Positions 1 through 64,000 of a stretch of DNA of 64,000 nt are shown here, piece after piece; position 1 is the stretch's first letter; the number at the start of each line of letters is the position of its first letter. A model generated the notes under the pieces. It saw only the letters and a program-made list of their open reading frames with translations. It searched no databases and had not been told where the DNA came from. A program made the translations under genes and the position numbers. The stretch comes from an uncultured Actinomycetes bacterium (GTDB lineage: Bacteria > Actinomycetota > CADDZG01 > WHSQ01), in NCBI GenBank assembly GCA_937863385.1, contig CALMBW010000020.1, forward strand, positions 434,001 through 498,000. The letters are read 5' to 3'.

Positions 1-129
1 TCCGACTACCCCACTGATGAAGCTGCGTCCGGCCTCGGCTACCTCCTGCGGGGTCGCCGGCTCCTCCTCGGTTACTGGTGCCGTTTCCTGCATGCCGGGG
101 GTTGTCTGGAGTTCGTCTTGGTCGCTCAT
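1..129 (-). CDS. KhpB/Jag-like RNA-binding protein, N-terminal fragment cut by window edge
   Basis: Only the first 43 codons are inside the window. The ATG at 129-127 overlaps the yidC stop as ATGA, so the two genes are translationally coupled. The visible part is acidic and rich in Pro and Glu and shows no domain; the KH and R3H domains expected of KhpB/Jag would lie beyond the edge. The identification rests on the very common order rpmH-rnpA-yidD-yidC-jag, not on motifs. Confidence 0.55.
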   Translation of the reverse strand, partial: MSDQDELQTTPGMQETAPVTEEEPATPQEVAEAGRSFISGVVG

Positions 130-1088
130 CGCCTCTTCTTCTTCTTGCTGGACGGATGGGGACGGGACTTCGATGTACTCGGTCCGGGATCCACGCCCGG
201 ACCCTCCGACTTCGCCGTTACACCCTTACCCTGGGTGGCACGGCTCTTACCGCTCGCCTGCGACGTGGCCTTCCCGGATGCGGTGTCCGAAGCCTTCGGC
301 GGGGTCTTCGGCTTGGGTGCACCCGGTGGTGGAAGGGGAGCCGCCTTCAGGATTATCCGTTGCTGCACGATCGTCCACAGGTTGGTGGTCAACCAGTACA
401 CGAGCAGTCCGGTGGCGAAGTTGAAGGCGAAAACCATCAGCAGGATCGGCATGATACGGGTGAACATCTGCATCTGCTGCGCCTGGGGATTGTTCTCCAT
501 CGAGGTCCCCCGCTGGGCCTGGAGCTGCTTCTGACTGTAGTAGGTGGTGTAACCCATCGCCAGGATCAACAGCAGGTAGGGGATGAAGGACACGAATCCC
601 GACCCACAGGCCGTAGAGATCGTGGTGCTGGGCTCCCCACTCAGTACGTCGCTCGGGTAGCAGTCCAAACGCACCCCCAAGAAGCTGTTGATGCGCAGGG
701 CGCTCTCGGTGAGGTCGGCGGCCAGCCCCCACTTGGCGTCCATGTAGTCCAGTGGCGTCCTGATGACGTGGAACAGAGCGATCATCACGGGGATCTGCAT
801 CAGGAGTGGAAGGCAACCACCCAAAGGGTTCACCCCATGCTCCTTGTACAGCTTCATCATCTCTTCGTTCAGCTTCTGACGATCGCCCTTGTGTTTGGCT
901 TGCAGCTTCTTGACCTCGGGCTGGATCACCGCCATCTCGCGCATCGAACGCGTCTGCTTGATCGAAAGGGGCAGTAGCAGCACTCGGATCGCTACCGTGA
1001 GCAGGATGATCGCCAGCCCGTAGCTCTTGATGAGCGCGTAGAAGCCGGCCAGGCCGGCAGCGAAAACCTCGAAGAAACCCCATTCCAT
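126..1088 (-). CDS. yidC: Membrane protein insertase YidC/Oxa1 family
   Basis: 320 residues. YidC inserts proteins into the cytoplasmic membrane, alone or with SecYEG. The N-terminal part has a membrane segment followed by the conserved arginine of the hydrophilic groove (AIRVLLLPLSIKQTRSM) and a charged coiled hairpin rich in Lys and Glu (about residues 58-85). Then come the GGCLPLLMQIPVMIALF segment and two further hydrophobic segments. It lacks the large periplasmic domain of proteobacterial YidC, as is usual in Gram-positives. The C-terminal 70 residues are a Lys/Arg/Pro/Ser-rich tail that may bind the ribosome. Its start overlaps the yidD stop by one base (TGATG). Confidence 0.95.
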   Translation of the reverse strand: MEWGFFEVFAAGLAGFYALIKSYGLAIILLTVAIRVLLLPLSIKQTRSMREMAVIQPEVKKLQAKHKGDRQKLNEEMMKLYKEHGVNPLGGCLPLLMQIPVMIALFHVIRTPLDYMDAKWGLAADLTESALRINSFLGVRLDCYPSDVLSGEPSTTISTACGSGFVSFIPYLLLILAMGYTTYYSQKQLQAQRGTSMENNPQAQQMQMFTRIMPILLMVFAFNFATGLLVYWLTTNLWTIVQQRIILKAAPLPPPGAPKPKTPPKASDTASGKATSQASGKSRATQGKGVTAKSEGPGVDPGPSTSKSRPHPSSKKKKRR

Positions 1089-1342
1089 CAGCCGGTCCTC
1101 CGGACGGTCGGGGTCGTTGGCTCAGGCACTGGGTCGAAACCTCCTTCATGGAACGGGTGACAGCGGGCGATCCGCTTGCTTCCCAACCACGTCCCCTTTA
1201 GGGGTCCATGGGTCTTTATCGACTCGACCATGTAGGTCGAACAAGTGGGGTGATACCGGCACGAACGGGGCAGAACGGGCGACACGAAGCGCTTGTAGAG
1301 CCCGACCAGGAACAGCAACGGCACCGTCAAGATCCGTCTCAC
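1088..1342 (-). CDS. yidD: Membrane protein insertion efficiency factor YidD
   Basis: 84 residues starting at GTG (1342-1340), which overlaps the rnpA stop as GTGA. YidD is a small peripheral membrane protein that assists YidC-dependent insertion. The family signature is clear: a hydrophobic N-terminus, the FVSPVLPRSCRYHPTCS region with paired cysteines, a tyrosine shortly after, and the RIARCHPFHEGGFDPVP end. The length is normal. It belongs to the overlapping run rpmH-rnpA-yidD-yidC-jag, all transcribed away from dnaA. Confidence 0.95.
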   Translation of the reverse strand: MRRILTVPLLFLVGLYKRFVSPVLPRSCRYHPTCSTYMVESIKTHGPLKGTWLGSKRIARCHPFHEGGFDPVPEPTTPTVRRTG

Positions 1343-1644
1343 TGGATGGCACCCCGGATACTGGACACCATTTCTTGGAAATCGAGTCTGGCCGCCGACT
1401 CGTCGGTCCGGATCATCAGATCGACGCCCGCAGGCAACGAAGCTGCCGCTACCGCCGCCCGCAACCTGCGCCGGATGCGGTTCCGTTTGACCGCCGAGCG
1501 AGCTCGAACCGCCATCACCAACCTCACCGTTTCACCCTGGGAGCGCAGATAGCTGATCGACAACCCTGAGCCTCGGACGCTGCGGCCCTTCGCAAGGACG
1601 CGGCCGATGTCACCACGCTTGCTTAGCGAAGTGACCTGCGACAC
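1339..1644 (-). CDS. rnpA: Ribonuclease P protein component
   Basis: 101 residues from a GTG start. It is the basic protein subunit of RNase P, which trims the 5' leader of tRNA precursors with the catalytic RNA (rnpB is not in this window). The RNR signature is present in the ARSAVKRNRIRRRLR segment, and the LSKRGDIGRVLAKGRS N-terminus matches the family. It is slightly short, lacking a C-terminal extension. It lies 9 bp after rpmH and overlaps yidD by 4 bp. Confidence 0.95.
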   Translation of the reverse strand: MSQVTSLSKRGDIGRVLAKGRSVRGSGLSISYLRSQGETVRLVMAVRARSAVKRNRIRRRLRAAVAAASLPAGVDLMIRTDESAARLDFQEMVSSIRGAIQ

Positions 1645-1653
1645 GGCTATGGA

Positions 1654-1791
1654 TCAGGCCGAGAGCCGGGCGCGTCCCTTGCCCCGGCGGCGCTTGAGGA
1701 TCATGCGTCCCGCCCGGGTCTTCATCCGGGCACGGAAACCGTGCTTACGCTTGCGACGCCGATTGTTCGGCTGGAAGGTTCTCTTGCTCAC
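1654..1791 (-). CDS. rpmH: 50S ribosomal protein L34
   Basis: 45 residues, almost all basic. A longer frame extends upstream, but L34 begins at [19 protein letters not shown], so I chose the GTG at 1791-1789, which has a GGAAGAGG-like ribosome site about 8 nt before it. The ending [17 protein letters not shown] is typical of L34, as is the 44-47 residue length. It is the first gene of the leftward operon and is divergent from dnaA. Confidence 0.96.
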
Positions 1792-2229
1792 TACGGACCT
1801 CTTCCTTCTAGATCGCCCACTGCGTCCGCGCTTGGTCGTCGCGTGAGAACGGGGGGGCTTCAGCGGTGCCGCAGCAGTATAGCGGCTGGTAATCACACCA
1901 GCGCATACGAGTTTTCCACAGTTGTTTCGCGCCTTGCCTCATTGTTTCGCGTACCCCCCCTTTCCGACTTGACGCTACCCAGGCCATCATCGCAAGGTGT
2001 CGGTCGGTCGGCGCGCTTCAGAGCGTTACGAGCCGGTGGCACTTCCCCCTAGCGCCAGCATCGCGAGCATTGTCAACACCTGTGGAAACAGTTGTGGGCA
2101 ACCCACTCATGCTGTGCGGCTCGCCGCCTTTTCGTGTCTAGGCAAACCCGTCGATCAGCGGGGACAACTGTTCAAAGATCGTCCATCGAACCTGTGGATA
2201 AACGGGTTCGAGCAAGAAGGGGGAGAGCG
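1792..2229. other. rpmH-dnaA intergenic region, candidate oriC half
   Basis: 438 bp without a convincing gene. It holds a perfect DnaA box TGTGGATAA at 2193-2201 and near matches TTTTCCACA (1912-1920), TGTGGAAAC (2081-2089) and TGTGGGCAA (2093-2101). Beside the first box is a 10-bp direct repeat TTGTTTCGCG at 1922-1931 and 1942-1951, spaced 20 bp, about two helical turns. The promoters of rpmH and dnaA must also lie here. Location and boxes make it a replication-origin candidate, shared with the dnaA-dnaN gap. Confidence 0.65.
1876..1881 (-). promoter_or_regulatory. Possible -10 element for the rpmH operon
   Basis: On the minus strand the hexamer TATACT lies about 85 bp upstream of the rpmH start. 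I see no good -35 hexamer at 17 bp, so this is a weak call from the -10 alone. Confidence 0.35.
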
Positions 2230-3645
2230 TTGCAAGGTTCAGTCGAGGCAGGTATCGAAGTACCGCGGGCATCCACAGATCCCCTTCCCAGCGCCGATCA
2301 GATCTGGGAGGACGCCTGCACCGAACTTCGAGACACCCTCTCTGAAGGCAACTTCAGTGCTTGGTTCTCTCGGACCAAGCCTCTCGGACTCGATGGCAGC
2401 ACCTTCGTGCTGGCGGTCCCCAACACCTTCCACAAAGACTGGATCGAGACTCGCTACCTCGACGAGGTCGGCCAGGCGATCAGCAACGCGGCCGGCAATC
2501 CCCTAGCGGTAGCAGTGGTCACCGACGGTTCGATCCCCGACGCCGAACAGGGCCTGTCTGAGAGCGAACTGGCTGCAGTGTCCGTCGCATCTGCTCCCTC
2601 GTCGGCCGAGACCCCGTCGTTCCACCCCAAGTACACCTTCGACTCTTTCGTGATCGGCTCCTCGAACCGCTTCGCCCATGCCGCTGCTCTAGCCGTGGCT
2701 GAGGCCCCCGCTGATGCTTACAACCCGCTGTTCATCTATGGAGGAGCCGGCCTGGGCAAGACCCACCTCCTCCATGCCGTCGGCCACTACGTCCGCCAGT
2801 TCATCCCCGACATGGTGGTTCGCTACGTGTCCACCGAACAATTCATGAACGACTTCATCCTCGCGTTGCAGACGCGCACGATCCCCGACTTCCACAAGCG
2901 ATACCGGATGGCCAACCTCCTACTCATCGACGACATCCAATTCCTTGAGGGTAAGGAGAGGACCCAGGAGGAGTTCTTCCACACCTTCAACGCGCTCCAT
3001 CCCAAGAGCCAGATCGTCATCACCTCGGACCGGCCTCCCAAGAAGATCCCCACCCTAGAAGAGCGCTTACGCACCCGGTTCGAGTGGGGACTGATCACCG
3101 ACATCCAACCCCCAGACCTCGAAACCAGGCTCGCCATCCTCCAGAAGAAATCCTTCACAGAAGGTTTGTCGGTCCCTGCCGACGTTCTCTCGTTCATCGC
3201 GTCACGCATCCAAACCAACATCCGCGAGTTGGAAGGTGCCCTGATCCGTGTTGTCGCCTATTCCTCTCTAACGCGCTCGGAAGTCACCTTGGAACTGGCC
3301 CAGAACGTCTTACAGTCCCTGCTCCCAGACGGTGTCGAAGCTCGCGTTACCTCCGATCTCGTCATATCGATCGCCGCGGAGTACTTCGACGTGACCCCCG
3401 AGGAGATCTGTTCTTCTAGCCGCTCGCGCCCCCTCGTCAACGCTCGCCAGATGGCTATGTACCTGTGCCGTGAGCTCACCGATCTCTCCTTACCTAAGAT
3501 CGGAGAACGCTTCGGGGGACGCGACCACTCGACGGTTATCTACGCCAACAACAAGGTTCGCGAACTGATGAATGAGCGCCAAAGCACCTTTGAGCAGGTT
3601 GGTGAGCTCACCACTCGGATCCGTCAACAGGCCGCTCGTGGATAA
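2230..3645 (+). CDS. dnaA: Chromosomal replication initiator protein DnaA
   Basis: 471 residues from the TTG at 2230, chosen because a GGGGGAG ribosome site sits just upstream and the family N-terminus ([22 protein letters not shown]) follows soon after. The frame is open further upstream without support. Domain I is residues 1-95 and a low-complexity linker follows. The AAA+ ATPase has Walker [14 protein letters not shown] and Walker [13 protein letters not shown]. Domain IV ends with the DNA-binding signature [15 protein letters not shown]. DnaA-ATP opens the origin. The TAA stop lies inside a DnaA-box-like CGTGGATAA (3637-3645). Confidence 0.98.
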
Positions 3646-3927
3646 CTCCTTCGACCCTGCGCGAACTCTCGATAACACTGCCCATCGAGATTTGTTCGCG
3701 CCTCTTGCCCGTAGCTCTGAACATCCAGATCCACCTCGATCGCGCAAGCCGTCGGCATCTCTGACCTGCGAGAACGCCCGAAGTCCACAGTTTCAACACC
3801 CCCTACTAGTACTTCTAAGGGATCTATCTATAAGAACAACTCTGGTCGCCGCTGTGAACAGGTCCAGTCTCTTTGACACAGGTCGTCGCTACGGTCTTGG
3901 TCTGCAACTAGCCTCAGGAGGATCCCG
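3646..3927. other. dnaA-dnaN intergenic region, candidate oriC half
   Basis: 282 bp with no gene. A one-mismatch DnaA box (CGTGGATAA) covers the dnaA stop at 3637-3645. Degenerate box-like pieces occur near 3783 (GTCCACAG) and 3852 (TGTGAACAG). A relatively AT-rich stretch at about 3815-3840 could be an unwinding element or promoter. TTGACA at 3873-3878 looks like a -35 hexamer for dnaN, but no good -10 follows at the usual spacing. In many actinomycetes oriC lies in this gap. Confidence 0.5.
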
Positions 3928-5070
3928 ATGAAATTCCGTTGTGAGCGAGATGACCTTCTCGAAGCCGTCCAGTTCGCGTCGCGAGCGATCTCGAACAGGG
4001 CGACTTTGCCTGTCCTTTCTGGACTGAGGATCGAGGCGACCGAGTCGGGCAAAGTCGTCGTGGCCGCCACCGATCTCGAGTTGACGATGGAGACGGCGTT
4101 CCAGGCTGGCGTGGATGAACCGGGAACGGCGATCGTTCCCGGTCGTCTTTTCGGGGAGATGTCGAGAAGCTTAGGGATGGGACAGGTGTCGGTGGTCTCG
4201 GGAGATGCCGAGGTCGAGATCTCCTCTGGGCGGGGACAATTCCGGGTGAAGGCACTGGCGCCAGACGACTATCCGGCGCTCCCACTAGAAGATCGTGATG
4301 TCTCGGGCGACGAGATCACGATCGAAGTTGAGGCTTCGGTACTTTCGACCGCTTTGTCGCAGGTTATCCGTGCGGCATCGGGCGACGAGAGCCGCCAAGT
4401 TCTAACCGGGGTTTTGTGGGAGATCGAATCGGGTCGCGTGACGGTAGCGGCCACCGACTCGTACCGCCTTGCCGTTAGGTCGATCGACATCGTTGGTGGC
4501 GCGGCGGAGCTCAAGAAGGTCGTTCTGCCGGCACGCGCTCTTGGTGAGCTGGCGCGAGCGCTACAGGGTTGCGGAGGCACCGTACGAGCGACCATGAAGG
4601 AGAACCTCGTTGCGTTTGCCGTACCTCGATCGGTCGAAGGGTCCTCGGGCGGTGGAGAGTCGGTCATCGGGTCTCGATTCATCGAGGGAGAGTTCCCGAA
4701 TTACCGCCAACTTCTTCCGCAGGGGTATCCGAATGCTCTAACCGTCGACCGGGAAGCGCTGCTGGAAGTGACCAAGCGAGTTGGACTGCTGGCCCAGAAC
4801 AACCTCCCGGTCAAGCTGAACCTCTCCACCGAGCTCGAGATCTCGGCTCACACACCCGACGTCGGTGAAGGACAAGAGGTGCTGGACGCCACCTACGAAG
4901 GGTCCGAGCTCGTCATCGCCTTCAATCCTCAGTTCCTGCACGAAGGTGTCTCAGCGGTTCAGACGGCGAACATCGTGCTGGAGGCAGGGGACGGACTGAA
5001 GCCGGCGATCATCCGGGGTGAGGGCGAGTCTGCGTTCACTTACCTGCTGATGCCGGTGAGGCTGTCTTAG
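3928..5070 (+). CDS. dnaN: DNA polymerase III beta subunit (sliding clamp)
   Basis: 380 residues with the normal clamp length and three repeated folds. The start MKFRCERDDLLEAVQFASRA has a strong ribosome site (AGGAGGATCCCG before ATG). Family landmarks include RATLPVLSGLRIEA early and the C-terminal LLMPVRL, which helps form the pocket that binds polymerase, ligase and mismatch-repair partners. The ring dimer tethers polymerase III to DNA. It follows dnaA and precedes recF as usual. Confidence 0.97.
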   Translation: MKFRCERDDLLEAVQFASRAISNRATLPVLSGLRIEATESGKVVVAATDLELTMETAFQAGVDEPGTAIVPGRLFGEMSRSLGMGQVSVVSGDAEVEISSGRGQFRVKALAPDDYPALPLEDRDVSGDEITIEVEASVLSTALSQVIRAASGDESRQVLTGVLWEIESGRVTVAATDSYRLAVRSIDIVGGAAELKKVVLPARALGELARALQGCGGTVRATMKENLVAFAVPRSVEGSSGGGESVIGSRFIEGEFPNYRQLLPQGYPNALTVDREALLEVTKRVGLLAQNNLPVKLNLSTELEISAHTPDVGEGQEVLDATYEGSELVIAFNPQFLHEGVSAVQTANIVLEAGDGLKPAIIRGEGESAFTYLLMPVRLS

Positions 5071-5233
5071 TGCCCCGAGTCACCAATACCGTTGCATTCG
5101 AGCGATCCTGCATCCCCGGTGGCTGCGTTGTTCGTCGGCTCCGTACTCCCCGGTACGCACCGCTCGCGTCTTGCCCTCCGAGAGCAGTGTCGCTCTCGGT
5201 GCAGGCGAACTAACGACTCGGGACACTAGGTCG

Positions 5234-6400
5234 TTGCGTGTCGGTGCTCTCTCGCTTGAGAACTTCAGGAACTACGAGTTGCAGAAGGTGGAACTACGCC
5301 CAGGCCTGAATCTGATCTTGGGGCGCAACGCTCAAGGGAAGACGAATCTTCTCGAAGCGGTTTACCGGTTGAGTGGGCTTGCGTCTCCGCGAGGTCCTGA
5401 TTCCCTGCTCGTGCGTGAGGGGGCGGAGACAGCACTGATCCACGCCGACGTTACCCGGGGTTCGCGAACGGTCCACGTCGATATGGAGCTGCGGGGGGGC
5501 CGCGCTGCTCGCGCTCTGATCAATCGCAAGGCGGTGCCCTCCGCCAAGGCCCTCGGCGAGCTGGCGGTCAGTGTCTTCTTCGGGCCCGACGAACTGTCGC
5601 TGGTCAAGGGGTCGCCCGACGGCCGTCGGCGGTTCTTGGACGATCTCGTCGTGAAGCTTCGCCCGGCTCAGGTAAGCATCCGTCGCGATTTCGAACGCGC
5701 GCTCAAGCAGCGGAACGCGCTCTTGCGAGGGATGGCGCGGGGGACGCAATCGGATCAAGGATCGCTGGAGGTTTGGGATGAGACCTTCTGCAGTGCTGCG
5801 GCGGCCCTCGGGGCCGCCCGGTTGCGTGCTCTTGCGGCGCTCATCCCCTTCGCTTCCCGTCGCTATCGGGAGATCGCCGGGGGTGGTGAGCTTGACCTGA
5901 CCTATGTCAGTAGTTGGTGCCTTCCCGATGCCGCAGCTGCCGCGCTGTCCGATCCTGATGAGATCGACCCCGTCCAACTGGCTGCTCTGTTGGCCGACCG
6001 GATCTCGCAGGTGCGAAGGGGTGAGCTCGAACGCGGTATGACCTTGGCGGGGCCTCAACGCGATGATGTCAACGTGGGGCTCGACTCTCCTGGCAGCGCG
6101 TTCGGCATGCTCGACGCGCGCAACTTCGCGTCACAAGGCGACCAACGTTCAACCGCACTGGCACTGAAGATCGGCGAACACGACCTCCTCAGCGGAGCTT
6201 TGGACGACGCTCCTATCCTCTTACTGGACGACGTTTTCTCCGAACTAGATCCTCAGCGGCGAAGGTGGCTGCGCGACGCAGTGCGGGGGATCGGGCAAAC
6301 CCTGCTCTCCTCGGCCGAGGTGGACTCGTACCAGAGCCTGGAAGCGGAGGCGGTTTTCGAGGTCTCGCAAGGCATGGCTCGCTTGTTGGAGGCAGGGTGA
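5234..6400 (+). CDS. recF: DNA replication and repair protein RecF
   Basis: About 388 residues from TTG at 5234, where the conserved beginning RVGALSLENFRNYELQ lies. The frame is open back to a TTG at 5171 that would add 21 residues; neither start has a good ribosome site. RecF is an SMC-like ATPase that helps load RecA at gaps. Walker A is GRNAQGKTNLLEA, with Ala where many RecFs have Gly, and Walker B with the D-loop is ILLLDDVFSELDPQRR. The stop overlaps the next start by one base (TGATG). Confidence 0.93.
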   Translation: MRVGALSLENFRNYELQKVELRPGLNLILGRNAQGKTNLLEAVYRLSGLASPRGPDSLLVREGAETALIHADVTRGSRTVHVDMELRGGRAARALINRKAVPSAKALGELAVSVFFGPDELSLVKGSPDGRRRFLDDLVVKLRPAQVSIRRDFERALKQRNALLRGMARGTQSDQGSLEVWDETFCSAAAALGAARLRALAALIPFASRRYREIAGGGELDLTYVSSWCLPDAAAAALSDPDEIDPVQLAALLADRISQVRRGELERGMTLAGPQRDDVNVGLDSPGSAFGMLDARNFASQGDQRSTALALKIGEHDLLSGALDDAPILLLDDVFSELDPQRRRWLRDAVRGIGQTLLSSAEVDSYQSLEAEAVFEVSQGMARLLEAG

Positions 6401-6843
6401 TGAGTGACCCCATCAAGATCAAGGACCTGCTCGGTACTGTCGGGGAGAAGTTGGGTGTGCGTTCGGCGGCGAAGACCGGTGCGATCTGGCAGCACTGGGA
6501 AGAGATCGTCGGCCCAGCCATCGCTGGACACGCCGAGCCAACCTCACTGCGCGAGGGAGTTCTGCGGGTTCGCACGGACTCGCCTACGTGGGCCACTGAG
6601 ATCACTTACCTTGCCCGCGAGATCGTGCGCAAGGCTAACGAAGTAGCCGGCGAGGCTCTTGTCGGTGAGTTGAAGGTATGGACCTCACCCGCCGAGGTGA
6701 CGCGCTCGCGCCAGGCGCCTGCCCGCACCTCGGCCGACGAACGTCCTGCCGGGCCTCCCCACACGGACCCCGTAGAGGCGCTGGAAGCGGCGCGGGCCGC
6801 ATGGGCCAGGAGGCATTCAGAGGGAGGCAAAGATGGTCTGTAA
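6400..6843 (+). CDS. DUF721 protein, DciA-like helicase-loading factor
   Basis: 147 residues. The DUF721 core spans about residues 5-95 (KDLLGTVGEKLGV, then IWQHWEEIVGPAIAGHAEP and LREGVLRVRTDSPTWATEI). In other bacteria this family (DciA) loads or operates the replicative helicase DnaB; the assignment here is by family and by position between recF and gyrB. The last 50 residues are Pro/Ala/Arg-rich and look disordered. The ATG overlaps the recF stop, so the two are coupled. Confidence 0.85.
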   Translation: MSDPIKIKDLLGTVGEKLGVRSAAKTGAIWQHWEEIVGPAIAGHAEPTSLREGVLRVRTDSPTWATEITYLAREIVRKANEVAGEALVGELKVWTSPAEVTRSRQAPARTSADERPAGPPHTDPVEALEAARAAWARRHSEGGKDGL

Positions 6844-6931
6844 TGGGGGGTGCCACGCGCCGGGTGCTGTGCGATCTGGGGGCCGCAGAGACCCCGCAGA
6901 GACCCCTTTGAGGAGCGCGTGACTGATATGA

Positions 6932-9013
<2,082 letters not shown>

Positions 9014-9023
9014 GGGTGATCGA

Positions 9024-12000
9024 GTGAGTCCCGGAGGAAAACCGTTCCAAGACAAGCTGCCCGGTGATGACGGCCCGGGTGGCATCGGCGAAGTAACCAT
9101 CGAGGAAGAGGTTCAACAGTCATTCCTCGAGTACGCGATGTCGGTCATCGTGTCGCGTGCACTCCCGGACGCTCGTGACGGCCTCAAGCCCGTTCACCGC
9201 CGCATCCTGTTCTCTGCTCTCGAGGCGGGACTGCGCCCCGACCGTCCCTTCCGTAAGTGCGCGGCCCTCGTCGGTGACGTGATGAAGAAGTACCACCCTC
9301 ATGGTGACCAGGCGATCTACGACGCGCTGGCGCGCCTGGCACAGGATTTCTCGACGCGTTATCCGCTGATCGACGGTCAGGGCAACTTCGGTTCCATCGA
9401 CGGCGACGCACCAGCCGCCATGCGCTATTGCGTGACCGGAGACACGCGCGTCCGGACCCCTCATGGCACTGTTCGGATCGATTCGTTGGCCGACCTGCCC
9501 GAGGACTCCGAAGCGGACGTCGACATGAAGGTGACAGGGCTTCATGGCGACCCCGTGCGTATCACCAAGGTATTCAATTCCGGGGTTCACCCCACACTTC
9601 ACGTGAGAACCTCTGAGGGGTTCGAGCTAACGGGCACGCACAATCACCCCGTCTTGTGTCTCGAAAGTGTCGCGGGCGTGCCGATGCTGCAATGGAAGCT
9701 GCTCGAGGAGGTTGAACCGGGCACGTACGTAGCGATGGCTCGACACGGTGTAGACGAGATGGGTGATCTTGACCCCTCCGAGCGTGCGATTGCGGTCCTA
9801 ACAGGCGCCTGGCTGGCGGAGGGTTTCGCATCCGAGAACCGTGCTGGTTTCAATAGCCTCGACAAGGACTACTTCGACGAGGTGCTCGCCGCGTATGACC
9901 ATGTTGTCGGGGGCCCTCGTTACGTCTCCTCTCGCACGATCCGCTCGGGGGATACCCTTTACGAGCTCGACGTACAGAACATGGACGCGTTCAGCGACAG
10001 TGCGATCGCGGTGTTCAAAGGTGCCAAGAGCGAGGACAAGAGCGTTCCCGAACTCGTTTGGAACGCATCGCCCGGTTTCAAGCAGGCCTTCCTGCGGTCC
10101 CTGTTCGAAGGGGATGGGTCCAGCTCGATCCTGGGTCGTAACACGATCCAGATCAGCTACTCCACCCGAAGTTTCCAACTCGCTCAAGACGTCCAGGATC
10201 TCCTGTTGGAGTTCGGGATCGTTTCGCGCCAGTCCTTGAGCGCTCGGGGCGAGATCAAGGTAGTGATCACCAACCGAAGGGATGCCCGCCGGTTCGCCAC
10301 ATCGGTTGGCTTCCTGGGTAGGAAGCAGCTCAAGCTCCAGGCCGCCTTGGACTCGATCCCGGCTGAGAGCCGAGCGATGTCGAGCGACCACATCCCCTTC
10401 CTGGCGAGTTACGTCCGCCTTGAAGGAGCTCAAACTTGGCGCGACCGCGAGTGGCTGATCAAACACAACATCGATCACATCGAGCGCTGGGAACGTGATC
10501 GTGAGGAGATCCTTAGCCACATCACCTCCGACGAAGTAAAGGCGGTTATCGCCCCACTCACGACCGGGGAGTACTACTTCGCCCGCGTTGCGACCGTCGA
10601 GGACGCGGGGAACATGCCCGTCTATTCGGTGCGGGTCGACACCGACGACCACGCTTTCATCGCGGGTGGGTTCGTGAACCACAACACGGAATCGCGGTTG
10701 TCGAAGTTGGCCATGGAGTTGGTGCGAGACATCGATGAAGAGACCGTTGATTTCGAACCCAATTACGACGGCTACGAGATGCAACCGACGGTGTTGCCGG
10801 CACGGTTCCCGAACCTGTTGGTCAACGGCTCCAGCGGGATCGCCGTCGGGATGGCGACGAACATCCCCCCGCACAACCTGGGTGAGGTCATCGACGCCGT
10901 TACCGAGGTTCTCGAAGACCCCGACCTGATCAAAGACAAAGAGAAGATGCTCAAGGCCGTGATGAAGCACATCAAGGGCCCTGACTTCCCAACGGGGGCA
11001 TTGATCCTGGGTCAGCAAGGCATCAAGGATGCATACCTGACGGGACGCGGATCGGTGAAGATGCGCGCCGTTTGCGAGATCGAGGAAGGTCCCAAAGGCA
11101 ATCCCAGGATCGTCATCACGGAACTTCCCTATCAGGTGAACAAGGCGCGCCTGCAGGAAAAGATCGCCGAACTGGTTCACGCGAAGGACAACAAGCTCGA
11201 AGGCATCGCGGACATCCGCGATGAATCTTCCGAGCGTGGTGGCATGCGCGTCGTCATCGACCTCAAGAAGACGGCCGTGCCGCAGGTGGTGCTCAACACG
11301 CTCTACAAACGGACCCAGCTACAGGACAACTTCAACGTCAACGTCCTGGCGTTGGTTGACGGTGTACCTCGCACGCTGAACGTCGCAGAGGCCATCGAGG
11401 CCTACATCAATCATCAGATCGAGGTCATCACGAGGCGCACGAAGTACCGGCTGCGCAAAGCCGAAGAACGCAGCCATATCCTCGAAGGCCTCATCATCGC
11501 CCTCGACCACATCGACGAGATCGTGGCCTTGATCAGAGCTGCCGCGGATGTTGAAACGGCGCGGACCCAACTGATGGAGCGATTCGGGCTCAGCGAGATC
11601 CAAGCCCAGCACATCCTGGACATGCCGCTCAAGCGCCTAACGGGACTCGAGCAAGACAAGATCCGGGCCGAGTACGAAGAGCTTCAGAAAACGATCAAAG
11701 AACTGAAAGCAATCCTTGCGGACCCCAAGCGCGTACTGTCGCTGATCGCCAGCGAGCTCAAGGAAGTCAAAGAGCGATTCGCCGACAAGCGTCGTAGCCG
11801 GATCGTCCCCGATGAGGGCGAGTTCGACATCGAAGATCTGATCGCGGATGAGGATCTGGTCGTATCGGTATCCCGTGATGGATACGTGAAGAGCGTGCCG
11901 CTCGATACCTATAGGCGTCAGGGGCGTGGCGGCCGGGGTGTGCGTGGGGCGAGCCTCAAGGAAGGTGACATCGTCGAGCACCTCATCACCACCACGGCGC

Positions 12001-12809
12001 ACGCCTACCTGTTGCTCTTTAGCACCAACGGACGCGTGTATCGCTTGAAAGCTCATGAGATCCCGAAGCGTGATCGCAATGCGCGTGGTACTGCAGTGGT
12101 CAACGTCGTCTCGATGCGTCCTGAGGACAAGGTAGCGGCCGTTATCGACACACGTGATTACGAGAGCTACCGCTATCTATTGATCGCAACCAAGAACGGG
12201 ATGGTCAAGAAGACCGCTTTCCAGGAGTACGACTCATCCCGGCGTGAGGGGATCATCGCGGTCAACCTCAAAGAGGGTGACGAAGTCGTCAAAGTGCAAC
12301 CCACATCGGGGAATGACGACGTCTTGTTGATCACAGGCAAAGGTCAGGCTATCCGGTTCAAAGAGGAGCACGTGCGGCCGATGGGACGCACAGCAACCGG
12401 CGTTATCGGTATCAAGCTTGCGCCGGACGACAGCGTCGTCGCCTGCGATGTGATCGGGGATGACGGCAAAGCGGATCTGCTGGTCGTAACAGACTCTGGT
12501 TACGGGAAGCGCACGAGGTTGAAGGATTTCCCGCGCAAGGGACGCGCCGGCAAGGGTGTGATCGCGATGAAGCTGACCAGGGTGCGCGGCGAGATCGTCG
12601 GTGCTCATGTGGTGCACGAAGGAGATGAGGTGTTCTTGATCTCGAGTGACGGGGTGGTTATCCGTATGGGTACCGACACGATCTCTCGTCAGGGACGCCC
12701 GGCAACCGGCGTGCGGGTCATGAATCTCGCTACCGAGGGCAGGATCTCGGCCCTCGCCCCGGTTGTCGGTGAGTCTGACGACGGCCAGAGCCAGTTGCCC
12801 GACGCCTGA
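9024..12809 (+). CDS. gyrA: DNA gyrase subunit A precursor containing an intein
   Basis: 1261 codons from GTG at 9024. After removal of the intein (residues 136-554) the protein is about 842 residues, normal for GyrA. The breakage-reunion domain is intact ([17 protein letters not shown], then the catalytic tyrosine as residue 135 in AAMRY). The intein sits directly after that tyrosine, and the downstream extein begins [13 protein letters not shown]. The C-terminal beta-pinwheel contains the GyrA box RQGRGGRGV. Without splicing the active site would be destroyed, so gyrase activity depends on it. Confidence 0.98.
9429..10685 (+). mobile_element. GyrA intein with LAGLIDADG homing endonuclease (419 aa)
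   Basis: An in-frame protein-splicing element that starts with Cys ([10 protein letters not shown]) and ends with VNHN before extein Thr. The splicing block with [11 protein letters not shown] and the C-terminal block [18 protein letters not shown] are clear and closely resemble mycobacterial GyrA inteins at the same site. Between them lie two LAGLIDADG-type motifs, [10 protein letters not shown] (about 9798-9827) and [12 protein letters not shown] (about 10087-10124), so it is a full-length intein rather than a mini-intein. The first motif has Glu at the usual acidic position, so the endonuclease could be active. I see no break in the frame. Confidence 0.95.
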
Positions 12810-12849
12810 TGCCGCGGGCGACCAGCCAATCGCCCATACTGTTTACCCA

Positions 12850-13557
12850 GTGGACAACCAGCGGCCATCTAAGCCTTCAAGCGGTTCCGGTGGAGCCGAT
12901 GACGACCGCGGCCTTTTCGAGATCCTCGACGCCCCGCTGCCTTCTGAAGTAGCCCGCAAGGAGGGCCGTTTCGACACTCCGCCACCCCGGCGCCGTGAGC
13001 CGCCCCGGCGGTCCGTCGACCCTACCCCGCCGGTCCGGAGGCGGCCGGCGGCCCCGGAACCTTTCGAGCCCCCGGTGGTCCCTCCTGCCGGGGCATATCC
13101 ACAGCCCGATGTTGACGAGCAGACCCGACCGATGCCGGTGCGGTCTGCTCAACGCAGACGAGAGCGGCGTGGGAGACCGGTGCGCCCGTCCGCCACCGGG
13201 GTTCGTCGAGTAAAGCGAACGCTCAAGCACATCGACCCGATAAGCGTGTTGAAGGTTTCGCTCGTTTTCTACACGTTCTTTCTGCTCGTGTGGCTGGTCA
13301 TCATGGCGGTCGTCTACACCGTCTTGAATGGCATGGGCTTGTTCGACCAACTCGAGAGTCTCGGAACCGATCTGGTGCTTCCCGCCCTGCAGAACGAGAT
13401 CACACTCGGCACGGTCGAGAAGTGGACCTTGCTGGTAGGGATCTTCTGCGTCATCGGTGGGTCGATCCTGAACGCCTTCTTGGCGTTTCTCTACAACATC
13501 ATCTCCGACGTCGTCGGGGGGATCGAAGTCTCCTTCAACGAGCGCGCTGAACCGTAG
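12850..13557 (+). CDS. DUF3566 membrane protein
   Basis: About 235 residues if the GTG at 12850 is the start; no ribosome site precedes it. A CATACT hexamer at 12835-12840 would fit a leaderless message, but that is speculative. The first 125 residues are Pro/Arg-rich and disordered. The C-terminal 110 residues hold the DUF3566 domain with two membrane segments (VLKVSLVFYTFFLLVWLVIM and LLVGIFCVIGGSILNAFLA). This family regularly follows gyrA in actinomycetes. The function is not established. Confidence 0.85.
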   Translation: MDNQRPSKPSSGSGGADDDRGLFEILDAPLPSEVARKEGRFDTPPPRRREPPRRSVDPTPPVRRRPAAPEPFEPPVVPPAGAYPQPDVDEQTRPMPVRSAQRRRERRGRPVRPSATGVRRVKRTLKHIDPISVLKVSLVFYTFFLLVWLVIMAVVYTVLNGMGLFDQLESLGTDLVLPALQNEITLGTVEKWTLLVGIFCVIGGSILNAFLAFLYNIISDVVGGIEVSFNERAEP

Positions 13558-13616
13558 TTCCCGGGATCTTTTATGACTCCTAGGATGTCGGCCGGGCACT
13601 CGTCGACGGAGGTGAC

Positions 13617-14720
13617 ATGTCGGATCCGATGATCTCGCTCGATGGAGTCACGAAGCGGTTCGCTTCGGGTTCTAACGCGGTCGAGGATCTGTCGCTCGAT
13701 GTTCCCAAGGGGGAAACGGTCGTCTTGGTCGGCCCCTCCGGTTGCGGCAAGACCACCACCATGAAGTTGATCAACCGTCTCGTCGAACCGACGACCGGCA
13801 CGATCACGGTCAATGGTGTCGATATCTTGAGGCAAGATCCCGTCGAGCTGCGCCGAAGCATCGGTTATGTGATCCAAAGCATCGGGCTGATGCCTCATCG
13901 CACGGTCGAGCAGAACATCGGCATGGTCCCGCGTCTGATGGGATGGCCCGGCTCCAAGATCGCCGATCGTGTCCGAGAGCTATCCGAGATGTTCGAACTG
14001 GACGCCACCCTTTTGAAGCGATATCCGTCGGAGTTGTCCGGCGGGCAACGGCAACGGGTCGGTGTTGCCCGAGCGCTTGCAGCGGACCCTCCCGTGATGC
14101 TCATGGACGAACCCTTTGGGGCAGTTGATCCCATCGTGCGTGAGAGATTGCAAGACCAGTTCTTGGCGCTGAAAGCCGAACTTGCCAAGACCATCGTCTT
14201 CGTTACGCACGACATCGATGAAGCGATCAAGATGGCCGATCGCATCGCGATCTTGAACACCGGCGCGAGGGTAGAGCAGTATGCGCCTCCCCTGGAGATC
14301 CTGCGCGATCCTGCTAACGATTTCGTCCGTGACTTCGTGGGGGCCGAACGTGGTCTCAAGCGATTGGCGCTCAGCATCGTGGGCGACATCGATGTTGAGA
14401 AGGGCCCTGTGGTGTCGCGCACGGCGTCCGTTGCAGAAGCAGAGGCCGAGATGGATAGGTCCGGGTTCGACTGGGTCAGCGTGGTGACCGACGGCGAGCT
14501 GGCCGGTTGGGTGGATCGCGACGCGCTGAAAGGTGTTTCAACCGTCGGAGATGCCAAGGCTCGGCCCTTCTCCGCTTACGTCACGGCAGAGGACTCATTG
14601 CGGCAAGCCCTGGACTCGATCGTCACTTCTCGTACCAATGTCGCCGTGGTCGTGTCCGAAGGACAGCGTTACCGGGGCATCCTGACGCTAGAAGGCCTGT
14701 CTAAGGGCCTGAGCTCGTGA
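13617..14720 (+). CDS. Osmoprotectant ABC transporter ATP-binding protein (OpuCA/ProV-like)
   Basis: 367 residues with an excellent ribosome site (GGAGGTGAC before ATG). The ATPase domain has Walker A GPSGCGKTTT, the Q-loop, signature LSGGQRQRVG and Walker B VMLMDEPFGAVD. The C-terminal 120 residues look like a CBS pair, which in OpuA/OpuC transporters senses ionic strength. It likely powers uptake of glycine betaine, carnitine or choline. It is first of a four-gene operon with two permeases and a lipoprotein; its stop overlaps the next start as GTGA. Confidence 0.93.
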   Translation: MSDPMISLDGVTKRFASGSNAVEDLSLDVPKGETVVLVGPSGCGKTTTMKLINRLVEPTTGTITVNGVDILRQDPVELRRSIGYVIQSIGLMPHRTVEQNIGMVPRLMGWPGSKIADRVRELSEMFELDATLLKRYPSELSGGQRQRVGVARALAADPPVMLMDEPFGAVDPIVRERLQDQFLALKAELAKTIVFVTHDIDEAIKMADRIAILNTGARVEQYAPPLEILRDPANDFVRDFVGAERGLKRLALSIVGDIDVEKGPVVSRTASVAEAEAEMDRSGFDWVSVVTDGELAGWVDRDALKGVSTVGDAKARPFSAYVTAEDSLRQALDSIVTSRTNVAVVVSEGQRYRGILTLEGLSKGLSS

Positions 14721-15376
14721 ACGATCTCTTTCGTTGGGACTACGTCTTTGATCATCTCGATGAGATCCAGGCGAGCACACTCGAACATCTGAAGCTGACT
14801 CTTCTAGCGGTCGGTGTCGGTCTGCTGATCTCTTTCCCCCTGGCTCTTCTAGCGCACCGCGTCCGGTGGACATACGGCCCGATCACGTGGGTGACCGGCG
14901 TGATGTTCACGATCCCCAGCCTGGCATTGTTCGCTTTTCTCGTCCCGTTCACGGGCCTGACCGTACTAACCGCCGAGATCGGACTCGTCTCCTATACGTT
15001 GCTGATCCTCATCCGGAACATCGTCAGTGCACTCGATGCGGTTCCGGCCGACGTTCGGGAATCCGCGGTCGGTATGGGATTGAGTCCGGGGCAAGTGATG
15101 TGGCGAGTGCAGGTACCGCTCGCCCTCCCCGTGATCTTGGGTGGTGTTCGCATAGCGACGGTCACTACCATCGGACTCGTTACCGTGACTGCCGTGATCG
15201 GGCAGGGCGGCGTCGGGACCTACATCTTGAGCGGACTTCGTAGCCTGGTCCCGACGTTCACCATCCTGGGAGCAGCTTTGGCGATCATCTTGGCCGTGAC
15301 CATGGATCGTTTGCTGGTTCTGGTCGAGAAGCTTGTTACTCCCTGGGCACGATCCAGAAGCGCGAGGACAGCCTGA
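14717..15376 (+). CDS. Osmoprotectant ABC transporter permease (OpuCB/D-like)
   Basis: 219 residues starting at GTG within the upstream stop. At least five hydrophobic segments are visible. The cytoplasmic EAA loop that contacts the ATPase reads VRESAVGMGLSPGQVMWRVQVP. The segment GGVRIATVTTIGLVTVTAVIG is typical of ProW/OpuCB proteins. It pairs with the next permease to form the membrane channel. Its stop overlaps the next ATG (TGATG). Confidence 0.92.
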   Translation: MNDLFRWDYVFDHLDEIQASTLEHLKLTLLAVGVGLLISFPLALLAHRVRWTYGPITWVTGVMFTIPSLALFAFLVPFTGLTVLTAEIGLVSYTLLILIRNIVSALDAVPADVRESAVGMGLSPGQVMWRVQVPLALPVILGGVRIATVTTIGLVTVTAVIGQGGVGTYILSGLRSLVPTFTILGAALAIILAVTMDRLLVLVEKLVTPWARSRSARTA

Positions 15377-16119
15377 TGGACGTACTTGTCGAAGCGCTCG
15401 AGCTGCTGTTCGACGGATCGAATTGGACGGGTTCGATGCTCGATTCGGGATCGATCCTCACCAGGCTCTGGGAACATGTCTTCATCTCGGTTACGTCGGT
15501 GGCACTCGCCATCGTGGTGGCGCTACCGTTGGGTCTTTACATCGGGCACCGCCGCCGCTTCGAGGCGCTGGTGATCAATCTGTCGAACGTCGGCCGTGCT
15601 CTGCCTGCATTCGCTGTCCTTGCTCTGGCTTACACGGTGGCGCTCAGATGGCAGATCTCGTTCGAGTTCTGGCCGGCTTTCATCGCTCTTTTCTTGCTAG
15701 CGATACCGCCGATCGTCACGAACACCTATGTCGGCGTCAAAGAGGTTGATGCGGATGTCGTCGAAGCCGCCCGCGGGATGGGTTTCTCCGAGATCGAGGT
15801 GCTACGGCGGATAGAGATCCCGTTGTCCTTGCCCCTGATCGTCGCTGGGATCAGAACGTCGCTGGTCCAAGTGATCGCCACGGCGACCCTCGCAGCGATT
15901 ACCGCGGGAGGCAACTTCGGCCGTTTCATCCAGAACGGATTCGCGCGGCAGGAAAGACCACTGATCCTCGCCGGCGCCATCCTCGTCGCCCTGCTGGCTA
16001 TCGCAGCCGAATTGCTCATGGCTCTTGTCGAGAAGGCGGTGCGGCAAAGGTCAACCGAGTCCCCCGACGCCACGGTGTTCGATGAAGTTGGACTTGGCCC
16101 CGGGGTCGAAGCAGCCTGA
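15376..16119 (+). CDS. Osmoprotectant ABC transporter permease, second subunit
   Basis: 247 residues and homologous to the preceding permease, with five to six membrane segments. The EAA loop reads VVEAARGMGFSEIEVLRRIEIP. The GIRTSLVQVIATATLAAIT segment and FGRFIQNGFARQE near the end are typical. Two different permeases next to each other are normal for OpuC-type systems. A gap of about 95 bp separates it from the binding-protein gene. Confidence 0.92.
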   Translation: MDVLVEALELLFDGSNWTGSMLDSGSILTRLWEHVFISVTSVALAIVVALPLGLYIGHRRRFEALVINLSNVGRALPAFAVLALAYTVALRWQISFEFWPAFIALFLLAIPPIVTNTYVGVKEVDADVVEAARGMGFSEIEVLRRIEIPLSLPLIVAGIRTSLVQVIATATLAAITAGGNFGRFIQNGFARQERPLILAGAILVALLAIAAELLMALVEKAVRQRSTESPDATVFDEVGLGPGVEAA

Positions 16120-16213
16120 GGGAAGGCCCGGGACGGATCCCGGGTTGAGGTTAGGGTCGGCTGGTTCATCTAGGGGGCGGGACGCCCCCATGCCAATGGA
16201 GGGAGGTCTACCC

Positions 16214-17140
16214 ATGCGGGATAACCGCAGATACGTCCTCGGGGCGGTCTTGCTGGCGTTCGCGTTGTTTCTGGGCGCTTGTGGATCGGGAGGGGACGAC
16301 GATGACTCGGGGGATGCAGGCGGGGGTGACGGATCGAAGGGCAGTGTGACCGTCGGTTCTGACAGTTTCCCAGAGGCACAGATCGTGGGCGAGATGTACG
16401 CCCTCGTTCTGGAGAACGCGGGTTTCGAGGTCGAGCGGCAGCTCGACATCCAGTCACGTGAGGTCAGGTTGCCGGCGATGGAGTCCGGCGAGATAGACGT
16501 TGCACCGGAGTACGTCGCGAGCCTGTTGAGTGTCGTAGATCCGGAGGCGGATCTGACGGGCGACGCGACAGAGGTGGCCGAGCGATTGACGGCTCCGCTG
16601 CAGGAGAAGGGCCTAGAGATCCTGACACCGTCGGCTGCTATCGACACCAACGCGTTCGCCGTCACCCAAGAGACCGCCGGTGAGTTCGGACTCGTCACCA
16701 TGAGCGACCTCGCTGACGTTGCCGGTGACATGGTCCTAGGCGCGCCGACCGAGTGCCCCGATCGACCCTTCTGCATCCCCGGTCTGAAAGAGACCTATGG
16801 GGTCGAGTTCCGAGAGTTCAAGGAGCTGGAGTATGGAGCTGCCACCGTTCAGGCCCTCCAAGCAGGCGCGGTCGACGTTGGCCTGATCTTCTCGACCGAT
16901 CCACTGGTAAGCGAGAATGAGCTCGTCGTGCTGGACGACGACAAGTCTCTGCAATCGGCCGACAACATCGTGCCCTTGGTGTCGAGCGAGCTGCCGCAAG
17001 AAGCGAAGGACCTTCTCGATGAGGTAAGCGCGACGTTGACCACCGAAGAGATCACCGACCTCAACAGACGAGTTGCGATCGATCTCGAAGATGCAGCCGA
17101 CGTTGCTCGGGAGTTCCTCGAAGGTAAAGGCCTGCTTTAG
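16214..17140 (+). CDS. Osmoprotectant-binding lipoprotein (OpuCC/ProX-like)
   Basis: 308 residues. I chose the ATG at 16214 because a GGAGGGAGG ribosome site precedes it and the signal peptide starts there; the open frame extends 63 codons further. The lipobox is LFLGAC, so the mature protein is anchored at Cys. An acidic Gly/Asp linker follows, then the binding fold beginning TVGSDSFPEAQIVGEMYA, the usual start of quaternary-amine binding proteins. It delivers the solute to the two permeases. A terminator follows 20 bp later. Confidence 0.92.
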   Translation: MRDNRRYVLGAVLLAFALFLGACGSGGDDDDSGDAGGGDGSKGSVTVGSDSFPEAQIVGEMYALVLENAGFEVERQLDIQSREVRLPAMESGEIDVAPEYVASLLSVVDPEADLTGDATEVAERLTAPLQEKGLEILTPSAAIDTNAFAVTQETAGEFGLVTMSDLADVAGDMVLGAPTECPDRPFCIPGLKETYGVEFREFKELEYGAATVQALQAGAVDVGLIFSTDPLVSENELVVLDDDKSLQSADNIVPLVSSELPQEAKDLLDEVSATLTTEEITDLNRRVAIDLEDAADVAREFLEGKGLL

Positions 17141-17159
17141 AGAGGTTCGGACATGAACG

Positions 17160-17190
17160 AAGGGGTCGCTCCTCATGGGGCGACCCCTTT
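17160..17190 (+). terminator. Rho-independent terminator after the osmoprotectant operon
   Basis: AAGGGGTCGC pairs with GCGACCCCTT around a 10-nt loop, giving a ten-pair GC-rich stem. Only a short T run follows. It lies just after the binding-protein stop and, read on the other strand, could also terminate the convergent DUF1684 gene. Confidence 0.8.
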
Positions 17191-17212
17191 CCGATCTTCC
17201 GACCTGAGTGGA

Positions 17213-17833
17213 TCAGTGCCGTTCTAGGTGCTTCTCTCCGGCCCTGATGGCAACCTCCAGCTGGTTGGGTGGGGGAGCCAGCGGGCAGACCCATCTAGGG
17301 TCATAGGAACACGATGGGTTGTATGCGAAGTTGAAGTCCAGGATGATCCGGTCACCTTCCCACCCGAGGTCCGATCCCTTGATCGTGTCGAGGAGATAGC
17401 GCCCTGCACCGTAGGTCTCGGAACCCGCGGTGGCATCTCTGAAAGGCAGGAATAGTCCTCCGCCGTAACCCGCCAGCCAATAGAGCTCCAGCTCCAGATC
17501 GGCATCCCCGAGGGTGAAGGTCACCGAACCGAAGCGCTCGAAGCTATAAGCCCCGTTTCCACTGGTGGCGATGTCGTAGGTCTTGGGCTCTGCGGCGGAC
17601 ACGGTGCCGGTCACCCGAGCGCCGGGGTCGTAGTCGAAGTACGACAGTCCCGAGTCTCGCCGAGGGTCACCCTCGGCGAGTGGCGTCTGCGGATGGCCGG
17701 CGAACATCCTGTCCCGTTCTTGCCTCCAAAGGCGCCAAGCGCGCTCGGGGGCATCATCGGCGCGTACGGCGGCGTAGAGCGAGAAGATGCGGCGTTTCCA
17801 GTCGAGCAAGGTGGCGGCGTCGTCGGGTCTCAT
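17213..17833 (-). CDS. DUF1684 family protein
   Basis: 206 residues, soluble, no signal peptide. The C-terminal family signature is strong: GRYLLDTIKGSDLG, then DFNFAYNPSCSYDPRWVCP and LAPPPNQLEVAIRAGE. The N-terminal half has an SYFDYDPGARVTG strand pattern seen in the family. The molecular function is not established. Length is normal. It stands alone, convergent with the osmoprotectant operon and downstream of tRNA-Ile on the same strand. Confidence 0.85.
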   Translation of the reverse strand: MRPDDAATLLDWKRRIFSLYAAVRADDAPERAWRLWRQERDRMFAGHPQTPLAEGDPRRDSGLSYFDYDPGARVTGTVSAAEPKTYDIATSGNGAYSFERFGSVTFTLGDADLELELYWLAGYGGGLFLPFRDATAGSETYGAGRYLLDTIKGSDLGWEGDRIILDFNFAYNPSCSYDPRWVCPLAPPPNQLEVAIRAGEKHLERH

Positions 17834-17866
17834 GCTGAAGCCGAGAGTAGTTCCTCTTGCTCGTTG

Positions 17867-18139
17867 CCACCCATGCGCTCTAACCGAGCTGAGCGGGGGT
17901 AGGTAGTGGGCCCAGATGGACTTGAACCATCGGCCTCACCCGGATCACCCACCCACCCATGCGCTCTAACCGAGCTGAGCGGGGGGTCGGTAGTGGGCCC
18001 AGATGGACTTGAACCATCGGCCTCACCCTTATCAGGGGTGCGCTCTAACCGAGCTGAGCTATGGGCCCTCGTACAGCGGTGCAGTCAAGAGGTATCCCCC
18101 GCCCGCCCGGCCGTAACCGAGCTGAGCTATGGGCCCTCG
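17867..18139 (-). repeat. Tandem fragments of the tRNA-Ile gene
   Basis: The intact tRNA-Ile is surrounded by partial copies. A block of about 75 bp (17867-17941) recurs at 17953-18028, about 87 bp further on; it contains a D-arm piece plus the complete 3' half of the tRNA. A 26-bp piece of the 5' end (18046-18071) recurs exactly at 18114-18139. The copy read from about 17980 down to 17907 lacks a matching acceptor strand and has a broken anticodon stem, so it is not a working tRNA. Confidence 0.85.
17994..18068 (-). tRNA. tRNA-Ile (anticodon GAT)
   Basis: Cloverleaf of 75 nt: acceptor GGGCCCA pairs with TGGGCCC, discriminator A, D-arm GCTC...GAGC, anticodon arm ACCCC-TGATAAG-GGGT with GAT, and T-arm around GGTTCAAGTCC. 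CCA is not encoded. In mycobacteria ileT follows gyrA and the DUF3566 gene on the gyrase strand; here it is on the opposite strand. Confidence 0.95.
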
Positions 18140-18162
18140 AGACTGCGACTCCGCATGATAAC

Positions 18163-18191
18163 GGCCCCCGCCCTGGATATGGACGGGGGCC
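18163..18191 (-). terminator. Hairpin after the LVIVD-repeat gene
   Basis: GGCCCCCG and CGGGGGCC form an eight-pair perfect stem around a 13-nt loop, 18 bp past the stop of the leftward gene at 18210. On the minus strand the following bases are only mildly T-rich. It also separates that gene from the downstream tRNA-Ile. Confidence 0.7.
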
Positions 18192-18209
18192 GGTCACTAC
18201 ACAGATCGA

Positions 18210-19592
18210 TTACTTGAAGCGGGCGATCTGGGTCTGAGGGTTGAGTCCGCCATCGTAGAAACGGACCTTCCGTTTGCCGGTGCCCTTCATCTTGAAAACT
18301 CCCACGCCAAAGCCTGAGAGGTAGTCATTCGTGTAGATGCGGCCGTTGTACCAGTAGGTAGACCAGGTGTCGGGAAGGATGCCCCCAGGCTGTTGGAGGT
18401 AGTAGCCGATCTCCTGCGGGTCGGATGGATCGCTGAAGTCGACCGCCGAGATCCCGCCGGAGTAGTACGAGCCGATGGCGATGTACTTGGCTGGGTCCTT
18501 CATAGGGAGGACCGTATAGAGGTGCGTAGTGCAACGCGAGCGTTGCGCTTCCTTCTCGTCGTCCCACTCCGGCACTCGGGGGAGCGAGTAGTTGCCAGCG
18601 AGCACCGGGTTCGAAGGATCTTCGATGTTGTAGAACCACATGGCCCCAACTGTCGAATCCTTGTCCCCGGTGCAACCACCACCACCGGCTGCACCGCCGT
18701 ACTCGTCGCTGATGATGGCGTATTTGCCGTCCCAGGTGAATGCTGCTGAGTGGTTGATCTGGATGTCGGGGTTGGAGATGCGAGCAAGGATCTCGGGCTT
18801 CGCGGGGTCGGAGATATCCCATACCTGGGACTCGGTGATGCATGCCGCGATGACGATGTTTTGCTCGGGCCATGCCTGAAGGTCATGACACCCGAGCGGC
18901 GCATCGTTGGGCAAGGGGGTGGGCGTGATGTCGAACGGTTCGATCATCTCGGCCTTGGATGGATCGTTGGTCGGGAACTTGACGATGCTTACGAGTCCAT
19001 GACCGACAACTGCGTTGCAAGAGTCAGACTGCGAGATCGGGTAGGACTGGATGTACATGTAGGTGGTGTCGCCATCCGGTACCAGCGTGTTCGTGTGCGA
19101 GCCGCACTGCGTCTCGATGAACCCAACCTGCTTGGGTTGTTTCGGGTTGCCGTAGTCAACGATACGGATGCCTTCCTTGTTGAGTGAAGAATCGCTGAGG
19201 TTCGTCTTGGTGTTGTTGCACACACCGTTCTCCACATTGTTGGAACCGGGGGAGTCGATAGATACGAAGACGAACTTGCCTGAGAACGAAACGTCCCCTT
19301 GGCTCCCCGGACAGTTGTGGAAGCCGATCTGCTTCAGGTAGCCGGCTTTCTTGCTGACTATCTTGTAGAGCGCAGTTCCTTGGTAAGAACCGGCATAGAG
19401 CCGTTTGCCGTCGAAGGCGAGGTCAGAGCCCTGGCCCGGCACCTCGCTGCCGACGTCGATCGGTCTCTGCACGAGCTGCTTGACGGTGTCTGAGTGCAAG
19501 TTCTCGTCATGCCCTGCTTGGGCGGTGAAGCCCGTAGACACGAGCGCGATGCACAGCGTCATCACACAAACACGCAGTGTGAGTCGTCCCAT
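18210..19592 (-). CDS. Secreted LVIVD-repeat beta-propeller protein
   Basis: 460 residues from the ATG at 19592, preceded by AGAGGAGG at a good distance; the frame is open 27 codons further up. A signal peptide is visible (RLTLRVCVMTLCIALVSTGFTAQA). The rest has repeated blade segments of the LVIVD type, such as VWDISDPAKPEILARI, YNIEDPSNPVLAGNY and DFSDPSDPQEIGYYL. Several cysteines suggest disulfides. It probably acts outside the membrane; ligand unknown. A second protein of this type is encoded at 22734-24176. Confidence 0.85.
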   Translation of the reverse strand: MGRLTLRVCVMTLCIALVSTGFTAQAGHDENLHSDTVKQLVQRPIDVGSEVPGQGSDLAFDGKRLYAGSYQGTALYKIVSKKAGYLKQIGFHNCPGSQGDVSFSGKFVFVSIDSPGSNNVENGVCNNTKTNLSDSSLNKEGIRIVDYGNPKQPKQVGFIETQCGSHTNTLVPDGDTTYMYIQSYPISQSDSCNAVVGHGLVSIVKFPTNDPSKAEMIEPFDITPTPLPNDAPLGCHDLQAWPEQNIVIAACITESQVWDISDPAKPEILARISNPDIQINHSAAFTWDGKYAIISDEYGGAAGGGGCTGDKDSTVGAMWFYNIEDPSNPVLAGNYSLPRVPEWDDEKEAQRSRCTTHLYTVLPMKDPAKYIAIGSYYSGGISAVDFSDPSDPQEIGYYLQQPGGILPDTWSTYWYNGRIYTNDYLSGFGVGVFKMKGTGKRKVRFYDGGLNPQTQIARFK

Positions 19593-19673
19593 CTGAGGTC
19601 CTCCTCTGGTCGAAGCGTCCTTAGGACACTTCGAGGAACAACGAGCAAAGTCCTTCAATGCCGCACGCGTCAA

Positions 19674-19693
19674 AGGCCCCCCGAAGGGGGCCT
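19674..19693 (-). terminator. Terminator after trxA
   Basis: AGGCCCCC and GGGGGCCT form an eight-pair stem with a tight four-base loop, about 33 bp beyond the trxA stop on the minus strand. Confidence 0.8.
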
Positions 19694-19726
19694 CTTCTGC
19701 CTTGGATCAGTCGTGCTGCTGAGGTC

Positions 19727-20044
19727 CTAGAGGCCGAGCCCAGCGACGATGTCGTCTTTGGGGCGGGCCCCGATCACCTGTGATTGCAAGTCACCATCGC
19801 GGAACAGAGCGATCGTTGGGATGCTCATCACGCCGTACTTCGCTGCGACATTCGGCGACTCATCGATGTTCAGTTTCACTACTTTGACCTTGTCACCGAA
19901 CTCGGTCTGGATCTTCTCGAGTTCGGGGGCGACAAGGCGGCAAGGACCACACCACTCGGCCCAGAAATCCACGATCACCGGCGCGTCGGCGGTGAGGACT
20001 ACTTCATTGAAATCCTGGTCGTTCACGGCCTGGATGTCTGCCAC
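19727..20044 (-). CDS. trxA: Thioredoxin
   Basis: 105 residues with the redox centre WCGPC at residues 31-35 after FWAE and the cis-proline loop MSIPT. It is a cytoplasmic disulfide reductase fed by thioredoxin reductase (not in this window). The normal length and lack of a signal peptide argue for the housekeeping type. It is followed by its own terminator. Confidence 0.97.
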   Translation of the reverse strand: MADIQAVNDQDFNEVVLTADAPVIVDFWAEWCGPCRLVAPELEKIQTEFGDKVKVVKLNIDESPNVAAKYGVMSIPTIALFRDGDLQSQVIGARPKDDIVAGLGL

Positions 20045-20184
20045 TTGCCTTGCCTCCTAGAAATGTGTCGTTCGCCATGGATGAGAACACAGCTTGCTTG
20101 TCTATATTCCCCTACCCGTTGCGGGTGCCCGACCTCGAGCGTGGGTCCGCCGGGACCGGGCGGGGCCATAGGATGGCCGCCGTT

Positions 20185-20257
20185 GGGGCGGTAGCTCAGT
20201 TGGTAGAGCACCGGCTTTGCAAGCCGGGGGTCGTCGGTTCGAGCCCGATCCGCTCCA
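20185..20257 (+). tRNA. tRNA-Ala (anticodon TGC)
   Basis: 73-nt cloverleaf: acceptor GGGGCGG with CCGCTCC, discriminator A, anticodon arm CCGGC-TTTGCAA-GCCGG, T-arm GTCGGTTCGAGCCCGAT. CCA is not encoded. The last 28 nt are repeated downstream (see the repeat entry). Confidence 0.97.
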
Positions 20258-20410
20258 CTGCAGCTACGCTTCCGTGTCGCTCCTCCCGCCCCGGGGCCCG
20301 GCCACTCTCACCCCCGACCCGCGGCTGCGCCGCTCCCGTCGTCGGTTCGCGCCCGATCCGCTCCACTGCAGCTACGCTTCCGTGTCGCTCCTCCCGCCCC
20401 GGGGCCCGGC
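20230..20410 (+). repeat. 73-bp direct repeat containing the 3' end of tRNA-Ala
   Basis: 20230-20302 and 20338-20410 are identical except one base (A at 20242, C at 20350). Each copy holds the T-arm and 3' acceptor strand of tRNA-Ala plus about 45 bp of GC-rich flanking DNA. The spacing between copies is only 35 bp. The layout resembles attL/attR left by an integration event at a tRNA 3' end, but no integrase is present. The 204 bp between the tRNA and the cyclophilin gene hold nothing else I can support. Confidence 0.9.
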
Positions 20411-20461
20411 GTTTTCGCGCGCGCCAGTGGGCGAATAGGTGCCAGATCCTGACCGTAGGAA

Positions 20462-20968
20462 CTAGGGCTGGATGTCGATCTTCTCGATCACTACTTCAGC
20501 GTCGGGGCGGTCCATGCGGTCGGTGGGTAGCGTCGAGATGGCGTTAACGACGTCCATGCCCTCGATGATCTCCCCGAAGACGGTGTGTTTGCCGCTGAGC
20601 CAGGGCGTGGGCGCAACGGTCACGAAGAACTGGGAGCCGTTGGTGTTTGGTCCGGCGTTGGCCATCGCGAGTATCCCTGGCTTGTCGAAGCCGGGAGCCC
20701 CGGCGGGGAACTCATCTTCGAACTGATAACCGGGGCCACCGCGGCCGGTGCCCTCGGGGTCTCCACCTTGGATCATGAAGTCGGGGATGACCCGATGGAA
20801 AACCGTTCCGGAGTAAAGAGCCCCTTCTCCGGGCTGGCCGCCTGGAGCTTTCCACTGCTTGGTCCCGGTAGCGAGTCCGATGAAGTTCTCGACGGTCTTG
20901 GGGGCGTGCTCTTCGAAGAGCTTTGCTTTGAAGGTGCCGTGGTTGGTTACGAAGGTTGCCTGTGGCAT
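20462..20968 (-). CDS. ppiA: Peptidyl-prolyl cis-trans isomerase, cyclophilin type
   Basis: 168 residues, cytoplasmic (no signal peptide). Cyclophilin landmarks are all present: FHRVIPDFMIQGGDP with the catalytic arginine, MANAGPNTNGSQFFVT, and LSGKHTVFGEIIEGMDVV. It catalyses proline isomerisation during protein folding. A cyclophilin gene occupies the same slot, after the tRNA-Ile/tRNA-Ala pair and before crgA, in mycobacteria. It has a good ribosome site (GGAGGGATCGG). Confidence 0.96.
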   Translation of the reverse strand: MPQATFVTNHGTFKAKLFEEHAPKTVENFIGLATGTKQWKAPGGQPGEGALYSGTVFHRVIPDFMIQGGDPEGTGRGGPGYQFEDEFPAGAPGFDKPGILAMANAGPNTNGSQFFVTVAPTPWLSGKHTVFGEIIEGMDVVNAISTLPTDRMDRPDAEVVIEKIDIQP

Positions 20969-21026
20969 CCGATCCCTCCTTGATTGGGTCTGCCCAGCCT
21001 AAAGGGGTGACATACCCTTTCGGCTC

Positions 21027-21659
21027 ATGAACGAAGCAAGCTGGATCGCCGTAGGTCTGTTTACCTTGGCTGCGCCGCTTGACTGGTGGGCGGTCGGCAC
21101 CCGGAACAAGGCCGTCGAATACGTCACCAAGCCTCTTGCCCTGGTGGCGTTGGTGGTGTTCGCGGCTGTGGCCGATGCCTCGATAGAGAGCCTCCGGGTG
21201 TGGTGGGTCGCCGCGCTGGTGCTGTCCCTTGCCGGCGATGTGTTCTTGATGTTGCCCAGGGATCTGTTCCTGTTCGGGCTCACCTCGTTCTTGTTCGCCC
21301 ATCTGGCATATGTCGTGGGGTTCGTTTCCGAGACGACCTTCGAGATCCCTGTGGCCGTCCCGGCCGCGGGCCTAGCCGTCATCGCGGCTGCCCTTCTGCG
21401 AAGGATGCTCGCCGGGCCCGGTATGGACCCCAAGTTGCGTGCTCCGGTCGTCTTCTACGTCGTGGTGATCACCGCGATGGCCGCGTGTGCGATCGCTACC
21501 GCATCTCTACTCCCAGCGATCGGAGCTTTGTTCTTCATGGGTTCGGATGCATTGATCGGGTGGCGCCGCTTCATCGGCGAGCAGAGGTGGATGCCGGTGG
21601 CGATCATCGTGCTGTATCACCTAGGTCAGTTGGGACTCACCCTGCTGCTCGTCGTCTAG
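21027..21659 (+). CDS. YhhN/TMEM86-family membrane protein (lysoplasmalogenase-like)
   Basis: 210 residues with about eight hydrophobic segments. Family landmarks: YVTKPLALVALV, LSLAGDVFLMLP and, near the end, GSDALIGWRRF and YHLGQLGLTLLL. Some animal members hydrolyse the vinyl-ether bond of lysoplasmalogen; the activity in actinomycetes is unproven. It is divergent from the cyclophilin gene, 59 bp apart, and 62 bp before the DUF4349 gene, so they could share a message. Confidence 0.85.
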   Translation: MNEASWIAVGLFTLAAPLDWWAVGTRNKAVEYVTKPLALVALVVFAAVADASIESLRVWWVAALVLSLAGDVFLMLPRDLFLFGLTSFLFAHLAYVVGFVSETTFEIPVAVPAAGLAVIAAALLRRMLAGPGMDPKLRAPVVFYVVVITAMAACAIATASLLPAIGALFFMGSDALIGWRRFIGEQRWMPVAIIVLYHLGQLGLTLLLVV

Positions 21660-21721
21660 CCGGGAACCAAACCGCCCCTCCTGCCGTCCAAGCGGCAACC
21701 GGCAACACAGGAGGTACGGAC

Positions 21722-22636
21722 ATGCATGGTTCCAAGAGATTCGCAGCGCTGATCCTTCTGCTGCTCCTGAGCGCTTTCGCCGTGGGCTGCTCTGGCAGTG
21801 ACGACGCTGGCAGCGCAGACGGCGAGGGCTCGATCGGCGTGGACGAGGATCTCGGCGCGCCGGAGAGGGTCAACGAGGGATCTTCCGCTGGTGGCGGAGA
21901 TGTGTCCTATGACTCGGTGGGAGTCAACGACGCGGAGCAACGTTCGGCCAGCGAGATCCCCAATGTTGGCCCGTCGGTGATCAAGACGGCAACGCTTCGC
22001 CTAGAGGTGAAGCGCGGCGGTTTCCGCGGATCGGTGCAGGACGCGATCGACGCCGTAGAACGCAACGGTGGGTTCGTGCTTTCGACCGAGATCGGTGGTG
22101 GCGACGCGACGCGCGGCTCGCTTGTACTCCGGGTGCCGGCCGAACGGTTCGAGGCAACGCTGGGTGAACTGAAGGGGCTGTCCCAAGAGGTTCTGTCCGA
22201 GAGCGTGGCGGGACAGGATGTGTCCCAGGAGTTCGTCGATCTTGAAGCCCGGCTGCGCAACTACGAAGCGCAGGAGTCGGTACTTCTGGGTCTCATGAAC
22301 AAGGCCACCACGGTGTCTGCTTCGATCAGGGTTCAGCGTGAGCTACAGAGCGTGCAGATGGAGATCGAGCGTCTGAGAGGGCGCATCAACTTCCTGAATG
22401 ATCAGACTGCTTATTCGACGATCTCGCTGGATCTGTCGGAGGCGCCGAAAGGTGCTCCCGCTCCCAAGGGACCCTTCGCCAAAGCGTGGGCACAAGCCAA
22501 AGAGACCTTCATCGACGTGACCGCTGCGGTCATCGTCGGAGCCGGGTTCGTCCTGCCGGTCGCGATCCTGGTGGCCCTAGCAGCGTTGGTGGTGCGGTTG
22601 ATACGTCCCCGGATCACAGGTCCCAAGCAGGCCTGA
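21722..22636 (+). CDS. DUF4349 lipoprotein
   Basis: 304 residues from the ATG at 21722, which has AGGAGGTACGG upstream. A signal peptide ends in lipobox FAVGC. An acidic low-complexity stretch follows, then the DUF4349 domain: IKTATLRLEVKRGGF, LRVPAERFEATLGELKGL, a coiled coil with VDLEARLRNYEAQE and QRELQSVQMEIERLRGRI, then YSTISLDL. A C-terminal membrane segment (VIVGAGFVLPVAILVALAAL) ends the protein, so it may be anchored at both ends. Function unknown. Confidence 0.87.
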   Translation: MHGSKRFAALILLLLLSAFAVGCSGSDDAGSADGEGSIGVDEDLGAPERVNEGSSAGGGDVSYDSVGVNDAEQRSASEIPNVGPSVIKTATLRLEVKRGGFRGSVQDAIDAVERNGGFVLSTEIGGGDATRGSLVLRVPAERFEATLGELKGLSQEVLSESVAGQDVSQEFVDLEARLRNYEAQESVLLGLMNKATTVSASIRVQRELQSVQMEIERLRGRINFLNDQTAYSTISLDLSEAPKGAPAPKGPFAKAWAQAKETFIDVTAAVIVGAGFVLPVAILVALAALVVRLIRPRITGPKQA

Positions 22637-22733
22637 CCTGTGGCCCGGGTTGATCCCGGAGGTAGGTAGGAGTGCCTCGAACAGTGTCGAAGGTTCCCTA
22701 TGGGACATTTCGGATACTTGGGAGGCGTTGCCC

Positions 22734-24176
22734 GTGCGTAGAGTCATCCAACTGGTCGCTGTGGCCGTCGTGCTGGTACCTCTAACGGCAGAGGCTCGTA
22801 CCGCTGGGACGACCGTCCCCAATGTCGTCGTGGCAGACGGAAAGACTCCGGGGCGCTTTGAGGTGGTGGGGCACGAGCCCCTGATGAACCGTGGGATGAA
22901 CGCAGCGCTGGCGGTTCACGACGGCTTCGTGTACGTGGGCAGCCGGACCGACGGCCTGCATCCAAACGCAGGGATCATGGTTGTCGACGCCCGGGACCCG
23001 GAGTCTCCCGTGGTGGTCAACCAGATCACCTCCCCCGAGGCTGCCAACCCGGGTGAGACGACCCGAGAGATGAGGGTGTGGCCGCAAGCAGATCTGTTGA
23101 TGGTTCTCAATCTGGCCAGTAACTGCAGCTACCTCATCCATGCTTGCTCACCCACCTCAGCCGTGGGCGACGACGTTTACCGCTTCTTCGATATCTCTGA
23201 CCCCGCCGATCCGAAACTCGTGTCCGAGTACATGCCGTCAAAGGATCCGCACGAGTTCTATCTGTGGGTAGACCCCAAGGATCCGAAGCGAGCGCTGTTG
23301 TTCCAGTCCGCCCCAAGTGCTGGGTCCACCTTCTTCGTAACCGATATCTCAGGTGCCGCCAAGGGCAAGTTCAAAGAGATTGCCGAGTTCCGGGCGGTTG
23401 TCCCTGATCCCGAAACCGATAATCGGTTCCATTCGCTGACGGTCACACCCGACGGAAAGCGGGCTCACGTGGGGGGCCTAGGTGCGGGTTATCTAGAGGT
23501 TGACGTGTCGGAGGTGACCGCGGGCAAGAAGAGCCCAAAGATTCGGCTGATCACCAATATGGAGAAGCGTCCGAGCTGGGGCGACCCCGGAGCACACAGC
23601 GCCGTAAAGTTTTTCCAACGCGACTACGTGTTCGTGACCGACGAGGTTTACGGATACATGCCCGGCCTTCTACCCGATCATGGTTGTCCTTGGGGATGGG
23701 TGCGGATCATCGATCTGCGTGATCACATCGCACCAAAGGTCGTCAGCGAGTTCAAACTTGAACAGAACACCCAAAAGTTCTGTGACGAGCCAACCAACAA
23801 CGACCCGCTTCGCAACTCGACGTCGTCGTATGCATCTCACAATCCAACGCTGACCCGGAACCTCGCAGTCTTGAGTTGGCACGCTGGCGGTCTTCAGGCC
23901 ATCGATATCTCGGACCCGGCCAAACCTGTGCAGGCGGCCGAGTTCTTGCCCACGCCATTGCCTGCCGTGACGCAAGAAGATCCGGTGCTCTCTTCGGGCC
24001 GCGACAAGGTCGTGATGTGGAGCTTCCCCGTCATCGCTGATGGGTTGATCTATGTGACCGACGTCCGCAATGGTCTCTACATCGTGCGTTACGAGGGCCC
24101 GTTCGAGAACGAGATCAGAAGTATCAACTTCCTCGAAGGCAACTCGAATCTGGGAGATGCACTCAAGCTCGACTAG
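22734..24176 (+). CDS. Secreted LVIVD-repeat beta-propeller protein, second copy
   Basis: 480 residues from the GTG at 22734 with GGGAGG just upstream. A signal peptide precedes TAEARTAGTTV. Blade motifs include MVVDARDPESPVVVNQI, FFDISDPADPKLVSEY and AIDISDPAKPVQAAEF. It is related in design to the protein at 18210-19592 but not a recent duplicate. Likely extracellytoplasmic; ligand unknown. It ends 35 bp before the convergent acyltransferase. Confidence 0.83.
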   Translation: MRRVIQLVAVAVVLVPLTAEARTAGTTVPNVVVADGKTPGRFEVVGHEPLMNRGMNAALAVHDGFVYVGSRTDGLHPNAGIMVVDARDPESPVVVNQITSPEAANPGETTREMRVWPQADLLMVLNLASNCSYLIHACSPTSAVGDDVYRFFDISDPADPKLVSEYMPSKDPHEFYLWVDPKDPKRALLFQSAPSAGSTFFVTDISGAAKGKFKEIAEFRAVVPDPETDNRFHSLTVTPDGKRAHVGGLGAGYLEVDVSEVTAGKKSPKIRLITNMEKRPSWGDPGAHSAVKFFQRDYVFVTDEVYGYMPGLLPDHGCPWGWVRIIDLRDHIAPKVVSEFKLEQNTQKFCDEPTNNDPLRNSTSSYASHNPTLTRNLAVLSWHAGGLQAIDISDPAKPVQAAEFLPTPLPAVTQEDPVLSSGRDKVVMWSFPVIADGLIYVTDVRNGLYIVRYEGPFENEIRSINFLEGNSNLGDALKLD

Positions 24177-24211
24177 TCCGTGAAACCGTTGTGCCGGACC
24201 GAGGTTCCTGT

Positions 24212-24973
24212 TCAGTTGCTGTCTTCGGAGCGTTTCCTAGCTTTCGCTTCGGCGAGCCTTCGGTCGGCTTCTTCGGGAGTGGGAGCCGTTCCACCGAGAT
24301 GCGCGGGGAGCCACCAGGTGTCTTCTGGCCCAGTAGGTTGCTGTGGGTACATCTGTTGAGCTTCGCCTAGAAGGGCGTTGATCTTGCTCATCAGATCTTC
24401 GGTTGCCCTGTGAGGGTCGGCATCCGATGGGACGACGTAGGCCTCACCGATGTTCACCACTATGGCGATCTTTCGTTGCGTCATGTTCTTCGGTCGCCAT
24501 TTCGTGAGGATGCGATGCGCCCCCCAGACCGCGCCCGGTATCAGCGGGACCTGAGCCATCTGAGACATCCGCACGGCTCCGGTCTTTCCTTTGCGTACGA
24601 CGAAGCTTGGATCGATCGTCGATTCGGGGAACATCCCGATCACTTCACCGCGCTTCAAAGCGTCGACTGCCTCAGCGAACGCTTTGGCCGGGTCGTTGTC
24701 ACGATCGACCGGGACGTGCTTGGCGCGCTCCATCACGAATCTGGCCCACCTGTTGTCCCAGATCTCGCGCTTCGCGAGGTAACGCGTCTCTCGACCTCGG
24801 TCGTAGACGGCAAGGCCAGCGAATATGAAATCGAGGTAGCCGGCGTGATTGATGGCGAAGACCGCGCCACCGCTCTTGGGGATGTGGTGGTCGCCAACGA
24901 TCCTGATGTCGTAGTTCATGACTTTGAACCACGACTTGGCGACCGCCCCGATCACTCGAAAGGTGGGTTCCAT
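24212..24973 (-). CDS. 1-acyl-sn-glycerol-3-phosphate acyltransferase-like protein (PlsC family)
   Basis: 253 residues. The catalytic HX4D motif is NHAGYLD (His43, Asp48) and the glycerophosphate-binding motif is FPEST (115-119). PlsC enzymes make phosphatidic acid at the inner face of the membrane; the exact acceptor here cannot be told. The C-terminal 50 residues are Pro/Glu/Arg-rich. The upstream SCP2 gene is on the same strand, separated by a terminator. Confidence 0.88.
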   Translation of the reverse strand: MEPTFRVIGAVAKSWFKVMNYDIRIVGDHHIPKSGGAVFAINHAGYLDFIFAGLAVYDRGRETRYLAKREIWDNRWARFVMERAKHVPVDRDNDPAKAFAEAVDALKRGEVIGMFPESTIDPSFVVRKGKTGAVRMSQMAQVPLIPGAVWGAHRILTKWRPKNMTQRKIAIVVNIGEAYVVPSDADPHRATEDLMSKINALLGEAQQMYPQQPTGPEDTWWLPAHLGGTAPTPEEADRRLAEAKARKRSEDSN

Positions 24974-24997
24974 CGGCGAACGATAGCTCCCTACAAG

Positions 24998-25022
24998 AAA
25001 GGCCCCCAGCGCGGGGGCCCTT
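24998..25022 (-). terminator. Terminator after the SCP2 gene
   Basis: A stem of GGCCCCC with GGGGGCC around a short loop, flanked by AAA on the left and TT on the right, placed 19 bp after the stop of the leftward SCP2 gene. Confidence 0.8.
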
Positions 25023-25040
25023 CCGCTGGGAACGCTCTTT

Positions 25041-25427
25041 CTAGTACTCGACCTCTACCGCGGAGGCAGCCTTGGGCATCGCGTTGAACACGCCCTGCAG
25101 CTGCATGAGCTTCATCATGTTGCCGGAGATCTTCAACTTGCCCTGCATGAAGGCATTCTGGGGGTTGAGCTCCTGCTTCGTGATGGCAACCGCCGTCTCG
25201 TAATTTTGGGTCAGGGTTGCTTCGGCGTCGGGAAGCTCGCCGAGTGAGACGTCAACGCTCCCGCCGTCGAGGGTGAAGTAGTACTTCGTCTCTCCATCCG
25301 GAGCGTCGGTTACCACCTGCTGGAGCTTGACGGATTGCCCGGAAGCGGCACTCTTGAACTCATCGGACGAGTTCAGCGCTTCGGTCATCGCGCTGGCCCA
25401 CTCCTCGGAAAGGAACTTCACTGCCAC
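25041..25427 (-). CDS. SCP2 sterol-binding-fold lipid carrier protein
   Basis: About 128 residues from GTG at 25427; an AAGGAGG ribosome site lies 5 nt before it, so the longer open frame (to 25451) is unlikely to be used. A second GTG two codons later is also possible. The SCP2 pattern is clear: KYYFTLDGGSVDVSLGELPDAEATLTQ, then AFMQGKLKISGNMMKLMQLQGVF. Such proteins bind fatty acyl or sterol-like ligands. It is divergent from the Nudix/MBL gene. Confidence 0.85.
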   Translation of the reverse strand: MAVKFLSEEWASAMTEALNSSDEFKSAASGQSVKLQQVVTDAPDGETKYYFTLDGGSVDVSLGELPDAEATLTQNYETAVAITKQELNPQNAFMQGKLKISGNMMKLMQLQGVFNAMPKAASAVEVEY

Positions 25428-25509
25428 AGCTTCCTCCTTGGGTCGACTCAAATAGGGGGGAGACCCTACCTTCTAGGGCATGGAGCTTAACGGGGTTAAT
25501 GGAGCGTCG

Positions 25510-26979
25510 ATGCCGCACGTAGAGCCAAGACCGGCTTCAACAGTGGTCTTGATGCGCGATTCAGCCGAAGGGTTACAGGTGTTACTCACGGTACGTGCCG
25601 CTCACCTTCGTTTCATGGGAGGTGCTTCGGTCTTCCCCGGCGGTGCTGTGGCTGAGGCCGACCGAGATGCAGCTTGGGAGCGTCATTCGAACATCGACAT
25701 CGAGAGCGCCCGTGCGGCACTCGGCGATCCGGACGATCCTGCACCGCTCTCCTGGTACGTCTGTGCGCTGCGCGAAGCCTTCGAAGAGGTCGGGTTTCCG
25801 ATCTTCGACGCAAGAGTTGAGCGATCCATCGCAGATGACGCGCGACTCTTCTTCGACCGATGCGAGGAGCTAGGTCTCGTCTTGCCGGCCGAGATGCTCG
25901 TGCCGGCCGGTCGCTGGGTAACGCCGCTGGGATCCCCCGTCCGTTTCGACACCCGGTTCTTCTTGGCGGTGGCTCCCCCGGGTTTCGAACCCGATCCGGA
26001 TCCGAACGAAGTGGAGAGCGCCGATTGGATCACTGCATCGGATGCCTTGACGGCGATCGCTTCGGGAGCCCGGCTCATGGCGCCCCCAACCGTCGAGATG
26101 CTTCAGAGACTCGATCGTTACTCCTCGTGCGCGGAGGCCATCGAAGGGTTCACGCGTACCGAACTACGTGGAGCTGGCAACGTGCTTGCGATACGCGTTT
26201 CTCCGCTCGTCTACGTCGTCCTTGCGCCGAACGCGGGGATGATGACGGGTCCGGGAACCAACACCTATGTCGTCGGCTCGGGCCCCTATCTGCTGATCGA
26301 TCCCGCCACGGACGATACCGAGTATCTCGAGGCGATCGGCCGCGAGACGCGGTGGGAGATCGCGCAGATCCTCATCACTCACCGGCACTCGGACCATGTC
26401 GGCGGAGCGGGGGAGATCGCCCGACGCACGGGAGCGGCCGTTCGAGCATTCGGGGATGCGTTGGCGGGCGATGTCGCCGTGACACCCGTGGAGTTCAACG
26501 AGACGATCGAAGTACCCGGCGTCTCGTTGCGAGCCATCCATACACCTGGGCATGCTTCGGATCACCTTTGTTTCTACATGAATGGTGCGGCCAGCCTGTT
26601 TTCTGGCGATGTCATCCTTGGCGAGGGAACCGCTGTTGTCGCGCCTCCGGATGGAGATATGGGTGACTATCTCGGCACCCTCTATCGGCTGCGCGAGCTC
26701 CATATCGACCGCATCTACCCAGGGCATTGGAAACCGCTCGACGGGGGGCGAGCGATCATCGACAGCTACATCGCCCATCGTAAGGAACGGGAAGCGAAGA
26801 TAGAAGCTGCCGTTGGAGAGGAACCAACGACGCTCGACCAGGTAGTCGAGCGGGCCTACGCCGATACGCCTGCCCATCTCCATCCCGTGGCGCGGTATTC
26901 GGCCCTCGCGCACCTGGAGCTCCTCGAACGATCGGGTCGAGTCATGTGCCGCGATGGCCGGTGGGTCAAGCAAACGTAG
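25510..26979 (+). CDS. Nudix hydrolase fused to metallo-beta-lactamase domain
   Basis: 489 residues if the ATG at 25510 is used (TGGAG 5 nt upstream); an ATG at 25480 would add ten residues with a weaker site. The N-terminal half is Nudix of the NUDT19 type, with FPGGAV early and ALREAFEEVGFPIF later, so the Nudix box is split by an insertion of about 35 residues. The C-terminal half is an MBL domain of the LACTB2 type, with THRHSDHVGG, HTPGHASDH and FSGDVILGEG, ending in the helical tail typical of LACTB2. Both are hydrolases acting on nucleotide- or thioester-type substrates; the substrate is unknown. Confidence 0.88.
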   Translation: MPHVEPRPASTVVLMRDSAEGLQVLLTVRAAHLRFMGGASVFPGGAVAEADRDAAWERHSNIDIESARAALGDPDDPAPLSWYVCALREAFEEVGFPIFDARVERSIADDARLFFDRCEELGLVLPAEMLVPAGRWVTPLGSPVRFDTRFFLAVAPPGFEPDPDPNEVESADWITASDALTAIASGARLMAPPTVEMLQRLDRYSSCAEAIEGFTRTELRGAGNVLAIRVSPLVYVVLAPNAGMMTGPGTNTYVVGSGPYLLIDPATDDTEYLEAIGRETRWEIAQILITHRHSDHVGGAGEIARRTGAAVRAFGDALAGDVAVTPVEFNETIEVPGVSLRAIHTPGHASDHLCFYMNGAASLFSGDVILGEGTAVVAPPDGDMGDYLGTLYRLRELHIDRIYPGHWKPLDGGRAIIDSYIAHRKEREAKIEAAVGEEPTTLDQVVERAYADTPAHLHPVARYSALAHLELLERSGRVMCRDGRWVKQT

Positions 26980-26992
26980 CGTTAAGGTTGCA

Positions 26993-29155
26993 GTGCAGGA
27001 CACGACTTTTCGGGGCGAGGCAGCGGTGTCCGAAAGATCCGCATTGAAGGGCAGTTGGGATTGGGCCCTGCGCGTGTCGGAGCGAATCGCTCTGATGACG
27101 GTAGCGGCCCTATTCGTCGTCATCCACGCGGCAGATCTCGAGCCAGCGACCTACCGGATGGCCCTCGCTCTGTCTGCCGTTCTCTTAGGCGTGGTCACCT
27201 TGCTCTTCCGGGTGGTCTTGCCGCATCTTCGGTATCGACGCTTGGGGGCCTGGCTGGGAGTTGTCACAGGCGCAGGCGCTTCGGTCGCGATCTTTGCTCT
27301 GCTACGAGGGGAGGTGCCGGGAGCGCACCTGTTCTTCATCCCCCCACTCGTGATGGCCGGGATGCTCGGGGATCTGACCGTGGCGGTGACCGCTTCCGTC
27401 CTGGCAGTGGGTGGCTACCTGGGTATCGGCCAGTTGACGGCCCCCGCACCCGGTGCGGTCTCTGCCCTTTTGAACACCTCGATCTTTCTCTTCTCAGGAC
27501 TCGTATCGGGATTGCTATCGCAGGAGCTCCGCGAGCACTTCCGCCGAGAGATGGTCGAGCACCGGTTGGCCACAGCAGTGGGCCACCGACTGACGGCCGT
27601 TCTTGGCTCGATAGAAGAAGCGATCGTGTTCTCGAACCGCGCGGGGGTAACGAAGATGGTCAACCGTCGCGCTGCCGAGCTTTTCGATATCGACCCGGCG
27701 GAGCATCAGGATGCTCCTGTGGTCCAACTTCTTCGAGTGGTTGCACGCGAGACCGAGGACCCGGAAGGATTCATGGAGACATTCCAGCAACTCCGTGATG
27801 ATCCCGAGAAGGAGTTGCGCTGGGATGTCGAACAGATCATCCCGTCGCGACGAGTGCTGCGTGTGCTCGCCCGGCCGGTGAAGACATCAGATGGAGCCCT
27901 GGTGGGACGCATCGATGTCTACACGGACATCACCGAGGGTGTGCGTCGTGCCGCGGTGATGGAAGAGGCCCTGGGTCAAGCTCGGAAGACAGCCGAAAGC
28001 TACGTGCGAGGTCTCCTTCCGCAGTCACTCCCTTCACTTCCCAGGGTTGGAGTCGTTGCCCACTACGTGCCGGCGACGGGCGGGCGCGGTGTCAGCGGCG
28101 ACTTCTACGACTTCATGACGTTCAAAGATGGCCGGGTGGGCCTCCTGATCGGCGACGTCGTAGGGATAGGGCCGGAGGCAGTGAGTGATGCCAGCATGAC
28201 CCGATACACGTTGCGATCGCTATCGCGCACCGAATCGGAGCCGGGGCCCCTGATGGAACTCGTCAACGACGCTTTGCGAGAAGACTTGGGTCAAGACCGT
28301 TTCGTTCGAGCGGTGTTCGCGGTGCTGGATCCCGAGCGTGCTGTGCTCGAGTACACCAACGCCGGTCACGCACCCCCCATCTTGTTCCGAGCCAAGCGCG
28401 GCAACATCGATCGTCTCGAGGAAGGTGGGTTGCCGCTGGGGGTTGACGCCGGTGAGAGATATAAGACCGCGCGACTCGAGCTGGACCCAGGTGACAGCGT
28501 GCTCTTCTACACCGACGGCGTAACAGAGGCCAAGCGCCTTGGTAAGCCCTTGGGGCAAGGACGGTTGTCCGACTTGGTGCGACAGTTCGGCTTCGGTACT
28601 CCAGGTGAACTGGTTCAGGGGATCCGCCGAGCGGTAGAAGCCTGGGTGGATGACGATCTGCACGACGACATGGCGATGATCGGTTGCCAGGTGGTGCCTG
28701 ATACTTCGACCGACATCGCGGCCCGAGAGTTGGTCTTGCCCAACGATCCGGCACGTTTGCGAGACGTCCGGGATTTCGTTGCCGAGTTCATGTCCGATCT
28801 GCGTGTCTCCGTGGAGATCACCGGCGAGATGCTCTTGGCTGTCAGTGAGGCGGCCGGCAATGCCGCCAAATACGGGCAGTCACAGCAACGCCATAGTGAG
28901 GTTCGCGTTCGTTGCTCGCTGGAGGGAACCGACATCACGATCATGGTCAGTGACGAGGGACCAGGGTTCGAGATCCCCCCCGATAGCGATGCGCCTCCTG
29001 ACCCACTTGCCTCAGGGGGCCGGGGCATCTTCCTGATGAAACAGATGACCGATGCACTGAACATCGCAAGCAACGATCAAGGAACGGTCGTCACTCTGAA
29101 GCGCAGGGTCTTCGAGGCGCCTCCGACCGTCATCACCCCGCTCGACAGGGACTAA
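26993..29155 (+). CDS. Membrane sensor with PAS, SpoIIE/PP2C phosphatase and RsbW-like ATPase domains
   Basis: About 720 residues; the start is uncertain (ATG 26954, GTG 26993 or GTG 27026). Domains in order: five to six membrane segments, a PAS-like domain (GSIEEAIVFSNRAGVTKMVNR), a linker helix, a SpoIIE phosphatase domain (GDFYDF, LIGDVVG, YTNAGHAPP, FYTDGVTEA, HDDMAMI), then a GHKL ATPase (VSEAAGNAAKYG, DEGPGFE, GGRGIFLMKQM). In RsbU/RsbW-type partner switching the phosphatase acts on anti-anti-sigma factors and the kinase on the same or an anti-sigma role. Having both in one chain suggests one protein sets both directions. No anti-anti-sigma gene is adjacent. Confidence 0.88.
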   Translation: MQDTTFRGEAAVSERSALKGSWDWALRVSERIALMTVAALFVVIHAADLEPATYRMALALSAVLLGVVTLLFRVVLPHLRYRRLGAWLGVVTGAGASVAIFALLRGEVPGAHLFFIPPLVMAGMLGDLTVAVTASVLAVGGYLGIGQLTAPAPGAVSALLNTSIFLFSGLVSGLLSQELREHFRREMVEHRLATAVGHRLTAVLGSIEEAIVFSNRAGVTKMVNRRAAELFDIDPAEHQDAPVVQLLRVVARETEDPEGFMETFQQLRDDPEKELRWDVEQIIPSRRVLRVLARPVKTSDGALVGRIDVYTDITEGVRRAAVMEEALGQARKTAESYVRGLLPQSLPSLPRVGVVAHYVPATGGRGVSGDFYDFMTFKDGRVGLLIGDVVGIGPEAVSDASMTRYTLRSLSRTESEPGPLMELVNDALREDLGQDRFVRAVFAVLDPERAVLEYTNAGHAPPILFRAKRGNIDRLEEGGLPLGVDAGERYKTARLELDPGDSVLFYTDGVTEAKRLGKPLGQGRLSDLVRQFGFGTPGELVQGIRRAVEAWVDDDLHDDMAMIGCQVVPDTSTDIAARELVLPNDPARLRDVRDFVAEFMSDLRVSVEITGEMLLAVSEAAGNAAKYGQSQQRHSEVRVRCSLEGTDITIMVSDEGPGFEIPPDSDAPPDPLASGGRGIFLMKQMTDALNIASNDQGTVVTLKRRVFEAPPTVITPLDRD

Positions 29156-29230
29156 GGGGCCCTTCGCAGGATAGATCGCGCTTCCTGTCCTGCAGCGGCC
29201 TTAACCAAGCACCTGGCGGGGTTTCCTATA

Positions 29231-29248
29231 CTTGACCGACCAGTCAAG
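29231..29248. promoter_or_regulatory. TetR-type operator palindrome upstream of the thiolase gene
   Basis: The palindrome CTTGAC-CGACCA-GTCAAG resembles operators of TetR-family repressors of fatty-acid genes. It overlaps a TATACT hexamer (29227-29232) that could be a -10, so binding would block transcription of the thiolase gene starting at 29276. No regulator gene is adjacent. Confidence 0.5.
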
Positions 29249-29275
29249 CAGGCTCCCCAGTGAAGGGATCGCAGG

Positions 29276-30451
29276 ATGCAACAGCGTGAAGCCGTGATCG
29301 TCGAAGCAGTCCGCACCCCGATGGGAAAGCGCAACGGCAAGTTGAAGGACCATCATCCGGTCGATCTCCTCGGAGATGTCCTCAACGAACTCGTTACTCG
29401 TTCGGGCGTAGACCCGTCCCGGGTGGACGACGTGATCACCGGTTGCGTGTCACAGGTGGGCGAACAATCTCTGAACGTCGGACGCAACGCGTGGCTTTCC
29501 GCGGGCCTGCCCGAAGAGGTGCCCGCTACGACGATCGATCGCCAGTGTGGCTCCAGCCAGCAAGCAGCACATTTCGCGGCTCAGGGTGTGATCGCAGGTG
29601 CGTACGACCTGGCGATCGCGTGTGGCGTCGAGAACATGTCGAGGGTGCCTATGGGCTCTTCTGCTCAGGCTCCAGGCTTCCCGTTCACCGAGCGTCTCAT
29701 GGGCCGATACGACGGTGGCCTCGTTCCGCAAGGCATCAGTGCAGAGATCATCGCCCAGCGATGGGAACTGTCGCGCGAGGATCTCGATCGTTTCTCAGCT
29801 CGTAGTCACGAGCTTGCCAGGGCCGCGAGCGAAGGTGGCAAGTTCCGCAACGAGATCCACCCGATCAAGATCGAAACGGAGTCCGGAGTCGAGCTTTTCG
29901 AGACCGATGAAGGCATCCGCACCCCCGATCTACAGAAGATGGCGATGCTGCCCCCGGCCTTCAAGGAGGACGGGGTCGTTACGGCTGCCAACTCGTCACA
30001 GATCACCGATGGGGCCGCCGCACTGTTGATCACGACCTCTGAGAAGGCAGCCGAACTGGGACTGACGCCGCGTGCCCGGTTTACCTCGTTTGCCCTTGCC
30101 GGCACCGACCCGGTCACGATGCTGACCGGTCCGATCCCAGCCACACGGAAAGCACTGGAGAAGGCCGGGCTCGGTCTCGATCAGATCGACTTCGTCGAGA
30201 TCAACGAGGCGTTCGCATCCGTAGTCCTCGCATGGAAGAAGGAGCTGGGGATCGCGGACGACTGGTTCGAGCAGCACGTCAATGCTCGAGGAGGAGCGAT
30301 CGCCTTGGGCCACCCTCTCGGTGCATCCGGAGCGCGCTTGATGACTACATTGCTCAACACCTTGGAGCAGGAAGGTGGACGATACGGGTTGCAGACCATG
30401 TGTGAGGGCGGGGGCTTGGCGAACGCAACGATCATCGAACGCCTGGGCTAA
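29276..30451 (+). CDS. Acetyl-CoA acetyltransferase (thiolase)
   Basis: 391 residues, normal for the family. The acylated cysteine is Cys91 in DRQCGSSQQA; the second active-site region is NARGGAIALGHPLGASG and the final catalytic cysteine lies in MCEGGGLAN. VEINEAFASV is also present. The enzyme either condenses two acetyl-CoA or thiolytically cleaves 3-ketoacyl-CoA in beta-oxidation. The sequence alone does not separate the two. A palindromic operator upstream suggests control by a TetR-type fatty-acid regulator. Confidence 0.93.
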   Translation: MQQREAVIVEAVRTPMGKRNGKLKDHHPVDLLGDVLNELVTRSGVDPSRVDDVITGCVSQVGEQSLNVGRNAWLSAGLPEEVPATTIDRQCGSSQQAAHFAAQGVIAGAYDLAIACGVENMSRVPMGSSAQAPGFPFTERLMGRYDGGLVPQGISAEIIAQRWELSREDLDRFSARSHELARAASEGGKFRNEIHPIKIETESGVELFETDEGIRTPDLQKMAMLPPAFKEDGVVTAANSSQITDGAAALLITTSEKAAELGLTPRARFTSFALAGTDPVTMLTGPIPATRKALEKAGLGLDQIDFVEINEAFASVVLAWKKELGIADDWFEQHVNARGGAIALGHPLGASGARLMTTLLNTLEQEGGRYGLQTMCEGGGLANATIIERLG

Positions 30452-30488
30452 GAGCCCATTTTGGGTTTGTCGCTCTGACGCGGGGTTG

Positions 30489-30845
30489 CTAATCGACGGG
30501 GGTTAGTGGGGGTCGGCCGCCCGTTCTGATCAGCATCATGGGCTCCATGCAGTGGGTAGGAGCCTTGTCCTTGGCTGCCTTTTCGATCTTCAGTTCGAGA
30601 CCACACATGGTGCAGACATATCTCAGGCCGTAGTCGCTGACGTCGGCGATCTCGGGGTCCGGGGGAAAGCGCATCATGGATCGGACCTGGCGCGACCCGA
30701 AGAGAGAGATCACCACGAACATGACACACGCGATGGCGGCTCTTAGGAAGCCGAAGGCCATGCCGAGACCTACGAAGACGCCAAGGACGATGACAAGCAA
30801 GCCGACCCCGGCCCAACGAGGTGCTGGCGGTGCCTGGTTATCCAC
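30489..30845 (-). CDS. Small membrane protein with a C-terminal Cys-rich (zinc-ribbon-like) tail
   Basis: About 118 residues from GTG at 30845, preceded by TGGAG; a GTG four codons upstream (30857) is also possible. Two hydrophobic segments (VGLLVIVLGVFVGLGMAFGF and AIACVMFVVISLFG) are followed by a cytoplasmic tail with CTMCG and HCMEPMM that could bind a metal. I do not recognise a named family. Its start codon lies inside a perfect DnaA-box sequence. It is convergent with the thiolase gene. Confidence 0.65.
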   Translation of the reverse strand: MDNQAPPAPRWAGVGLLVIVLGVFVGLGMAFGFLRAAIACVMFVVISLFGSRQVRSMMRFPPDPEIADVSDYGLRYVCTMCGLELKIEKAAKDKAPTHCMEPMMLIRTGGRPPLTPVD

Positions 30846-30869
30846 AACCCACTCCACAGATGTGGGGAA
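30838..30869. promoter_or_regulatory. DnaA-box cluster away from the origin
   Basis: TTATCCACA (30838-30846) is a perfect DnaA box. Just beyond is the small palindrome CCACAGATGTGG (30854-30865), and TGTGGGGAA (30861-30869) is a two-mismatch box. The cluster sits over the start and leader of the small membrane-protein gene, about 28 kb from dnaA. Confidence 0.5.
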
Positions 30870-30935
30870 CTACAAGCTTGTTATTTCCGACCCTGCGTCG
30901 AGCGGCGTGCTCGAGCGGAGCGCGAGGACGTTTCC

Positions 30936-31166
30936 CTAGTGCCACTGGGTGGCGACGACGAAGGACCCCGCGATGAGGCCCAGGCCCAGCCACAGTTGGA
31001 ACGGCTGGGTGCCGTTGGGGAACGAACCGATGTAGTGGGTCACGATGATGATGACCCCGGACGCGATGAGCGTGAAGAACAGAGCGCCGATCCACGGCGG
31101 CGAGACCTTCGGTTTCGCCTTCGGAGGCGGCTGGCGGGTGATCCTCTTGCTCTTGCTCTTTGGCAT
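30936..31166 (-). CDS. crgA: Cell division protein CrgA
   Basis: 76 residues with the CrgA layout: a short basic N-terminus (MPKSKSKRITRQPPPK), two membrane segments and the conserved end VVATQWH. CrgA interacts with FtsZ, FtsQ, FtsI and other divisome proteins in mycobacteria and streptomycetes. Its position next to trpG and the pknB-fhaA cluster is the same as in mycobacteria. It is divergent from the sortase gene. Confidence 0.88.
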   Translation of the reverse strand: MPKSKSKRITRQPPPKAKPKVSPPWIGALFFTLIASGVIIIVTHYIGSFPNGTQPFQLWLGLGLIAGSFVVATQWH

Positions 31167-31261
31167 CGTCCGACGATGTTAAGTCACCGGGTGAGGTTCG
31201 GAGTGCGCGGGTCGGGGAAAGGTTTAGTAAGCCGGTCACTCGCATCTATCCTCAGGACCCA

Positions 31262-31903
31262 ATGACTTTCATCCGTTACCTAGGCAAGTTCCTCATATCC
31301 GTCGGTGTGGGGATCCTGCTCTTCGTGTTGTGGACCCTGAAGGGCACCGATCTCTACACGGAGCGGCAACAGGCCCGCCTCGAGACCGAATTCGCACAGT
31401 TACCGGCGATAGCAGCGGCTGGAGAGGACGGGGGGCTGCCCCCTCAGGATTTCTCCCCGGATCCGGGAGACCCGGTGTTCAGGATCGTCATCCCGAAGAT
31501 CGACGTGAACGAGATCGTTGTAGAGGGGGTTGGCACCCAAGAGCTGAAGTCGGGCCCTGGGCACTATCCGGAGTGCCGAGAGGGCTTCGAGCGGCCACTT
31601 TGTTTACCGGAGGAGTACTTCCCTGGTGAGGATGGGATGGTCATCGTTTCTGGTCACCGCACGACGTACGGGGCCGTGTTCTGGGACCTCGACAAACTTG
31701 GAAAGGGCGATGAGATCAACATCGAAGCCAAGTGGGGAGATTTCACCTACGTCGTGACTACAACTGAGATAGTGCCCGACGAGACTCCGGTCGAGGCACC
31801 CTCTGGGCGACCTCTTATCCTTCTTACTACGTGCAACCCACGGTTCTCGGCCGAGGAGAGATTGCTCGTGCGCGGTGAGCTCGTGGAGGAACCCGCTGCA
31901 TGA
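31262..31903 (+). CDS. Class E-like sortase
   Basis: 213 residues from ATG at 31262. An N-terminal membrane anchor (FLISVGVGILLFVLWTL) is followed by an extracytoplasmic transpeptidase domain. Catalytic residues: His in SGHRTTYGAVFWDL, Cys in LLTTCNPRFSAEERL and Arg in the same segment. Sortases attach proteins with a C-terminal sorting signal to the cell wall or to each other; I found no obvious LPXTG or LAXTG substrate in this window. The ATGA overlap couples it to the tiny gene at 31900. Confidence 0.9.
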   Translation: MTFIRYLGKFLISVGVGILLFVLWTLKGTDLYTERQQARLETEFAQLPAIAAAGEDGGLPPQDFSPDPGDPVFRIVIPKIDVNEIVVEGVGTQELKSGPGHYPECREGFERPLCLPEEYFPGEDGMVIVSGHRTTYGAVFWDLDKLGKGDEINIEAKWGDFTYVVTTTEIVPDETPVEAPSGRPLILLTTCNPRFSAEERLLVRGELVEEPAA

Positions 31904-32016
31904 AACGTCCGCTGAGGTCGCGTCTTATCGAGTTGGGCCTTTGGGCCCTGCTGTCGATCGCGGTCGCTGTGACGCTGGTGATGTTGTCCGATAGCCTCCT
32001 AGCGCCTAACTTCTAA
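31900..32016 (+). CDS. 38-residue single-pass membrane protein coupled to the sortase
   Basis: The ATG overlaps the sortase stop as ATGA and the frame ends at TAA 32014-32016. The product has a basic N-terminus (MKRPLRSRLIELGLW), one hydrophobic helix of about 20 residues and a short end SLLAPNF. The basic side predicts the N-terminus inside. I know no family. A GTGGAGGAA sequence about 12 nt upstream could serve as ribosome site. It ends 3 bp before the next gene, so three genes are tightly packed. Confidence 0.6.
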   Translation: MKRPLRSRLIELGLWALLSIAVAVTLVMLSDSLLAPNF

Positions 32017-32019
32017 GTC

Positions 32020-32607
32020 ATGCGCCTCCTGCTCATCGATAACTTCGACTCGTTCGTCTACAACATCGCTCAGGCGTTCGGAGCTTTGGGAGCCGAGCCG
32101 GTGGTGATCCGTAACGACGCCTCCCTGGACGATCTGATCGCAGTGAATCCAGACGCCGTGGTCGTGTCTCCCGGCCCGGGCTCGCCTGCCGACAGTGGTG
32201 TCTCGATGGAAGCCATAGCTCATTTCGGGCAACGGACCCCGTTGCTCGGCGTGTGTCTCGGCCATCAGTGCATCGGTGCGACGTTCGGAGGCAACGTCGA
32301 CCGAGCACCCGTGGGACCCGTGCACGGTAAGACGTCCAGTGTCACTCACGATGGAAAGGGCGTTTTCGAAGGTCTCCCGACACCCTTCGTAGCGACTCGG
32401 TATCACTCTTTGGCGGTTGACAAAACTCCTTGGCCTGACGAGTTGGAGGTCACAGCGCGTAGCGAGGACGGGATCGTGATGGGGGTACGCCACAGGTCGC
32501 TTCCGATCGAAGGCGTTCAGTTCCATCCTGAATCGGTGCTGTGCACGGACGGTCCGAGACTGATGGCGAATTTCTTGAGGAAGGCGGAACTCACAAGGTC
32601 AAAGTGA
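32020..32607 (+). CDS. Glutamine amidotransferase component of anthranilate or aminodeoxychorismate synthase
   Basis: 195 residues. Class I amidotransferase with nucleophile Cys in GVCLGHQCIG, oxyanion loop SPGPGSPADSG and the His-Glu pair in VQFHPESV. It supplies ammonia from glutamine to a chorismate-using partner (TrpE or PabB), not found in the window. Mycobacterial genomes carry the same gene (annotated trpG) next to pknB. I cannot tell tryptophan from folate synthesis, and the protein may serve both. Its 3' end overlaps the convergent GerMN gene by 17 bp. Confidence 0.92.
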   Translation: MRLLLIDNFDSFVYNIAQAFGALGAEPVVIRNDASLDDLIAVNPDAVVVSPGPGSPADSGVSMEAIAHFGQRTPLLGVCLGHQCIGATFGGNVDRAPVGPVHGKTSSVTHDGKGVFEGLPTPFVATRYHSLAVDKTPWPDELEVTARSEDGIVMGVRHRSLPIEGVQFHPESVLCTDGPRLMANFLRKAELTRSK

Positions 32608-33331
32608 GCGGTATCCGGACCGAGTGCTCGCCCACCTCTACCGAAAGGATCACCTTCCCATCTGGAACGTCCTCAACTTCCAGGGTCACGGATCCCCCCC
32701 TGGTTCGTTCCCCAGCCAACACCTCCTTGACTCCCTCTGCGGCGCGCAACAACTCGACATCTGCCGTCCCCTCACGCAACCGAACTTCTACGGGCAACCG
32801 GCTTCCGATGACTGCGCCCGCTACGGGCCGCACGAGCTCGATCCAAGGCTTAACGTCTTCGAAGAGTTCCCTGTTCAGCGGTTGACCGATCGGCTCGAAG
32901 GACCCATCGAGGATCTCTCCGGGAACCGTGCCATCGAGCAGCAGCGCCTCCCGTCCCTGCTCCAAGGTCGCCACCGTGAAAACGATCTGTGCGGCCCCCG
33001 CGTAGACCTCCCCCGCAGGGCGCTCCCAGAAGGCATCGCTCAAGCGCAAGACCAATTGTTCGCTAGCGCCCTCGCGTTCTGAAGAGCTCTCGAAGCTTCC
33101 TCGTGGCACGAAAGTCAGCAGGTCGTTGTCCTGTGGGGGCTGACTCAGGAGCGCTATCAGTCCCTCTACGGGGTCACCTGGCGGGAGCGGCTCGTACTCG
33201 GGTAGCAGGGCGTGACCATCGAAGCGATAGATCGCTACCAGCTCGCCTTGTACCTGGGAAGGAGCCTTGGACTCACCGGTACAGGAAGGAAGAAGCAGGG
33301 CGAGCAGGAGTAACCGGCGGGCTATCAGCAA
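32591..33331 (-). CDS. GerMN-domain lipoprotein
   Basis: 246 residues from TTG at 33331, which overlaps the end of the upstream gene. The signal peptide (LLIARRLLLLALLLPSC) ends with a lipobox cysteine. Residues about 30-130 match the GerMN pattern (VAIYRFDGHALLPEYEPL, DPVEGLIALLS, AAQIVFTVATLEQ). The last 80 residues look like an immunoglobulin-like Gmad2 domain (IELVRPVAGAVIGSRLPVEV). In sporeformers such domains occur in germination proteins; actinomycetes have them in envelope lipoproteins, e.g. LpqB-like. Function unknown. Confidence 0.75.
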   Translation of the reverse strand: MLIARRLLLLALLLPSCTGESKAPSQVQGELVAIYRFDGHALLPEYEPLPPGDPVEGLIALLSQPPQDNDLLTFVPRGSFESSSEREGASEQLVLRLSDAFWERPAGEVYAGAAQIVFTVATLEQGREALLLDGTVPGEILDGSFEPIGQPLNRELFEDVKPWIELVRPVAGAVIGSRLPVEVRLREGTADVELLRAAEGVKEVLAGERTRGGSVTLEVEDVPDGKVILSVEVGEHSVRIPLTLTL

Positions 33332-34752
33332 GCTTCCGGGTTGAGTGGCTGCTTGTAGAAGCTGGGTCCGCTTTTCTGATCGACGTAGTAGACCAGCTCG
33401 GGAAGGTTGCTGGTGCGCTCGCCTGCTGCGTTGACTACATCCCGGGCGTTGTACGTGTAGGTGATCACGATCTTTCCGCAAGGTGTCAGGTCTAGCTGGA
33501 AGAAGTCGAGCAGGTCGCGTGTTCCGGCGGCGCAGCCGGTCCCGGAGGTGCAGACATTGCCTGCGTGCAGATAGTCCTTCAGCCCCATGGCGGGCATCTC
33601 CGTGAAATTGGCGCCCTTCGTGGCATCGAGCGAGTAGGAGACGAAGACTCGCCACTTCGGAACGCGCCGGCCTTCTACGGCAACGTCCTCGGGGGATGGA
33701 CCGGCTCGTCTGGTGCCGTAGTAGGCAACCGCAACGCGGCCTTCGTCACCGGCAACTACCCATGGGAATGCCGTCGAACGGGGACGTATGTTCAGCCGGA
33801 TCGGCTGCGACCAAGTCTCGCCGGAATCCTTGCTTACCGCTATGAAGGAACCGGTGATGCCCTTCTTCTTACCTCCATCGTTAGTCTTGCGTCGCTCTGT
33901 CCACACCGCGTATACGTTGCCGGCGCGATCGACGTCGACCCCTACGAACGAGTCGAACGAGTCGCCGACCGTCGTCGTTACTTTGAATTGTGCCAACCCG
34001 CCAAGGTTGAGATCGGTTCGAGCGACCATGATGTCGTCCGAGTTGGCGTTGTCACCGCCAGGTGTGTTGTAGGCGACATAGACGAAGTCGTTGCTTTCGT
34101 CGACGGCGATCTCGCCCGGCCACTGGTATCCCTGCTCGTGTTGGATGCGGATCGTGTCGCTCACTGCCGGGATGTCGCCGGGCAGTCGCTCAAGCCTGCT
34201 TAGCAGGATGGCCCTCGTGCCGATCTCGCCGGTAGTCATGAAGGCGAAGGGCTCTGCCTTGTAGGTCTCTATCCATTGCCGATCGACCACGGTTGAGAGT
34301 GTTCCAACGGGATTGACGTTGAAGCTGTCGCCTTTGTTCGTGGAGATGGAGGCGGTGGTATTGGCAAGCGTTAGCCCGGAACCCCACAGGATTCCTTCAG
34401 CATCGGGAGCGATATCCGCATCGCCTCCACCGACGTTCTCATCGAGTGATCCTAGGAATTGCCACGTCTTGCCGTCATCCTCACTGCGCCAGATGACGTC
34501 GCCACCCTCGCTCTCGGTGCCGTCGCGTGCGCCGTTCCCTAGTCCCGTGGGCGCGACGATGTAGATCGTTCCGTCTAGTGCGGTGCGTATGGATGGTTCC
34601 GCTGCGCTTTGAGTGTCGTCCGCGGACACCTGGACGGGTGCCCCAAAGGTCATGTCGGATGCGGCAGCTTCTGCCCGGGTCGAATCTCTTTCCATCGGCA
34701 CGGCAGAGACGACGAGCCCGATCGCTGCCAAGGCCAACCATCTCATCCGCAT
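33325..34752 (-). CDS. Secreted sialidase/BNR-like propeller protein
   Basis: 475 residues from ATG at 34752; another ATG lies two codons later. A signal peptide (WLALAAIGLVVSAVP) is followed by repeated Asp-box-like blades (SEDDGKTWQFLG, STNKGDSFNVN, SKDSGETWSQP) that mark a six-bladed propeller of the sialidase/BNR type. I do not see the arginine triad clearly, so enzyme activity is uncertain. It starts 11 bp after the pknB stop and overlaps the next gene, hence may be part of that long operon. This gene and the GerMN gene sit between pknB and trpG, where mycobacteria have none. Confidence 0.72.
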   Translation of the reverse strand: MRMRWLALAAIGLVVSAVPMERDSTRAEAAASDMTFGAPVQVSADDTQSAAEPSIRTALDGTIYIVAPTGLGNGARDGTESEGGDVIWRSEDDGKTWQFLGSLDENVGGGDADIAPDAEGILWGSGLTLANTTASISTNKGDSFNVNPVGTLSTVVDRQWIETYKAEPFAFMTTGEIGTRAILLSRLERLPGDIPAVSDTIRIQHEQGYQWPGEIAVDESNDFVYVAYNTPGGDNANSDDIMVARTDLNLGGLAQFKVTTTVGDSFDSFVGVDVDRAGNVYAVWTERRKTNDGGKKKGITGSFIAVSKDSGETWSQPIRLNIRPRSTAFPWVVAGDEGRVAVAYYGTRRAGPSPEDVAVEGRRVPKWRVFVSYSLDATKGANFTEMPAMGLKDYLHAGNVCTSGTGCAAGTRDLLDFFQLDLTPCGKIVITYTYNARDVVNAAGERTSNLPELVYYVDQKSGPSFYKQPLNPEAC

Positions 34753-34762
34753 GTAAAGCAGC

Positions 34763-36724
34763 CTATGCGGCTCCGAAAGTAATGGCCACCAACAGACTCG
34801 TGGACATTCGGATCGCAGCGAACCAAGCCGTACTCGGACCGCCATCGCCGCTTCGAGCCATCGCCACCCACCATGCATCGGTTCCCAATGAAGCGCCACC
34901 GTCGGGCTGCACGTATAACGTCGCGCTGTCTCCCGAACTCACCGGTGTTCCCGGATCGGGGTCTTGGCGGCAGACGGTACCCGGTGGCTGAGCACATGGT
35001 TCGGTCTCTTCAACCTGGCTGACGCTTAGCCCGTAGTCGCTCTCTAGCCTTGCTTGGGCGTCATCGGCGTTCTCGCCCGTGACGTCTGGCATCGGCTGCT
35101 CGTCGCTCCCCTCGGAAACGGTGATGCGAACCGTGTCACCGCGCTCGGCCTGGGTTCCTCCCGCAGGATCTTGAGCGATCACCGTGCCCTCTTCCGCATC
35201 GTCGGGGGCCGTGGTGACCTCGACCACTAACCCGGCCCCCTCGATCTGGGCTTCGGCCTCGTCTTGAGTCAATGTGACGACCGAAGGGACCGTCACTGTC
35301 CCGGCTACCACGGTGAGGTTCACTTCTGTGCCCTCGGGAACCTCCAAGCCGGGCTGGATGTCTTGTTGAAGGACGTCGCCGGGCTCGCCCTCGGTGCTCT
35401 CTTGCTCGGTTATCTCGCCGACCTTCAGGCCCACGTCCTTGAGTATCTGGGTTGCCTCCTCGATCGGGAATCCGACAACGTCCGGCACCTCGACCTGTCG
35501 GAGCCCTCCCGACACGGTCAAGAGAACGGTGTCGCCCTCGGAAGCTTTCGAGTCGGCACGGGGGTCTTGTTTGAGAACCTGGCCCTCGGGCTTTTTGGAG
35601 TTCTTGGATTCCGTATCGACCTCTAGTCCTGCCTCTTCGAGTGTGTCGGTGGCTTGGGCGATGTCCATCCCCACAACATCAGGAACGGTGACTTCCTTAC
35701 CACCGAGAAGATTGGTGGCCACGAACCACGCGAGTAGCCCGAAGGCGAGCAGAGATATCAAGGCGATGGCGATGTATAGACCGGCCTTGTTGTCGTCCGG
35801 TTCATCGTAGAGAGCCGTTTCCCGGATCACCTGCGTTCCACCGGATGGGGCGACAACCGTTTCGTCGGCCAGCATCGGAGTGGCCATCACTGTTTGGCCT
35901 GCTAGGAACCGCTCGAGGTCTTCGAGCACGTCACCGGCATCGTTGTACCGGTTCGCCGGGTTCTTGGCCAGAGACTTCATGACGATCTGTTCAAGGGCGG
36001 GTGGGACGTCTGGGTTGATGTTCGAAAGCCGCTCCGGAGTCTCGCGGACGTGCTTGTACGCGATGGCAAGTGGAGTTTCACCTTGGAACGGGGTAGCTCC
36101 GGCGAGCATCTCGTAGAGCACGATCCCGAGGGAGTAGACATCGGAACGCGCGTCGACCGGGTCCCCTTGGGCTTGTTCGGGAGATAGGTATGCAGCGGTG
36201 CCGATGACCATCCCGGTCTGCGTCATCGTTGCGTCGCGGTCTCCACTGACAGCGCGGGCGATACCGAAATCGGTGACCTTCGTTTGTCCGGTGCGCGTGA
36301 TCATGATGTTGCCGGGCTTGATGTCGCGGTGAACGATCCCAGCCTTGTGGGCACGATCAAGTGCCTTGGCAACATCCGCCCCGATCTCAGCGGCACGCTC
36401 TGGAAGCAGTCGTCCCTCTTGCTCCAAGATGTCCGACAGTGAGCGGCCATCGATCAGCTCCATGACGATGTAAGAGGAGCCTTGATCGGAGCCGTAGTCG
36501 TATAGGGACACGATGTTGGGGTGGCTGAGGTTCGCCGCACTCTGGGCTTCGCGTCGGAAGCGTTCGACGAATGAGGGATCGTTCGAGAAGCGTTCAGATA
36601 GAACCTTGAGAGCTACCTCGCGTCCCAGCAGCTCGTCTCGTGCCCGATATACCTCGGCCATCCCGCCGGCGCCGACGCGCTCGAGGACGGCGTAGCGGCC
36701 GCCGTAGGTCCTCTCAGCGCTCAA
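34763..36724 (-). CDS. pknB: Ser/Thr protein kinase PknB with four PASTA domains
   Basis: 653 residues from TTG at 36724, overlapping the pknA stop as TTGA. The kinase domain (12-275) has the glycine loop VGAGGMAEVYRA, Lys in VALKVL, HRDIKPGNIM and DFGIAR. A membrane helix (YIAIALISLLAFGLLAWFV) leads to four extracellular PASTA domains, each beginning VPDVVG or similar, which bind muropeptides in related kinases. After the last PASTA a 45-residue tail with a hydrophobic end (LLVAITFGAA) is unusual. It likely phosphorylates division and wall-synthesis proteins and is reversed by PstP. Confidence 0.95.
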   Translation of the reverse strand: MSAERTYGGRYAVLERVGAGGMAEVYRARDELLGREVALKVLSERFSNDPSFVERFRREAQSAANLSHPNIVSLYDYGSDQGSSYIVMELIDGRSLSDILEQEGRLLPERAAEIGADVAKALDRAHKAGIVHRDIKPGNIMITRTGQTKVTDFGIARAVSGDRDATMTQTGMVIGTAAYLSPEQAQGDPVDARSDVYSLGIVLYEMLAGATPFQGETPLAIAYKHVRETPERLSNINPDVPPALEQIVMKSLAKNPANRYNDAGDVLEDLERFLAGQTVMATPMLADETVVAPSGGTQVIRETALYDEPDDNKAGLYIAIALISLLAFGLLAWFVATNLLGGKEVTVPDVVGMDIAQATDTLEEAGLEVDTESKNSKKPEGQVLKQDPRADSKASEGDTVLLTVSGGLRQVEVPDVVGFPIEEATQILKDVGLKVGEITEQESTEGEPGDVLQQDIQPGLEVPEGTEVNLTVVAGTVTVPSVVTLTQDEAEAQIEGAGLVVEVTTAPDDAEEGTVIAQDPAGGTQAERGDTVRITVSEGSDEQPMPDVTGENADDAQARLESDYGLSVSQVEETEPCAQPPGTVCRQDPDPGTPVSSGDSATLYVQPDGGASLGTDAWWVAMARSGDGGPSTAWFAAIRMSTSLLVAITFGAA

Positions 36725-38094
36725 TCGTCATCCTCCTTGTTCAGCCCCGGTGGGCCCCACTCCGGCGGGCCCCACTCCGGCGGCCCCCCCTTGTCGGGCC
36801 CCTCGCTCACGTAGAGGGTAATGGTCTCACCGGGCAGCAGCACCGACCCTGGCGGCGGGTTGGTTCCTGCAACCAGACCTTTTTCGAGGTCTGACGGCAC
36901 CTCAACCTCTTCAACATCGATGCCCAGATCCTCCAGGATCTTCTTGGCTTCCTTGGCCTCGGACCCGATGATCGCATCGGGGATCTCTATACCGAATGTC
37001 TCAGACGCCTCATCCGAAGGTGTTGGGCTCACCTCTTGGGACGGAGACTCCTGAGTGGCCGGATCAGTTGCCCTCGTTGGAGAAGGCTTGTCGTTCTGCG
37101 CTAGCCGCCACAGCAGAAGAACGACCACGAGGACGAAAAGGCCGGCGAAGGTGAGAAGGACGATCCGTCCCAGCCGGGCGGGATCCCAGGGGCCTTGTGG
37201 GAGAGGCAGTAATGGCCGAGGCGCATCAGAGGCGATCTCTTCGGTTGGCAAGGGCATGGTCGCTCCGGCACCGCTAGGAACGTCCGTACCCAACGCCTCC
37301 GCCATCGATGCCCCGTCGGGGAAGCGTTCGGTCTTGTCTGGTTGGGTGGCTCGAAGAACCACGGCCCCGAGATGTACCGGTACCTCGGGCCGCACGTCGA
37401 CCGGGGATGGAACCCGCTCGTTCAGATGTCTCATGGCGACGGCCACCGCAGAATCTCCAGGGAAGGGAACCTCTCCGGTGAGCATCTCGAACAGGACGAT
37501 CCCCAGCGAGTAGACGTCGGAACGGGCGTCGACGGGGGCACCTTGTGCTTGTTCGGGTGAGAGGTATGCCGCCGTGCCCATGATCGCTCCAGTGGCGGTC
37601 AAGGTGGCATCGCCGGCAGCTCGCGCGATGCCAAAGTCGGTGACCTTCACACGATCGTTGCGGTCAACCAGCACGTTTGCCGGTTTGATATCCCTGTGGA
37701 TCACACCAGCCGAATGGGCGTAGCCCAGTGCGACGGCGATCTGGCGAGCGATCTTCGCTGCTCGTTGCGGCTCGAGCGGTCCTTCAACCGACAGTAGTTG
37801 CGCGAGGTCTCGGCCCTCCGCGTACTCCATGGTGATGAAGTGGTTGGTGCCGTCTTCTCCGTAGTCGTAAACGTTCGCGATGTTCGGGTGGGTCAGCGCC
37901 GCCGCGGAACGGGCTTCGCGACGGAATCTTTCAACGAACCGAGCGTCACCGGAAAGAGATTCCTTCAGCAGTTTCACGGCGACCTTGCGGCCGAGCCGCT
38001 CGTCAGTGGCGAGATAGACGGTACCCATCCCGCCTGAGGCGATCCGGTCCTCGAGGCGGTACCGGCCTGCGAGGAGACTCCCCTTGCCTACCAA
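36721..38094 (-). CDS. pknA: Ser/Thr protein kinase PknA with one PASTA domain
   Basis: 457 residues from TTG at 38094, overlapping the pbpA stop by 7 bp. The kinase domain has IASGGMGTVYLA, VAVKLL, HRDIKPANVL and DFGIARA. A Pro-rich juxtamembrane part and a helix (IVLLTFAGLFVLVVVLLLW) follow, then a Ser/Thr/Pro linker and a single PASTA domain (KILEDLGIDVEEVEVPSDL). Mycobacterial PknA lacks PASTA, so this is a difference. The extreme C-terminus repeats PEWGPPEWGPP. It belongs to the pbpA-rodA-pstP-fha operon. Confidence 0.93.
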   Translation of the reverse strand: MVGKGSLLAGRYRLEDRIASGGMGTVYLATDERLGRKVAVKLLKESLSGDARFVERFRREARSAAALTHPNIANVYDYGEDGTNHFITMEYAEGRDLAQLLSVEGPLEPQRAAKIARQIAVALGYAHSAGVIHRDIKPANVLVDRNDRVKVTDFGIARAAGDATLTATGAIMGTAAYLSPEQAQGAPVDARSDVYSLGIVLFEMLTGEVPFPGDSAVAVAMRHLNERVPSPVDVRPEVPVHLGAVVLRATQPDKTERFPDGASMAEALGTDVPSGAGATMPLPTEEIASDAPRPLLPLPQGPWDPARLGRIVLLTFAGLFVLVVVLLLWRLAQNDKPSPTRATDPATQESPSQEVSPTPSDEASETFGIEIPDAIIGSEAKEAKKILEDLGIDVEEVEVPSDLEKGLVAGTNPPPGSVLLPGETITLYVSEGPDKGGPPEWGPPEWGPPGLNKEDDD

Positions 38095-39557
38095 CCTGAG
38101 ATTCGACGGTCGGCTTCGATGATCGCTCTTGCGATCGGAGCTGCCACCGCTCCACCCGTCGCCTCGGATCCGAAGGAGCCACCATTCTCAACAAGCACCG
38201 CGATCGCGATCTTCGGGTTGCTTGCGGGAGCGAACGCTATGAACCAGGCGTGAGGGTTTGCTCCTTCTACGCTTTGCGCGGTTCCCGTCTTACCGGCTAC
38301 CTCGATACCTGGGATCTGGGCGGAGGTTCCCGTCCCTTCTTGGACGACAGCAACCATCATCTCTTTGAGTGTGGCAGCCGTCGTCGGAGACATCGGCGTC
38401 GACATCGTCTCCGGTTCGTACTCCCGCACCACGTCCCCGGATGGATCGGTGATGCGTTTCATCAGGTGCGGGCGCATCAAGGTTCCTCGGTTGGCGACCG
38501 ACGACGCAACCAGCGCCATCTGCAGTGGAGTTGCCGCTACATCACCTTGTCCGATGCCCGCGTAGGCGCGGAATGGCTCGGCGTCGTCTCCCACCCTCGG
38601 GAAATCGCTGGGCTGGGTTCCGACATCCAACGGGATCTGCTCGTTGAAGCCCATCGCTTCGGACATCTCGATGATCTCGTCGTGGAGCTCCAAACCGATC
38701 AGCGCGAAGGTGGTGTCGCACGACACTCGCATGGCCGTGAAGAGATCGATCTCGCTCTGGCCCGTGCACGAAGTCTTGGTGAAGTTGGTCAGATCGAGGT
38801 CCGTCTTAGGAAGGTCGATGCTGTCTGGGTCGGGGAAAGTGGAGTCACGCTGGTAACGCCCCGACTCGAGCGCTGCAGCCGCTGTGACGACCTTGAAGGT
38901 GGAACCGGGTGGGTAACTGCGCGAGGTCACTTTGGATAGCAGCGGAGTGTCAACCGTCTTCGGGTCCAGAGACTCGTAGTACGCCTTGGCTGGCCCGCTC
39001 TTGTGCGAGGCAAGCGGGCTTGGGTCGTACGAGGGGGTGCTCCACATCGCCTTGATCTCCCCAGTGGTGGGATCGAGTGCGACCACCGAGCCTGATTGAC
39101 CTGCGAGCTGTTGTTGCGCCAGTCGTTGAAGCTCGGAGTTGATCGTCAGCTGAACGTCGTCCCCCTGTTCACCTGAATCGAACAAGCGGTCCTCGATGTC
39201 TTGCATCGACAGGACTCCTGAATCACCCAGCAGGGCGTCGTTGTAGGCAGCCTCGATGCGATCGGTTCCATATAGGAATGAGTAGTAACCGGTGATGTGC
39301 CCGTAGAGCTCGCCTTCGGGATAGGTGCGCCGGTAGCGAAGCCGTCCGCCGGTGTCCTCGCTCCGAGCGATAACCACACCGTCCTCCGTGAGGATGTCGC
39401 CGCGCTTGATCGAATACTCGGCCAACAACCTCCGAACATTCGCGGAATTGGAGGCGATGCTTTCTGCCGCGAATATCTGAAGGTAGTTGAGCTGGAAGAA
39501 GATCGCCAAGAATGCAGCCACCAACCCGATCCCTACCCGCTTGATCTGCCGTTGCAT
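38088..39557 (-). CDS. pbpA: Class B penicillin-binding protein PbpA (transpeptidase)
   Basis: 489 residues. One N-terminal membrane helix (RVGIGLVAAFLAIFFQLNYL), a dimerisation part, and a transpeptidase domain with the SXXK motif STFK (Ser219, Lys222) and KTGT (423-426). The SXN motif reads SCD (279-281), with Asp instead of the usual Asn. It cross-links peptidoglycan together with the SEDS partner encoded next to it; the two genes overlap by one base. Acylation by beta-lactams is expected through Ser219. Confidence 0.94.
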   Translation of the reverse strand: MQRQIKRVGIGLVAAFLAIFFQLNYLQIFAAESIASNSANVRRLLAEYSIKRGDILTEDGVVIARSEDTGGRLRYRRTYPEGELYGHITGYYSFLYGTDRIEAAYNDALLGDSGVLSMQDIEDRLFDSGEQGDDVQLTINSELQRLAQQQLAGQSGSVVALDPTTGEIKAMWSTPSYDPSPLASHKSGPAKAYYESLDPKTVDTPLLSKVTSRSYPPGSTFKVVTAAAALESGRYQRDSTFPDPDSIDLPKTDLDLTNFTKTSCTGQSEIDLFTAMRVSCDTTFALIGLELHDEIIEMSEAMGFNEQIPLDVGTQPSDFPRVGDDAEPFRAYAGIGQGDVAATPLQMALVASSVANRGTLMRPHLMKRITDPSGDVVREYEPETMSTPMSPTTAATLKEMMVAVVQEGTGTSAQIPGIEVAGKTGTAQSVEGANPHAWFIAFAPASNPKIAIAVLVENGGSFGSEATGGAVAAPIARAIIEADRRISGW

Positions 39558-40909
39558 CAGGTTCGGCCCCCGATCAGGATCTCGGCAGTGTGAGCGGGTG
39601 CCGGCTCGGCAGCTTCCTGATGGGAGATGCGCACGAGTAATGCGATCAGGATGAAGTTGGCGATCATCGATGACCCTCCGTAGGACATGAAGGGAAGGGT
39701 TATGCCCGTGAGAGGCATCAGGCGTGTGACGCCTCCCAGGATGATCACGGTCTGAACGCCCAGGATGACGGTTAGTCCGGCAGCGAGCAGTTGGCCGAAG
39801 TCGTCCCTAGCGTTGAATGCGATCTTGAGACCTCGTGCGACCAGCAACATGAATGCGAGAACGACTGCGCTGCTGCCCAACAACCCAAGTTCTTCACCGA
39901 GAACCGAGAAGACGAAGTCTGTGTGAGCGGCAGGTATGAGGTCGGGCCTGCCCTGGGCGAAACCTGTTCCGAACAGTCCTCCGGTTGCGAACGCGAACAG
40001 AGACTGAGCAAGCTGGTAGCTCTCGTCATTCACGTAACGCGTATCCAGAGCATGCAGCCACACTGTTACGCGATCTTGAACGTGCTGGAAGGTTTGATAG
40101 CCGAAGTACGCGCCCACTGCGAACAAGGTCGCACCGAGCGCCATGTAGATGAAGCGAGCGGTAGCCACGTAGATCATCACGAGGAACACCGAGAAGAACA
40201 ACAGAGAAGAACCCAGGTCCTTCTCGAAGAACATGACGGCAAGCGACAGACCCCACATGACTAGCAATGGACCGAAGTGCTTGAGGTCCGGAACGTGGAA
40301 GTTGGCGATCTTGCGGGAGGCGATCGCCAGAAGCTCTTTCCGTTCGGCGAGGAACGCGGCGAAGAATACGACCAGACACACTTTGGCCAGCTCGCCGGGT
40401 TGGAACTGGAACCCTCCGAAGCCGATCCATAGGCGGGCTCCGTTGACCGTCTGCCCCAACGGAGTGACGGGAAGCAATAGCAGACCAACACCCGCGAACC
40501 CGAAGATGTATTTGTACCGGGCGATCTCTTTGTAGTCGCGGATCAGCAGCAACGTTGCGACGAAACACGCCAGACCGAGGACCGCCCAGAGCAGCTGGGT
40601 CCCTGCGATGCCTACAGGGATGTCGTCACGAGTTCCTTCGAGCCGGTAGATAGCGGCGAGTCCGAGTCCATTGAGAAGTGCTGCGATCGGAAGTACCAAC
40701 GGATCGGAGGATCGTGCGAAACGTCTGAGCATGAAGTGAGCGATCCCGTAGGCGACCACAACGCCCAACACCAGCGGAAGAGGCTTCATCAGGTCGTAGT
40801 TCTTGGGACGGAGCGCGATCGTTACGAGCGCCAAGGCTCCCGAAGCAAGGATGAACGCGAGAAGCAAGAGACCGAGCTCTTGGTTCCGCCGTGTCGAAGG
40901 CGACTGCAT
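39557..40909 (-). CDS. rodA: SEDS-family peptidoglycan glycosyltransferase (RodA/FtsW)
   Basis: 450 residues with about twelve membrane segments. SEDS signatures: GARLWIGFGGFQFQPGELAK, the catalytic Asp region FFEKDLGSSLLF, and AAHTDFVFSVLGEELGLLG plus LPFMSYGGSSM near the end. It polymerises glycan strands from lipid II together with PbpA. Gene order with pbpA and pstP matches the mycobacterial rodA locus, hence the name; FtsW cannot be excluded by sequence alone. Confidence 0.93.
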   Translation of the reverse strand: MQSPSTRRNQELGLLLLAFILASGALALVTIALRPKNYDLMKPLPLVLGVVVAYGIAHFMLRRFARSSDPLVLPIAALLNGLGLAAIYRLEGTRDDIPVGIAGTQLLWAVLGLACFVATLLLIRDYKEIARYKYIFGFAGVGLLLLPVTPLGQTVNGARLWIGFGGFQFQPGELAKVCLVVFFAAFLAERKELLAIASRKIANFHVPDLKHFGPLLVMWGLSLAVMFFEKDLGSSLLFFSVFLVMIYVATARFIYMALGATLFAVGAYFGYQTFQHVQDRVTVWLHALDTRYVNDESYQLAQSLFAFATGGLFGTGFAQGRPDLIPAAHTDFVFSVLGEELGLLGSSAVVLAFMLLVARGLKIAFNARDDFGQLLAAGLTVILGVQTVIILGGVTRLMPLTGITLPFMSYGGSSMIANFILIALLVRISHQEAAEPAPAHTAEILIGGRT

Positions 40910-42096
40910 CAGTTGTTGCTCCCCCCACCGCCGGGGCTCGCGTCGTCCTTAGGTTGAGTTCTGTTCGAGTCGATATCGGCGGCCCGCTCCTCGAGGTTCG
41001 CTAGTGTCGAGCGGCCGTCCTCCAAAGAGTCGACCTTGATGCCCTCTTCTACGTTGTCGCGCAGGTTCTCAGGCAAGTCATCAACGGTGATGTCGCTGAG
41101 CTCTTCCTCCGACCGGAGGGTCAATCCGGCGAACTCATCGGGGATGCCCTTGAAGATGGCGATGGTCCCGTCCTCGGTGGCACCGACGAAGTAGGAGTGG
41201 TCGAGCGCGTATCGAGCTGCGAAGAACCCGGCCCCAGCGATCAACCCGATGACCACAGCAGCGATCACGAGGCGCTTGAGCCAACTTCTACGAGGCCCCT
41301 CGTCATCCACCTCGCTTTGAGGCATCACCCGGTCACCGGGGTCCGTGTTCTGCACCGCCGGCGGAGGAGGCGGAGCTGCGGTGTCTTCTCGTCCCACGTC
41401 TATGACGATCACGGTGATGTTGTCGTCCCCGCCCGCTTCGTTAGCTCTTTCCACGAGTCTGTCTGCCGTCGACTGCGCGTCTGGTTCGCTCTCGAGCAAC
41501 GAGCGGATCTCCTCATCGTCCAGCATGGAGTTCAAGCCGTCAGAACAGAGCAGTAATCGGTCGCCCGTGCGCACCACTATGTCGACGGTGTCCACGTTGA
41601 CGTCTTCATCCAGCCCGAGGGCCCGGGTGATGACGTTTCGTTGTGGATGACGAGCGGCCTCGTTCCGTTGGATGCGGCCTTCCTTCACCATCCGCTCGAC
41701 CAACGTGTGGTCTTCGGTGATCTGGCTCATCTCGCCCTGGCGGAACAGATAGGCGCGCGAGTCCCCCACATGAACGAAGTGGGCGTCCGTACCATCTAGG
41801 AACAACAAGGTGCAAGTCGTTCCCATGCCCGATAGATCCGGGCTTTCTTCTGACTTCGCGTGGATGGCGCGGTTCGCCTCCTGGACGTATGCGGCCAACT
41901 GAGAATCGGCGGAGGCCGGGTCGCTCTCGTACTGATCCGTGATCACTCGGATGGCGGTTTGGGACGCGACCTCGCCTGCAAGATGACCGCCCATCCCGTC
42001 CGCCACGACGAACAATGGCGGCTGGACGAGATAAGAATCCTCGTTGCCATCGCGTGCTCGCCCGACGTCGGTGCGATGCCCTATCGACACGTTCAT
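40909..42096 (-). CDS. pstP: PP2C-type Ser/Thr phosphatase PstP
   Basis: 395 residues. The PPM/PP2C catalytic domain (1-235) has metal-binding motifs DGNEDSYLV, VADGMGGHLAGE, GDSRAYLF, CSDGLN and GGDDNITVIV. A Pro-rich linker, a membrane helix (LVIAAVVIGLIAGAGFFAARYAL) and a 110-residue extracellular domain follow. It reverses PknA and PknB phosphorylation. ATGA overlap with fhaB and one-base overlap with rodA show one operon. Confidence 0.95.
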   Translation of the reverse strand: MNVSIGHRTDVGRARDGNEDSYLVQPPLFVVADGMGGHLAGEVASQTAIRVITDQYESDPASADSQLAAYVQEANRAIHAKSEESPDLSGMGTTCTLLFLDGTDAHFVHVGDSRAYLFRQGEMSQITEDHTLVERMVKEGRIQRNEAARHPQRNVITRALGLDEDVNVDTVDIVVRTGDRLLLCSDGLNSMLDDEEIRSLLESEPDAQSTADRLVERANEAGGDDNITVIVIDVGREDTAAPPPPPAVQNTDPGDRVMPQSEVDDEGPRRSWLKRLVIAAVVIGLIAGAGFFAARYALDHSYFVGATEDGTIAIFKGIPDEFAGLTLRSEEELSDITVDDLPENLRDNVEEGIKVDSLEDGRSTLANLEERAADIDSNRTQPKDDASPGGGGSNN

Positions 42097-42551
42097 CTGC
42101 GCAATTCCAAGACCGTCTTACCGATCTTCACTCGGTCGCCCTTGAACGCTTCGACGGGCGCCGTTACCTTCTGCCGGTTCAGATAGGTGCCGTTGGTAGA
42201 GCCCATATCTTCGACCATCACTTGATCGCCCTTGGTGAATAGGCGAGCGTGCACCTGCGACGCGTACGAATCACTAACGACGATCTGGCAACTGTCGGCG
42301 CGCCCGACCAGAAGTTCGTCGCTGAGAGAAAACGTCTTGCCCTTGATCCCTTCGCCCTCGATCACCTTCACCGAACGAGGCGAACGCTTAGACCTGCGCT
42401 GTTGGGGTTTGGGTTGGGGAGCTCGTCGTGCTGCAGCCGGGGAGCGTTCGGGTTTCAGCTCGAGATAGATAGCTCGTACGGCTCGTGCCATGAATATGTA
42501 CAGGACGGCGAGGAACACATACTTGAGGAGATCGAGAACGATCGTCGGCAT
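42093..42551 (-). CDS. fhaB: FHA-domain membrane protein FhaB (FipA-like)
   Basis: 152 residues. An N-terminal membrane helix (LLKYVFLAVLYIFMARAV), a basic Pro/Arg linker and a C-terminal FHA domain: LLVGRADSCQIVVSDSYASQVHARL and MGSTNGTYLN. FHA domains bind phosphothreonine, so the protein is a reader of PknA/PknB signals; in mycobacteria FhaB/FipA links FtsZ and FtsQ. It lies 3 bp from the fhaA stop. Confidence 0.92.
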   Translation of the reverse strand: MPTIVLDLLKYVFLAVLYIFMARAVRAIYLELKPERSPAAARRAPQPKPQQRRSKRSPRSVKVIEGEGIKGKTFSLSDELLVGRADSCQIVVSDSYASQVHARLFTKGDQVMVEDMGSTNGTYLNRQKVTAPVEAFKGDRVKIGKTVLELRR

Positions 42552-42554
42552 CGG

Positions 42555-43337
42555 CTAGTTGCCCTTCGAGAGTCGAAAGATGAGCTCGCTGGTTCCGAAG
42601 GCGATCTTGTCTCCGTCGGTGAGCGTGTGCTGACCTGCAAGCTTTCCGTTCACGACGGTGCCGTTCGTGGAGCCAAGATCACGGATCGTCCAGCTTCCAC
42701 CCTCCCGGCGCATCTCTGCGTGACGCCGGCTGACGTTGGCATCCGACAGCACGACATCATTGCTGGAAAGTCGGCCGATGACGATCGGGTCCCGCGTTAG
42801 TGAGATCTTCTCGATGGGCTTGCCGTCTCCATCGAGCACGATGAGTTGAGGGTCCGAGGAGTCCTGAGCCAACCCGAGCTTGTCGGCGGTGTTGGTCGAG
42901 ATCGCCCCGGTTGAAGAAGGATCGTTGGCGCTCGGCGCGTGGGTCGCCACTTGAGGCTGTTCGTTCTCTGAGGCAGCGAATGAGGCCTCCACCTTGAACT
43001 CGCCCCGGCCCATGGACTCGTCTATATCGAAGCTGATCTCAGGCATCCCCATCAGGTTCCAACGGTTCTGTTTGGCGTTATCTATGACGAGTTCGGAGAA
43101 CTCCTTCTGGAGACCCGCTTCCATCTGCATGAAACGCTCGTGATCCTCGGCCCCCATAAGCACCCGGAAATCGTTCGGCGCATAGACCTTGTTGACCGAG
43201 AGGGTTTTTCCCTCTCCCATCTCACGCAATATCCGCCGGCCGACCTCGATGGGCTGCAACCCCGACCTGAAGACGCGGGTGAAGAAGCCTTCGACAAGGC
43301 CCTCCAGTCGTTGCTCGATGCTCTTTGCTACTCCCAT
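42555..43337 (-). CDS. fhaA: FHA-domain protein FhaA with DUF3662 N-terminus
   Basis: 260 residues from ATG at 43337, with GGGAG upstream; the frame is open 16 codons further. The N-terminal DUF3662 domain (IEQRLEGLVEGFFTRVFRSGLQPIEV is its hallmark start, given here by position 6-30) is followed by a linker and an FHA domain with VIGRLSSNDVVLSDANVSRR and LGSTNGTVVN. In mycobacteria FhaA is a PknB substrate and binds the lipid II flippase-related MviN. First gene of the leftward operon. Confidence 0.92.
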   Translation of the reverse strand: MGVAKSIEQRLEGLVEGFFTRVFRSGLQPIEVGRRILREMGEGKTLSVNKVYAPNDFRVLMGAEDHERFMQMEAGLQKEFSELVIDNAKQNRWNLMGMPEISFDIDESMGRGEFKVEASFAASENEQPQVATHAPSANDPSSTGAISTNTADKLGLAQDSSDPQLIVLDGDGKPIEKISLTRDPIVIGRLSSNDVVLSDANVSRRHAEMRREGGSWTIRDLGSTNGTVVNGKLAGQHTLTDGDKIAFGTSELIFRLSKGN

Positions 43338-43431
43338 CGATCTCCCTCGTTCAGAAGCGATTATGCCCGCGCCCGGCCAGGCCACTGCCTGGTAACTTTC
43401 CCTCCTGCGTCCCGCTCGAAGCGGGCCTCGC

Positions 43432-43514
43432 GGGCGAGTGGTGGAACGGCAGACACGCTGGCTTCAGGTGCCAGTGCCCGCAAGGGTGTGGGGGTTCAAA
43501 TCCCCCCTCGCCCA
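43432..43514 (+). tRNA. tRNA-Leu (anticodon CAG)
   Basis: 83 nt with a long variable arm: acceptor GGGCGAG with CTCGCCC, discriminator A, anticodon arm CTGGC-TTCAGGT-GCCAG, variable arm TGCCCGCAAGGGTG and T-arm GGGGGTTCAAATCCCCC. CCA is not encoded. A short perfect hairpin (CCCGCT/AGCGGG, 43411-43425) lies just upstream in the leader. Mycobacterium has leuT in the same place beyond fhaA. Confidence 0.97.
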
Positions 43515-43518
43515 CCCG

Positions 43519-43552
43519 AAAAGACCCGCAGCGTCTGCAGCGGGTCTTTTTC
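43519..43552 (+). terminator. Terminator of tRNA-Leu
   Basis: AAAAGACCCGC pairs with GCGGGTCTTTT around a ten-nt loop and ends in a T run. It is directly behind the tRNA. Confidence 0.92.
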
Positions 43553-43596
43553 CTTGGTTGGCTAGCTTCAAACCGAAGCCGCCGGTGCAGCGTGTC

Positions 43597-44058
43597 CTAA
43601 GCCCCCGGCTTGATCGCCATGTTCAGCACTATCAGGATCAAGATCGCCAGATCGAGGCGAGAGAGCGTCATCATCTTTTCCTGCTGGGCGAGCACTTCAG
43701 GTGTTCCCGGCCCTTTCTCGGAGACGAGTGCATCGAGTTTCTTGCCTCCCGGGCCCAGGAAACCCGCCCCGATCACGATCGTGGCTACGATCCCCAGCAA
43801 CCCGAAGACGATCCAGAGGCGTTCGAAGCCTCTGCCGGAGTCCAGGACCATCCAGACCCCTGAGGCCAGAACCACGATGGACAACGGCATGAAGTACTTT
43901 TCACCCAACTCGCCTGCGATGTTGCCCAGCTTGCCGATGGTGGGACCGTCGTTGATCTTGCTCAGCTTGGTGAACAGGATCAGGAGCATCGCCGCGCCTC
44001 CCACCCACAGCACTACAGCAAGGATGTGGACGGCCAGAAGACCCTCGTAGAGTGACAT
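43597..44058 (-). CDS. DUF2269-like integral membrane protein
   Basis: 153 residues with four hydrophobic segments (LLAVHILAVVLWVGGAAMLLIL, FMPLSIVVLASGVWMV, WIVFGLLGIVATIVIGAGFL and LDLAILILIVLNMAI). A histidine in the first helix and the VLWVGG motif match the DUF2269 family. Some relatives of this fold bind haem, but that is not known here. It is divergent from the peptide-importer operon with a 240-bp gap. Confidence 0.75.
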   Translation of the reverse strand: MSLYEGLLAVHILAVVLWVGGAAMLLILFTKLSKINDGPTIGKLGNIAGELGEKYFMPLSIVVLASGVWMVLDSGRGFERLWIVFGLLGIVATIVIGAGFLGPGGKKLDALVSEKGPGTPEVLAQQEKMMTLSRLDLAILILIVLNMAIKPGA

Positions 44059-44298
44059 CGCAACCCACCTTTCTGCCTATCTCGCCGTGGCTCAAGGCGA
44101 CTGTAAGCGTTACGAGGGTCGCGGTCGAGGATCCCCCCACGAAGGAGACCGAACGCGGCGTTCGTGGTGGTTTGGGGGCCGATGAGGGCCATCCGGGTGG
44201 GCTAGACCGGAGTACGACACCTGTAGTAGGTTGTTCCTGCTTGAGGAGAGCTGTATCGTCCTCACGCCATACCGGGGGAATCGAGGAGTTCAGACAGC

Positions 44299-45261
44299 TT
44301 GGCTCAAAGCGCGAGCGATTTTCTACAGGGTCCGTCTCAACCAGGCGGCGGTCCCGAGGCCGAAGGGCCGGGGGTTGTAGCCCGAACACCACGTCAGCTC
44401 TTCTGGCGCAGGTTCAAAGAAGACCGTCTGGCACTCTTCGGCGGGTTCCTTGTCGTCTTCATGATCACCGTTGCCCTGGCGGCGCCGGTGGTCGAAAGCA
44501 TCGTCGGACACCCTTACGACGAGCAGTATCGCGACATCGGCACCAACGCGTTCGGCAGCCCCAATCCACCGACCGGCTCGTTCATCTTCGGGTTCGATGA
44601 TCTCGGCCGCGACATCTTGGTTCGCACGATGTACGGGGCGCGCGTCTCACTTACGATCGCGATCGTTGCAACCGGTGTCGAGCTGGTGATCGGGGTCTTC
44701 CTCGGGATCCTTGCGGGATTCATGCGGGGATGGGTGGACACGATCGTTTCTAGATTCATCGATCTCATCCTGTCCATCCCGTTCCTGCTGCTCGGCATCG
44801 CCCTGTCGGTGACGGATTTCCTCGGTGGCGGAGAGAAGCTGATCATCTTTATCATCGCTTTCTTCGGATGGCCCTATATCGCTCGCATCGTGCGTGGCCA
44901 GACCTTGTCACTGCGCGAAGCGCAGTTCGTCGAAGCCGCCTACTCCGTTGGTGCACCGACGCGGTGGATCATGTTCCGGGAGATCCTTCCGAATCTGCTG
45001 GCGCCGATCTTGATCTACGGGACGTTGATCATCCCGCAGAACATCGTGGGAGAAGCCGCTCTGTCGTTCCTTGGTGTCGGCATCCAGCAGCCGACCGCAG
45101 CGTGGGGACAGATGCTTGCGGCTGCTACCCCATATGTCGCCCTGGGCAAGGCTTGGTGGTTCATGCTTTATCCCGGACTGGCGCTGTTCATCACAGTCCT
45201 CGGCTTCAATCTCTTGGGCGACGGGTTACGAGACGCGCTCGACCCCAAGACCGGCCGGTAG
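44299..45261 (+). CDS. Peptide-type ABC transporter permease (DppC/OppC-like)
   Basis: 320 residues from TTG at 44299 with GAGGAG upstream. A 35-residue soluble N-terminus precedes six membrane segments. DppC landmarks: LFGGFLVVFMITVALAAPV, FGFDDLGRDILVRTMYGARVS and the EAA loop FVEAAYSVGAPTRWIMFREI followed by LP. It forms the channel together with the DppB-like permease encoded three genes on. It is unusual that this subunit is first in the operon, before the binding protein. Confidence 0.93.
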   Translation: MAQSASDFLQGPSQPGGGPEAEGPGVVARTPRQLFWRRFKEDRLALFGGFLVVFMITVALAAPVVESIVGHPYDEQYRDIGTNAFGSPNPPTGSFIFGFDDLGRDILVRTMYGARVSLTIAIVATGVELVIGVFLGILAGFMRGWVDTIVSRFIDLILSIPFLLLGIALSVTDFLGGGEKLIIFIIAFFGWPYIARIVRGQTLSLREAQFVEAAYSVGAPTRWIMFREILPNLLAPILIYGTLIIPQNIVGEAALSFLGVGIQQPTAAWGQMLAAATPYVALGKAWWFMLYPGLALFITVLGFNLLGDGLRDALDPKTGR

Positions 45262-45376
45262 AGATCCAGAGAGGGGGCTTTATCAGCAGTACGCAGGAAC
45301 AGGCAGTGATGGTTGTTGGCAAGATGCTTCATCGCAGTAATGGGAAGTTTGGGAGAGAGAGGATAGGAGGGATCGT

Positions 45377-47170
45377 TTGAAGAGCAGCAGGCTTATCAAG
45401 CTTTTCGCTCTGCTCACCGTTCTGATGCTTGTCGCCGCAGCGTGTGGCGGCGGCGGCAGCGAGACGGGAGACACGGGCGACAAGCGCACGAACGAGGATG
45501 TAACAGTATCGGATGAGCTGAACCCAGGTGGGACCCTGCGGATCGCCGGTGTGTCTGATGTCGACTATATGGACCCGGCATCGCAGTACTACACGGTGTC
45601 CTTCTTCTTGTCGCGTGGTGTGTTCCGTACCCTGGTGACATATCCCGGCAACGTGACCGACCTGGCAGCTCAGAACGAGCTGGTCCCCGACCTGGCGGAG
45701 TCCACCGGGCAGTCCAACGAGGACTTCACCGAGTGGAGCTACACCATCAAGGATGGCGTGACCTACGGGCTGAAACTCGGCGGCGAAGAGGTCGCTGGTG
45801 TCACGGGTGAAGAGATCGTCTGTGACGACTTCGTTTACGCCTTCGAGCGCATCTTCACGGCGTCGGTCGGCGCGGGTTACCCCTTCTACTACGACATCAT
45901 CGAAGGGGCCAAGGAGTTCCAAGCAGGCGACGCGGATTCCATCAGCGGTATCACTTGCGACGGCGACAAGAGCATCACCTTCTCGCTGAGTGAGCCTGCC
46001 GGTGACTGGGACTTCCGCATGGCGATGCCGGCTGCGTCACCGGTACCCCGTGCGGCAGCCGAGAAGTATGACAAGAAAGAAGACTCCGACTACGACCGCC
46101 ACGTCGTTGCCACCGGTCCCTACTACATCGCTGAGTGGACCCCGGGCGAGCAGATCACCCTAGAGCGCAACGAGTACTGGGATGCAGAGACCGACGAAGC
46201 TCGTCTCGCCTACCCGGACACCGTTGACTGGAAACTCGGATTCGACAACGACGTAGGTGTTCAGAAGATCCAAGACAACGAGTACGACCTGGGTCTGGAC
46301 GTCTCCCCGCAGGGCCCGGCGCTGGAGGAGTGGGTGACCACACCAGAGCTCAACGAGCGTCTGCTCCAAGAGCCGTCTGGTTGCACCCGTTACCTCTTCC
46401 TGAACACCACGATCGAGCCCTTCGACAACCAAGCCGTGCGTGAGGCCGTCAACCTGGCTATCGACCGCGAGAACATCAAGCGCGTGTTCGGTGGACCTAC
46501 GACCGGTCCGATCGCTACCTCCATCGTGCCTCCTGGTATCGACGGTCACCTCCCCTCTGAGGAGTTCAACCCGTTCGAGACCGAGAACATGGCCGGTGAC
46601 ATGGAGACGGCCAAGCAGATGTTCCAGGAAGCGATCGGTGCGGAGACCTGGGATGAGCCGATCAAGTTGATCGGTGCATCCGACCCGCCACACGACCGCA
46701 TCTTCGAGTCGGTTCGTTCGGACCTCGAGGAGCTGGGCTTCACGAACATCCAGGGCAAGACGCCGAAGTTCCCGAACCAGTACACGCAGTTCTACTCGGT
46801 TCCTTCTTCGGAGACCGCCGTTGGTTCGTCCGCCGGTTGGTGCAAGGACTACCAGAGTGCCTTCACCTTCCTGGACCCGCTGTTCCACGGCGACAACATC
46901 CTGGAGTCGGGTAACCAGAACTACGCTGAGCTCAACGACCCCGAGATGAACCGCCTGATCGACGAGGCGGCAGCATCTCCGTTGGGTGAAGAGCAGACCG
47001 CTGCTTGGGAAGCTGCCAACCGGTACGCCACCGAGACGGGTGTCTGGATCCCGTGGTCGTGGGATAACGACCTGATCGCGTACTCCAGCGAGAACATCAC
47101 CAACGTCTACTACTTCGGATTCCACAGCCAAGTTGACTGGGTCAACATAGCTATCAACTCCGAGCAGTAA
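45377..47170 (+). CDS. Peptide-type ABC transporter substrate-binding lipoprotein (family 5)
   Basis: 597 residues from TTG at 45377 with a strong AGGAGGG site. Signal peptide with lipobox LVAAAC. Family 5 solute-binding landmarks: PGGTLRIAGVSDVDYMDPA, YTIKDGVTYGLKLGGEEV, VATGPYYIAEWTPGEQITLE and NEYWD. It captures oligopeptides or a similar solute; the ligand cannot be predicted. Two hairpins follow before the next gene, which probably make it the most abundant product of the operon. Confidence 0.94.
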   Translation: MKSSRLIKLFALLTVLMLVAAACGGGGSETGDTGDKRTNEDVTVSDELNPGGTLRIAGVSDVDYMDPASQYYTVSFFLSRGVFRTLVTYPGNVTDLAAQNELVPDLAESTGQSNEDFTEWSYTIKDGVTYGLKLGGEEVAGVTGEEIVCDDFVYAFERIFTASVGAGYPFYYDIIEGAKEFQAGDADSISGITCDGDKSITFSLSEPAGDWDFRMAMPAASPVPRAAAEKYDKKEDSDYDRHVVATGPYYIAEWTPGEQITLERNEYWDAETDEARLAYPDTVDWKLGFDNDVGVQKIQDNEYDLGLDVSPQGPALEEWVTTPELNERLLQEPSGCTRYLFLNTTIEPFDNQAVREAVNLAIDRENIKRVFGGPTTGPIATSIVPPGIDGHLPSEEFNPFETENMAGDMETAKQMFQEAIGAETWDEPIKLIGASDPPHDRIFESVRSDLEELGFTNIQGKTPKFPNQYTQFYSVPSSETAVGSSAGWCKDYQSAFTFLDPLFHGDNILESGNQNYAELNDPEMNRLIDEAAASPLGEEQTAAWEAANRYATETGVWIPWSWDNDLIAYSSENITNVYYFGFHSQVDWVNIAINSEQ

Positions 47171-47186
47171 GACAAGTGGTACCGGT

Positions 47187-47212
47187 GGGGCCGGCGCTTC
47201 GGCGCCGGCCCC
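47187..47212 (+). promoter_or_regulatory. Very stable hairpin after the binding-protein gene
   Basis: GGGGCCGGCGC-TTCG-GCGCCGGCCCC: eleven perfect pairs with a stabilising TTCG loop. No T run follows, so it is more likely an mRNA 3'-end stabiliser or partial terminator than a full terminator. Confidence 0.75.
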
Positions 47213-47236
47213 CGCCGGTTCTCCTGCTACCCGCCG

Positions 47237-47259
47237 GCGGCTCGTATCTATCGAGCCGC
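47237..47259 (+). promoter_or_regulatory. Second hairpin in the operon gap
   Basis: GCGGCTCG and CGAGCCGC pair perfectly around TATCTAT. Outer bases CCTGC (47223-47227) and GCAGG (47262-47266) can extend the structure. It stands 25 bp after the first hairpin and about 95 bp before the permease gene. Confidence 0.65.
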
Positions 47260-47352
47260 TTGCAGGAAGCATGGGCCGGACGGATGGCCGGGCGTATCCT
47301 GCTTCAGTGGTGGTGTGACCCTTAGAGGAAGAAGAAGGACCGGGGGAATCTC

Positions 47353-48336
47353 ATGTTCCAGTACATAGTGCGCAGACTGATCTGGGCAGTGATCATGACC
47401 TTGCTGGTCATTTCCACTGTGTTCGTGATCTTCTTCGTGCTCCCGGGAGGCTCCGGTCGCAACATCGAAGGGGCCGGCAAGTGCTCTAGCCCCATCGCCA
47501 TCATGATGGCCGGGCGGAATCCGCGTCCCGCGCTCGTCTGCAACATCGTCAAACGTCTCGGCTTAGACAAGCCCGTGTACGTGCAGTACGGGCGCTACGT
47601 CGGGAATCTCCTACAAGGAGATATGGGCTATTCGTATCACTCGAGTGAACCGGTGCGCGACGCGATCTTCCGCCGCCTTCCGGCGACCGCCAGCCTCGCG
47701 ATCGGCGCCTCGTTCATCTGGTTGGTCTTCGGTGTCGCGATCGGGATCGTTTCTGCCCTGAGGAGGCGGTCCTTCATGGACCGGGCCTCGATGTTCTTCG
47801 CGCTTGTCGGGGTCTCTTTGCCCACCTTCTTCTTAGGCCTCGTGTTGGTGTTCCTTTTCGACGGCCGTCTGAACATCTACAACGTTGCGAGCTACCAGCC
47901 CATCACCTCGGACCCCGTGGCCTGGCTGAAATCGATGTGGCTCCCCTGGATCGTTCTTGCCTACGTCAGCATGGCCGTGTATGCGCGCATGGTTCGAGGG
48001 AACCTGCTCGAAGTGATGGGCGAGGACTACATCCGTACCGCCCGAGCAAAGGGTCTGCGCGAGAAATCTGTCACTCGCCACGCATTGCGCAGCGCCCTAA
48101 CCCCTGTCGTGACCATGTACGGACTCGACCTCGGGATCTTGTTGGGTGGCGCCGTTATCACCGAGTCGATCTTCAATATCCCCGGTATCGGTAGCCTCGC
48201 CGTCGATGCCATCAGCAACCAAGATCTGCCGACGATCCTTGGCACCACGTTGTTCGCGGGCGTATTCGTGATCATCGCGAACCTCGTTGTTGACATCGCG
48301 TACGCGTCCCTCGATCCCCGGGTCCGGTACTCCTAA
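47353..48336 (+). CDS. Peptide-type ABC transporter permease (DppB/OppB-like)
   Basis: 327 residues with six membrane segments. DppB landmarks: MFQYIVRRLIWAVIMTLLV, KPVYVQYGRYVGNLLQGDMG, and the EAA loop DYIRTARAKGLREKSVTRHA followed by LRSALTPVV. An insert near residues 35-62 (NIEGAGKCSSPIAIMMAG) is longer than usual and contains two cysteines (Cys43, Cys63 region). It ends with the DPRVRYS tail typical of the family. Confidence 0.93.
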   Translation: MFQYIVRRLIWAVIMTLLVISTVFVIFFVLPGGSGRNIEGAGKCSSPIAIMMAGRNPRPALVCNIVKRLGLDKPVYVQYGRYVGNLLQGDMGYSYHSSEPVRDAIFRRLPATASLAIGASFIWLVFGVAIGIVSALRRRSFMDRASMFFALVGVSLPTFFLGLVLVFLFDGRLNIYNVASYQPITSDPVAWLKSMWLPWIVLAYVSMAVYARMVRGNLLEVMGEDYIRTARAKGLREKSVTRHALRSALTPVVTMYGLDLGILLGGAVITESIFNIPGIGSLAVDAISNQDLPTILGTTLFAGVFVIIANLVVDIAYASLDPRVRYS

Positions 48337-48364
48337 CCCCTACAGAAAGGCGACCCCACCTCTG

Positions 48365-49389
48365 ATGGCTCAGGAAGTTCTGCTCGAGGTCAAAGACCTT
48401 CACGTCCACTTTCCCACTGCCGATGGCTTGGTGAAGGCGGTCGACGGGCTCAACTTCAAGGTCCTCAGAGGAGAGACGTTCGGCATCGTGGGTGAGTCCG
48501 GGTCGGGCAAGTCGGTCACCAACCTGACCGCGCTCGGGTTGATCAAGCGTGAGACCGCTCAGATCTCCGGTGAGATCCTCTTCAAGGGTCAAGATCTCTT
48601 GAAGCTGAACAGCGAAGAGTTGCGCAAGGTGCGCGGCAAAGAGCTTGCGATGATCTTCCAGGACCCGTTCGCGTGCTTGCATCCCTTCTACCGGGTCGGC
48701 GACCAGCTCGTTGAGGCGATCCTGTGTCACGAGAAGATGCCGAAGAAGCAAGCGGCCGAGCGCGCGACCGATCTGCTTGCGTCCGTGGGGATCCCTCACC
48801 CTAAGGAAAGGTTCCGGGACTACCCGCACCAGTACTCAGGCGGTATGCGCCAACGGGCGATGATAGCCATGGCGCTGGTACACAATCCCGACCTGTTGAT
48901 CGCGGACGAGCCCACCACAGCTCTGGATGTCACCGTTCAAGCTCAGATCATCGAATTGATCGAGAAGGTGAAGACGGAGTTCAACATCGGCGTCATCCTG
49001 ATCACGCACGACCTGGGAGTGATCGCAGACGTGGCCCAACGCGTGCTCGTCATGTACGCGGGCAGGGGGGCCGAGATGGGCACGATTGACGAGGTCTTCA
49101 AAAGCCCTCTGCACCCCTACACATGGGGTCTGCTCGAGTCGATCCCCCGGGTGGATTCCAAGGGGACCAGACTGGTGCCCATCGAAGGGTCGCCTCCTTC
49201 GTTGATCAACAAGCCGGCCGGGTGCGCTTTCCACCCGCGCTGCCCGCACCGCTTCGAAAAGTGCGACAAAGAGATCCCCGCCATGCAAGATCGCGGTGGG
49301 GGTCACCCGGAAGCGTGCTACCTGAGCATCGAAGACAAGAAGCGCATCTGGGCCGAGCGTGAAGCACGACGCACGAAGGCGGCAAGCTG

Positions 49390-49390
<1 letters not shown>
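48365..49390 (+). CDS. Peptide-type ABC transporter ATP-binding protein (DppD/OppD-like)
   Basis: 341 residues from ATG at 48365. Walker [10 protein letters not shown], signature [12 protein letters not shown] and Walker [13 protein letters not shown]. The C-terminal part has the cysteine-containing oligopeptide-transporter segment ([19 protein letters not shown]), which in some relatives holds an iron-sulfur cluster. It powers import together with the DppF-like ATPase encoded next; the two genes overlap by one base. Confidence 0.95.
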
Positions 49391-50465
<1,075 letters not shown>

Positions 50466-50469
<4 letters not shown>

Positions 50470-51317
50470 CCTTCTCGATCGTTGCTTACGATCCCAGCTC
50501 CGATCCGCCCGAATGGGGTGTAGCGGTGGCGTCGAAGTTCTTGTCCGTGGGGGCCGCCGTGCCGTGGGCGAGCGCGGGCGTAGGAGCGGTTGCTACCCAG
50601 GCACTAGCGAACCTCGCCTACGGACCAGACGGGCTGCGGATGCTTGCATCCGGACGCTCCGCTACTGAAGTCGTCAACGCTCTAACCGGTCCGGACGAGT
50701 TGCGAGAGCAGCGTCAGGTGGGCGTGGTCGACGCGGCGGGAGAGCCGGCAACCTTCACCGGATCGGAGTGCCTGGACTGGGCCGGAGGCATCACGGGGAA
50801 ACACTTCGCTTGCCAGGGAAACATCCTGACCGGCCCGGAGGTCGTTGACGAGATGGCTTCGGCTTTCGAGGCCGCCAAAGGAGAGCTGGGCGTTCGATTG
50901 TTGGCGGCATTGAAGGCAGGCGACGATGCCGGTGGAGACCGCAGAGGACGGCAAGGCGCGGCCCTGTACATCGTTCGCGAGGGGGGCGGGTACGGCGGCG
51001 GTATCGACAAGGCTGTCGACCTAAGGGTCGACGATCATGAGGCGGCAACCGATGAGTTGTTGCGTCTCTGGGACCTCCATCGCCTGTACTTCCCACGGCC
51101 CGAAGAGCTCGACTTCATCGTTATCGACGATGTGGTTGCGACCGAGCTGAGGGGGCATCTGATGGAACTCGGCTACGACGCGGGCGAGGGGGCCGGGTAC
51201 GACTCCTCACTCAAGGATGCCCTATGGGCGTACGTGGGAACCGAGAACCTCGAAGAGAGATGGACCGATGAAGCAAAGATCGAAAGAGGGATCCTCGAGT
51301 ATCTCCGCAAGCACTAG
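50466..51317 (+). CDS. DUF1028 family protein (Ntn-hydrolase-like fold)
   Basis: 283 residues. The DUF1028 domain begins with [20 protein letters not shown] and has [30 protein letters not shown] and [19 protein letters not shown]. Structures in the family have an Ntn-hydrolase-like fold. The last 80 residues form an extra helical domain seen in part of the family. It overlaps the peptide-importer operon by 4 bp, and DUF1028 genes are often beside such importers, suggesting a peptidase or amidase role; this is inference. Confidence 0.88.
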
Positions 51318-51323
51318 CGCCTC

Positions 51324-52484
51324 TTAGATCTCCTCGCGTGCCTGCAGTGCCAGCCGGTAGACCTCTTTGAGTGGCAAGCCGGTGATACGAGCGACCTTTG
51401 CTGCATCCTCGAACTCGGGTGATGCGGTGACCTCATGGCCTTTGCGGTAGCCGATCTTGATTGCTACTTCGAACCCTTCAACCGTCACCGTTTCGAACGA
51501 GCGAACCAACTCATCTTTGCCTGTGGTCCCGATCCGTACTCCCAGGGTCGTGGTCTCGGCGTAAAGGACGTCCAGAACGCGACCAAGTGCCTTCCTCTCG
51601 CAGAGGACCGAGAGCGCGATTCCCGGCCGGCCCTTCTTCATCGTTATCGGAAAGCTCCACGCATCCTGCGCACCGGACTCGAGTAGGCGCTCGATCGCGA
51701 ACGGGATCATCTCGGGTGTCATGTCGTCGATGTTGGTTTCCAGCAACAGGTGGTCGGAGTCCGTTTCCTCGCTGACGTCGCCGACGAGTACACGCAGCAC
51801 ATTTGGGAGAGGCGAGCCTTCACGTTTCCCCGCGCCGTATCCGGTTGTGTGCAACTTCATCGGCGGGAGATGAGGTGATGACGTTGCTACTTCGGCGAGG
51901 AAAGCAGCTCCCGTCGGGGTTAGTAGCTCGCCTTCACCCCTCTGAAGCACGGTGAAACCGGAGATCAACTCGCCGACCGCCGGGCCCGGCACGGCAAGAA
52001 GACCGTGAGAGGTCGAGACGGTTCCGGTTCCGACGTCGATCGCCGACACCAGTACCCGGTCCGGTCCGAGGCTCACTAAGGCGGCCGCGCAACCGACGAC
52101 ATCGACGATCGCGTCGAGTGCTCCGACCTCGTGGAAGTGGACCTCTTCGATCGAGGTGCCGTGCACCTTCGCCTCTGCTGCGGCCACTCGTTCGAACACT
52201 CTCGTCGCGACGCGGGCGATGCGTTCATCCAGCGCGGCGTTGGCGAGGATCAAGCGGATGTCGGCTAAGTGCCGGTGAGTGGGAGATGGTTCTGTAGTTA
52301 TGTTCGCTCGTAGCGCACGTTGGGGGCCGCGTCGGGTCTCGTCGAAGCTAAGGGTCCAACCCGGAAGGTCGAGAGCCTCTAGAGCCTCGTGTATAGCCTC
52401 GCGGTTGGCTCCCGCGTCGACCAGGGCACCCAGGATCATGTCGCCGGACGCACCCGAAGCGCAGTCGAAGTAGACGGTCCTCAT
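51324..52484 (-). CDS. larC: Nickel-pincer cofactor biosynthesis protein LarC
   Basis: 386 residues. Family landmarks: YFDCASGASGDMILGALVDAG, VHFHEVGALDAIVDVVG, LTPTGAAFL and, in the C-terminal half, LLLETNIDDMTPEM and IGYRKGHEVTASPEFED. LarC inserts nickel into the pincer cofactor of lactate racemase and related enzymes using CTP. In Lactiplantibacillus it is split by a programmed frameshift; here it is one frame. Its ATG overlaps the larB stop. LarE and LarA are not in the window. Confidence 0.92.
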   Translation of the reverse strand: MRTVYFDCASGASGDMILGALVDAGANREAIHEALEALDLPGWTLSFDETRRGPQRALRANITTEPSPTHRHLADIRLILANAALDERIARVATRVFERVAAAEAKVHGTSIEEVHFHEVGALDAIVDVVGCAAALVSLGPDRVLVSAIDVGTGTVSTSHGLLAVPGPAVGELISGFTVLQRGEGELLTPTGAAFLAEVATSSPHLPPMKLHTTGYGAGKREGSPLPNVLRVLVGDVSEETDSDHLLLETNIDDMTPEMIPFAIERLLESGAQDAWSFPITMKKGRPGIALSVLCERKALGRVLDVLYAETTTLGVRIGTTGKDELVRSFETVTVEGFEVAIKIGYRKGHEVTASPEFEDAAKVARITGLPLKEVYRLALQAREEI

Positions 52485-53257
52485 CGGTTGCCGGAGCTCC
52501 GCCGATTTAGGATGCGGTGCGCAGCGACGGCGGCTCCGAAGCCATTGTCGATGTTCGTCACCGTGATCCCCGCAGCACAGGAGTTGAGCATGGCCAGCAG
52601 CGCTGCCAGTCCCTCGAACGATGATCCGTATCCGATGCTGGTAGGCACCGCTATCACTGGTGCTGATGCGATCCCCCCTACGAGGCTGGCGAGAGCACCT
52701 TCCATCCCTGCAACAACGATGACGACGTCGGCCTTATGAAGCTCGTCTTGCGCTTCGAGCAGTCGATGCAGGCCCGCGACGCCGACGTCATTGAGATGGG
52801 TGGCCCACGCGCCGAGAGCGCGAGAAGTGTGGAGCGCTTCGTAAGCAACCGGCAGGTCCGAGGTTCCGGCACAGACGACCGACACATGACCGGTAGCCTC
52901 GCTACGCTGCGCCGGTTCGGCGCTGCGTAGCACCACCAGTTTCGCTGCCTCGTGGTGCACCGCATCGGGGTGTTCTTTGACCAGCGCCCGGGCCGTCTCG
53001 GGGGTGCATCTGGTCGCCAGCACGGGCGACGAAGTCGTCTCGAGCAATCTGGTGGCTATCGAAACAACCTGCTCGGTTGTCTTGCCCTGGGCGAATATCG
53101 CCTCGGGCAACCCTTGACGGAGCTCTCGATGGGTATCGAGACGTGCGAAACCGAGGTCTTCGGTGGGTACGCGCCGGAGGCTTGCCAGGGCTTCTTCGGG
53201 CGACGAGCTTCCCTCTCGGACCCTTGCAAGCAGGTCTTTCACCTCTTCTGGGCGCAT
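52481..53257 (-). CDS. larB: Nickel-pincer cofactor biosynthesis protein LarB
   Basis: 258 residues. LarB carboxylates and hydrolyses nicotinic acid adenine dinucleotide at the first step of pincer cofactor synthesis. The C-terminal half has the PurE-like fold: VVCAGTSDLPVAYEA, DVGVAGLHRLL, VVIVVAGMEGALASLVGG and PVIAVPTSIGYG. The N-terminus (EEVKDLLARVREG) and FARLDTHRELRQGLPEAIFA are family-specific. It forms an operon with larC by ATGA overlap. Confidence 0.93.
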   Translation of the reverse strand: MRPEEVKDLLARVREGSSSPEEALASLRRVPTEDLGFARLDTHRELRQGLPEAIFAQGKTTEQVVSIATRLLETTSSPVLATRCTPETARALVKEHPDAVHHEAAKLVVLRSAEPAQRSEATGHVSVVCAGTSDLPVAYEALHTSRALGAWATHLNDVGVAGLHRLLEAQDELHKADVVIVVAGMEGALASLVGGIASAPVIAVPTSIGYGSSFEGLAALLAMLNSCAAGITVTNIDNGFGAAVAAHRILNRRSSGNR

Positions 53258-53271
53258 ATCGGAAGTGTAGG

Positions 53272-53811
53272 ATGCCGACCGTGCCGGACCTAACTAACGA
53301 GCAACTAACGCTGGCCTTGGCCATCGTGGCGGGACTCGCTCTGATCGCATTCGTAGTCGCCGCCATCTCGATGGCCAAACTTCGCAAAGCGCGCAAGGAG
53401 TACGTGGTGTTGCGCGGGGAATCGGGGCCGCGCGACCTGCTCGCTGCCGTCTCCCATGCGATGCGCCAGGTCGAATCCATCAACTCGCGCGTCGATAGCG
53501 TCGTCACTCGCCAAGAAGAGCAAGCGGCTATCGGACGCTTCGCCCTCCAGCGGTTCGGGATGGTCCGCTACGACGCTTTCGAGGACATGGGTGGACGACT
53601 CTCGTTCTCGGCAGCGATCCTGGACGACCACGGCGATGGCCTTGTGATGACATCGATCAATGGCCGGACCGAAACCCGCACCTACGCCAAGCCGGTCACG
53701 CGATTGTCCTCCGAACACAACCTGTCCGGTGAAGAGCGAGCCGCTATCGACCTGGCGGCGGCCGGGAACGAGGGTTCATCCAAGCAGCACCGCGCCGCTA
53801 CGTCGAACTGA
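53272..53811 (+). CDS. DUF4446 membrane-anchored protein
   Basis: 179 residues from ATG at 53272; a GTG at 53281 is an alternative. A membrane helix (LTLALAIVAGLALIAFVVAAI) is followed by a coiled-coil part (MRQVESINSRVDSVVTRQEE) and the conserved region RFGMVRYDAFEDMGGRLSFSA and NGRTETRTYAKPV of DUF4446. Function unknown. It is divergent from larB, with only 14 bp between them, and 10 bp ahead of serS. Confidence 0.87.
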   Translation: MPTVPDLTNEQLTLALAIVAGLALIAFVVAAISMAKLRKARKEYVVLRGESGPRDLLAAVSHAMRQVESINSRVDSVVTRQEEQAAIGRFALQRFGMVRYDAFEDMGGRLSFSAAILDDHGDGLVMTSINGRTETRTYAKPVTRLSSEHNLSGEERAAIDLAAAGNEGSSKQHRAATSN

Positions 53812-53821
53812 GGCCGGGGCG

Positions 53822-55084
53822 ATGATCGATCTGAGGCTTCTGCGCGAGGATCCTGACGCCGTTCGCGCCGCGTATTCGAAGCGTGGGGGGGTCAAGGGTC
53901 TCGACGAAGTGATCGCGGCCGATGCCGTCTATCGCGAACGGCTCAAAGAGGTTGAAGAGCTCCGTGCAGAGCAGAACCGAGCATCGAAAGCTATCGGTAA
54001 CGCTGCCCCCGACGACCGTCCTGCAGCTATCGCAGAGGCCAAGGAGCTTTCGGACCGGCTCAAAGAGTTGGAGCCTGTGCTGGAAGAGGTCCAGCAGAAG
54101 CTCGAAAGCCTCGCTGCTCACCTCCCGAACCTTCCACATTCGTCGGTTCCTGAGGGAGCCTCCGAGGACGACAACGTGATCGAGCGCGAGGTGGGTGAGC
54201 GCCGAGACTTCGACTTCGAGCCCAAAGACCATGTCGAGCTGGGTGAGGCCCTTGGGATCTTCGACTCGGAGCGGGGAGCGAAGACGTCTGGCAGCCGTTT
54301 CGTCTATCTCACCGGCAACGGTGTACTGCTAGAGCTCGCGTTGGTCCGTTTCGCCTTGGAGCGTCTGTCCGAGCGTGGTTTCAAGCCGATGGCTCCACCG
54401 CTGTTGGTTCGAGAACACGCGATGTATGGGACCGGATTCTTTCCCGCCGACGAGTTCGAGATCTATCGCTTGGAGCGCGATGACCTTTACCTGATCGGGA
54501 CTTCCGAGGTACCGCTGGCGGCGTATCACTCAGGAGAGGTGCTCGATGCGGCCGATCTGCCGGTCCGTTATGCCGGGTTCTCTCCCTGCTTCAGGCGCGA
54601 GGCCGGGAGCTACGGCAAGGACACCAAGGGATTGATCCGGGTGCATCAGTTCGACAAGGTCGAGCAGTTCTCGCTGACCACCGCGGAAGATTCGTGGGAT
54701 GAGTTCGCAACCATCCGTGCCAACGAAGAGATGATCCTTCAGGCGCTCGAGATCCCATATCGCGTGGCGGTGATGTGCGGAGGTGATCTCGGATCGTCGG
54801 CGGCCAAGAAAGTGGATCACGAGGCCTGGTTGCCGGGGGCTCAGCGCTATCTCGAGCTGACGTCTGCGTCCAACACGACCGACTATCAGTCGCGTCGCTT
54901 GAAGATCCGCCATCGCGGCAAGGAGGGAACGGCGCTGGTTCATACCCTGAATGGGACGGCCGTCGCCGTGGGCCGAACCATCGTTGCGTTGCTCGAGAAC
55001 CACCAGCAGGCTGATGGCAGCGTGGATATCCCCGAAGCTTTGCGGCCCTACACGGGCTTTTCGAAACTGACTCCACCTGCCTAA
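53822..55084 (+). CDS. serS: Seryl-tRNA synthetase
   Basis: 420 residues. The N-terminal coiled-coil arm (about 30-100) grips the long variable arm of tRNA-Ser. Class II motifs: motif 2 FSPCFRREAGSYGKDTKGLIR and motif 3 NGTAVAVGRTIVALLE; TSEVPLAAYH binds the substrate. It charges tRNA-Ser and would also charge tRNA-Sec, the first step in selenocysteine formation. I chose the ATG at 53822 because the family start MIDLRLLREDPDAVR lies there. Confidence 0.97.
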   Translation: MIDLRLLREDPDAVRAAYSKRGGVKGLDEVIAADAVYRERLKEVEELRAEQNRASKAIGNAAPDDRPAAIAEAKELSDRLKELEPVLEEVQQKLESLAAHLPNLPHSSVPEGASEDDNVIEREVGERRDFDFEPKDHVELGEALGIFDSERGAKTSGSRFVYLTGNGVLLELALVRFALERLSERGFKPMAPPLLVREHAMYGTGFFPADEFEIYRLERDDLYLIGTSEVPLAAYHSGEVLDAADLPVRYAGFSPCFRREAGSYGKDTKGLIRVHQFDKVEQFSLTTAEDSWDEFATIRANEEMILQALEIPYRVAVMCGGDLGSSAAKKVDHEAWLPGAQRYLELTSASNTTDYQSRRLKIRHRGKEGTALVHTLNGTAVAVGRTIVALLENHQQADGSVDIPEALRPYTGFSKLTPPA

Positions 55085-55097
55085 CGCTGCCGCCCGG

Positions 55098-56669
55098 CTA
55101 GCGGTCGGGTGAGCGTTGCGGGATCGTTACTACGAAGGTCGAGCCTTTGCCTTCTTGGCTCTCTAACGTGATGGTTCCGTTGTGCAGCTCTACCAGCGAT
55201 TTCACGATGGCCAGTCCCAGCCCCACGCCACCAACTGACCTGGTGCTTGACGGATCAACCTGACGGAAGCGGTCGAATATCTGGTCGTGCAGATGTCCTG
55301 GGATGCCGCGCCCCTCATCTGTGACCGTTATGACTACCTCGGACGGCCGTTGCTCGGCAGTGATGGTGATCGTCGTCTTTTCTTCCGAGTACTTGATCGC
55401 GTTGTCGACGAGGTTGCGAACGATGTGATTCAAGGCGCGCTCGTCGCACCAGATGACCGGATCCTGCGACCGGAGCTCGGTGAGGATCTTGCGCTGACCA
55501 CTGCCGTGTGCAGCGTCCATGTCGGCGACGATGTCGTCGATGAACGAAGCTAGTTCGATCCTCGTGCGCTGCAACTTGATGCCGCCCGATTCCACGCCCG
55601 ATGAGGTGAGCAGTTCCTCAACCAGTCCCAGTAGCCGCTGACCCTGCCTATCGATGACGTCGATGAAGCTGAACAGATCGTCTGTAGTCATCCTGTCCGA
55701 GTTTCGCCGGATGGTCTTGGCAGAACCGATGATCGACGCCAGCGGACTCCGAAGCTCGTGGGAAACGTTTGCGAGGAAGTCCTGCTTGAGCCGATCGAGC
55801 TCCTCTAGGCGTGTGACCGTTTCGCGCTCTCGTGCGAAGGTTCGGGCGTTACCCAACGCGATAGCGGCATGCTCCGCGAAGAACCCGAGCGCTTTCAGGT
55901 CGTCCTGGATGAAGCGGCGGTTCTCGGAGGTCTGCGTGATGTTGAGGACACCTACCAGTTGTTCACGTCGCACCAACGGACAAGACATCGCCGACGTGAT
56001 GGAGCGTTCGGGGTGTCCGCGTCCTTCCACGGGGGGGCCGGGATCGCTTCCGAGCAATAGCGGCGTTCGTTGCTCGGCGACCACACCCGAGATGCCTTGA
56101 CCAAGCTCGACCCGGGCGCCGAGAACGGTGTCGTGCGCCGTTCCCCGGTAACTCACAACCTCGAGGTGGGTCCCATCGGAACTCAGCAGCATGATCGAGG
56201 CCTCATCGCCGCCAAGTAGGTCCAGAGCTTGCTCCAGGATGGTGTCGAGAACCACCGGCAGATCGAGGCTTCCGTTGATCGCCCTGGCAACCTCCGACAT
56301 CTTGGCCGCCTCCTGGAGCCGATGCGAAAGTCCCGCCGAACGCACCTTTTCTTCGAGCAGCTGGTCGGCCAACCGTCGGAGCGACGATTCCTTCTCGGCA
56401 ACGTAGAGAAGTAGGGACGCCATCAATCCGGCCAAGAGTACGAGCAGGATCCAGTTCCCCATCGACTCGAACCGCAGCACTTCGGGCAGCATGTTCCGGC
56501 CCACCGAGAACACCGCCAGCGAGATCGTCAGCGCCGAGGCCCAGAACAGCGACATCGACCAGAGCTGGCCTCGCCGCTTGTTCAGGTCGTCGAGCGATAT
56601 CTCGGGCGCGCCCGCCCGGCCCTTGCGTCCAAGGACCTCCCGCAGGCGCGCAGAGGATGCAAGTTTCAT
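55098..56669 (-). CDS. Sensor histidine kinase with GAF domain
   Basis: 523 residues. Two membrane helices (SLFWASALTISLAVFSVG and ILLVLLAGLMASLLLYVA), a coiled coil, a GAF domain (about 125-275), then HisKA with the phospho-accepting His in NVSHELRSPLASI and a HATPase with NLVDNAIKYS, DEGRGIPG and GVGLGLAIVKSLV. It senses an unknown signal. No response-regulator gene is adjacent, so the partner must be elsewhere. Convergent with serS (13 bp apart). Confidence 0.93.
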   Translation of the reverse strand: MKLASSARLREVLGRKGRAGAPEISLDDLNKRRGQLWSMSLFWASALTISLAVFSVGRNMLPEVLRFESMGNWILLVLLAGLMASLLLYVAEKESSLRRLADQLLEEKVRSAGLSHRLQEAAKMSEVARAINGSLDLPVVLDTILEQALDLLGGDEASIMLLSSDGTHLEVVSYRGTAHDTVLGARVELGQGISGVVAEQRTPLLLGSDPGPPVEGRGHPERSITSAMSCPLVRREQLVGVLNITQTSENRRFIQDDLKALGFFAEHAAIALGNARTFARERETVTRLEELDRLKQDFLANVSHELRSPLASIIGSAKTIRRNSDRMTTDDLFSFIDVIDRQGQRLLGLVEELLTSSGVESGGIKLQRTRIELASFIDDIVADMDAAHGSGQRKILTELRSQDPVIWCDERALNHIVRNLVDNAIKYSEEKTTITITAEQRPSEVVITVTDEGRGIPGHLHDQIFDRFRQVDPSSTRSVGGVGLGLAIVKSLVELHNGTITLESQEGKGSTFVVTIPQRSPDR

Positions 56670-56797
56670 GCTGTTTCATCGGTACGGGACCCCGGGCTCC
56701 TAAATCACATATACCGGGCAGTCGCCAGCCGATCGCTCCCCCCGGATCGACCCCCAGCGGTCTCTGCCCACCCCTGCACCCGGTAGCTTTGGGGCCT

Positions 56798-56883
56798 GGA
56801 GGGCTACGCTAACTGGCAAGCGGACGGTCTTGAAAACCGTTGTCGGCAACGACTTTAGGGTTCGAGTCCCTAGCCCTCCGCCA
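56798..56883 (+). tRNA. tRNA-Ser (anticodon TGA)
   Basis: 86 nt including encoded CCA: acceptor GGAGGGC with GCCCTCC, discriminator G, D-stem CGCT/AGCG, anticodon arm ACGGT-CTTGAAA-ACCGT, a long variable arm (TGTCGGCAACGAC) and T-arm TAGGGTTCGAGTCCCTA. It differs from the other three tRNAs here in encoding CCA. The anticodon is TGA, not TCA, so it is not tRNA-Sec. Confidence 0.95.
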
Positions 56884-57207
56884 ACTCCGCCTGCGGCTTT
56901 GCCCGAGAGAGAGCGCGGTGTCGTTTGAAGAATCGAGGCGATTGGGCTCGCTCCCAGCACTGGGGCCCAGGCTTGAGGGAAGGCTCCGATCGGTCGGTGC
57001 TGGCGGTTAGCGTTGACGCAATCGAGGGGAAACGGCTCGTTCGCAAATGCCGCTCGTGTCGAGGTCAACGCGCGGTGCTACGACCCTGTAGGTGCCGGGA
57101 CGCGATACCGAGAAAGCGAACGTCCGATCGTCTGAGGTTCGAGCCGTTCTGATCTGCCGCCACTCACCATCTTTCTTTCGTTGCAGGATGAGTGGGACGT
57201 TCGCCGC
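56884..57207 (+). other. Intergenic stretch with no supported gene
   Basis: 324 bp between tRNA-Ser and the end of the metalloprotease gene. A 75-codon frame (56925-57152, TTG start) encodes an Arg/Cys-rich peptide without ribosome site or known family, and I leave it out. A GGTTCGAGCC near 57132 resembles a tRNA T-loop, but no cloverleaf forms around it. I see no clear terminator. Confidence 0.5.
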
Positions 57208-58227
57208 TCATTCTTGTCGGTCATCCTCAGCGGCTACCTCGCCTGCGATCTCATCGCCGGTCGTGGCTGCTTCTATCGTTCGCGCTACCGACGAGGGCGG
57301 GCTTGGTTCGGGTTCGGGCTCGGGGACGGGTTCAGGTTCTGGGTCTGGGTCTGGGACGGGTTCGGGCTCGGGCTCAGGTTCCGGCTCAGGTTCCGGTGCC
57401 GGCTCGGGTTCAGGCTCCGCAGGTGGAGGGGAGGCGGGGTCTTGGAGGTAGTCCAAAGCCCAGCGACGAACCACTGCAGCTTCCAAGGTGGAAAACGTCG
57501 GCGAGATGAATAGGACGTCGTTGAACATCAACGTGCACGGCTGGATGTGGGCGACGATGTCCCCCGGAGCACCTTGAGCGCAGTTGGCGTAGTGGTGATG
57601 TGCTGCAAGTAGGTGCGCGATCTCGTGGGCGGCGATCTTTCCGCTCCACCTTTCCCAATCGGCGTCATCGGCACGCGCTTCGCCCACCGCGAATGCAGCG
57701 TCGTCATAAGCGATGCCACCCACGCAGTCGGCCTGTCCGGCGACCGAGCTAGCGAGCTCGCCGCTGATCATCGTGTAGACGACGTCGGCGTCCGGTGGTC
57801 GCACGCCGCCGTAGTGAGCCTTGGATGCATCGATGATCGCCTGGGATTGTGACGACGAAGGCACCACTCCGGTGGCCGAATCGTCTGTGCCGGTGGCCAC
57901 TTGAGGATCGAACGGCTCGTAGACCGCATTCACGGTGATGTTGATCGATCCGAACACCTGCTCGGCCCATGCCATGATCCGCCGAGCAGACTCTTCGTCG
58001 ATGCCGACCATCAGGACTTGGACATCGAGATCCAGAGCGGTTGTGTAGTCGCCCACGATGGGGATCTCATGGTGTTCTGGAGCAAGAGTGTCGAGACTGC
58101 TGCAGTCTGAGTCCTCCGTATCGATGAGATCCACTGGAGTGGGGAGCGTTCGATCCGACGCGGCTGCGCCGGCCCCTCCCCAGGCGAGTAAAAGTAGGCA
58201 TAGCAAGGCCGGGGCTTTCGTCCGCAT
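57208..58227 (-). CDS. Secreted metzincin-like zinc metalloprotease with Pro-Glu repeat tail
   Basis: 339 residues from ATG at 58227 (frame open 16 codons further). Signal peptide LLCLLLLAWGGAGAAA. The zinc site is HEIAHLLAAHHHYANC, an extended HEXXHXXXXXH motif, followed by a methionine (TLMFND) that could be the Met-turn. DADVVYTMISGE and CVGGIAYDDAAF resemble reprolysin-like peptidases. The tail is about 50 residues of PEPEP repeats, probably a wall-spanning stalk. The substrate is unknown. Confidence 0.8.
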   Translation of the reverse strand: MRTKAPALLCLLLLAWGGAGAAASDRTLPTPVDLIDTEDSDCSSLDTLAPEHHEIPIVGDYTTALDLDVQVLMVGIDEESARRIMAWAEQVFGSINITVNAVYEPFDPQVATGTDDSATGVVPSSSQSQAIIDASKAHYGGVRPPDADVVYTMISGELASSVAGQADCVGGIAYDDAAFAVGEARADDADWERWSGKIAAHEIAHLLAAHHHYANCAQGAPGDIVAHIQPCTLMFNDVLFISPTFSTLEAAVVRRWALDYLQDPASPPPAEPEPEPAPEPEPEPEPEPEPVPDPDPEPEPVPEPEPEPSPPSSVARTIEAATTGDEIAGEVAAEDDRQE

Positions 58228-58404
58228 CTGGATGGGGTTCGGCCCCGGCGGTCGGTCTCCTGCATGCTTGGGCAATGATGCAAGGAGTGCTGGCCGCTGC
58301 CGTGGGGATCAGCGGAAGGATCCAGAACTTCGGGTGGGCGAAAGCAGGCCCCGCTTCTCTTGGCAGACGTGAGAAAGCCGAAGACGCCGAGACCCCAGTA
58401 AGTG

Positions 58405-59649
58405 CTATTCCTCGCAGTCGGTGTGGGTGTCCTCAGCGTCTTGGGCGCAGCGGTCGGTGCCCTTCCCGCCGCGGAGATCGTCGATGCCGTGGTTGCCGTA
58501 GAGCACGTCGTTTCCTGCCATTCCGTACAGCACGTCGTCTCCGGCATGTCCGAGGAGCGCGTTATCACCGGCAGCCCCGATCAGTACATCGTTGCAGTCC
58601 GTGCCGCCCAACCGATTGATGCGCTCGAAAGTGATGTCGATCTCACCTTCCTGAAGCCGTCCTTCACGGAGATCGATCGTCAGGCCCTGTTGGTCGTTCT
58701 CGAGAAGATCACTGCACCGGCCCCAGTAGGCCCAGTAGCTGAGCATGTCCGACCCGGGCCCCCCGTTGATGCGGTCGCGACCTCCTCCACCCAAGATGTG
58801 ATCGTCACCCTTGCCGGCTCGCACGAGATCGTTCCCGGGCGTATATGCGAGGCCGATGCGGTCGTCGCCAGCTCCGCCTACTAGAAGGTCGTCCCAGCTG
58901 TCTTCTTCGTATGATTCGAAGTCGTCCAGTCTGTCGTTGCCACCGTAGCCGTAGATCCTGTCGCTGCCGGTCCCACCGCTCAGACTGTCTTTCATCGAGG
59001 AACCAAGCAATAGGTCATCGCCGTGCCCGCCGATCACACTGTGGATCCCTTCGAAGGTGTCGTGTCCCTGGCCTCGCGCCCATCCCTCGCTGAGATCCAC
59101 CGTCATGTCTGTGTGGGAGAACTGATAGCTGAGGGTCACCCAGCAGCATCCGGAGCTGGGTTTCATCACGTGATCGTTCCCTCGCCCCTCCCAGATGGTG
59201 GCGCTGGAGGCCGGCTTGTACAGATCGTCGCCACTGCCTCCCTTCAGCCGATACCCACCCTTGAGCACGTCATCGCCCGGTCCTCCCGAGATCGGGTCGC
59301 CGCTAGAGGAGGTAAGGAAGTCGGCACCCTCTTCGCCGAAGAGCCGGTCCCACCCACCGCTTCCCCCTTTGATCCGATCATTGCCCTCGCCACCCAACAG
59401 CTGGTCGTCTCCTCGGCCGCCACAGATGCTGTCGTTGCCACCCTTGCCGTCGGCGACATCGTGGCCGTCTCCGAGCAGGATGACGTCATCTCCCGCAGTG
59501 CCTTCGATCTGGTCGTCGTCATGGGTCCCATAGATGGTGGGCTCCAGTCCGAAGCACAGCCCCTGCGGCTGGCCGCCTAACTGTGCCGCCACGGGAGCTG
59601 TTGCTGCCATGAGGCAGACGGTAGCGACTCCAACTAGTTCCTTTCTCAT
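58405..59649 (-). CDS. Secreted RTX-type calcium-binding repeat protein
   Basis: 414 residues with a signal peptide (LVGVATVCLMAATAPVAA). Nearly all the rest consists of glycine/aspartate nonapeptide repeats of the form GGxGxDxLx, e.g. GGEGNDRIKGG, GGTGSDRIYGYGGNDRL and GHAGDDVLYGMAGNDVLYG, which fold into a calcium-filled beta-roll outside the cell. There is no catalytic domain; it may be a surface or matrix protein. No dedicated type I exporter is nearby, and the N-terminal signal suggests Sec export. Confidence 0.88.
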   Translation of the reverse strand: MRKELVGVATVCLMAATAPVAAQLGGQPQGLCFGLEPTIYGTHDDDQIEGTAGDDVILLGDGHDVADGKGGNDSICGGRGDDQLLGGEGNDRIKGGSGGWDRLFGEEGADFLTSSSGDPISGGPGDDVLKGGYRLKGGSGDDLYKPASSATIWEGRGNDHVMKPSSGCCWVTLSYQFSHTDMTVDLSEGWARGQGHDTFEGIHSVIGGHGDDLLLGSSMKDSLSGGTGSDRIYGYGGNDRLDDFESYEEDSWDDLLVGGAGDDRIGLAYTPGNDLVRAGKGDDHILGGGGRDRINGGPGSDMLSYWAYWGRCSDLLENDQQGLTIDLREGRLQEGEIDITFERINRLGGTDCNDVLIGAAGDNALLGHAGDDVLYGMAGNDVLYGNHGIDDLRGGKGTDRCAQDAEDTHTDCEE

Positions 59650-59731
59650 GCGGGGTAGATGCCTGAGATGTCCGGAAGGTTCCCATCCGGCCCCGCTTCC
59701 CTGCAGCTTGGAGCGCCGTAGGCGACAACCT

Positions 59732-60418
59732 TCATCCGGTTGGTGTTCGCAGGCGCCAGAAATCTCCGGTCAACCCGATCCCGGAGAACAGTGCCTCTGC
59801 TTCTTCTGGGGTACGGCGGCGCCAGCCCGGCGACATGCGGTCGGCGTACCACGCATGAGCCAGTTCCCATTGCTGCTCGAGCGTCATGGTCGCCCCGAAA
59901 CCCATGCCTCGCTTCTCGCACCAACGTTCAGCGTGCTCCTCCGACCGGAAGGCAAGCATGTTTGCTCAGGTGAAGCCGATGTCATCCCACCAGCGGGCTG
60001 CAGGGATCGCGAAATGAACCATCCCCTCTCCCGATACCAGATGATCGTCCTCGACCTTCACTTGCAGTGGCTCACGGCAATCGGGGCACCATGTACTTAC
60101 CGATCCAGTGCCGCCCAACATGGCCACGATCCCCAGCGCGTCCCAGATGCAGTTTCCGTAGAGCCTTTTCTCGGAAGTCTCGGCAACGAAGGGCGTAGGC
60201 ACCGCAGAGAGCGGGTTCGCCATCCAGATGTAAGGGGTTCCGGGCGCTAAGACGATGGTGTGGTTGTCATGCAGGCGCCGGAGAGAAGCTTCCACAGACG
60301 CCTGGTCTGTATCGACCATCTCGCAGAGTTCGAGCGGAACGGGTGGGCGACCTCGGTCCACGAAGAACCGGTAGATCGCAACCCGAACCGCGGCATCGTT
60401 GGCGTCTGTAGAACTCAT
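59732..60418 (-). CDS. MerB-like organomercurial-lyase-family protein, candidate selenoprotein (UGA at codon 151)
   Basis: 228 residues if the in-frame TGA at 59968-59966 is read as selenocysteine. The N-terminal part is a winged-helix-like fold (VRVAIYRFFVDRGRPP...LRRLHDNHTIV). The lyase core has YGNCIWDALG (Cys90, Asp93), matching MerB Cys96 and Asp99, and CPDC. The TGA stands 61 residues after Cys90, where MerB has Cys159 (63 residues after Cys96), between WWDDIGFT and ANMLAFRSEEHAERW. The frame continues 75 codons with family-typical sequence to the normal length. No ribosome site precedes the ATG at 59959. A nonsense mutation or sequencing error is the alternative. The substrate may be mercury or another organometal. 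Confidence 0.75.
59934..59954 (-). promoter_or_regulatory. Candidate bacterial SECIS element in the MerB-like gene
   Basis: In the mRNA just after the UGA, UGCCUUCC pairs with GGAGG-A-GCA (eight pairs, one U-G, one bulged A) around the loop GGUC. The loop begins 19 nt after the UGA. In E. coli fdhF, GGUC also lies in the apical loop, 18 nt after the UGA, which is the part bound by SelB. The hairpin lies entirely within the coding frame. Confidence 0.65.
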
Positions 60419-60607
60419 CTCATCCCCACACTAGTACTCGCCCCTACGACCTGCAGCGCCGTTTTGGTCGAAAGATCAAGTCATCCGATATGCGCTCGAC
60501 GAGTACCCCGGATGGGCGCGCGCAGACTCCGGCAACACCAGGCTATGCGTACACCACCCGGGAAGGAACGTTGTCAATAGGGTCTCCGAGAGGCATGGGT
60601 AGTGGGC

Positions 60608-61093
60608 CTATGCGTTGATGGGTTGGTCGTAAGCGGCTCGAAGGGCGTCGGAGTCGATCTTCTTCATCTTGAGCATCGCTTGCATGACGTTGTTGGCACG
60701 TTCTCGGGCGGGGTCTTGAAGCAGCTCACCGAGCAACTTGGGAACGATCTGCCACGACACTCCGAAGCGGTCCTTAAGCCATCCACACTGGACCTCGGCT
60801 CCCCCATCGGCCGTCAGCTTCGCCCAATACGCGTCGACCTCTTCTTGGGTGTCGCACTCGACGAAGAATGAGAACGCCTCGTTCAACTGGAAATGCGGTC
60901 CTGCGTTCAACGCGATGACCCTTTGGCCCATCACTTCGAAATCCACGGTCGACGCAGTGTCGTCGCCGCTGGGTCCGGTGTTCTCGAACGTCTGCCGCTC
61001 GATGATCCGAGAGTTGGGAAAGATCGAGCAGTAGAACTCGGCAGCTTCGAAAGCCTGGTTGTCGAACCAGAGGTGCGGGGTGATGCTGGTCAT
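60608..61093 (-). CDS. VOC-family protein (PhnB-like / demethylubiquinone methyltransferase-like fold)
   Basis: 161 residues with AAGGAGG ahead of the ATG. The start TSITPHLWFDNQAFEAAEFYCSIFPNSRI and NEAFSFFVECDTQEEVDAYW, then DRFGVSWQIVP, are typical of the PhnB/glyoxalase-bleomycin superfamily. These form small dimers and many have unknown roles. It lies 190 bp upstream of the MerB-like gene on the same strand; the gap has TTGACA (60577-60572) but no good -10. Confidence 0.88.
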   Translation of the reverse strand: MTSITPHLWFDNQAFEAAEFYCSIFPNSRIIERQTFENTGPSGDDTASTVDFEVMGQRVIALNAGPHFQLNEAFSFFVECDTQEEVDAYWAKLTADGGAEVQCGWLKDRFGVSWQIVPKLLGELLQDPARERANNVMQAMLKMKKIDSDALRAAYDQPINA

Positions 61094-61243
61094 GACGTCC
61101 TCCTTGCGAGTCTCACCGAATGGACCCTATCGAGGACTAAGACCGTCCGTAGGGCCAGGAATCATCGGCGAGTGGGACGGAGGACAGCTCTGATCCTCCC
61201 CTTTCCTTGGGAGATGTACCGGCGCCGATTTGTAGTCGTGCTG

Positions 61244-62638
61244 TCAGTGGCTGTGCTTGATCGCTTGAGACTGGGAACCCCTGCAGAGGGTGAAGCTGTC
61301 TCGGTAGCTATCGAGGGCTAAAGCCACGTACTTGCCGGGCTTGTCCTTCAGCTTGGTGATGAATCTCCCGTCGGGAGCGGCCAAGCCTTGAGCGACCGCT
61401 ACGGCGTCCCCACCCTTGACCTTCGCGATCACGAAGATGGCGCCTGCCGCACACCCCGGATCGGTCGAGGTGATTTGACCCACTGCTTTCAGGTGCTTGC
61501 GCGGCTTGAAGTTGATCGAGGTGTCGAAGGCCTGCTCGGGGATCTCCTCGCTTTCCGGGTAGTCGATTCCCGACATCTGTTCGAACACGTTCAATGCCTT
61601 GTCGCCGAAGTAGGGGCCGAACTGCATCTCGGGGTAGAAACCGATGCTGTAGCTGACGACAGAGTTCACGTATCCGTCTTCGATCACCCATCCCCCGCCG
61701 GACGAGCCACCCGTCATGTCGCAACCCATCCCGTTAGGCATGGGAGGAGCAGGTTTGCTGCGATCGACGATCGACGGATCCGAGATGCACGTGATCATCT
61801 TCTCGCCATCGAAGTTTTCGGCGGCAGGGAAGCCGAAGGACTGATAGGACTGTCCTTGGGGCAGATTGAAGGCGACCCCTCGCCATCCCACTGTTTCGGC
61901 CAGAGTGCCGGGCGCGTACGGGTATTGCATGACGTTGAAGGCGGCAACGTCATAACGAGCATCCGCTTCCTCACCGCCGGGCTGGGATGAGTCCCACCAT
62001 TCGTCGGTGACGAGGAGGCTCTCTGCGAACCAGAATCCGTACGGGTTCTGATCGTTTCCTTGATACCCGGGTACAAAGACAGCATCCCTCACCGGCACTC
62101 CGCTTTCGGGGCTGACCAGGCAGTGCCCGGCCGTCATCACGGTCATACCCGTGGCCGATGGGACCACCGTGCCGGAACAGACCGCTTCAGTGTCGTCGTA
62201 AAGCTGCATGTACAGCTTGCCGTGGGTTGAGTACGGATATTCCTCGGGGTTCGTGATCTGGAACCTCTGGTAGTTGAGTGGACCGGCCGTAGCACGGTTG
62301 AGCCGCTCAGAGAAGATCGCAGGAGTGGCCGCCTGGGATCCCGGGATCATCACAGGGGTTGAGCCCTCTAGATCCGATAGCTGGAAACGCCGGTTTACCT
62401 CAGTGGGGCGCGGGGTGGAGGCCGGTTCGTAAGCGAGTGGTTTGGCTTCGGCCATCCGTTCGGGGGTCCACGGTTCCCGGTCTGCCGGGTCGAGATCGAT
62501 GCGAACCACTCCGTTGGCGCGTGTGATGCGAGGACCCTGGGTTCGAGAGGAGGCCCCAGATGCTCCAGGAGCAAGCCCCAGCGCAAGGGATGCCAGTACT
62601 GCGATCGGAATGACCCTGGCCACCTTCGAATGACTCAT
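61244..62638 (-). CDS. Secreted trypsin-like serine protease
   Basis: 464 residues. Signal peptide (VARVIPIAVLASLALGLAPGASG), then a propeptide-like region of about 110 residues. Catalytic triad: His in MTAGHCL, Asp in YDVAAFN and Ser in MTGGSSGGGW, the pattern of glutamyl-endopeptidase/V8-like S1 proteases. The C-terminal 110 residues are a separate beta-rich domain. The GAGGTGGGAC ribosome site supports the ATG. Probably a secreted digestive enzyme. Confidence 0.88.
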   Translation of the reverse strand: MSHSKVARVIPIAVLASLALGLAPGASGASSRTQGPRITRANGVVRIDLDPADREPWTPERMAEAKPLAYEPASTPRPTEVNRRFQLSDLEGSTPVMIPGSQAATPAIFSERLNRATAGPLNYQRFQITNPEEYPYSTHGKLYMQLYDDTEAVCSGTVVPSATGMTVMTAGHCLVSPESGVPVRDAVFVPGYQGNDQNPYGFWFAESLLVTDEWWDSSQPGGEEADARYDVAAFNVMQYPYAPGTLAETVGWRGVAFNLPQGQSYQSFGFPAAENFDGEKMITCISDPSIVDRSKPAPPMPNGMGCDMTGGSSGGGWVIEDGYVNSVVSYSIGFYPEMQFGPYFGDKALNVFEQMSGIDYPESEEIPEQAFDTSINFKPRKHLKAVGQITSTDPGCAAGAIFVIAKVKGGDAVAVAQGLAAPDGRFITKLKDKPGKYVALALDSYRDSFTLCRGSQSQAIKHSH

Positions 62639-62734
62639 GTCCCACCTCTCAGAGAGCTGCTAGATACGGTACCTAGATGCTTATCGGCAGGACATGGGTG
62701 AAATTGCGTACGTAATCGAGGACGAGTGGTGGAC

Positions 62735-63034
62735 CTAGAGCGTGCGAAGCAGAGCGGCAGTGGCCGCGGCTAGGACGAGCACGACGAGGAACGGGGCACG
62801 CAAGGTCACGGCGACGACCCCTACGGCCACTCCTGCTGCGCGTGCATCGACCACGAGATGCTCCCGCTCGGCGAAGGTCTGAACGAAGATCAAGGCAGAT
62901 AGGAGAGCTACCGGAAGCAGTGCTGCAAGATGCCGGACCTTGGGATGCTCCAGGACGCGTTGCGGCACGGATAGACCGGCCAGCTTCAGCAGGTAGCAGC
63001 CGGTGGCGGCGACGAGGATCGCGGCCCAGGTCAT
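62735..63034 (-). CDS. azlD: AzlD-family branched-chain amino-acid exporter subunit
   Basis: 99 residues, three to four membrane segments, with TWAAILVAATGCYLLKLAGL and LLPVALLSALIFVQTF typical of AzlD. It acts with AzlC in export of branched-chain or related amino acids. Its ATG overlaps the azlC stop. Confidence 0.88.
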   Translation of the reverse strand: MTWAAILVAATGCYLLKLAGLSVPQRVLEHPKVRHLAALLPVALLSALIFVQTFAEREHLVVDARAAGVAVGVVAVTLRAPFLVVLVLAAATAALLRTL

Positions 63035-63765
63035 CCGGTGCCCGCCGTTGGATCATCCGGCACGGAGCCGGACCCAGTTGTTGTTGCCTCGCCTGCGACA
63101 GGGTCATTCGGCTCTATCCACCAGCTCGCGGCAGCCGCAGTCCCTGCGGCGATCAGGACGGGTACACCAGCGGGCACGACGGGAACAGTAGCGATGGCAA
63201 CCACGCCGGCGAGAACGGCAAGCATCCACGCTTGCCGGGAGCGCAGACGAGGGGCCAGTAAGGCGACGAAGGCGGCAGGAGCGGCGGCATCCAAACCGAG
63301 AACCTCAGGATCGGACAAGGTGCGAGCGCCGAGCGCTCCGATCAAAGTGGCAACGTTCCAGAAGATGAACACTGAAACACCCGTCCACCAGAACCCCAGC
63401 CGTGACAGATGGTCGCTATCGCGAAATGACATCGCCGAGCTCTCGTCCAAGACGAACTGTGCTGCACCGGCGCGCCGCCAACCCCGCAGGTTCAGGATGC
63501 GAGAGAGCCGCAAACCGTAGAGAGCGTTGCGTACGCCGAGCAATATGGCGGTTGCGGCTCCGGTCATGGCGGCACCTCCACCGCCGATCACCGCGACTAG
63601 AGCGAACTGCGATGCACCGGTGAATACGAGTAGCGACAACGCGCACGTCTGCACAAGACTCAACCCGGCAGCATCTGAAAGAGCACCGAAGGAGAGACCG
63701 TAAGCCCCGGTAGCGAGGCCAATGACGATCCCATCGCGGATTACATCACGGTCGTCGGTCGTCAT
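63031..63765 (-). CDS. azlC: AzlC-family branched-chain amino-acid exporter subunit
   Basis: 244 residues. DGIVIGLATGAYGLSFGALSDAAG, FTGASQFALVAVIGGG and LLGVRNALYGL are AzlC signatures. About six to eight membrane segments, followed by an unusual Gly/Asp/Thr/Ser-rich tail of about 25 residues. It forms an operon with azlD (ATGA overlap). Confidence 0.9.
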   Translation of the reverse strand: MTTDDRDVIRDGIVIGLATGAYGLSFGALSDAAGLSLVQTCALSLLVFTGASQFALVAVIGGGGAAMTGAATAILLGVRNALYGLRLSRILNLRGWRRAGAAQFVLDESSAMSFRDSDHLSRLGFWWTGVSVFIFWNVATLIGALGARTLSDPEVLGLDAAAPAAFVALLAPRLRSRQAWMLAVLAGVVAIATVPVVPAGVPVLIAAGTAAAASWWIEPNDPVAGEATTTGSGSVPDDPTAGTG

Positions 63766-63814
63766 CGCCGCAGGATAGCGGCGCGCCGTTGATTACCGGT
63801 GTTACCGGCCGTTG

Positions 63815-64000
63815 CTACTTGACGACTGCCAGCTGGATCTTCTCGAAGCCGGCTTTACGCAGTTCCTGCAAGATCCAAGGCATCATCGGGCCCATGTCGG
63901 TTGAAGGAGGTACGGCCAGTCCGTAACGACTGATGATCCCGAATGCGGTGCCGGTTGCGTGATGGATCAGAGGCGCTCCACTGTCACCGTTGACCGCAGG
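63815..64000 (-). CDS. Trypsin-like serine protease, C-terminal fragment cut by window edge
   Basis: The last 61 codons of a leftward gene. NGDSGAPLIH is the nucleophile-serine motif of S1 proteases; GTAFGIISRYGLA follows as the next strand. The rest of the triad is outside the window. It is a separate protease from the one at 61244-62638. Confidence 0.7.
   Translation of the reverse strand, partial: PAVNGDSGAPLIHHATGTAFGIISRYGLAVPPSTDMGPMMPWILQELRKAGFEKIQLAVVK

Follow-up and report, generated by a model that had tools for sequence, protein, structure and literature searches.

Two questions are raised by this locus: whether a TGA codon inside a MerB-like gene is read as selenocysteine (Sec), and what the encoded protein would do. 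In the window, by which we mean the whole 64,000-nucleotide stretch of DNA that was analysed, the gene occupies positions 59732..60418 of the minus strand. Its frame starts with ATG, contains one internal TGA at codon 151 (59966..59968) and ends at a TGA at codon 229 (59732..59734), so that the product has 228 residues. A winged-helix N-terminus leads into the MerB domain, which is followed by a conserved C-terminal segment that ends in ...GLTGDFWRL. When read across the TGA, residues 70–191 (59846..60211) match the Pfam MerB domain (PF03243) with 103 bits against a gathering score of 27, confirming the preliminary description of a single frame broken by one TGA with family-like protein on both sides. 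That description had also held that the downstream part has no ribosome site. This was accurate only in part, as the frame contains ATGs beyond the TGA, of which that at residue 172 is preceded by a weak GAGG; a separate downstream gene is nevertheless implausible because the sequence is conserved in the family. A MerB search of the whole genome identified one MerB-type copy, spanning one TGA.

Profile alignment to solved MerB structures bore out the proposed placement of the active-site residues. Cys90 (60149..60151) and Asp93 (60140..60142) occupy the columns of MerB Cys96 and Asp99, respectively, and codon 151 falls on MerB Cys159, not Cys160. This register is fixed by the aligned PDB chain 3f2g, which is a C160S mutant and reads “FCS” at this point. 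The window protein therefore has a Sec codon where MerB has Cys159, and the family alignments show no variation at Cys90, Asp93 or position 151. The AlphaFold2 model of the protein (40 sequences) reached a pLDDT of 95.5 and a pTM of 0.92, and with this model as the query the only structure matches at E < 0.001 were MerB2 and MerB entries. We regard homology to MerB as practically certain, and from this homology Sec151, Cys90 and Asp93 would make up one site. The protein scored below the NCBIfam cut-offs for MerB, with 47.6 bits against 193 for the equivalog model NF009710 and 33 against 200 for the exception model NF033555. No model of NCBIfam release 20 claims it, the scores for MerB, the MerB exception and SaoL all being under their cut-offs.

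Public genomes, sampled at one per species, were scanned and yielded 184 relatives, of which 80 were retained. The Sec column is occupied by TGA in 76 of these and by TAG in three, whereas the remaining copy is decayed and unreadable at this point. The family spans at least seven named phyla (Actinomycetota, Chloroflexota, Acidobacteriota, Gemmatimonadota, Calditrichota, Planctomycetota and Vulcanimicrobiota) together with a KSB1 bacterium, as named in the MAGs, and the hosts of the Sec-type genes are soil and water bacteria. A 58% identical fragment at the end of an IMG/VR contig (L231:3001-3207) also carries TGA at the column. An alternation of Cys and Sec at this position, which the preliminary description had proposed to look for, was found: Cys occurs in two family members (L018 and L019), in the Sphingomonas and Paraburkholderia relatives and in MerB itself.

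The genes required for selenocysteine insertion are also in place. The source genome, which is 99.8% complete, encodes selA, selB, selD and a tRNA-Sec with the anticodon TCA; all four of the genes whose absence would have counted against Sec (selA, selB, selC and selD) were thus located. The formate dehydrogenase alpha subunit (L223) and SelD (L040) of the same genome have no in-frame TGA, and therefore the presence of Sec machinery is not accounted for by these two common selenoproteins. Across the family, tRNA-Sec was identified in 36 of 39 member genomes. The three genomes with no match comprise one that has selA (G062), one that is 73% complete (G256) and one whose family member has Cys at the column (G035).

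A SECIS-like hairpin follows the Sec codon within the coding region, beginning 15 nt past the T of this codon (59936..59953 in the window copy). Its consensus over 94 distinct sequences is CUCUUCC-GGUC-GGAAGAG, and the apical loop GGUC is present in 89 of the 94. These sequences were compared with synonymous recodings of the same peptides (500 trials). The full set of seven pairs is present in 65% of the natural sequences and in 9% after recoding (largest value 21%), with none of the 500 trials reaching 65%. Compensatory changes were observed at all seven stem pairs, those at pair 19/28 coming only from one frameshifted row (L140). The features expected of a bacterial SECIS element, namely a downstream hairpin with a G in the apical loop, are clear in the family and weaker in the window copy, which is among the weaker members: five of the seven family pairs form, and z is -1.1 when this copy is taken alone. 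Codon 151 is the single place in the window where the combined pattern of Sec codon and hairpin matches, and the true stop at codon 229 shows no match to it. The hairpin is absent from the Cys-type relatives L018, L019, L023 and L030, and Rfam returned no family matches in the gene region.

In an acidobacterial group, the stem has changed from CGG-TCG to TGG-TCA, which converts Arg to Trp and the C-G pair to U-A. The substitution (FRS to FWS) lies in the SECIS-coding segment of five loci (L077, L078, L080, L082 and L088), and the base pair is kept in each. At these loci, keeping the RNA structure seems to have outweighed keeping the amino acid.

The three TAG codons belong to two Blastococcus genomes and one Geodermatophilus genome (L101, L109 and L123, at about 6001-6660). 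Each of these genomes has an Rfam tRNA-Sec match above the cut-off with the anticodon CTA, located about 50–110 bases from selA; ARAGORN labels this tRNA as tRNA-Pyl, a call made from the anticodon alone. In both Blastococcus copies TGA serves as the normal stop of the same gene in which TAG stands at the Sec column. Geodermatophilaceae are known to encode Sec by UAG in formate dehydrogenase, a UGSC protein and AhpC (PMC5330540, citing Mukai et al, 2016). Because the Sec codon shifts together with the anticodon of its tRNA, mutation or error is excluded, and on these comparative grounds the co-switch is the strongest single evidence for Sec. As codon and anticodon switch together, and do so in culturable strains (Blastococcus saxobsidens and Geodermatophilus pulveris), these bacteria amount to a natural experiment on Sec decoding of unusual clarity.

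Two explanations of codon 151 would dispense with selenocysteine. The TGA could be a nonsense mutation or a sequencing error, leaving a pseudogene or two genes. The family does include decayed copies: L027/L067 carry a premature TAG and a frameshift, G002 has a frameshift, and a copy on a Rubrobacter plasmid is also decayed. However, the same codon stands at the same column in 76 independent contigs and TAG stands there in three, so that neither chance nor sequencing error accounts for it. TAG moreover takes its place precisely where tRNA-Sec reads UAG, the hairpin covaries, and family-like protein extends on both sides of the TGA. This explanation is refuted for the family and is very improbable for the window copy. 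The codon could also be read as a standard amino acid such as Trp through a changed code or a suppressor, for which only the open frame speaks. Against this, the gene itself stops at a UGA (codon 229), and the genome has both tRNA-Sec and the sel genes. MerB and the Cys-type relatives carry Cys at this column, and Geodermatophilaceae pair TAG with tRNA-Sec(CUA); we consider such a reading barely conceivable. The suggestion that UGA is decoded as selenocysteine is thus strongly supported by the sel genes, the conservation of the codon, the TAG/tRNA switch and the covarying hairpin, and from this comparative evidence, which is nearly as strong as sequence data can offer, we are highly confident that Sec is inserted at UGA-151 by SelB, guided by the GGUC-loop hairpin just after the codon.

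A quick tree, in which the double-Sec clade described below and some MerB-like rows sit on long branches, separated the Sec clade from Cys-containing MerB-like proteins of the same phylum (SH-aLRT 97). The Cys forms L018 and L019 were placed inside the Sec clade, with moderate support for the local grouping (82), and this position suggests that Sec reverted to Cys. Plasmid-borne relatives from Sphingomonas and Paraburkholderia (L232:5944-6627 and L233:6001-6654) share the C-terminal segment with the Sec family; in these proteins both the Sec column and the Asp99 position are occupied by Cys. Because of the latter substitution, the wider family may not consist entirely of lyases. The decayed copy on the Rubrobacter radiotolerans plasmid (L234:5923-6192) is annotated in RefSeq as a merB of 90 residues that ends at the Sec codon, and its decay lies behind this codon.

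Three genomes (G009, G010 and G330) encode a protein of about 510 residues whose gene has TGA in the Cys96 column as well as in the Cys159 column (GLUGMEA and FNUSRMN). The corresponding genes are located at L216:2733-4283 (+), L217:4038-5588 (+) and on the minus strand of L218, and their products are 71–82% alike. Glu replaces Asp99 in this clade, and the hairpin after the second TGA retains the family form. Behind the MerB domain lies an AAA+ ATPase domain (PF00004), which scored 28.5 and 23 bits in the two proteins scanned against a cut-off of 21.2.

No conserved operon partners were identified among the family loci, and no mer genes were found next to the gene at these loci or at the window locus. 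The big clusters of neighbours were rejected as partners because they overlap the gene in other frames; the remaining clusters are generic or occur in a single lineage. A Pfam scan of the four neighbouring genes in the window identified an RTX-repeat protein, a 3-demethylubiquinone methyltransferase-like protein and a trypsin-like protein. The first of these adjoins the gene (58405-59649, minus strand) and has six stretches of RTX calcium-binding repeats, with no visible link to the MerB-like gene. At four Chloroflexota loci (L102, L105, L110 and L113), the gene lies between apparent tsf and pyrH genes, in a core-gene cluster.

Selenolate is a better soft-metal ligand and a better nucleophile than thiolate, and this would be a reason for the exchange of Cys for Sec. 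According to the alignment, Sec151 replaces MerB Cys159 beside Cys90 (Cys96) and Asp93 (Asp99). If the chemistry follows that of MerB, a soft metal with its organic group would be gripped by Cys and Sec together, and Asp would donate a proton to the carbon; the released metal would then be held on the Cys/Sec pair until cell thiols take it off. The substrate would be methylmercury or another organometal, and the enzyme would act as a stand-alone chromosomal protein rather than as part of a mer operon. Our preferred reading, which we hold with moderate confidence, is thus a genuine MerB-fold selenoprotein whose Sec, Cys and Asp residues cleave carbon–metal bonds, likely in methylmercury or another organometal, as a stand-alone enzyme. 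Cleavage of a carbon–metal bond, judged from the conserved residues, is itself somewhat more probable than the opposite. Mercury as the natural substrate is a more tentative proposal that we put slightly below even; it is the active site that carries this proposal, because there are neither mer genes nor conserved neighbours and the score is 47.6 bits against the equivalog cut-off of 193.

The main competitor of this lyase reading is a selenoprotein that cleaves no organometal and instead, for example, binds a soft metal tightly or buffers it, or acts on a small molecule by redox or reductase chemistry. It would fit the solitary gene with no mer neighbours, the score far under the MerB equivalog cut-off, the Cys in place of Asp99 in the proteobacterial relatives and the conserved C-terminal segment beyond the Pfam MerB model. 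On the other side, no member of the Sec clade departs from the Cys96 and Asp99 equivalents, a constancy that favours the acid-assisted mechanism of MerB, and MerB2 and MerB are the only significant structural matches. We therefore rate the competitor as the less probable of the two, but as a serious candidate. The preliminary description had also raised possible membership of SaoL, a MerB-like organometallic lyase containing selenium (PMC13188914), whose sao operon is mentioned in PMC10418091. The window protein could then be a divergent SaoL within the proposed selenocysteine-assisted organometal system, and the SaoL model NF040728 does match it weakly. This match, however, reaches 31.1 bits against a curated cut-off of 140 and is below the MerB score, and the residue before Sec151 is Thr (TU), so the CU motif of SaoL is absent. 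The Pfam scan detected no sao-like genes, ABC transporter included, among the four neighbouring genes. In addition, none of 400 genomes drawn from Chloroflexota reached the SaoL cut-off, yet the MerB-like Sec family is common in this phylum. The protein was accordingly not assigned to SaoL, and a divergent SaoL is very unlikely.

If the lyase reading is correct, a metal-binding and probably non-redox role would be added to the known uses of selenocysteine. Standard annotation would end Sec-type MerB-like genes at the Sec codon, and surveys of mer genes probably miss the family. A 2021 MerB survey of 80,925 genomes is based on strictly conserved Cys96, Asp99 and Cys159 (PMC8261052), and proteins cut at the Sec codon would therefore drop out. 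The Sec-type family may thus contribute unseen to the degradation of methylmercury in phyla with few recorded MerB proteins. A bolder possibility, which we advance as speculative, is that bacteria of many phyla use a large uncurated family of selenoenzymes, independent of any mer operon, to detoxify organomercury or other organometals, and that the double-Sec AAA+ branch of this family is an ATP-driven organometal machine. We know of no parallel to such a machine.

Reviews from 2022 and 2026 each include one MerB-like selenoprotein, called SaoL in the later review. MerB is absent from the main text of the GOS 2008, ISME 2016 and deep-Sep papers, and an earlier mention of the family in the primary SaoL paper or in a 2025 paper on selenoprotein neighbourhoods is possible. 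SaoL (NF040728; PMC13188914) and the window protein are both MerB-like and contain selenocysteine. They differ in that the SaoL model has 159 positions with a CU motif, whereas the window protein has 228 residues and TU, with no sao operon seen in the four neighbouring genes. With the UAG selenoproteins of Geodermatophilaceae (PMC5330540), the TAG members share UAG-encoded Sec and tRNA-Sec(CUA); MerB-like members are not among the proteins named there. Compared with MerB and MerB2 (PDB 1s6l, 3f0o and 5c17; PF03243), the window protein has in common the fold, the equivalents of Cys96 and Asp99 and the winged-helix N-terminus. It differs from them in standing outside a mer operon and in having Sec for Cys159, a SECIS element in its gene and an added conserved C-terminal segment.
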